A program made the translations under genes and the position numbers. Source: a virus. From it: a DNA stretch of 22,584 nucleotides. The notes beneath the pieces were generated by a model. It searched no databases and had not been told where the DNA came from. It was given only the letters and a program-made list of their open reading frames with translations. Below, one piece after another: positions 1 to 22,584 of this stretch (positions are counted from its first letter, which is position 1; each line of letters opens with the position of its first letter). The stretch is from IMG/VR virus record IMGVR_UViG_3300036985_005881, positions 1 to 22,584 of that record; one strand, 5' to 3'.

Positions 1-56
1 TGCGTGTAACGGTGTGTAGGGCTAGAGACAACAAAACAAAACTAAAGAGACAGCAA

Positions 57-491
57 ATGAAAACACAAAACGATACCAACAACTATTCTCAATTCTTTAT
101 TACCGACAAGCGCTCTGACGGAGGCCAGTTTTATAAACTTAACAAAGAGGCTCCAGAAGATTTGCAAAAGCTACTCTTTAACATCCATAAGAAAGAGTTT
201 GACCAATGTCTGGCAAATGACTGGATTTACCAAACTGCACTAGAGGCGTTTGAGGAGTTAGAGAATGATAATCTTCATTATCTCAGCATTGACAACGATA
301 TATGGGACAAAGACCTTGCAAAATGGTTGCAAGAGCCATTTGCAGAAGAGTTTTGCCAAGAGGCCCAGGCTGAGGGCTATGTTACTGACAAGACAACTAT
401 ATTTAAGCATATCGCCTATGGCCAACGCCTGGCAAAGTGGAAGATCTATGCTTCTGTAGACAATTTCCTCAACGAAAATGGCGAGGTATAA
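57..491 (+). CDS. Hypothetical phage accessory protein, 144 aa
   Basis: This is an unrecognised soluble, acidic, helix-rich protein. The frame is open from a GTG at 12, but the ATG at 57 is preferred because it follows a purine-rich stretch (aaagagaca) and removes a very basic, unconvincing leader. The protein is rich in Trp, Tyr and acidic residues (DWIYQTALEAFEEL near the middle) and has no signal peptide or membrane segment. It is the first gene of a plus-strand run of small, closely packed genes and ends one base before the ATG of the next gene (493), so the two are probably translationally coupled. No catalytic motif can be seen and no function is assigned. The gene is well supported by its length, coupling and coding-like composition. 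Confidence 0.8.
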   Translation: MKTQNDTNNYSQFFITDKRSDGGQFYKLNKEAPEDLQKLLFNIHKKEFDQCLANDWIYQTALEAFEELENDNLHYLSIDNDIWDKDLAKWLQEPFAEEFCQEAQAEGYVTDKTTIFKHIAYGQRLAKWKIYASVDNFLNENGEV

Positions 492-492
492 C

Positions 493-957
493 ATGAGCAC
501 ACACGCAGAAGCAGCCAAGATGATACGTAAAGAACTTAAGCAGGCATTCCCTAGCACCAAGTTTAGTGTGAAGTCTAAAACCTATGCAGGTGGTAGTAGT
601 GTTGATGTCAGTTGGGAGAATGGACCAACGCAGGCATCCGTAAGATTGATAGTTATCAAATACCAATATGGCCACTTCAACCCAATGACAGATTGCTTTG
701 AGTTTACCAATAGTGGCGATGACATTCCTCAAGTTATGTACGTACAGACATACAGAGTAATATCTGAATGTATCCAACAAGAAATGCTTGAGTGGCTTAA
801 AAGTAACAATAGTGGTTTCCATGACTTGCCCTCTATAGATCATCACAGCGAAAACCTTTACAACAAAAAAGACGTATGGAGAGCTAGAGACTACATCAAC
901 AGAATCCTAGTAAAGCAAGATCTTACAAACGGATATACAACCCCAGCGGTATCATAA
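493..957 (+). CDS. LPD29-like small protein, 154 aa
   Basis: The N-terminal part (a helix with AAKMIRKELKQAFP, then FSVKSKTYAGGSSVDVSW and a GP turn) resembles the LPD29 domain. That domain is found in large polyvalent proteins of phages and conjugative elements and in stand-alone small proteins, and its biochemical role is unknown. The assignment is from memory of the motif, not a search. The start at 493 is chosen over the in-frame ATG at 478 because GCGAGG lies at 481-486 with good spacing. The stop overlaps the next gene by one base (TAATG at 955-959). The C-terminal half is unremarkable and has no membrane segment. The gene probably belongs to the accessory early-gene set delivered by mobile elements. 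Confidence 0.8.
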   Translation: MSTHAEAAKMIRKELKQAFPSTKFSVKSKTYAGGSSVDVSWENGPTQASVRLIVIKYQYGHFNPMTDCFEFTNSGDDIPQVMYVQTYRVISECIQQEMLEWLKSNNSGFHDLPSIDHHSENLYNKKDVWRARDYINRILVKQDLTNGYTTPAVS

Positions 958-1211
958 TGGCTCAAATACAAGCACCCAAAGAATGGCTAGCTGAATGCTC
1001 AGATCTATTGAACGACGCTAAGAAAAAGGTTGCGACGAAGCTTTATAAGAAGTACGGCAATAGCATCTTATTTCCTATGTTCTTGCATGTAGATTTATGC
1101 GAAGCAATGCACGCGGTATTCGTTAGCGCTCCTAACCATGAGGAGGCTTTGAAGTTTATTCAACAAGCGCTTGTTGAGGTGAAAGAAAACATTGATCGCA
1201 TAAATACATAA
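957..1211 (+). CDS. Hypothetical small protein, 84 aa
   Basis: This is a short, mostly alpha-helical protein with a Lys-rich N-terminal half and an acidic C-terminal helix (EEALKFIQQALVEVKENIDR). It starts at an ATG that overlaps the previous stop by one base, which implies coupled translation. It has no cysteines in a metal-binding arrangement, no membrane segment and no recognisable motif. A hairpin immediately follows its stop. The family is not recognised. Confidence 0.72.
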   Translation: MAQIQAPKEWLAECSDLLNDAKKKVATKLYKKYGNSILFPMFLHVDLCEAMHAVFVSAPNHEEALKFIQQALVEVKENIDRINT

Positions 1212-1215
1212 AAAA

Positions 1216-1237
1216 AGAGGGTGTTTGCGCACCCTTT
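1216..1237. other. Intergenic hairpin, terminator-like on the minus strand
   Basis: AGGGTG (1218-1223) pairs with CACCCT (1230-1235) around a six-base loop, extended by an A-T pair and a G-T wobble. On the plus strand only TTT follows, so it is a poor terminator for the genes it separates and may instead stabilise or attenuate the mRNA. Read on the minus strand the stem is followed by a T-rich run (complement of the A tract at 1211-1216), which fits an intrinsic terminator of antisense transcription. Confidence 0.45.
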
Positions 1238-1254
1238 ACAACCCAAGGAGTAAC

Positions 1255-1578
1255 ATGAAAAAGAGTTATACCTCGAATCAGGATAAGAATATAGAGAGCC
1301 TGCAAGAAGCCATGATGAGGGTTATAGAGTCGCATATTAATGGGGGCATGGAACCAGCACATCTTCTCCATAATGCATTAAGCTTTTTAGCTTTCGCTTC
1401 TTTTCACTTAACAGAGAATGACGAGCTTAGATTTGAGGACCTACAAGGTGCTATACAAGAGGGAATCAACCGGCATCTTGATTTAGCCAGAAGATACCGG
1501 CATCTTGATTCAGCACCGTGGCCAGAAGAAGATAGAAGTGGAAAAATAGTACTGCTTAGACCAACGATAACAACATGA
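1255..1578 (+). CDS. Hypothetical protein, 107 aa
   Basis: The start at 1255 is fixed by a near-perfect AAGGAG (1245-1250) four bases upstream; the frame is also open from 1225 but without an RBS. The product is helical (residues 10-65) with a basic and Trp/Pro-containing tail. A short internal duplication is visible: the hexapeptide-like units RHLDLARRY and RHLDSAPW are encoded by near-identical DNA around 1470-1515, including a repeated ACCGGCATCTTGATT. The stop overlaps the next ATG as ATGA (1575-1578). The family is unknown. Confidence 0.75.
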   Translation: MKKSYTSNQDKNIESLQEAMMRVIESHINGGMEPAHLLHNALSFLAFASFHLTENDELRFEDLQGAIQEGINRHLDLARRYRHLDSAPWPEEDRSGKIVLLRPTITT

Positions 1579-1889
1579 TTAGCCAGAAGATAATAGAGCA
1601 TCTAAAGAAAAACTGGGGAGAGAAAGCGGACTCTCTCAACTGCTACGCTGAAGTAAAGCTTATTGACTCACTCTCGTCATGGTGCTGCTACATCTTCGCG
1701 ATGGATGAGTCTGAGGAGATAATACAATGTTTGATCTATAGCAATATGTTTGGGGCTGTGATAGAAACGCAACGCATGGACTATATATTGTTCATGTACA
1801 ACAAAAACGGCGAACATCCCTGGATAGATCGTGAGTATCGTCGGATGAAAGTTACAGAATTACTAAAGAGGCTAAGGCATGACACCTGA
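1575..1889 (+). CDS. Hypothetical protein, 104 aa (DUF2958-like?)
   Basis: The protein has an N-terminal helix and a central beta-rich segment (CYAEVKLIDSLSSWCCYIFA) containing several aromatic residues. The pattern loosely resembles DUF2958-type proteins of mobile elements, which are of unknown function. That resemblance is a weak recollection. The gene is coupled at both ends: ATGA overlap with the upstream gene, and overlap of its last codons with the HTH gene starting at 1879. No catalytic residues can be identified. Confidence 0.72.
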   Translation: MISQKIIEHLKKNWGEKADSLNCYAEVKLIDSLSSWCCYIFAMDESEEIIQCLIYSNMFGAVIETQRMDYILFMYNKNGEHPWIDREYRRMKVTELLKRLRHDT

Positions 1890-2088
1890 AGAAATCCAAA
1901 AACTACGACATATGTTGGGCGTATCACAAGAGAAGTTTGCTCAACTGATCGGAACAACAGTAGTCACTATCAACCGCTGGGAGAATGGGAAAACAATCCC
2001 ATCTCGATTGTATACCAGAGAACTTAACGAACTAAGGAGTACCCATGCATCATACCTATGTCGACGAAAAAAGCTTAAAAAGTCTTGA
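1879..2088 (+). CDS. Xre/HTH_3-type DNA-binding protein, 69 aa
   Basis: A complete helix-turn-helix of the Cro/CI-Xre family occupies residues 5-42: the first helix leads into VSQEKFAQLIG (recognition scaffold), then TTVVTINRWENGKTIPS, which is the classical helix 3-4 signature. After the domain there is only a short basic tail, so this is a DNA-binding domain without a dimerisation or peptidase domain. The gene overlaps both neighbours and is in the plus-strand accessory operon, not next to the divergent promoter region at 7210-7661. It could be a regulator of the phage genes or an antitoxin-like protein without a visible toxin partner. The fold is certain; the target is unknown. Confidence 0.88.
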   Translation: MTPEEIQKLRHMLGVSQEKFAQLIGTTVVTINRWENGKTIPSRLYTRELNELRSTHASYLCRRKKLKKS

Positions 2089-2368
2089 GGATTTGGCTTT
2101 GCATCTAACAGGCCATCTGATTTCCCTGCAAACCCTGCATAACACGCAGGTGCAGGCTATACAGATTGGCATCATGACAGAGGACATGAACGAGAGAGCT
2201 AACACAATTGCGTGGGATATTAGAAGGCTTTTAAAGCTCTACAAACATCAACTAGAGGCAGTGTTAGAGCTGCTACCAGATGATTTCAACGCAGCTGCGA
2301 CAATACAAAAACTACAAGTTGCTGAGCTAAAAAAAGCTAGAGCGATGACCAAAAAACTAAAGGTATGA
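2045..2368 (+). CDS. Hypothetical helical protein, 107 aa
   Basis: The start at 2045 has a strong AAGGAG at 2034-2039, inside the 3' end of the HTH gene, giving a 44-base overlap. The product is almost entirely alpha-helical, Leu-rich, with a basic C-terminus (KKARAMTKKLK) and no cysteine or metal motif. It could form a coiled coil or small helical bundle. Three bases separate its stop from the recombinase start, so the two genes are cotranscribed. No family is recognised. Confidence 0.75.
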   Translation: MHHTYVDEKSLKSLEDLALHLTGHLISLQTLHNTQVQAIQIGIMTEDMNERANTIAWDIRRLLKLYKHQLEAVLELLPDDFNAAATIQKLQVAELKKARAMTKKLKV

Positions 2369-2371
2369 CCC

Positions 2372-3100
2372 ATGAGATACGTAATATTTAGCCGAGTATC
2401 CAGCAATCAACAGCTCGATGAGAGCCAACTATTCATGTGCAGGGAGTACGTTAATGGCCTCAAGAAAGAAGAAGACGAAATAATTGAGTTTAACGAACCT
2501 CCAACTTCAACGAGGTTGAAAATGGATAAGAGACCTGTGCTTAAATCTCTACTCGAATTCCTCAAGACTGGGGATAACCTCGTTGTATTTTGCCTCACTC
2601 GTTTGGCTAGAACTGGAACAGAGATAGTTAAAATCTATGAGGAGCAGGTCATCAATAAAAAGGTTGTTCTTCACTCGTTAGGACAGCCCAAAGTAGATAA
2701 AAACTTTATCCATATCTATGCCATGATGGGCGAAATGGCTAGAGATACTATCAGCAATAATACAAAAGCCGGACTCAGGAGCAAGCAGGCACAGATGCAC
2801 AAAGTTGGGACAACATGGTATGGATACAAAACAGATGATTCAATACTCCAACAGAGAGAGAATGCTAAATCTACAGGAAAGCCGTACCTTCTGATACCGG
2901 AACTAAACGAGCAGAACCAGGTCGCCCTTATGGTGGAACTGCGTGGTCAGGGATCGAGTTACGGCCGAATTGCGCACGAACTTGAAGCCAGAGGCTTTCG
3001 GAACCGAAAGGGAAATCCTGTGACGCCCATAACGGTGTGGCGTGTCCTTCGCCGTCTTGATGGGCAAAATCCAGCTCCCAAGGGCTTAGCTTGTGCGTAG
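2372..3100 (+). CDS. Serine recombinase (resolvase/invertase family), 242 aa
   Basis: The N-terminal catalytic domain carries the family signature FSRVSSNQQ: Arg8 and nucleophile Ser10 fall at the same positions as in gamma-delta resolvase. DKRPVL (Arg54) corresponds to the second catalytic arginine, and FCLTRLARTGTEI supplies Arg77 and Arg80. A long helix with Met/Arg-rich sequence (about 115-140) matches the E helix. The C-terminal part (about 185-228) is a HTH resembling the DNA-binding end of resolvases. It would cut and rejoin DNA through a phosphoserine intermediate and may act as resolvase, invertase or a small integrase; no crossover site was identified. The DNA-binding end is clearly more GC-rich (about 57% in 2911-3060) than the catalytic part (about 42%) and overlaps RusA antisense by 173 bases. 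Confidence 0.9.
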   Translation: MRYVIFSRVSSNQQLDESQLFMCREYVNGLKKEEDEIIEFNEPPTSTRLKMDKRPVLKSLLEFLKTGDNLVVFCLTRLARTGTEIVKIYEEQVINKKVVLHSLGQPKVDKNFIHIYAMMGEMARDTISNNTKAGLRSKQAQMHKVGTTWYGYKTDDSILQQRENAKSTGKPYLLIPELNEQNQVALMVELRGQGSSYGRIAHELEARGFRNRKGNPVTPITVWRVLRRLDGQNPAPKGLACA

Positions 3101-3494
3101 TTTCGTTAATCCAAACGATAGTCTTAGGCTCTGGATGGTAAACTTTCAAACAGGGTCCAAGAGAAACCTTCTGGTCCCCTTGGATAACAATTCCATCCAG
3201 ACAGTCCAGATAAAGCTTGATGAGATTGTCTACGTCTGGCTTTTTAACATGTTTTAGTGTTCCTGATTCGTAAAGTTCTCTCTGCTTTTTGGCAGTAGAA
3301 GCTGGAATAGGCATACAAAACAAGAAACTAACTCGTGGATAAGCAAAACTATCGACAGTATACAAAGCTTGCAACAAATGCCTAATGCTGGCCTTCTCTT
3401 TTGCTTTTGGATCATAGGTGCTTACAAAACCCCTCCTGTTTGAATGTTTCATGCGTGCTTGAGGAACGGGAATTCCTGGTATTATTATTCTCAA
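2928..3494 (-). CDS. rusA: RusA-family Holliday junction resolvase
   Basis: RusA cleaves Holliday junctions made during phage recombination and replication. The conserved block KKPDVDNLIKLYLDCLDGI shows the catalytic acidic pair Asp87 and Asp89 and Lys93, followed by Asp107 in GDQKV, all as in RusA. The start is a TTG at 3494 rather than ATG: AGGGGAA lies five to six bases upstream and the TTG overlaps the stop of the upstream gene as TTGA. Normal RusA proteins are about 120-140 residues. Here the frame continues some 55 residues beyond the expected end (about residue 133), antisense to the serine recombinase gene, so the tail is probably not conserved. It is the last gene of the minus-strand replication operon. 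Confidence 0.9.
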   Translation of the reverse strand: MRIIIPGIPVPQARMKHSNRRGFVSTYDPKAKEKASIRHLLQALYTVDSFAYPRVSFLFCMPIPASTAKKQRELYESGTLKHVKKPDVDNLIKLYLDCLDGIVIQGDQKVSLGPCLKVYHPEPKTIVWINETTHKLSPWELDFAHQDGEGHATPLWASQDFPFGSESLWLQVRAQFGRNSIPDHAVPP

Positions 3495-3685
3495 GAGCTT
3501 CCCCTTGTATCTGGTGGATGATTACTGACCTCGAAATAGATATGGAAACCCTCCTCATCCTCCGTTTGATAGATGTGAACGATCTCCATATCAATTTTGC
3601 CCAGACGATTGGCCTTCTTAACGAGGTAATCCAATTGCTTCATCGAAATCTTTTCTCTATAAGTGATGGCATGTTCGTTGCGCAT
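3491..3685 (-). CDS. Hypothetical small protein, 64 aa
   Basis: The start ATG at 3685 is preceded by GGAG eight bases upstream, in the short gap after the previous gene. The product has a Lys-rich helical first half (ISMKQLDYLVKKANRLGK) and a beta-rich second half with alternating acidic and aromatic residues. It overlaps the RusA start by four bases (TTGA), so it is translationally coupled to RusA. No family is recognised. Its position between an SSB-tip protein and RusA suggests a replication or recombination accessory role (inference). Confidence 0.75.
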   Translation of the reverse strand: MRNEHAITYREKISMKQLDYLVKKANRLGKIDMEIVHIYQTEDEEGFHIYFEVSNHPPDTRGSS

Positions 3686-3699
3686 AGTAAAACTCCGTT

Positions 3700-4014
3700 T
3701 CAGAAGGGAAGTTCGTCATCAATGATATGTTTAGTTAGCACCTTTGCTAATCTTTTCTCCCATGAGCGTTCATCTAAGAAAATCTTGATGTCTTTCTCTA
3801 GGAAGGAGCTGTCTTGTAGAAAGGATTCAAAGTAAACCTTAACCCCTTCTTTGGTCACTGCAATGCTTGGAACTCCCCAGAACAAACCGCCACTCTTGGC
3901 TTGTTTGCGAGCATACGCCACTCGATATTTGTCATCGATGAGGAGATACACAAGTTCTTTTGTGTACTGATCTTCAGGGAATTCTTGATGTGATACGAAT
4001 TTAATGTTTGTCAT
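3700..4014 (-). CDS. Small phage protein with SSB-like acidic C-terminal tip, 104 aa
   Basis: The start at 4014 is chosen because AAGGA precedes it at good spacing; the frame is open further upstream to a GTG at 4068, without an RBS. The body has a beta-rich core (ELVYLLIDDKYRVAYARKQA, then KSGGLFWGVPSIAVT) and a helical end (FLEKDIKIFLDERSW). The last residues, IIDDELPF, match the acidic and hydrophobic tip of bacterial single-strand DNA-binding proteins (typically DDDIPF), which docks replication and repair proteins. An OB fold cannot be confirmed by eye. It is placed among the loader, initiator and RusA genes, so an SSB-like or SSB-mimicking role is plausible. Part of its N-terminal sequence is duplicated in the next gene upstream. 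Confidence 0.8.
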   Translation of the reverse strand: MTNIKFVSHQEFPEDQYTKELVYLLIDDKYRVAYARKQAKSGGLFWGVPSIAVTKEGVKVYFESFLQDSSFLEKDIKIFLDERSWEKRLAKVLTKHIIDDELPF

Positions 4015-4064
4015 ATTTTCCTTATATTTGTTAAAACCTTCAGCGAGGCCTCTTCCTGCCTGTT

Positions 4065-4247
4065 TCACCTATCGAACGTCTCTTTTGCCAAACCTATCCA
4101 AATAGGAGCTTGGCGGTACCTCAAAATGATTCCTTTGGGGTGTTGCGTGTTTGGATTGAACGCTTCAAAACTTTCTACATGTAACAGACATGCGACCTCT
4201 TGATGTAATACGAATTTGATATATCTTATCCTGTCTTTTGTTGTCAC
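4065..4247 (-). CDS. Small ORF with N-terminal similarity to its downstream neighbour, 60 aa
   Basis: The frame begins with GTG at 4247 with only a weak AGAAAG upstream. Its segment IKFVLHQE repeats IKFVSHQE of the downstream 104-residue protein, and the underlying DNA is 21 of 23 bases identical (4198-4220 against 3983-4005). After this segment the sequences diverge. It may be a decayed or recombined partial duplicate rather than a functioning gene. The upstream stretch 4248-4342 has no gene. Confidence 0.45.
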   Translation of the reverse strand: MTTKDRIRYIKFVLHQEVACLLHVESFEAFNPNTQHPKGIILRYRQAPIWIGLAKETFDR

Positions 4248-4342
4248 AACTTTCTACAATCCGTTTCTTGGCACTTTAAAGGGCCTACAGTCGATTATCT
4301 TTTAAAATCCGACCAGCCACAAGGGAAGCCCCGATTTTTACC

Positions 4343-4861
4343 TTAAAAGCCCCTCTCCTCAAATCTACGGTCTTTCCCTTCAAACACGTAATTTCTTCCA
4401 GAAGCAACTCGACTGAATATTGGGTCTCCAAAGTCTTTGCGAATGCGAGCAGATTCTAGGTTCGTGGTGATAATGGTTGCTAAAACATCTTTCTCGTTCG
4501 TTCGTTTGTCCATGAGGGCGTATAGGAAATCCATGAAGGCAGATGTAGGAACTCTAGTACCAAAATCGTCTAGTACAAAAAATTTAGACTTACACGCTTG
4601 CTTAAGTAGGTTGGATGCATGCCCGTCTGATGCAATCGATTCAGAGAAAAGCATGTTCAAGTCCGCTTGATTAATGAACCAAGCGGTATCATGGTCGTGT
4701 GCTGGCAACTTAAATGTTGCAAGTTGCTCGTATATTTTCATGGCTGCGTAGCTTTTGCCTCTTCCGTTCTTACCAAAAAAAAGCATGAAACCTCGAGGAT
4801 TTAAGTAAAACTCTTTGAGATCTTCAATCACTTGTTCGCTTAACATATTTTTGATTATCAT
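4343..4861 (-). CDS. DnaC/IstB-type AAA+ helicase loader, 172 aa
   Basis: This is an ATPase that would load the replicative helicase at the phage origin. Walker A is GKNGRGKS (residues 30-37), Walker B is FFVLDDFG (about 94-101), sensor 1 is TIITTN (about 129-134), and the arginine-finger region DPIFSRVASG (Arg151) is typical of DnaC-like loaders. It is shorter than E. coli DnaC (245 aa) and lacks the N-terminal helicase-binding domain as a separate block, so it would be an ATPase-core loader. The ATG at 4861 overlaps the stop of the initiator gene by one base (TAATG). Phage initiator-loader pairs adjacent like this resemble lambda O-P or P22 gene pairs in role. Confidence 0.9.
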   Translation of the reverse strand: MIIKNMLSEQVIEDLKEFYLNPRGFMLFFGKNGRGKSYAAMKIYEQLATFKLPAHDHDTAWFINQADLNMLFSESIASDGHASNLLKQACKSKFFVLDDFGTRVPTSAFMDFLYALMDKRTNEKDVLATIITTNLESARIRKDFGDPIFSRVASGRNYVFEGKDRRFEERGF

Positions 4862-5730
4862 TAGAAAATTCTATCCTTCCATTCGTCGACAACATTCCCT
4901 TTTTTGTCTCTCAATCTGCGGTCTACTTCATTAGGATTTTTTGCAGGCGCGGCGTTCATCTTCTTTTCAAGAGTCACAAACTTGTCTCTAAGCTTCTTGG
5001 CTAGATTCCCATTGAGCAAACCTGGGCCATAGAACGGATCTGGCAGAGAAGTGCGAAGGACTGCATAGAGAATTTCAGGATCTCTTTTGTCTATGTTAAG
5101 CATGTTGTGCACTTCTTGGATCAACGGAGTCAGGTTCTTGGGGACGATATAACTCGGGGAATCGTCGACTACGATTTGAAGGAGCTTGTTAGCAACCTCT
5201 CGCACATGAGGCGCAAAGTCTGGTTTTTCTTTTTTAGGTTTAGAACAAGGATTCAAATCCACCTGGGATGCGATAGCAGCCTTTGGTTCCTCGGGAACCT
5301 TTAAGGAGGTATCCTTTTGTATGTTATATTTTGTAGAGTCTTTCTTTTGTGGGTCTACTGAGTAGACTACCCCCTGGTCTACTGAGTAGACTACCCCTGG
5401 TCTATTCAGTAGACTACCCCCCTCTACACAGTAGACATTGATTTCATACATATTGGGGGCGTCATCTCCATCGGTAGTTTTAGATTTGATCTTGTTCAAA
5501 AGCCCTCTTCCTACCAAAGAGTCGACATTTTTGATGATGCCCGACCGGTGTAGACCAGTGATCTTTTCGATTTGTTTGAGAGATATTAAGTCAGAGACCT
5601 TGTGCCATCCGTATGTTTTCCGTGCGATGCACATTAAAACTTTAAATTCAGCAGGGGTTAAAATGCCCATCCAGTAATCAAACAAAACATTGGGTATAGC
5701 CGAGGTATTTGGGATATAGTTATTGCTCAT
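4861..5730 (-). CDS. Phage replication initiator, O/DnaD-like winged-helix protein, 289 aa
   Basis: The N-terminal part (residues 10-97) is the phage replication O-type winged helix: IPNVLFDYW, LTPAEFKVLMCIARKTYGWHK, LISLKQIEKITGLHRS and a following recognition helix and wing. This domain binds origin DNA. A linker of repeated VVYSVD follows (about 112-127), then a long hydrophilic part and a C-terminal helical region that would contact the loader or helicase. The start ATG at 5730 is preceded by AAGGAGGTG. The gene contains an iteron array at 5353-5436 with an AT-rich stretch just downstream, as in lambda O, so it probably encodes its own origin. It overlaps both neighbouring genes. Confidence 0.9.
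   Translation of the reverse strand: MSNNYIPNTSAIPNVLFDYWMGILTPAEFKVLMCIARKTYGWHKVSDLISLKQIEKITGLHRSGIIKNVDSLVGRGLLNKIKSKTTDGDDAPNMYEINVYCVEGGSLLNRPGVVYSVDQGVVYSVDPQKKDSTKYNIQKDTSLKVPEEPKAAIASQVDLNPCSKPKKEKPDFAPHVREVANKLLQIVVDDSPSYIVPKNLTPLIQEVHNMLNIDKRDPEILYAVLRTSLPDPFYGPGLLNGNLAKKLRDKFVTLEKKMNAAPAKNPNEVDRRLRDKKGNVVDEWKDRIF
5306..5350. other. AT-rich stretch next to iterons (candidate unwinding element)
   Basis: This run (cc-tt-tt-gta-tgt-tat-att-ttg style, rich in T on the plus strand) directly abuts the iteron array on its 3' side relative to the initiator gene. That is the order found in lambda ori (iterons, then AT-rich unwinding segment). Function is inferred from position only. Confidence 0.45.
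5353..5436. repeat. Iteron array, candidate replication origin
   Basis: Four direct repeats of a 15-bp unit with starts at 5353, 5377, 5400 and 5422: two copies of GTCTACTGAGTAGAC (each a palindrome), then GTCTATTCAGTAGAC, then CTCTACACAGTAGAC. The first three copies are followed by TACCCC. Spacing is 24, 23 and 22 bases, close to two helical turns. Because the spacing is not a multiple of three, the copies are read in different frames of the initiator gene (once as VYSVD, elsewhere as SLLNR), so the constraint is on DNA. The AT-rich 5306-5350 stretch lies next to it, as in lambda's origin. Confidence 0.8.
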
Positions 5731-6295
5731 TCTTCACCTCCTTGTGTTGCTCCAATACATATTCTTGTTCACTTGTTGGAATCAACAACTCAGGAATCTT
5801 TTCTTTAATCCCCTCTGCACAGTAGACGTTATTTTGAGGAGGTATAGGAGGAGTTGTATTTCTTTTAGTTAAATCTGTTTCAGTAGGGTTCTGTATTAGT
5901 AGGTGCTCCTTACGGGAATTTCCGTAACGGCAATGCTGGAAACTTTTTTTGAATATCTCTTCCTGTTGATCCATTTCTTCTTGCGTGGCTGGGAATTCGA
6001 AAAAGACATATTCCACCCCTGAGGTCTTATATTTACCGTCTTCACCTCTTTCGCTATATTCCAATCTATAAGCATAACCAGCGTCGATTAGCTCTTTCAT
6101 GGCTCCATCTACTGCCTTCAAAGAAAGATTAGTATCCCACAGAGCTTGTTTGTTTAGTTGAACGAACGGATTTTCGCGGTTATGGACGACACGAATAATC
6201 GTGCTTCTCTTATCTTCTGCGTTGACGCATAAATCTCGATTAGTTACAGTTGTTTCGTGCATGTTATTATTATTAGTTACAGTTGTTTCGTGCAT
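5720..6295 (-). CDS. Phage winged-helix replication-associated protein, 191 aa
   Basis: Residues about 30-80 (IIRVVHNRENPFVQLNKQALWD, then NLSLKA and MKELIDAGYAYR) match the helix-turn-helix family common in phage replication modules. In members I recall, LSLKA is followed by a conserved segment of roughly 30 residues (of the type KGLLAYLLSRPDDW) and then by the second helix; here that middle part is missing. The remainder has KYKTSGVEYVFFEFP and a long hydrophilic tail. The start ATG at 6295 has a perfect AAGGAG five to six bases upstream. The first 22 codons contain a 33-base tandem duplication, and a second ATG in the copy (6262) has no RBS. It overlaps the initiator gene by 11 bases, so the two are coexpressed. 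Confidence 0.8.
   Translation of the reverse strand: MHETTVTNNNNMHETTVTNRDLCVNAEDKRSTIIRVVHNRENPFVQLNKQALWDTNLSLKAVDGAMKELIDAGYAYRLEYSERGEDGKYKTSGVEYVFFEFPATQEEMDQQEEIFKKSFQHCRYGNSRKEHLLIQNPTETDLTKRNTTPPIPPQNNVYCAEGIKEKIPELLIPTSEQEYVLEQHKEVKNEQ
5813..5827. repeat. Solitary iteron-like copy
   Basis: CTCTGCACAGTAGAC matches the fourth iteron (CTCTACACAGTAGAC) at 14 of 15 bases. It lies in the 3' part of the preceding winged-helix gene, about 380 bases from the array, and could be an additional initiator-binding or handcuffing site. Confidence 0.55.
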
Positions 6296-6297
6296 GT
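6239..6297 (-). repeat. 33-bp tandem duplication at the gene start
   Basis: The 26-base segment at 6239-6264 is repeated at 6272-6297 with a seven-base spacer (tattatt), a period of 33 bases. It duplicates the start codon and the residues MHETTVTN, keeping the frame. Confidence 0.9.
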
Positions 6298-6335
6298 GAC
6301 TCCTTTAATAGTTACAAGTTTTTGATATATATTGT

Positions 6336-6366
6336 AATGCCCTACCTACCTGTGTAGTGGGGCATT
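6336..6366. other. Intergenic hairpin between zinc-ribbon gene and winged-helix gene
   Basis: AATGCCC (6336-6342) pairs with GGGCATT (6360-6366), with an inner CTAC-GTAG stem (6346-6349 and 6354-6357). It starts just after the stop of the upstream gene on the minus strand. No T run follows in either direction strong enough for a clear intrinsic terminator, so it may attenuate, terminate weakly, or protect mRNA. A TATAT-rich stretch (6325-6332) next to it could hold a minus-strand promoter, not convincingly. Confidence 0.4.
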
Positions 6367-6370
6367 CTTT

Positions 6371-6679
6371 CTAGCCTTCGTTCTTACGTTTCCTTGAGTA
6401 TTCTTTGTAGTAATCAGGGTATTTTTTCTTAAACTTGCGTCGATATTCTGCAAATTTTTCTTTGTTCTTTGCATAGTACTCCACCATGTAAGAGCGTTTC
6501 TCATCATCGTCAACGAAACGGTGCATCCAAGACTTGACACGCTTTTGGTAGTCCACATTTTTCTTGATAGTGCACGCCTTACATTCGCTTCGTACTTTTC
6601 CTTGGGAGGAATAGAAGTCTTTTATGGGATCTTTAATACCGTGGCACTTACTACATATCTTGCAGTCAGAATTACACAT
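6371..6679 (-). CDS. Zinc-ribbon-type small phage protein, 102 aa
   Basis: The N-terminal part has Cys6, Cys9 and Cys12 close together (CKICSKC), followed by a conserved-looking IKDPIKDFYSSQGKVRSE and Cys33/Cys36 (CKAC). This four-cysteine pattern with an intervening phenylalanine-tyrosine is the one seen in zinc-ribbon heads of phage endonuclease VII and HNH-like proteins. No HNH nuclease motif follows, only a strongly basic, Tyr-rich repeat tail (YYKEY, KRKN). It would bind nucleic acid through a zinc site, but activity is unknown. The start at 6679 is preceded by GGAGG; a GTG-led extension to 6709 exists without an RBS. It overlaps the next gene upstream by eight bases. Confidence 0.78.
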   Translation of the reverse strand: MCNSDCKICSKCHGIKDPIKDFYSSQGKVRSECKACTIKKNVDYQKRVKSWMHRFVDDDEKRSYMVEYYAKNKEKFAEYRRKFKKKYPDYYKEYSRKRKNEG

Positions 6680-6953
6680 CACAATTACCTCCACAGAAGA
6701 ACGCGCCAAGTCCGTCTTGTTCCATTCCGTTAACTCTGAATATGATTAGATCCGAAGTTTCTGTAGTGGTGATGAATCCTAATGTCTCCAACAGATGAAA
6801 GTATGGGTTGTCGTCTGTTCGTAAGCCAAATATATTGCATGTGATTTGAACTTCGCATAGATCTAGCCATAGCTTAGATGCATTCGTGCTTCTCTTAGCT
6901 AACAACGTAAAACATCCATCACAGCAAATTCCAGGCTTACTCATTTCCATCAT
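6672..6953 (-). CDS. Hypothetical phage protein with CxxC motif, 93 aa
   Basis: A short Cys-containing N-terminus (GICCDGC) precedes a region with two likely helices and alternating strands (SKLWLDLCEVQITCNIFGL, then LETLGFITTTETSDLIIFRV), an arrangement suggestive of a small winged-helix fold. The start is either ATG at 6953 or ATG at 6944 (MSKPG). The second overlaps the upstream stop and has GGA directly before it. The gene is part of the leftward early operon; function unknown. Confidence 0.68.
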   Translation of the reverse strand: MMEMSKPGICCDGCFTLLAKRSTNASKLWLDLCEVQITCNIFGLRTDDNPYFHLLETLGFITTTETSDLIIFRVNGMEQDGLGAFFCGGNCDV

Positions 6954-7209
6954 TTGCCGCCAGTGTCACAGAGATACCCTTGCCGAATGGATGCCATTCC
7001 AGCAAGTTCTCTAGTGCTAATTTTTTGATATGATTAACGAATTTTGTCCAGCCCTCGGACATATCTATCTCTACCTCAGAGCGGCTAAAGACGACTGTTC
7101 CGTGCTCATCGGCTCTATTCATGCAATGAAGATAAGCCGACATAGATTGAGGGCAATGTCGAGAGATCCTTTCAAGAATCTCCTGTGTGGTGATCGAGTA
7201 CAAATCCAT
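6937..7209 (-). CDS. First gene of the leftward operon, hypothetical 90 aa
   Basis: The start at 7209 is picked by AAAGGA six bases upstream; a longer frame to 7272 lacks an RBS. The product has an N-terminal helix (SITTQEILERISRHC), an aromatic-rich middle and ends with basic and beta-type residues (ENLLEWHPFGKGISVTL) consistent with a winged-helix-like small DNA-binding protein (inference). It is the first product made from the leftward promoter described at 7382-7410, with a leader of about 165 bases that begins with a strong hairpin. Its stop overlaps the next start. Confidence 0.7.
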   Translation of the reverse strand: MDLYSITTQEILERISRHCPQSMSAYLHCMNRADEHGTVVFSRSEVEIDMSEGWTKFVNHIKKLALENLLEWHPFGKGISVTLAANDGNE

Positions 7210-7341
7210 TTTTTCCTTTAAAAGAAACTTTACTGTGGATTTATTCTCACTAACCAGGGTATGATATCCCAACCTTGTTGTTGTTTTCTCATGGTTCGAC
7301 TACGTCTAATAGTCGTTTCTGTTTTGCGAGAAATAAATCTT

Positions 7342-7375
7342 AGGAACTCTCGGGGTTTAATCCTCGGGAGTTCTT
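7342..7375 (-). other. 5' stem-loop of the leftward transcript
   Basis: A 14-bp stem with three G-T wobbles (7342-7355 with 7362-7375) and a TTTAAT loop. The transcription start predicted from the -10 (7382-7387) falls at about 7375, so the transcript would open with this hairpin. There is no T run after it, so it is not a simple terminator. It could stabilise the 5' end. Confidence 0.6.
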
Positions 7376-7389
7376 ACTTTGAAAGTAAG
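7373..7389. promoter_or_regulatory. Palindromic operator over the leftward -10
   Basis: CTTACTTTGAAAGTAAG is a perfect 17-bp palindrome with a central G. It covers the -10 element of the leftward promoter (7382-7387), a classical position for repression. A related half-site CTTACTTT occurs again at 7448-7455. Confidence 0.65.
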
Positions 7390-7410
7390 TTTTGTTTGCT
7401 TGTTTGTCAA
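7382..7410 (-). promoter_or_regulatory. Leftward early promoter (sigma70-like)
   Basis: The -35 is a perfect TTGACA (7410-7405 on the minus strand), then a 17-base spacer and TACTTT as -10 (7387-7382). The predicted start is about 7375. It would drive the replication operon that begins with the gene at 7209. The -10 is overlapped by the palindrome at 7373-7389. Confidence 0.65.
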
Positions 7411-7523
7411 TCCTTTTCTATACCTAAATATATACGTCAAAAGCTCACTTACTTTTGCAACCCTAGTACAAATAGCCGCTTCTAAAACGTTAAACACGAT
7501 TTAACTCCAAAATTCAAAAAAAC

Positions 7524-7552
7524 TTGTCTTAGTAAATTATTTACTTTACTGT
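7524..7552 (+). promoter_or_regulatory. Rightward promoter with operator in the spacer
   Basis: TTGTCT (7524-7529), a 17-base spacer and TACTGT (7547-7552). The spacer contains a perfect palindrome, AGTAAATTATTTACT (7531-7545), which shares the TTACT half-site with the operator at 7373-7389 in inverted arrangement. It points toward the exonuclease-RecT operon starting at 7662. The -10 match is modest. Confidence 0.5.
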
Positions 7553-7577
7553 TATGTTAAAAAAATTAATTAACAAA

Positions 7578-7627
7578 GCAGACACTGTGAAGGATTATTT
7601 TTAATAACTCTTCTAGCACTTGTCTGC
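7578..7627. repeat. Long inverted repeat upstream of the exonuclease gene
   Basis: GCAGACA (7578-7584) and TGTCTGC (7621-7627) are exact inverted arms around 36 bases, with an inner TTATT/AATAA pair. This lies in the untranslated leader of the rightward transcript and may fold as a hairpin or bind a regulator. Function unknown. Confidence 0.5.
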
Positions 7628-7661
7628 GCCAAATAGTAACCACCAAAACAAACTTTAATCC

Positions 7662-8210
7662 ATGAATGAGAAAAACGCTAGAGAAAGTTATACACGAGTG
7701 ACAACGGTCCTCTACCCCTTCTCGGGGCTAGAAAAAATAAATTCGGATGTTCTTGCTCATGCAGCTGATCGAGGTACTAGGGTTCACAAGATCTGTGAGG
7801 GCATCATGGAAGGACTAGGAGAATTGGGCGTAGACGATGAGACCACAGGATACGTAGAGAGCTTTAAAAAGTGGTGGGAAAAGGGTCACGAAGTCATAAT
7901 GATGGAACAGCGATTCTGGGACGACGAACTTAAAATAACAGGTCAAGTGGATCTAATCATACGCATCCCCGAGGGTTTGGCAATTGTGGATCTTAAGACC
8001 TCAAGCAAACCGTCACCTACATGGGAAGGTCAAGGGTCAGCTTATGCTTACCTGGCCAAGAAATCCGGCCATGATATTCAAAAAATCTATTTCTTACACC
8101 TCAACAAATCTGGAAAAGAAGCGAAGGTGCATGAGTACCCCGTTGATGATAGTTTTTTTTTCGCTATTTACAGAGTGTGGGTGCATTTCTTCCGAGGCTC
8201 CCATAGATGA
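7662..8210 (+). CDS. PD-(D/E)XK nuclease, Cas4/RecB-like phage exonuclease, 182 aa
   Basis: The nuclease motifs are in order: RGTRVHKICEGI (His42, Glu46), Glu82, GQVDLII (Asp97), IVDLKTS (Asp110 and Lys112 of the D-x-K core), and QGSAYAYL (Gln124, the QxxxY-type motif). This combination is the RecB/Cas4-type exonuclease fold that phages use to resect DNA ends in partnership with an annealing protein. A RecT gene is directly downstream, matching the exonuclease-annealer pairing of lambda Exo-Bet or RecE-RecT. The start ATG at 7662 has no strong RBS. The stop overlaps the next tiny gene as ATGA at 8207-8210. A poly-T run at 8152-8161 lies near the C-terminus, but the frame stays intact. Confidence 0.85.
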   Translation: MNEKNARESYTRVTTVLYPFSGLEKINSDVLAHAADRGTRVHKICEGIMEGLGELGVDDETTGYVESFKKWWEKGHEVIMMEQRFWDDELKITGQVDLIIRIPEGLAIVDLKTSSKPSPTWEGQGSAYAYLAKKSGHDIQKIYFLHLNKSGKEAKVHEYPVDDSFFFAIYRVWVHFFRGSHR

Positions 8211-8352
8211 AAGAGCAACAGATCGACACCCTAACAGATAATATGCAGAAAAAATAAGAGGCCCATCGCCATTAAAACGAAAGTATGTTAGAGAGGATTA
8301 TGGGCAATATATCAGAGATGTTGAGCAAAAATTCACTAAGGATACAAAATGA
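8207..8352 (+). pseudogene. Tiny gene between exonuclease and RecT, split by a frameshift
   Basis: It begins at ATG 8207 (ATGA overlap with the exonuclease stop) and reads MKEQQIDTLTDNMQKK then TAA (8255-8257). A shift of -1 at the six-A run (8249-8254) continues in frame as KIRGPSPLKRKYVREDYG and on to a TGA at 8350-8352, which overlaps the RecT start as ATGA. Both ends are therefore coupled as in a real operon member, which strongly suggests a 47-48-residue protein whose frame is broken by one missing A, or read by -1 programmed slippage on AAAAAA before the stop. Nothing else of the product is recognised; it is basic in its second half. A sequencing error is also possible. Confidence 0.55.
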
Positions 8353-9140
8353 TTAATAACTTACCAGATCTCAAAAAACATGCACCTATAAGCGTTCCAA
8401 ACGAACATGAGATGATGGTATATCATACCATGGCCGAACAGGCTGTATCAAGCAAAATGTACAGAGGTATCGGAGAGAAGGCGGGCGTAATGATGATCAT
8501 GCTTTCTGCAAGGGAGCTAGGGATTCCTCCAATGCAAGCTCTCAATGGAGGGATTAACATCATTAATGGCAAGGCTGAGATCTCAGCTCGCATGATGAGT
8601 GCGCTCATTAGAAAGCATGGCCACGAGATCAAGATCAAGCAAATCTCCGATATCTCCTGTACCCTCATTGGCAAAAGATCCGACACGGGACAAGAGGAGG
8701 AGTCTTCATTCACCCTTGCCGATGCTGAGAAAGCAGGCCTAGTCAAAACAGGTGGTGGATGGGTGAAATGGCCAAAAGATATGTGCTTCGCTAGAGCCCT
8801 TTCTAGGCTATCTAGACAGCTTTTCTCGGACGTCATAGGCATTGGGTACGTTGAAGGTGAGATAAGTGCTTCTGAGGCCGAAATAAGCCTTCCTGAAGAT
8901 CTGCCCATGACAGTGACCAGTAACATAGTCATAGACGAAATGGATCTCCAAACTCTGTTAAGCAAATTTGACAAAGAAGATCGCTTTTTGGTTATGGAAT
9001 ACGTTAAAGTGGTGATGAAACACTTTGGTTGGTCACAAGCTCAGTGTGTAAAGAAATTCCTTGAAGAGAAAGGCATAGTTGATAAGTTTAGCAAGTGGGA
9101 GAATAAGAAGAAGATTGCATCTATTGAGGAAACAAAATGA
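8349..9140 (+). CDS. recT: RecT-family single-strand annealing protein, 263 aa
   Basis: RecT-type proteins anneal complementary single strands during phage recombination. The N-terminal region (LSARELGIPPMQALNGGINIINGKAEISAR, about 53-82) and the second block (LADAEKAGLVKTGGGWVKWPKDMCFARALSR, about 123-153) match the conserved RecT core, including the WxKWP-type motif before the ARALS arginine segment. It lies directly behind the PD-(D/E)XK exonuclease, which is the usual genomic pairing. The ATG at 8349 is preceded by AAGGA and overlaps the preceding stop. The C-terminal end is Lys-rich and hydrophilic. Length is normal for the family. The stop overlaps the next gene as ATGA. Confidence 0.85.
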   Translation: MINNLPDLKKHAPISVPNEHEMMVYHTMAEQAVSSKMYRGIGEKAGVMMIMLSARELGIPPMQALNGGINIINGKAEISARMMSALIRKHGHEIKIKQISDISCTLIGKRSDTGQEEESSFTLADAEKAGLVKTGGGWVKWPKDMCFARALSRLSRQLFSDVIGIGYVEGEISASEAEISLPEDLPMTVTSNIVIDEMDLQTLLSKFDKEDRFLVMEYVKVVMKHFGWSQAQCVKKFLEEKGIVDKFSKWENKKKIASIEETK

Positions 9141-9475
9141 AGAAGTCCCTATACACCGCAGCCTTGGCTTTTTTAGTCTGTAGCTGCTCCACGGTAAACA
9201 AGAAAGTTGGCCTTGAGGATGATAACCTCATTGAGGAGACCGCTGAGTTCTTGATCGATCAAAAGACTGGCTTTAACATCGATTTAACTCCCTCCACGCC
9301 AGAGGACACAAAAGTACCTATAATACTGATGCTCATGTTAATAGTCGCACTAACAGGGTGTACGTATTCAATCACGATGGTACACACTGAAGGGGTTGCT
9401 TCCGACGTGGTAGATGATACAGATACAGTATCCCCTAGCACTAATGTCACAATGCCAATGATCCCGTTGCCGTAA
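9137..9475 (+). CDS. Double-lipobox protein (two phage lipoproteins in one frame), 112 aa
   Basis: Residues 1-17 are a lipoprotein signal (charged start, hydrophobic run, VCSC with Cys17 as lipid site), followed by a short acidic segment ending near LTPSTPED (residue 57). A second hydrophobic segment (about 61-74) ends in a perfect lipobox LTGC (Cys75), then CTYSITMVHTEG and an acidic-Thr/Pro tail. Both segments resemble separate small phage lipoproteins that I recall as neighbours, so this looks like an in-frame fusion. An internal ATG at 9329 sits just before the second hydrophobic segment. Spanin- or superinfection-type roles are conceivable but not shown. Start fixed by GAGGAAA upstream and ATGA overlap with recT. 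Confidence 0.7.
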   Translation: MKKSLYTAALAFLVCSCSTVNKKVGLEDDNLIEETAEFLIDQKTGFNIDLTPSTPEDTKVPIILMLMLIVALTGCTYSITMVHTEGVASDVVDDTDTVSPSTNVTMPMIPLP

Positions 9476-9504
9476 GATCTACTCAAAACGCCCAAAGGAT
9501 TGAT

Positions 9505-9548
9505 TTTAAGGCATGTTTAAGGCATTAATTGGGGTTGGTTGGTATAGT
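9505..9548 (+). promoter_or_regulatory. Direct repeat and extended -10 promoter candidate
   Basis: TTTAAGGCAT occurs twice in direct orientation (9505-9514 and 9516-9525, an 11-base period). Eighteen bases further, TGGTATAGT (9540-9548) is a good extended -10. No clear -35 is present, which extended -10 promoters can tolerate. It would serve the small zinc-ribbon gene at 9613. Confidence 0.4.
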
Positions 9549-9612
9549 ACGATGCTTTAGATTACAAAGAGCTCTAACAGGCTTTAAAACACTTTTAACC
9601 AAAAAACTACGA

Positions 9613-9798
9613 ATGACAACATATCCTTGCTTTGATACTAAAGTTTGCAGAGTCTGTAACATCACAAAAAACTTAGCTCTAGAATTTTACGGCACTAACA
9701 TTAAGGTCTGCAAACATTGTGAATGCTTACGAAAACAGAAACTCAGGCATCAAATGGGCGCAGATCCCAAGCTTCGATGGAATGGTGGCAAGAAGTGA
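9613..9798 (+). CDS. Small CxxC-CxxC zinc-ribbon protein, 61 aa
   Basis: The frame is open from a TTG at 9529 but the ATG at 9613 is the natural start. The protein has CRVC (Cys14, Cys17) and CKHC (Cys33, Cys36) spaced by 15 residues around FYGTNIK, then a basic tail. This is a compact zinc-knuckle arrangement, similar in spacing to the head of the 102-residue protein at 6371-6679. It is a likely nucleic-acid or protein-binding phage factor of unknown role. The RBS is weak. It is the last plus-strand gene before the late-operon terminator. Confidence 0.6.
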   Translation: MTTYPCFDTKVCRVCNITKNLALEFYGTNIKVCKHCECLRKQKLRHQMGADPKLRWNGGKK

Positions 9799-9805
9799 TT
9801 AGGGT

Positions 9806-9839
9806 AAAAAAAATGACGCCAACGTGTAGGTTGACGTCA
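9806..9839 (-). terminator. Intrinsic terminator of the leftward late operon
   Basis: On the minus strand, TGACGTCAAC and GTTGGCGTCA form a 10-position stem with one mismatch around CTACAC, followed directly by eight T residues (complement of the A run at 9806-9813). It lies about 130 bases downstream of the stop of the last late gene (9970). On the plus strand no T run follows, so it is one-directional. Confidence 0.88.
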
Positions 9840-9864
9840 CTAACAAAACGTTTAAAAGAAGCAA

Positions 9865-9963
9865 ATGAAAATACTTCACAAACATCTTAGCAGATTGATC
9901 GAGTTCTGTCAACTAGTAGCAAGCGGTGATGCAGAAAGCCTTCCAAAATCTATTAACCCGTGA
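9865..9963 (+). CDS. Possible 32-residue ORF in the convergent gap
   Basis: ATG at 9865, with a purine-rich AAAAGAAG upstream, codes for MKILHKHLSRLIEFCQLVAS and a short hydrophilic end, stopping at 9963. It is amphipathic helical in the first part. It is opposite the 3' untranslated part of the late transcript. There is no homology evidence, so it could be chance. Confidence 0.25.
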   Translation: MKILHKHLSRLIEFCQLVASGDAESLPKSINP

Positions 9964-9969
9964 GATTGT

Positions 9970-10554
9970 TTAGGTGTTGCAATGTGATTCTGCATCACAG
10001 GCCGACTTATTCTTGTAATCAGGTTGAGAAAAGACAATATTGGCAAAATCCTCATCGTCTGTAGGAATAGAGGGGTAGAGAGCTTTTAACTTAGGTTCCC
10101 AGTTTAGTCTAAGACGTTCCATGCAACGCTCAAACTTATGTGTTAAAATCCATTTTAGGGCTTCGCACATGTGATGTTGGTACTCGACACCCTTCATCTT
10201 TTTCCAGATCATTTTGTGGTCTTCTTGGAAGGTGCAATGCTCGACGCCATCGACCTTAAGGCACAAATCTTTGTGATCGGATGGGTCTAGTTTCATGGAA
10301 ACATCGCAATGGCATAGCTCTTTCATGAAGGAAAGCCTGTCAGAAGGGACGCTTGATTTTCCGTGGTTTTTAAACAGGTCTCTATTTTCCTTAGAATTTT
10401 CGTTTATCCACAGATCGCAAGGATGTTCGATGATGTAATGAAGCCTACGACGCATATCGGATTCAAAGATATCGTCAGCAATATCATTCTTAATAACTTT
10501 TTTCTGCGTTTCAGAAAGAGTAAACAATTCTTGATCGTTTATGGATACTTTCAT
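9970..10554 (-). CDS. Hypothetical phage protein of the late operon, 194 aa
   Basis: The N-terminus (MKVSINDQELFTLSETQKKV, then IKNDIADDIFESDM) and the C-terminal part (KWILTHKFERCMERLRLNW, then IPTDDEDFANIVFSQPDYKN) match a small protein family recalled from marine phage genomes, usually about 100 residues. Here the two conserved ends are separated by about 85 extra residues rich in His, Cys and acidic residues (middle part about 43-130). The middle is of unknown origin. The start at 10554 has AAGGA upstream. It is the last gene of the late operon, after the fibre genes, and might be a fibre or host-factor accessory. No enzyme motif. Confidence 0.78.
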   Translation of the reverse strand: MKVSINDQELFTLSETQKKVIKNDIADDIFESDMRRRLHYIIEHPCDLWINENSKENRDLFKNHGKSSVPSDRLSFMKELCHCDVSMKLDPSDHKDLCLKVDGVEHCTFQEDHKMIWKKMKGVEYQHHMCEALKWILTHKFERCMERLRLNWEPKLKALYPSIPTDDEDFANIVFSQPDYKNKSACDAESHCNT

Positions 10555-10564
10555 GATTTTCCTT

Positions 10565-12841
10565 TTAACATGTTAAATTTCCACTAAACCAGCCGGCCGC
10601 AACGTTAATATTTAGCGCCCCGCCAAACCATTGAGTTGTGCATGTGGCTGTATCACCTGTGTCCATATCCGCTAAAGCAGATCCGCCGAGAGTATTAAAT
10701 CCAGCTACAATATCCTTTGTTGCAAATGGATTAACAGTATCTGTTAAATACGTTCTGTTTGACGTTACAATTCTAAAATATGCAGTAGTATTCACAGCAG
10801 AAGCCAGACTTTGCGATGCATAGGTGCTTAGATTGTATTTCCCAGTCACGGGAGCGGTAAAAGTTGGTGAAGAAAAATTACTAGCATTGTCAAAGACTTC
10901 TGTATTCCAAACTATGACGTATTGTGTGCCGTCACCTGTAACGTTCGAAAGTGCTGCCCCAATACTAGCCAAAAAAGCTGGTTGCAGAGGCCATGTTGTC
11001 GCTCCTGCTACAGTGGAGATCATTACGTCAGTAGTACCGAGGGCATTAGAAGCGGAGAGTTTATATGAATCGGATGCGCTGTTGTCTATTCCGTGAGACC
11101 AATTCTGAGTAGCAGCAATATTATAGGTGATGAAGGGATCTCCAGAATTAGCCCCACCAACTGAGCCTACAACAATTCCAATAATGGCATTAGAGGCCGT
11201 GTTTGTATTATCGGTGTTCCTTACCTCTAGCTCTACAAATCCGCCTATTGTTTCTTTTTGCACAACGGCATCCACATCTACTACTGTAACCGCATCCCCT
11301 ACTCTTAACTTATTAGGAAGAGTGACAATGCCGGCTGTTGTAGATTGCAGCCAATTTGATGTGCCAAGAACTGTAGAAGAGGCAATAGCAAACCCATCGG
11401 ATGCGCTATTGTCTACACCAAGGGACCAGCTAGTAACTCCTGCAACAGTATATGTACTGAAAGCATCACCCGCACTTGCTCCTGCAACAGAGGCAACGTA
11501 CTGCGCTTGAGAAGATGCTGTGTTTGAAGTGTTTATAACAGTCAGGGTCTCTGTATCCCCAGATGTAACACTCTGAAAATTAAAATCTCCTGTGAAAGGA
11601 GACTCCATATCAAAAGTTAATATATTAGTTCCGCCTACAGTAGCAATGCCATTTCCTCCAGTCATTGCAACCAGACCATTGACATTTGGGACCACAGGGG
11701 ATGTACCGCTATCAGGGGTAAAGGAGTCTATAGCGACACCACCACCGGATAAGGCAATCGAGATACTATTAGGACCATTTGTGATAGCTACTCCCACTCC
11801 AGCGGTCAAAGTTGCTGCGGAAGGTACTCCAGCTGTTGATCCTATAATAAGCTGCCCATCTGTAGCTAAAGCAGTCAGTGCAGGCACGCCCGTAGCATTT
11901 GTTGTCAACACTGCTCTATTAGCAGTCGCAAGGCCCGTTACTGTGTTTGTTGCACTAGAATAGAGTAATTGGTTGACAGTTGTTGTAAGAGGATAGGTAG
12001 CTGTTGAAAAAGCTGGGTCCGCTGATGCCCCTGCTGATTGCAACACCTGGCCAATGGTGGCCGTAGGTCCTAGACTTGTTATAGTCGAGGTGCCAGCACC
12101 CACTAAAACCGCATGGTTATTGAGAGCTGTGAGTTCGAATGTGATGGTGCTTCCAGCTCCTATAGCTGTGATGCTTCCAGAGCCGACAGTTTGGATAACT
12201 CCGGCTGTGGGGTATATAACGCCCCCGCTATTTCCTTGCAGTGCTTGGACTAACCCTGTACCTGATGCTGTAACAAAGCCGTTCGCATCAACCCCGAAGC
12301 TAGCTGAATTGAAATGGCAGACTCCGTTAGTTGAAAGAGCAGTCGCTGCTTGCGCCGAGCTTCGTTGGATCTCGATAGTCATTGTATTGGCAGCTAGCGA
12401 GTCTGTGCGAATAACGTTTGTTCCAATGACACCAGCAGCGACTTGCGCTCCGGTTACGGTGATGACTCCGGCTAGAGGCTGTACGGGGTCAGTGCCAGGA
12501 AATGTATGAGTGTCTACTTGCAATTCAGTCAAAGAGCTTCCGTTGAAAGTTACAAATCCTGTTGCGTCTACATCAAAAAAGGCAGAATCAAATGAGGCTA
12601 CCCCTACAGATGTAGGGCCTGATACTGCTACTTCTGAAGCATATTGAACTTGATAGGTAACTGTATTGCCAGAGGCAATGGAACGAAAGGGAACACCAGC
12701 CGCGGCGATCACTTCACCAAGCAATTCGATTGTGTTGGCTATAGGCACCGCTGTCCCTATGTCCGCCACAAACATTGTGGGGATTTCTGGGTGGGTCCCA
12801 ATAATGTCAACTAGGCCTTCTTGTGAAATAAGAACCTCCAA
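10565..12841 (-). CDS. Large repetitive tail fibre/receptor-binding protein, about 755 aa
   Basis: The protein is low in charge and rich in Gly, Ala, Ser and Thr. Residues about 60-280 contain tandem fibre repeats (two clear copies of FDxAxFxVDAxGFV), then two copies of a roughly 70-residue module with DNSASD and LGTS in it, and the end (about residues 620-758) is a C1q/TNF-like beta-sandwich with FTAPVTGKYNLS and a closing WFSGNL. C1q-type heads are common in phage adhesins. The start is unclear: TTG at 12841 has no RBS, while an ATT codon at 12829 lies five bases after a perfect GGAGG (12839-12835), suggesting an ATT start or a mutated ATG. It is the host-contact part of the virion. Confidence 0.85.
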   Translation of the reverse strand: MEVLISQEGLVDIIGTHPEIPTMFVADIGTAVPIANTIELLGEVIAAAGVPFRSIASGNTVTYQVQYASEVAVSGPTSVGVASFDSAFFDVDATGFVTFNGSSLTELQVDTHTFPGTDPVQPLAGVITVTGAQVAAGVIGTNVIRTDSLAANTMTIEIQRSSAQAATALSTNGVCHFNSASFGVDANGFVTASGTGLVQALQGNSGGVIYPTAGVIQTVGSGSITAIGAGSTITFELTALNNHAVLVGAGTSTITSLGPTATIGQVLQSAGASADPAFSTATYPLTTTVNQLLYSSATNTVTGLATANRAVLTTNATGVPALTALATDGQLIIGSTAGVPSAATLTAGVGVAITNGPNSISIALSGGGVAIDSFTPDSGTSPVVPNVNGLVAMTGGNGIATVGGTNILTFDMESPFTGDFNFQSVTSGDTETLTVINTSNTASSQAQYVASVAGASAGDAFSTYTVAGVTSWSLGVDNSASDGFAIASSTVLGTSNWLQSTTAGIVTLPNKLRVGDAVTVVDVDAVVQKETIGGFVELEVRNTDNTNTASNAIIGIVVGSVGGANSGDPFITYNIAATQNWSHGIDNSASDSYKLSASNALGTTDVMISTVAGATTWPLQPAFLASIGAALSNVTGDGTQYVIVWNTEVFDNASNFSSPTFTAPVTGKYNLSTYASQSLASAVNTTAYFRIVTSNRTYLTDTVNPFATKDIVAGFNTLGGSALADMDTGDTATCTTQWFGGALNINVAAGWFSGNLTC
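10990..11235 (-). repeat. Fibre module copy 2 (in the large fibre)
   Basis: One copy of the shared beta-rich module: VRNTDNTNTAS, VGGANSGDPF, HGIDNSASDS and LGTT in order. See the findings for all three copies. Confidence 0.75.
11325..11550 (-). repeat. Fibre module copy 1 (in the large fibre)
   Basis: Contains INTSNTASSQ, GASAGDAFSTY, GVDNSASDGF and LGTSN in the same order as copies 2 and 3. The DNA for TCGGATGCGCT(A/G)TTGTCTA is nearly identical to copy 2. Confidence 0.75.
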
Positions 12842-12860
12842 GCTTTTCGAGTTTTAATAC

Positions 12861-12888
12861 ATGATATTAGCTGACTACATACATCAAA
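12861..12888 (-). promoter_or_regulatory. Weak promoter candidate before the large fibre gene
   Basis: TTTGAT (12888-12883) and TATCAT (12866-12861) on the minus strand, spacer 16 bases, in the 67-base gap between two late genes. A weak match, but this is one of the few spaces in the late operon. Confidence 0.3.
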
Positions 12889-12908
12889 CCTTTTAGAGAT
12901 CTTCTTGT

Positions 12909-13562
12909 TCACTTCTGCAACCTCTCGATCAGTGTATAGATATTTTCAAACTTCTTCTGGTCATAGAATACAGACTTCTTGAGAAGGGTGATTTCCTTGA
13001 TAAGGCCGTCGAAATCTACTTTGAAGACTTGAAATCTTTCGTCTATCTTTGTGTCTACTGGGTCTATTTCAGGGATTATGGGGGTAAGGTTTTTAAGTAG
13101 GCTCTCAAGGTCTTGTTTTACTTGGCCTTGTAAGTTCCCAAGGTCATGTGCAAGGTTGTCAGTTTTTAGGGTTTGCTTTAGATGATTAGAAACCATCTGA
13201 CTTTCTAGCGAGGCGAGCAAATCGTTAAACTCTTTTCTAGTTACATAAGCTGCCGCTGACTCGGTTTTTAGAGCAATGAACTCATGTAAGGCTTCGCATA
13301 GCTTACTCTCTACATCCCCAAGTCTTTGATGCATGTATTGGAAACTAGAACGTATCCACTCACGAAGATTCTCAAATTCTATGAGCAACGCCTTACGGTC
13401 GCTCTCCGTTTTAGCCATCACCTTTTCATGTTGCAAAGAGAAAGCCCCAATGCCTTCACTAAGCGCATTCAGAGATTGATACGTGCTGTATTTGAAGTCC
13501 TTGATGTCCTTAAGCTCTTGAGCTTCCTTAAGTTCAGCATTAGACTTTCCCTTAAGTAGCAT
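12909..13562 (-). CDS. Coiled-coil phage protein, 217 aa
   Basis: After ATG at 13562 the protein is heptad-rich and almost wholly helical: KLCEALHEFIALKTE, LESLLKNLTPIIPE and IKEITLLKKSVF, with breaks at Pro/Asp-rich points, consistent with an elongated coiled coil. The longer frame from GTG at 13589 is less likely. The start overlaps the upstream stop by 11 bases. Between fibre genes, a coiled-coil protein could be a trimeric fibre stalk, attachment or assembly factor (inference). No enzyme motif. Confidence 0.75.
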   Translation of the reverse strand: MLLKGKSNAELKEAQELKDIKDFKYSTYQSLNALSEGIGAFSLQHEKVMAKTESDRKALLIEFENLREWIRSSFQYMHQRLGDVESKLCEALHEFIALKTESAAAYVTRKEFNDLLASLESQMVSNHLKQTLKTDNLAHDLGNLQGQVKQDLESLLKNLTPIIPEIDPVDTKIDERFQVFKVDFDGLIKEITLLKKSVFYDQKKFENIYTLIERLQK

Positions 13563-13893
13563 AAACCAGTTCAACGTATACAGCTCCACTTACAGGTGCG
13601 GTTACTTGCTTAACATAGAACTGGGTTGCTTTGGAAATTACAAACGTGTCGTCTTTCCCTGGCACCAAGTTCGCTGTAAGGTCATACAGCTTAAACGTTC
13701 CTGCTGGCACAAAGATTTGGCCAGTAGCGTTCGTCGAATCTGTACTAAATATCATGTCCCCTTGTGTCTTATTCGTGAAGCATATGATCCGAGCTTCTAC
13801 AGTGGTAGGAGTTCCTACTGCTGCATAAGTAGCCGAAATACCTCCGAATGCGAGACTCCGTAGCGTATCGAAGTAAACTTTTGCTGCTGACAT
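13552..13893 (-). CDS. Small virion-associated beta protein, 113 aa
   Basis: The protein has a beta-strand-rich profile: FGGISATYAAVGTP, VEARIICFTNKTQGDMIFS, then FVPAGTFKLYDLT and YVKQVTAPVSGAVYVE, with the last part resembling the end of small phage structural proteins I recall from environmental phage genomes. ATG at 13893 has GAGG upstream. It sits between two fibre genes, so a decoration, fibre-attachment or baseplate-like role is plausible. No transmembrane part. Confidence 0.75.
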   Translation of the reverse strand: MSAAKVYFDTLRSLAFGGISATYAAVGTPTTVEARIICFTNKTQGDMIFSTDSTNATGQIFVPAGTFKLYDLTANLVPGKDDTFVISKATQFYVKQVTAPVSGAVYVELVYAT

Positions 13894-13903
13894 AGTGCCT
13901 CTG

Positions 13904-14974
13904 TTAGTTGATGATTTCCCATCCGATTACTGAAACATCTGTAGCTACTAAAACTGTTGCATCTGCATCCGATACCGCGTTAATCACGAAGGAAACACCC
14001 GTACTTCTTGTGCCAATAGTGACATTACCCACAGCAGCAGCACCTGTCGCTCCAATGCTTTCTCTCCAAGTCTTTATAATCGAAGAGGCTGTAATGTTTG
14101 TTGTGCTGATAGTTGCTGTACCACCAACGAGTGTCACTGTACCGATAGAGTTCGCTCCAGCAGCAATAGTAGATGCAACGCTAGTCCTCATCATTTTGTT
14201 TCCAGCTGCGACGAGAACTAGGTTTCCGTTAGTAGCTGTAATATCACCAAGAGTTGCTGTAAGTGTTGTGGTAGCAGTCAAAGCCCCTGCTTGTGATAGA
14301 GTCAGAGCGTTAGATGTTCCAAGCGAGCTATTGTTAGAGATTACAAACAGGTCAGAGGCTGAATTATCAAGGCCCATGGTCATAGTAGAAGCTGCAACAC
14401 CGCTAATCTCAAATGTGAGATATGGATCGCCAGAAGATGCACCACCTGTTGCTATCTCCAAACCTGATCTAGACGCTCCGTTAGTGTTGTCTGAGTTTGT
14501 GACTTCAATTGTTACATCTGTACCAGCATTACTATGAGAGTTTATGATATCCCCTCCGGTAACCGAGATACCAGATGTGGCAGCAAGAGTAGTAGCAGAT
14601 ACAGCAGCGGGAGTTCCTGAGCCAAGAGCCGGAGGAGCCGCGAAGTTAACGTTAAGGGTGATTGTCCCCGCTGTCCCTACTGTAGATAGCATACCTGTAC
14701 CAGCAGCAATCGTAATGTTGCCTGCTACTGGAGTGATAGCACCGCCACTAGAACCGGTAAGACTTGTAATATCTCCAGAGGAAGTAGTGCCTAGACTAAT
14801 CCAATTGCCAGAACCAGGCCACATATAAGCGTCTGCTGCTACTGTATCTAGCCACAGAGTTCCTTTGACATACGCTTTGTCCGCTGATGTAGGAGCTCTG
14901 GTTGCTATTTGTAAATCGGGAGGAAGAATAGCTCTTACTCCTAGGTACTGGCGTAATGATCTAAAGAGGGCCAT
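13904..14974 (-). CDS. Tail fibre/appendage protein, 356 aa
   Basis: An N-terminal part (MALFRSLRQYLGV, then GTLWLDTVAADAYMWPGSGNW) looks like a virion-attachment end. It is followed by Gly/Thr-rich fibre repeats, one copy of the DNSASD module shared with the large fibre (14280-14515), and a C-terminal domain (SSIIKTWRESIGATGAAAVG, then TGVSFVINAV and IGWEII) of a type found at the ends of phage appendage proteins. The start ATG at 14974 has AGGA nine bases upstream. It is a probable second receptor-binding or fibre-connecting protein. Confidence 0.85.
   Translation of the reverse strand: MALFRSLRQYLGVRAILPPDLQIATRAPTSADKAYVKGTLWLDTVAADAYMWPGSGNWISLGTTSSGDITSLTGSSGGAITPVAGNITIAAGTGMLSTVGTAGTITLNVNFAAPPALGSGTPAAVSATTLAATSGISVTGGDIINSHSNAGTDVTIEVTNSDNTNGASRSGLEIATGGASSGDPYLTFEISGVAASTMTMGLDNSASDLFVISNNSSLGTSNALTLSQAGALTATTTLTATLGDITATNGNLVLVAAGNKMMRTSVASTIAAGANSIGTVTLVGGTATISTTNITASSIIKTWRESIGATGAAAVGNVTIGTRSTGVSFVINAVSDADATVLVATDVSVIGWEIIN
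14280..14515 (-). repeat. Fibre module copy 3 (in the 356-residue fibre)
   Basis: Contains VTNSDNTNGAS, GGASSGDPYLTF, GLDNSASDLF and LGTSN in the same order as the two copies in the large fibre. Confidence 0.75.
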
Positions 14975-15088
14975 AATTAATGTTCCTGTGTGGGTTTAAA
15001 ATTTTTCTTTAAATTAACATTAACCCTTTAAAAAGTATATAAGAACTCATTGAATTTGACTTTCTCCTGGGGACAATGATATAGTGTT
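14975..15088. other. Intergenic gap between late genes
   Basis: AT-rich, holding the antisense promoter candidate and the RBS of the 356-residue fibre. No hairpin with a T run was seen. Confidence 0.5.
15056..15085 (+). promoter_or_regulatory. Strong antisense promoter candidate
   Basis: TTGACT (15056-15061), 18 bases, TATAGT (15080-15085) with an upstream TG forming an extended -10, on the plus strand. It sits in the 114-base gap 14975-15088 between late genes and fires antisense to the gene at 15089-15910. No plus-strand gene follows. Confidence 0.5.
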
Positions 15089-15910
15089 CTACTCTAGTTC
15101 ATCTTTTTGTGGTTTGTCAATTTCTGCAATAAGCCTTGGAAGTTGTTTAGCTAATTCTGTAGTTGTTTTTGCTTGGCTAACTCTTTCAATATAGTGGATA
15201 GCTCTAGGATTGGAAAGAATTTTTTTTTGCAGAGCATTATAAGTAAGTTTAGTAACTTTTACCCCTCCGGAAGCTAATCCTAATCCAGCTATAACCGACC
15301 AGGGCATATGTAATGCATGTAAAATAGCAGCAAACGATGCTTTAGTAGCAATACTCCCAACAATACTTTTTGTTATAGATTGTGCTTCTGGCTTACTATA
15401 GAGACTCATGTTTTTTTCAAAGTTGTTTGAGAAGCTTTCTAACTGCTTAAATCTTCTGATTAAGGATTCACCTCCAATTTGTTCTACAACTTGAAGCATC
15501 TCAGGATTCTTAAATATCTGTCTAGCTTTACTAAAGTTTATGGACCCTGTTGCGTCCGTTACAGAAGTAACAATGTCTTCTACAAAAAGACGTTCAAAGG
15601 ACCGAAAAAGCTCTGTAGATTGAGGAGTTCCAGTCATAGTTTCCCTAACCATCTGGTAGCCTTTAGGAGTCTGCATAAGATCTAAAATATATTCAGGTCT
15701 CTTACCAGTGTTCACCGATTTTGCAGCATCTTTTAGAATATCATTTCTTAGAGCTGCCCTTCCTCCGGTGGAAGTTAGAGGGTCTTTTACACTTATCAAT
15801 TGATCTGAAGAATTTCTTGCATTTAGACTCAGCTCAGGAGCGAGATGTTCTTTTTTATTTGGGCAATTGGTTTTGGAATTGCGGTCTGGTGTGTCCGGTC
15901 TACTGATCAT
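15089..15910 (-). CDS. Truncated paralogue of the large ejection protein, 273 aa
   Basis: The segment GKRPEYILDL, then MVRETMTGTPQ, up to QLESFSNNFEKN, aligns by eye with GERPEKALNLW to QLEKISNEAKRN of the 849-residue protein encoded immediately upstream. The following hydrophobic part (HALHMPWSVIAGLGLASGG) could be a membrane or inter-helix segment. The start is either ATG at 15910 (preferred, 11-base overlap) or ATG at 15934. It may be a tandem duplicate of the C-terminal part of the ejection protein, serving as a separate virion component. Function is inferred from position and paralogy only. Confidence 0.72.
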   Translation of the reverse strand: MISRPDTPDRNSKTNCPNKKEHLAPELSLNARNSSDQLISVKDPLTSTGGRAALRNDILKDAAKSVNTGKRPEYILDLMQTPKGYQMVRETMTGTPQSTELFRSFERLFVEDIVTSVTDATGSINFSKARQIFKNPEMLQVVEQIGGESLIRRFKQLESFSNNFEKNMSLYSKPEAQSITKSIVGSIATKASFAAILHALHMPWSVIAGLGLASGGVKVTKLTYNALQKKILSNPRAIHYIERVSQAKTTTELAKQLPRLIAEIDKPQKDELE

Positions 15911-18449
15911 TTGTAGCTTTATCGATAGCTGCATAAGCCTTAATGTATTGTGAAGGACTTTGACCAGGAGCTGAAGCTTGTCTGATGGCCTGTCTTACCT
16001 TTTTGTTTTTAGCCATGTATTTCAACGCTTCATAAGAACCGGCCAAAGCTAAAGTTTGGGGTGTTCCAAGTTTGACTATTCCTAATAAAGTAAATAAAGT
16101 TTTAGTTTTGATCCCATAAGATTTCATGAAATCATCCAGTTTATAGATTAATTTGTTCTTAGACTCAGAGGCTTCTTTCTGAAGTTCTTTGTGTCTCTCA
16201 AACCTATTTGATCTATTGCTGATGGATTTATCTATTTTAGCTCTTTCAGAAGCAGATCCCTTGTCAATCACTCCTTCAATCATGTTGAAGTTTCTCTTGG
16301 CTTCATTTGAAATTTTCTCTAATTGATTAAAAAAGTTAAGCCCTTCGTCCCCAGCTACCAATCGAATGTTTTCTCTTGTAGCAGGGTCCTTAATCAGTTC
16401 ATTAAGCTTTTTAAAGACGATCTCTCCAGATGGTTTTACAACAGAGGAGGAAAAGTCGTTGAAAGAAGTCTCAGATAGATAGTCTATGATTTGTTTTTTA
16501 TTGGGATTTCCATCTAAAGAATGCTTTATGACTTGTTGACCTTCTCTAGTCTTCCAAAGATTCAAAGCCTTTTCTGGACGTTCTCCAGTGATAGAGGATT
16601 TAGAAATATCTTCTAATACAGAGTCTTGGATTTTAGAGCGTTGAACTTGTTTTCGGGTTGATGGTGCCAAAGGAGCTTTTGATTCGATAATCTCTTTCGC
16701 CACAACTTTAGCGTCCCTAGATAGATCGCCGCTAATCTCCCTATAGAAGTTTCTAGCTTTTTCCTCAGGTAAAGTATTGATATGTTCTAACACTTCCCTT
16801 TCAATCTGCTTGAGTTGATCTGGAGAAACGTTCTGTTTTAAGTCATGTAAACCCGATGGGGTTTTAATTAGCTTAGCTATGGACTCTGGTTTCTGCGAAT
16901 ACCTTGAGGATGAGATTGACTTCTTCTTGGCTTGCTGAGCATTCTCACCAAAAAGCTTCTCGGCTTGCTCGAATGCTTTCCTTTGTGGGCTTTTTTTAGA
17001 TCCGTAACCTCTTCTAATATCCCCACGCAAAGAATGAGTAGGATCTTTTAAGAAGTCTTGTGCGCCAGTTTCTTTAAGATCGTAGTCAATGATGTTGTTT
17101 AGTCTTTTCTTTATATCCACTGCTTTTGAGAGCTCAGTATCTGTAAGCTTGATAACATCTATTACTCGTCCTTCTTGATCTAATTCGCGAGCAAAGTTAA
17201 TATCCTCTAGAGCTTGCAGAAGTTGCTTTTCAGCCTTTTTGTAGCCTTCTGGCGAAAGTTTAATGCCACCTGTTTGGATATTTTTTAACTGTTTAAATAT
17301 GCTAGTAGCAGTACTTTCTAAATTGACAAACTTCATTTCTATGCCTTCAGAAGCTTCAGCATATAATTCATCCGTTTGTTGCTTTTTTAAAGCAAATTGC
17401 TGTTCCAAATCTTTTTGGATGTTCTCTCCCAAGACTTTTTCTGAAGCAGCTCTTTTGCCCATTCCCTTTATCGATGCTTGCAGCTCAGTGTTAATGGCTG
17501 AATCGGCCACTTTCTCGAACTCAAACTCTCCAGGCATATAGGGAATAGGAGGAGTGTGCTTAAGCTTAGTAAAGTCTTTGACTTCAACCTTTCTGTCTTT
17601 TAAACTTTGGGCTTTTTGAGTAGCCTGCTGATCGATTTGTTGTTCTACTATCTTTTGAGCAGATGTAGGAGTGTTCCCCTCAAGGATATCAAGGGCAGTT
17701 TTCGCTATTTTTTCTTCTGAGCCACTTAATGATTCAGCTTGTTTGATAGTATCAGTGAGCAAAGATATCCTATCTATACCTGTAGACTTTGATTTAGAAA
17801 ACAGAGCTTTAGCAAACCTTCCAGTAAATCCGAGTCCTTGAAGAGCGATGTCTACTGCTGCCCACGTAGCTCCGTGTTCTAAAGCATTTGCTACGGATGG
17901 AATCTTGAGTTCTTCATCTTCCGTCGCTTCATGGATAGCACCACCTACAGCGCCTAAAGTTGAAATTCCAGTCAAATGCCCCAAAGACGATATAGCCTTT
18001 TGAATCTTAGGCGAGTTAGCAGCCAACTTAATTAAAGGACTAACGGCATATTGACCAGCTTTGAGAGCCAATCCTACTGGGAGTAGTGCAGATCCGACAA
18101 CTTCATTTATAGTGGTAGCGACTCCCTCTTTAGGTCTTAACCCAGGAATAGCTTTAGTTAAGCCAAATGATGCCCCCGAAAGAAGCCCTCTAAAGGATTC
18201 TGCTCCCCCATATTCCGCAGCTCTCTCTAGTTCTTCAGAGAAATCAGGTTCAACACCAGAAGCGCGTAATTGTTCAGAAACCACATCTCGATAACCACCC
18301 TTCTTCTCAGTAGCTGTCTCTTGGGATTTCATTCTATAATCCGACAATGGATCAGAATAATCTTTTGAAACCTCAAAAACTTCGGGTTCTTCCGCTTTCT
18401 TTTGATTTGAAAGCCTGTATTGAGCTAAAGGGTCGTTATTATGGGACAT
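15900..18449 (-). CDS. Large internal virion/DNA ejection-type protein, 849 aa
   Basis: After a hydrophilic start with two similar motifs (DPLAQYR at residue 6 and DPLSDYR at 33), residues about 85-175 form a Gly/Ala-rich hydrophobic region (SGASFGLTKA, TINEVVGSALLPVGLALK, GAVGGAIHEA). A very long Lys/Glu-rich helical body follows, with coiled-coil content, and then a C-terminal hydrophobic segment (about 780-820). In podoviruses such proteins are packed inside the capsid and build a channel on injection. Its homology to the 273-residue product next to it covers about residues 610-735. No lytic transglycosylase motif was recognised. Confidence 0.75.
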   Translation of the reverse strand: MSHNNDPLAQYRLSNQKKAEEPEVFEVSKDYSDPLSDYRMKSQETATEKKGGYRDVVSEQLRASGVEPDFSEELERAAEYGGAESFRGLLSGASFGLTKAIPGLRPKEGVATTINEVVGSALLPVGLALKAGQYAVSPLIKLAANSPKIQKAISSLGHLTGISTLGAVGGAIHEATEDEELKIPSVANALEHGATWAAVDIALQGLGFTGRFAKALFSKSKSTGIDRISLLTDTIKQAESLSGSEEKIAKTALDILEGNTPTSAQKIVEQQIDQQATQKAQSLKDRKVEVKDFTKLKHTPPIPYMPGEFEFEKVADSAINTELQASIKGMGKRAASEKVLGENIQKDLEQQFALKKQQTDELYAEASEGIEMKFVNLESTATSIFKQLKNIQTGGIKLSPEGYKKAEKQLLQALEDINFARELDQEGRVIDVIKLTDTELSKAVDIKKRLNNIIDYDLKETGAQDFLKDPTHSLRGDIRRGYGSKKSPQRKAFEQAEKLFGENAQQAKKKSISSSRYSQKPESIAKLIKTPSGLHDLKQNVSPDQLKQIEREVLEHINTLPEEKARNFYREISGDLSRDAKVVAKEIIESKAPLAPSTRKQVQRSKIQDSVLEDISKSSITGERPEKALNLWKTREGQQVIKHSLDGNPNKKQIIDYLSETSFNDFSSSVVKPSGEIVFKKLNELIKDPATRENIRLVAGDEGLNFFNQLEKISNEAKRNFNMIEGVIDKGSASERAKIDKSISNRSNRFERHKELQKEASESKNKLIYKLDDFMKSYGIKTKTLFTLLGIVKLGTPQTLALAGSYEALKYMAKNKKVRQAIRQASAPGQSPSQYIKAYAAIDKATNDQ

Positions 18450-19422
18450 TTGTTATTAATCCTTGTTCAAAAAGTTTTACTGCCTCTTTCTTGGGAATTG
18501 GCCCTAACTTTTCCCCTTTTTGATCATACATATTATAAACAGGGTCATCATCGTTGAGATCTCGGATTTTATCTTCTAGGCTAATCTCATCGGCGAATGC
18601 GGACAGCTCGGCAGATTCTGCCTCTTCAAACTGCTTAGCTATTTCAATTGGAATGATCCCTCTATACTCTTTGAGCAACCTTAACCTTTCTTCATCTTTC
18701 TTCTTAGATTGCTTAGTGAAACGTCTTAGGTTATTGATTTTGCCCTGTCTGCCAGAAGGATTTTCCGAAGCGGTAGGGGAAAATGTTTGTCTTATCCAAT
18801 TCAGCTTAGCTGTAGGCAGAGTACCCGCTGGATTAAACTTTTTAATAATAGGATCCAGAGCAGAAGCACCTAGAGTATCAAGTTCTCTAGCGGCTTGGGT
18901 TCCTAGAACACCTTTAATATAGCCTTTTGCTCCGCCTAAATATTCTTTAGAAAGTCGCTCCATTTCGTCGATGTCCGACAAAGTGTTATTGTATGCAGGG
19001 ATCTTTTTCTCTAATTCGGCTGTTTCGGCAGCTCCTTTTTTCTGTAACTCAATGTCATAGGCATCTTTTGCCTGAGTTGCTTGTTTGTTCAAAGCCTTGT
19101 CTCTCAAGATTTCTTTGTTAACCTTTAAATTCAAAGCCTTGTCTCTCTCAATATTTAGCTTTTCCATATCATTTAGCTGTTGTTGAGCTGCTAATCTCTG
19201 AGTGGGGCGCATATCAGACCTTTGCAGAGCTGCGCTAGCTTGAACATGCCTATTTTTGCTGTCCTCATTTTTACCGTATTCTTCCAAGATCGGATCAAGA
19301 ATACTTTTGGCTTGTTTTTCTCCATACTCTTGTGAGAGATTAGAAAAAAATGTCTTAAGATTCTCTTCAGCTCTATTAGGACTTTCCATTGCCTCTGTAT
19401 TAACATATCGTGGTTGTGGCAT
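18439..19422 (-). CDS. Internal virion-type protein, 327 aa
   Basis: This charged, helix-rich protein has a heptad-rich middle (ALNLKVNKEILRDKALNKQ and similar) and a C-terminal acidic segment with SLEDKIRDLNDDD. It starts at an ATG overlapping the preceding stop by one base, with AGAGGAAT as RBS. Its place between the Gly-zipper protein and the 849-residue protein is that of the middle member of the podovirus ejection set. No known domain is recognised. Confidence 0.72.
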   Translation of the reverse strand: MPQPRYVNTEAMESPNRAEENLKTFFSNLSQEYGEKQAKSILDPILEEYGKNEDSKNRHVQASAALQRSDMRPTQRLAAQQQLNDMEKLNIERDKALNLKVNKEILRDKALNKQATQAKDAYDIELQKKGAAETAELEKKIPAYNNTLSDIDEMERLSKEYLGGAKGYIKGVLGTQAARELDTLGASALDPIIKKFNPAGTLPTAKLNWIRQTFSPTASENPSGRQGKINNLRRFTKQSKKKDEERLRLLKEYRGIIPIEIAKQFEEAESAELSAFADEISLEDKIRDLNDDDPVYNMYDQKGEKLGPIPKKEAVKLFEQGLITNVP

Positions 19423-20081
19423 TATTGGATTCCTCTAGTAGTAGGAGTAGATTGTTTACTAAAATAGTCCTTAAACTCTTTTTTCATCTCCGGAGTGATA
19501 GAGTTTAAAATTGATGAGATGTTAAACGGCTTTTCGCCTATGTCGTAATCAAATGTTGTACGATTCTGTAGGTTGTCAATAGCAGCTCTTTTTGCGCTTC
19601 TAGCGTCGGATTGCTGACCATATTGAAATCGTGTTCTTTCAGCGTCTAGGTTCTCTTGCACATCTCGTGTGAGCTTAGAAATTGCATCTCCTGCGTAGGA
19701 GCTATTCATTAGACCTTGAGATCGGAATTGACCCGTGACTCCAGGGATTGCTTGCTCTTTCAAATCTCTATAGGCTTTTCTAGATACTGTCTGATCGAAT
19801 ACAGCATTCGCCGCTTCAGGATCGTAGTTGTAAAGATCGGCTAATGGACCTTGACCCAAGACAGCTTGATGTTGCTGTTCGTTCAGCTGTTTCTGTCTCT
19901 TGTCGAAGGTTGAGATCTTCTTCTTTTTCTTCCTATTTCCAAATAAACCTGCTATCCCTCCGAATAGGCCACCAACACCGGCTCCGATTGCTGTTCCTAT
20001 GCCAGGGATCACTGATCCTAGGGAAGCGCCTGTAGCTGCACCACCTAGGGCTCCTGATGCTGCACCTGTAAAATTTGCCAT
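19422..20081 (-). CDS. Gly-zipper ejection protein, 219 aa
   Basis: The first 50 residues are glycine-zipper sequence (GALGGAATGASLG, then GTAIGAGVGGLFGGIAGLFG), followed by a stop-transfer-like RKKKKK cluster and a hydrophilic Gln/Arg-rich part. Such an N-terminus is typical of phage proteins that form a pore on DNA injection (as in P22 gp7-type ejection proteins). The ATG at 20081 has AAAGGACGG upstream. It lies just downstream of the nozzle gene. Confidence 0.82.
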   Translation of the reverse strand: MANFTGAASGALGGAATGASLGSVIPGIGTAIGAGVGGLFGGIAGLFGNRKKKKKISTFDKRQKQLNEQQHQAVLGQGPLADLYNYDPEAANAVFDQTVSRKAYRDLKEQAIPGVTGQFRSQGLMNSSYAGDAISKLTRDVQENLDAERTRFQYGQQSDARSAKRAAIDNLQNRTTFDYDIGEKPFNISSILNSITPEMKKEFKDYFSKQSTPTTRGIQ

Positions 20082-20100
20082 AAGTCCGTCCTTTGTTGCT

Positions 20101-20382
20101 TTAAGTTATGAGACTCCAAGTCACTGCGGTTGGCGTGGTTCTTGAAGTCATTATCCACGCCTGGTTTGTATCCGTTCTAACGGCCAAGTCGCCTATAGAA
20201 AAGAAGGAGTTTCGTTGGTCTACTGCTGCGGGATTTGACCCTGTTAAGATGTTCTTCTTTACTGTATAGATCAAAGCGTTAGCAATGTCGCTGTACATTT
20301 GGTCAAGCTGATTAAAAAGCTCGGGTGATAGTTCTCGAACAGCTGATCCAAAGTTCTTCTTAAGAGGAAGATTCGAACTCAT
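20101..20382 (-). CDS. Small virion-associated protein, 93 aa
   Basis: Residues 15-45 are a helix (ELSPELFNQLDQMYSDIANA), and the C-terminal half is strand-rich, ending with a pattern (DLAVRTDTNQAWIMTSRTTP) like a phage fibre-tip or attachment domain. The ATG overlaps the nozzle stop as ATGA, so it is coupled to it. Probably a small tail component. Confidence 0.7.
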   Translation of the reverse strand: MSSNLPLKKNFGSAVRELSPELFNQLDQMYSDIANALIYTVKKNILTGSNPAAVDQRNSFFSIGDLAVRTDTNQAWIMTSRTTPTAVTWSLIT

Positions 20383-22559
20383 ACCAACCGTCCAGTGGGC
20401 AACATACCAGGCATCATAGCGTGCACCTGTATCTTTGCGCCTGCTTGGTTATTCCTCATCCTAAACTGTAAAAACCTGGCTGTCTGGTTAATCCAAATCT
20501 TAACCCAGTTTTTTGACCCTATAGTCCCTGGTAGATTAGAGCAATCAACTCGGTATTGAAAGGTAGGTACGCTATCAACGCCTGTGTCATTGGTGATGAC
20601 ATCAATGTCTAAGAAAGCCGGTACTCGGACTCCGTCTTGCTCTAGAATCGTTTCGGCTACACTTACGTAGAAATAGATCCATCCGCATCGCACCTTCTTG
20701 TCAGAATCGACGAATGGGTTGAGTTTTTTGCTCAAAGCTTCCATAGCAATCGTTTTAGACGCAACACCGCCGTCTGTGTAGGCCGAAAAGCCAAGGGTTG
20801 GTATGTCTACATCAAAAGTGTTCCAAGGCGTTTGTATGGCCTTTATTGCGCCTTGCTTATAGTTTGCCTCAGTCATGCCATTAACAGACTGGAAAACAAT
20901 GTTGTCTCCAATCTCGTAGTTGTTCCAATCAGTAGTAACTCGAAGGGTATCTGCATCGATTACGCTCATATCTCGGATCTTCTCGGGATTGTCTTCGTTT
21001 TGGGTATCATTCAACCTCCAGATCTCCCCTTTGTGACCGCCACCAATTGATATGGGAGCACCTTTGGAGAAGGGAAACGCATTCCAGTTTCCAAACGTTA
21101 CAGCTAAAGCATCCCAAGAAGCAAATCCGTTAACTGCCGTAAGATCGGACCATTGGACAGTGATAGCAAGCTGGAAATTTCCCATGCATGACAGTGGGAT
21201 ACGATATATCGCATAGTTGTCCTCATCAAAGTTGATGACCAGAATTCTATCCGACTCTCCGTTAGTGAGTAATGGCGGGCGAATTGTTCCCTCGGAAGGA
21301 TGTATCAGATAGACATCTCTATCCTCATCCAAAAATCCCGAAAAACAACGAGTAAACTGATCGGACTTAATGTTATTAAAGGTGAAGTCAGGCAAACTTT
21401 GATCAATCCTGACTACCTCATAACCGTCGCAGTTGATCAATCCTCGTGTACTAGCGGCCATAGTTCTATTCAGGTAAGAGATAACAGAGAATGCGGCTCC
21501 TGATCCCCTTGAGCCGTCGATCCTCTGTAGAGAAAAGGGAACTACGTCGTTACCCGTATACTTCATGACCCATGTGCCGGCTTCTGTGTAGAAGAGGACA
21601 TCGTCTCGATTAAAAGCAGCTCCGGAAAACCAGGTGTTGTCTGGAATGTCAATGAGCCCAGCTCCTGTCGCTGTATTGTCAAAGTTATCGCAGTTGGCAC
21701 CTGTTCCGGAGATGCGAATTCGTCTTGGGAAGAGAATCCCGTTTTCTATAGTTTGAAAAAGAACCAGCCTGTCTTTCACGTTGAATATTTGCCGAGCATT
21801 TAACGTGCCAGGTGAGAAGGTTGGAGCATAAGCCGATACCGTTGTGCCATCATATTGTTGGATTACATCCCCAACAACTCCATTGCTGAAAAGTAGTCGA
21901 GGAACGCTAACAGCACTTGCATAGTTAACCGATGACCAAAAATCTGTGGCAGAGCAATTATAGGGTGTAGCTGAACTGATATCGTCCAGTCTGTCAGTAG
22001 TAGGATTGTACCTATTCACATAAGTTGTGTCAGCTACGATCAACTCCCTAACATTATTTGTCGGGTAAAAGCTCATTATTCCCATGACAGGAAATCCAGG
22101 ATGGTAGCTGTAGGTCAAAAGAACTGTGGAAGCAACAGCAGGCGGCAAAGTGAAGCTTATTGATACTGAGCCACTTGTATAGTCAATTGTTCCCGTTCCG
22201 TTTCCTGTAAAGGCACCAATTCCGTTGTCTGTGAGAACTTGAACAGGGTTGCTACCTGTGATGACCACTCGACCTCTAGCAACTGGAGTAGTAAGCGTCC
22301 AAGTAAATGCAGTATTCACTCCATCGATGGCTCCAGTCGCAGGAGGAACGGCTGCAATCTCATGAACCATTCGGCTTTCTGTGTAGGTAGACTTCAATCC
22401 GTTTGCATATCCGCTATACCCGTCTCTTTTCGTTGTGACACCCCTATAAACATAAGCATCCAATAGCTCAACAAAGGCATCATTTGGAATAAGCCACGGT
22501 TGAAGCTCTCTATCGAGGCCAGTGGCGTACTTAGCTATTAAAAAGGATTGATAAGTCAT
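20379..22559 (-). CDS. Tail nozzle/stabilisation-type protein (P22 gp10/T7 gp12-like), 726 aa
   Basis: The protein looks like a podovirus nozzle: a long beta-propeller-type sequence with repeated FPR/Y and WxxxxxN segments, an N-terminal connector-like part (YATGLDRELQPWLIPNDAFV) and a C-terminal end (WVKIWINQTARFLQFRMRNN, then PGMLPTGRLV). Residues about 70-150 contain an inserted beta-sandwich (GAIDGVNTAFTWTL, GNGTGTIDYTSGSVSISFT) of a type found repeatedly in bacterial and phage surface proteins. It would cap or extend the tail below the portal. The ATG is at 22559, 26 bases from the window edge, with a weak RBS. Confidence 0.82.
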   Translation of the reverse strand: MTYQSFLIAKYATGLDRELQPWLIPNDAFVELLDAYVYRGVTTKRDGYSGYANGLKSTYTESRMVHEIAAVPPATGAIDGVNTAFTWTLTTPVARGRVVITGSNPVQVLTDNGIGAFTGNGTGTIDYTSGSVSISFTLPPAVASTVLLTYSYHPGFPVMGIMSFYPTNNVRELIVADTTYVNRYNPTTDRLDDISSATPYNCSATDFWSSVNYASAVSVPRLLFSNGVVGDVIQQYDGTTVSAYAPTFSPGTLNARQIFNVKDRLVLFQTIENGILFPRRIRISGTGANCDNFDNTATGAGLIDIPDNTWFSGAAFNRDDVLFYTEAGTWVMKYTGNDVVPFSLQRIDGSRGSGAAFSVISYLNRTMAASTRGLINCDGYEVVRIDQSLPDFTFNNIKSDQFTRCFSGFLDEDRDVYLIHPSEGTIRPPLLTNGESDRILVINFDEDNYAIYRIPLSCMGNFQLAITVQWSDLTAVNGFASWDALAVTFGNWNAFPFSKGAPISIGGGHKGEIWRLNDTQNEDNPEKIRDMSVIDADTLRVTTDWNNYEIGDNIVFQSVNGMTEANYKQGAIKAIQTPWNTFDVDIPTLGFSAYTDGGVASKTIAMEALSKKLNPFVDSDKKVRCGWIYFYVSVAETILEQDGVRVPAFLDIDVITNDTGVDSVPTFQYRVDCSNLPGTIGSKNWVKIWINQTARFLQFRMRNNQAGAKIQVHAMMPGMLPTGRLV

Positions 22560-22584
22560 TATACGCTGTACACAATTAAGTTAC

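Follow-up and report, generated by a model that had tools for sequence, protein, structure and literature searches.

In the leaders of plasmid rep genes, an antisense RNA that binds the leader allows a second structure to form, which is a stem at the translation start in pSK41 and a terminator in pT181 and pIP501 (PMC5703833). The phage locus described here resembles these systems in the untranslated leader of a replication gene, the putative opposing RNA region with its terminator, and a second stem that can form where translation starts (PMC5703833). A long, untranslated and structured leader was found before a gene of the replication operon, together with a predicted alternative fold that would block the start; regarding the opposing RNA, a terminator is present on the opposite strand, and its promoter is represented by just a −10-like box. 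The differences lie in the phage lineage, in the first gene, which codes for a predicted 90-aa winged-helix protein and not for a plasmid Rep, and in the opposing RNA, which is putative here. Besides, the sequences are unrelated, and the element is longer than RNAI (83–87 nt).

Among phages, the lambda OOP RNA is antisense to cII and has been reported to be without effect on the stability of the O-P mRNA (PMC3985674). It is likewise an opposing RNA of a phage replication region (PMC3985674); however, the OOP region has no leader switch at the start of the replication operon. In the RNA-based prophage origins of mycobacteriophages (RedRock, Alma and others), which are parABS phages without RepA, the RNA is required for replication itself (PMC7157519). 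Those origins also link phage replication to a non-coding RNA (PMC7157519), but an O-like initiator is present here and ParA occurs in just two of 14 relatives. The divergent early promoters between replication and recombination genes recall lambda PL and PR; however, the operators proposed here are unconserved, no CI/Cro-type gene adjoins the promoters, the adjoining 90-aa protein being predicted only as winged-helix, and a structured leader and a terminator are found instead.

The locus, its lineage and the divergent promoters

The window, which is the whole stretch of DNA that was analysed, is an entire IMG/VR virus record of 22,584 bases. Its leftward operon carries genes for a DnaC-like loader (4343–4861) and Phage_rep_O (4861–5730), and its rightward operon those for a PD-(D/E)XK exonuclease (7662–8210) and a RecT-like protein (8349–9140), with an intergenic region of 452 bp between both operons. 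The relatives used for comparison are metagenomic contigs. One close relative, L007 (40.5 kb), encodes a P22-type portal; its terminase reaches at most about 45% identity to the best cultured phages. Cultured phages gave only distant relatives of the exonuclease, no DNA match to the window and, like plasmids, no relative of the 90-aa protein. The host look-up gave a single genome match, a contig in a Bacteroidales MAG, which was not counted as host evidence. A serine recombinase of 238–286 aa occurs in all 14 relative records, and a ParA-like protein in two. An extrachromosomal lifestyle is possible for the lineage, the general phage-plasmid reading finding ParA in just those two records. In the phage closest by its exonuclease (L050), genes for an RNA ligase and RtcB adjoin each other at 4748–6968.

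The leftward operon begins with the following gene.

6937–7209, minus strand: first gene of the operon, coding for a 90-aa predicted winged-helix protein; relatives at 14 loci by scan, 22 homologous proteins

AlphaFold2 models its product as helix-helix-strand-helix-helix-strand-strand (pLDDT 76), and this model has weak winged-helix matches (CodY-C/ArsR-like), the best being the CodY C-terminal domain (E 0.003). As judged from the model, the protein is possibly a local regulator and therefore a possible ligand of the leader or of DNA. The first-pass annotation had considered the only HTH regulator in the window (1879–2088) to be distant from the promoters, which looks wrong, as the product of this adjacent gene is itself predicted to be winged-helix.

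Two divergent promoters between the replication and recombination operons had also been proposed, and these are borne out, both promoters being kept in relatives; all the sequences named there are present at their positions.

7405–7410, minus strand: leftward −35, TTGACA; a TTGACA-like box, 16–18 nt and TAnnnT at the homologous place in 18 of 22 sequences
7382–7387, minus strand: leftward −10, TACTTT, 17 nt from the −35; TTACTTTG or a close variant kept in relatives
7524–7552, plus strand: rightward promoter of the exonuclease/RecT operon, TTGTCT (7524–7529), 17 nt, TACTGT (7547–7552); from conservation
7556–7572, plus strand: conserved 5' end of the rightward transcript (relatives: GTTAAAATAAAnATTTA); from alignment

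The rightward promoter appears as TTGTC[AT], 17 or 18 nt, TA[CG]nnT in 17 of 24 sequences, and in 21 of them under a looser pattern; the matches for both promoters are to a loose consensus, so that the totals are surer than the individual cases. Downstream of it, GTTAAAATAAAnATTTA or a close variant is found in nine aligned sequences. A simple sigma-70 scan listed neither promoter because their −10 hexamers fit TATAAT poorly, and the conservation in relatives supports both despite that scan.

Regarding the rightward side, an inverted repeat GCAGACA/TGTCTGC (7578–7584 and 7621–7627) lies in the leader, and GAGTTA/TAACTC pairs are present in that of L002 and L008, so structure is possible in the rightward leader as well. 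Between the repeat arms, GTGAAGGATTATTTTTAA (7588–7605) looks like the remnant of an ORF of 61–66 aa with a hydrophobic stretch, which L004, L005 and L007 carry between the promoter and the exonuclease gene. A AAACAAACTTTAC-type box at 7645–7657 directly precedes the exonuclease start codon, is kept in relatives without a Shine-Dalgarno sequence and resembles a box at 7220–7232; that the AAACTTTAC box preceding the exonuclease pairs with the leader was considered and rejected, as no covariation was seen by inspection. In L003, L005, L006 and L007 a leftward ORF of 106–126 aa separates the element from the rightward promoter; it is absent from the window, L002, L008 and L009.

Structure of the leader and its predicted pairing at the start codon

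The conserved feature at 7194–7380 is very probably a structured RNA leader, as read from its sequence comparison. The leader and its terminator hairpin (7237–7373) were absent from the first-pass annotation. The parts are as follows.

7328–7339, minus strand: arm 1 of the closing stem P1, the 5' arm in the leftward leader RNA; from P1 permutations, the window P1 covarying with L003, L007 and L036
7298–7314, minus strand: hairpin internal to P1, predicted on both strands
7257–7270, minus strand: possible second hairpin internal to P1 (GGGTATGATATCCC), an inverted repeat whose position fits the second hairpin of L003 and L007
7237–7248, minus strand: arm 2 of P1, the switch strand, able to pair with either arm 1 or the start-codon region
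7194–7219, minus strand: Shine-Dalgarno AAAGGA (7214–7219) and start region, with ATG at 7207–7209, which arm 2 can sequester
7344–7380, plus strand: intrinsic-terminator hairpin GAACTCTCGGGG-TTTAAT-CCTCGGGAGTTC, its T-tract degenerate in the window; a T-run follows the hairpin in most relatives
7227–7236, plus strand: conserved box ACTTTACTGT next to P1 on its outer side, candidate −10 of an opposing RNA, without a −35; from column counts in 17 elements

A comparable segment precedes the 90-aa gene in 22 distinct sequences (the window and 21 relatives), with protein identity down to 32%. Most elements have the long closing stem P1 around two inner hairpins, followed by a G+C-rich hairpin whose T-run is on the strand opposite to that of the operon. 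Within the element the sequence diverges strongly among relatives and the structure persists, a pattern that would fit antisense control rather than a metabolite aptamer. In alignment-free permutation tests, which count related genomes as independent, the P1 arms of the 22 elements reached −18.6 kcal/mol with their own partner vs −7.8 when swapped between genomes, a difference attained by none of 10,000 permutations. The element bodies also fold better than their shuffles (mean z of −4.7 on the plus and −5.8 on the minus strand), falling below −2 in 19 and 20 of the 22, respectively. An alignment of four sequences including the window has eight of 23 pairs changed on both sides, in the P1 region. 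When only strict Watson-Crick arms were allowed, 14 of the 22 elements beat all 40 shuffles, the window not being among them, and its closing inverted repeat is equalled by seven of 40 shuffles; the copy in the window belongs with the weaker ones. The fold departs from the simple form in L015, L024–L026 and L034. Tandem ATGGACACATGGACAA-like repeats are inserted in the element of L026, between P1 and the terminator. Rfam covariance models, including RNAI, CopA and pRNA, gave nothing above the gathering cut-off in the window and eight loci, and permissive searches gave just sub-threshold matches to unrelated families.

Arm 2 complements both arm 1 and the start codon, thus implying two exclusive folds, and a start-codon switch in the leader is probable on this pairing evidence. 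When arm 2 was paired with the start region of its own gene, the value was −9.98, compared to −7.97 after swapping (2 of 10,000 permutations), and with the codon region alone (+1 to +16) it was −7.41 compared to −5.83 (3 of 10,000). This complementarity is limited to the arm-2 20-mer, other parts of the body showing nothing comparable, and the reversed, reverse-complement and downstream-ORF controls were mostly flat. The signal is still found in a subset of 16 genomes without the closest relatives (16 of 10,000). Among three controls with shuffled arms, one was mildly low (126 of 2,000), and composition may therefore contribute slightly. Blocking arm 1 in silico lowered the mean accessibility of the start codon from 0.38 to 0.20 (p = 0.0025). 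The leader of the window is predicted to be mostly closed already, and in several relatives the Shine-Dalgarno region itself lies within a small hairpin.

Both strands carry signs of RNA. In the terminator hairpin, pairs that read G-U on one strand only (A-C on its complement) have the G-U on the plus strand in 12 cases vs one on the minus strand (p = 0.003), and the T-run is also on the plus strand; in the body of the element the corresponding counts, 10 vs 5, are insignificant. A-richness among unpaired bases marks the leader strand of 20 out of the 21 informative elements (p = 2e-5) and could also stem from general mRNA composition. The simplest reading would be that both strands are transcribed, giving a leftward mRNA leader and an opposing RNA that stops at the T-run. 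The box AACTTTACTCT, immediately outside P1, is −10-like and no −35 accompanies it, so the opposing promoter is conjectural; a 10-mer identical to ACTTTACTGT is found in the rightward promoter. An RNA starting at the usual distance from the candidate −10 would lack the first bases of P1. YUNR-like UUGG loops, which are typical of antisense systems, are not enriched in the elements, and no conserved seed or loop for an opposite-strand RNA was seen in the relatives.

Other readings of the region

The two promoters had been read as lambda-like PL and PR, with palindromic operators for one repressor sharing TTACT half-sites.

7373–7389, no strand assigned: reported operator, the 17-bp palindrome CTTACTTT-G-AAAGTAAG over the leftward −10, read here as a −10 box and a T-tract variant
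7531–7545, no strand assigned: 15-bp palindrome AGTAAATTATTTACT in the rightward spacer, unconserved

Near-perfect palindromes do lie at both promoters of the window, the 17-bp one being locally rare and that of the rightward spacer locally unusual (P = 0.006), and weak palindromes occur in the spacers of L008, L039 and L042. A palindrome with arms of at least 8 is modestly unusual, 8% of shuffles made from the 452-bp intergenic region containing one. The three copies of CTTACTTT in the window, a lone one being at 7448–7455, are ordinary, as 1.4 are expected and 17 of 100 shuffles reach three. Operators, however, would retain their dyad symmetry in relatives, and relative to shuffled sequence this symmetry is absent from 21 rightward spacers (Fisher p 0.62) and 18 leftward promoters (Fisher p 0.70, or 0.98 without the window), so the operators proposed at both promoters are unsupported. 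At the homologous place in L003 and L007, the left half of the 17-bp palindrome is the T-run of the terminator (CTTTTTTCGTTC in L003, GTTTTTTTTATGC in L007) and the right half (AAAGTAAG) complements the −10 box, as it does in the window. The window palindrome thus combines a −10 box with the altered T-tract next to it, and what had been taken for shared TTACT half-sites is a conserved leftward −10 box with a T-tract variant specific to the window. Beyond their own second strands, the palindromes have one further copy in the window, a two-mismatch site at 19446–19460; regulon-like copies elsewhere are thus lacking, and a single regulator for both operons is unsupported. Control by palindromic operators is very unlikely in view of these comparisons, and a palindrome beside a promoter can arise as a side effect of a terminator lying next to a −10 box. 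The sole other palindrome of the window with arms of at least 8 and a short centre is TCAACAAGCGCTTGTTGA, a perfect 18-bp one (1160–1177) within the ORF at 957–1211.

Among the readings that keep the structure, a leader acting alone is possible, if somewhat doubtful: a protein (e.g., the 90-aa product), a ligand or temperature would select between P1 and the closed start codon, and the terminator-like hairpin would just shield the operons from stray opposing transcription. This agrees with the alternative pairing, with the better folding and A-rich unpaired bases of the leader strand, with an opposing promoter lacking a −35 and with the small hairpins around the Shine-Dalgarno region in several relatives; however, the sequence has no strongly conserved core that could bind a ligand, and the strand bias of the terminator and its position against P1 would be coincidences. 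The opposite-strand RNA as a stand-alone, trans-acting phage sRNA whose overlap with the leader is incidental seems very improbable, since its seed and loop are unconserved and covariation with the neighbouring start codon implicates the leader strand, although the terminator is on the plus strand and an RNA running from near P1 to it would resemble a compact sRNA. A DNA-level element for replication, such as an origin or cruciform with no RNA role, would account for the long inverted repeats adjoining replication genes and for the strong folding on both strands, but it is scarcely credible next to an upstream promoter, a terminator T-run, G-U wobbles and start-codon pairing, all of which are RNA features.

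Proposed control of the replication operon

Control of the phage replication operon by a plasmid-type sense/antisense leader switch has about an even chance of being correct. Its firm ground lies in the conserved promoters, the covarying structure, the second pairing open to arm 2 and the strand on which the terminator lies. The leftward promoter would produce an mRNA with a 5' leader of about 170 nt that folds into P1 and its inner hairpins, the start codon being open when arm 2 pairs with arm 1 and closed when it pairs with the start-codon region. The plus-strand terminator sits at the start of the leftward transcript, so any RNA reading rightward through the leader would stop at that point and carry the leader's complement. 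By binding the leader, such a countertranscript would occupy arm 1 and free arm 2 to close the start codon, resulting in less translation of the winged-helix protein and of the replication genes behind it. That this antisense RNA is the trigger of the switch might equally be right or wrong; we infer that the RNA is made, as well as its start point and its regulatory role.

In this uncultured lineage with a P22-type portal, the sequence varies between phages and the fold is constant, so that the switch RNA of each phage might recognise only itself and serve as a determinant of immunity or incompatibility, a suggestion that is tentative and on balance unlikely. If the proposed switch is true, an RNA control in the style of plasmid copy number would govern the replication operon of a phage lineage that has no cultured member among the records searched, and its fast-changing paired sequences on a fixed fold would offer a direct test of RNA self-recognition between related phages.
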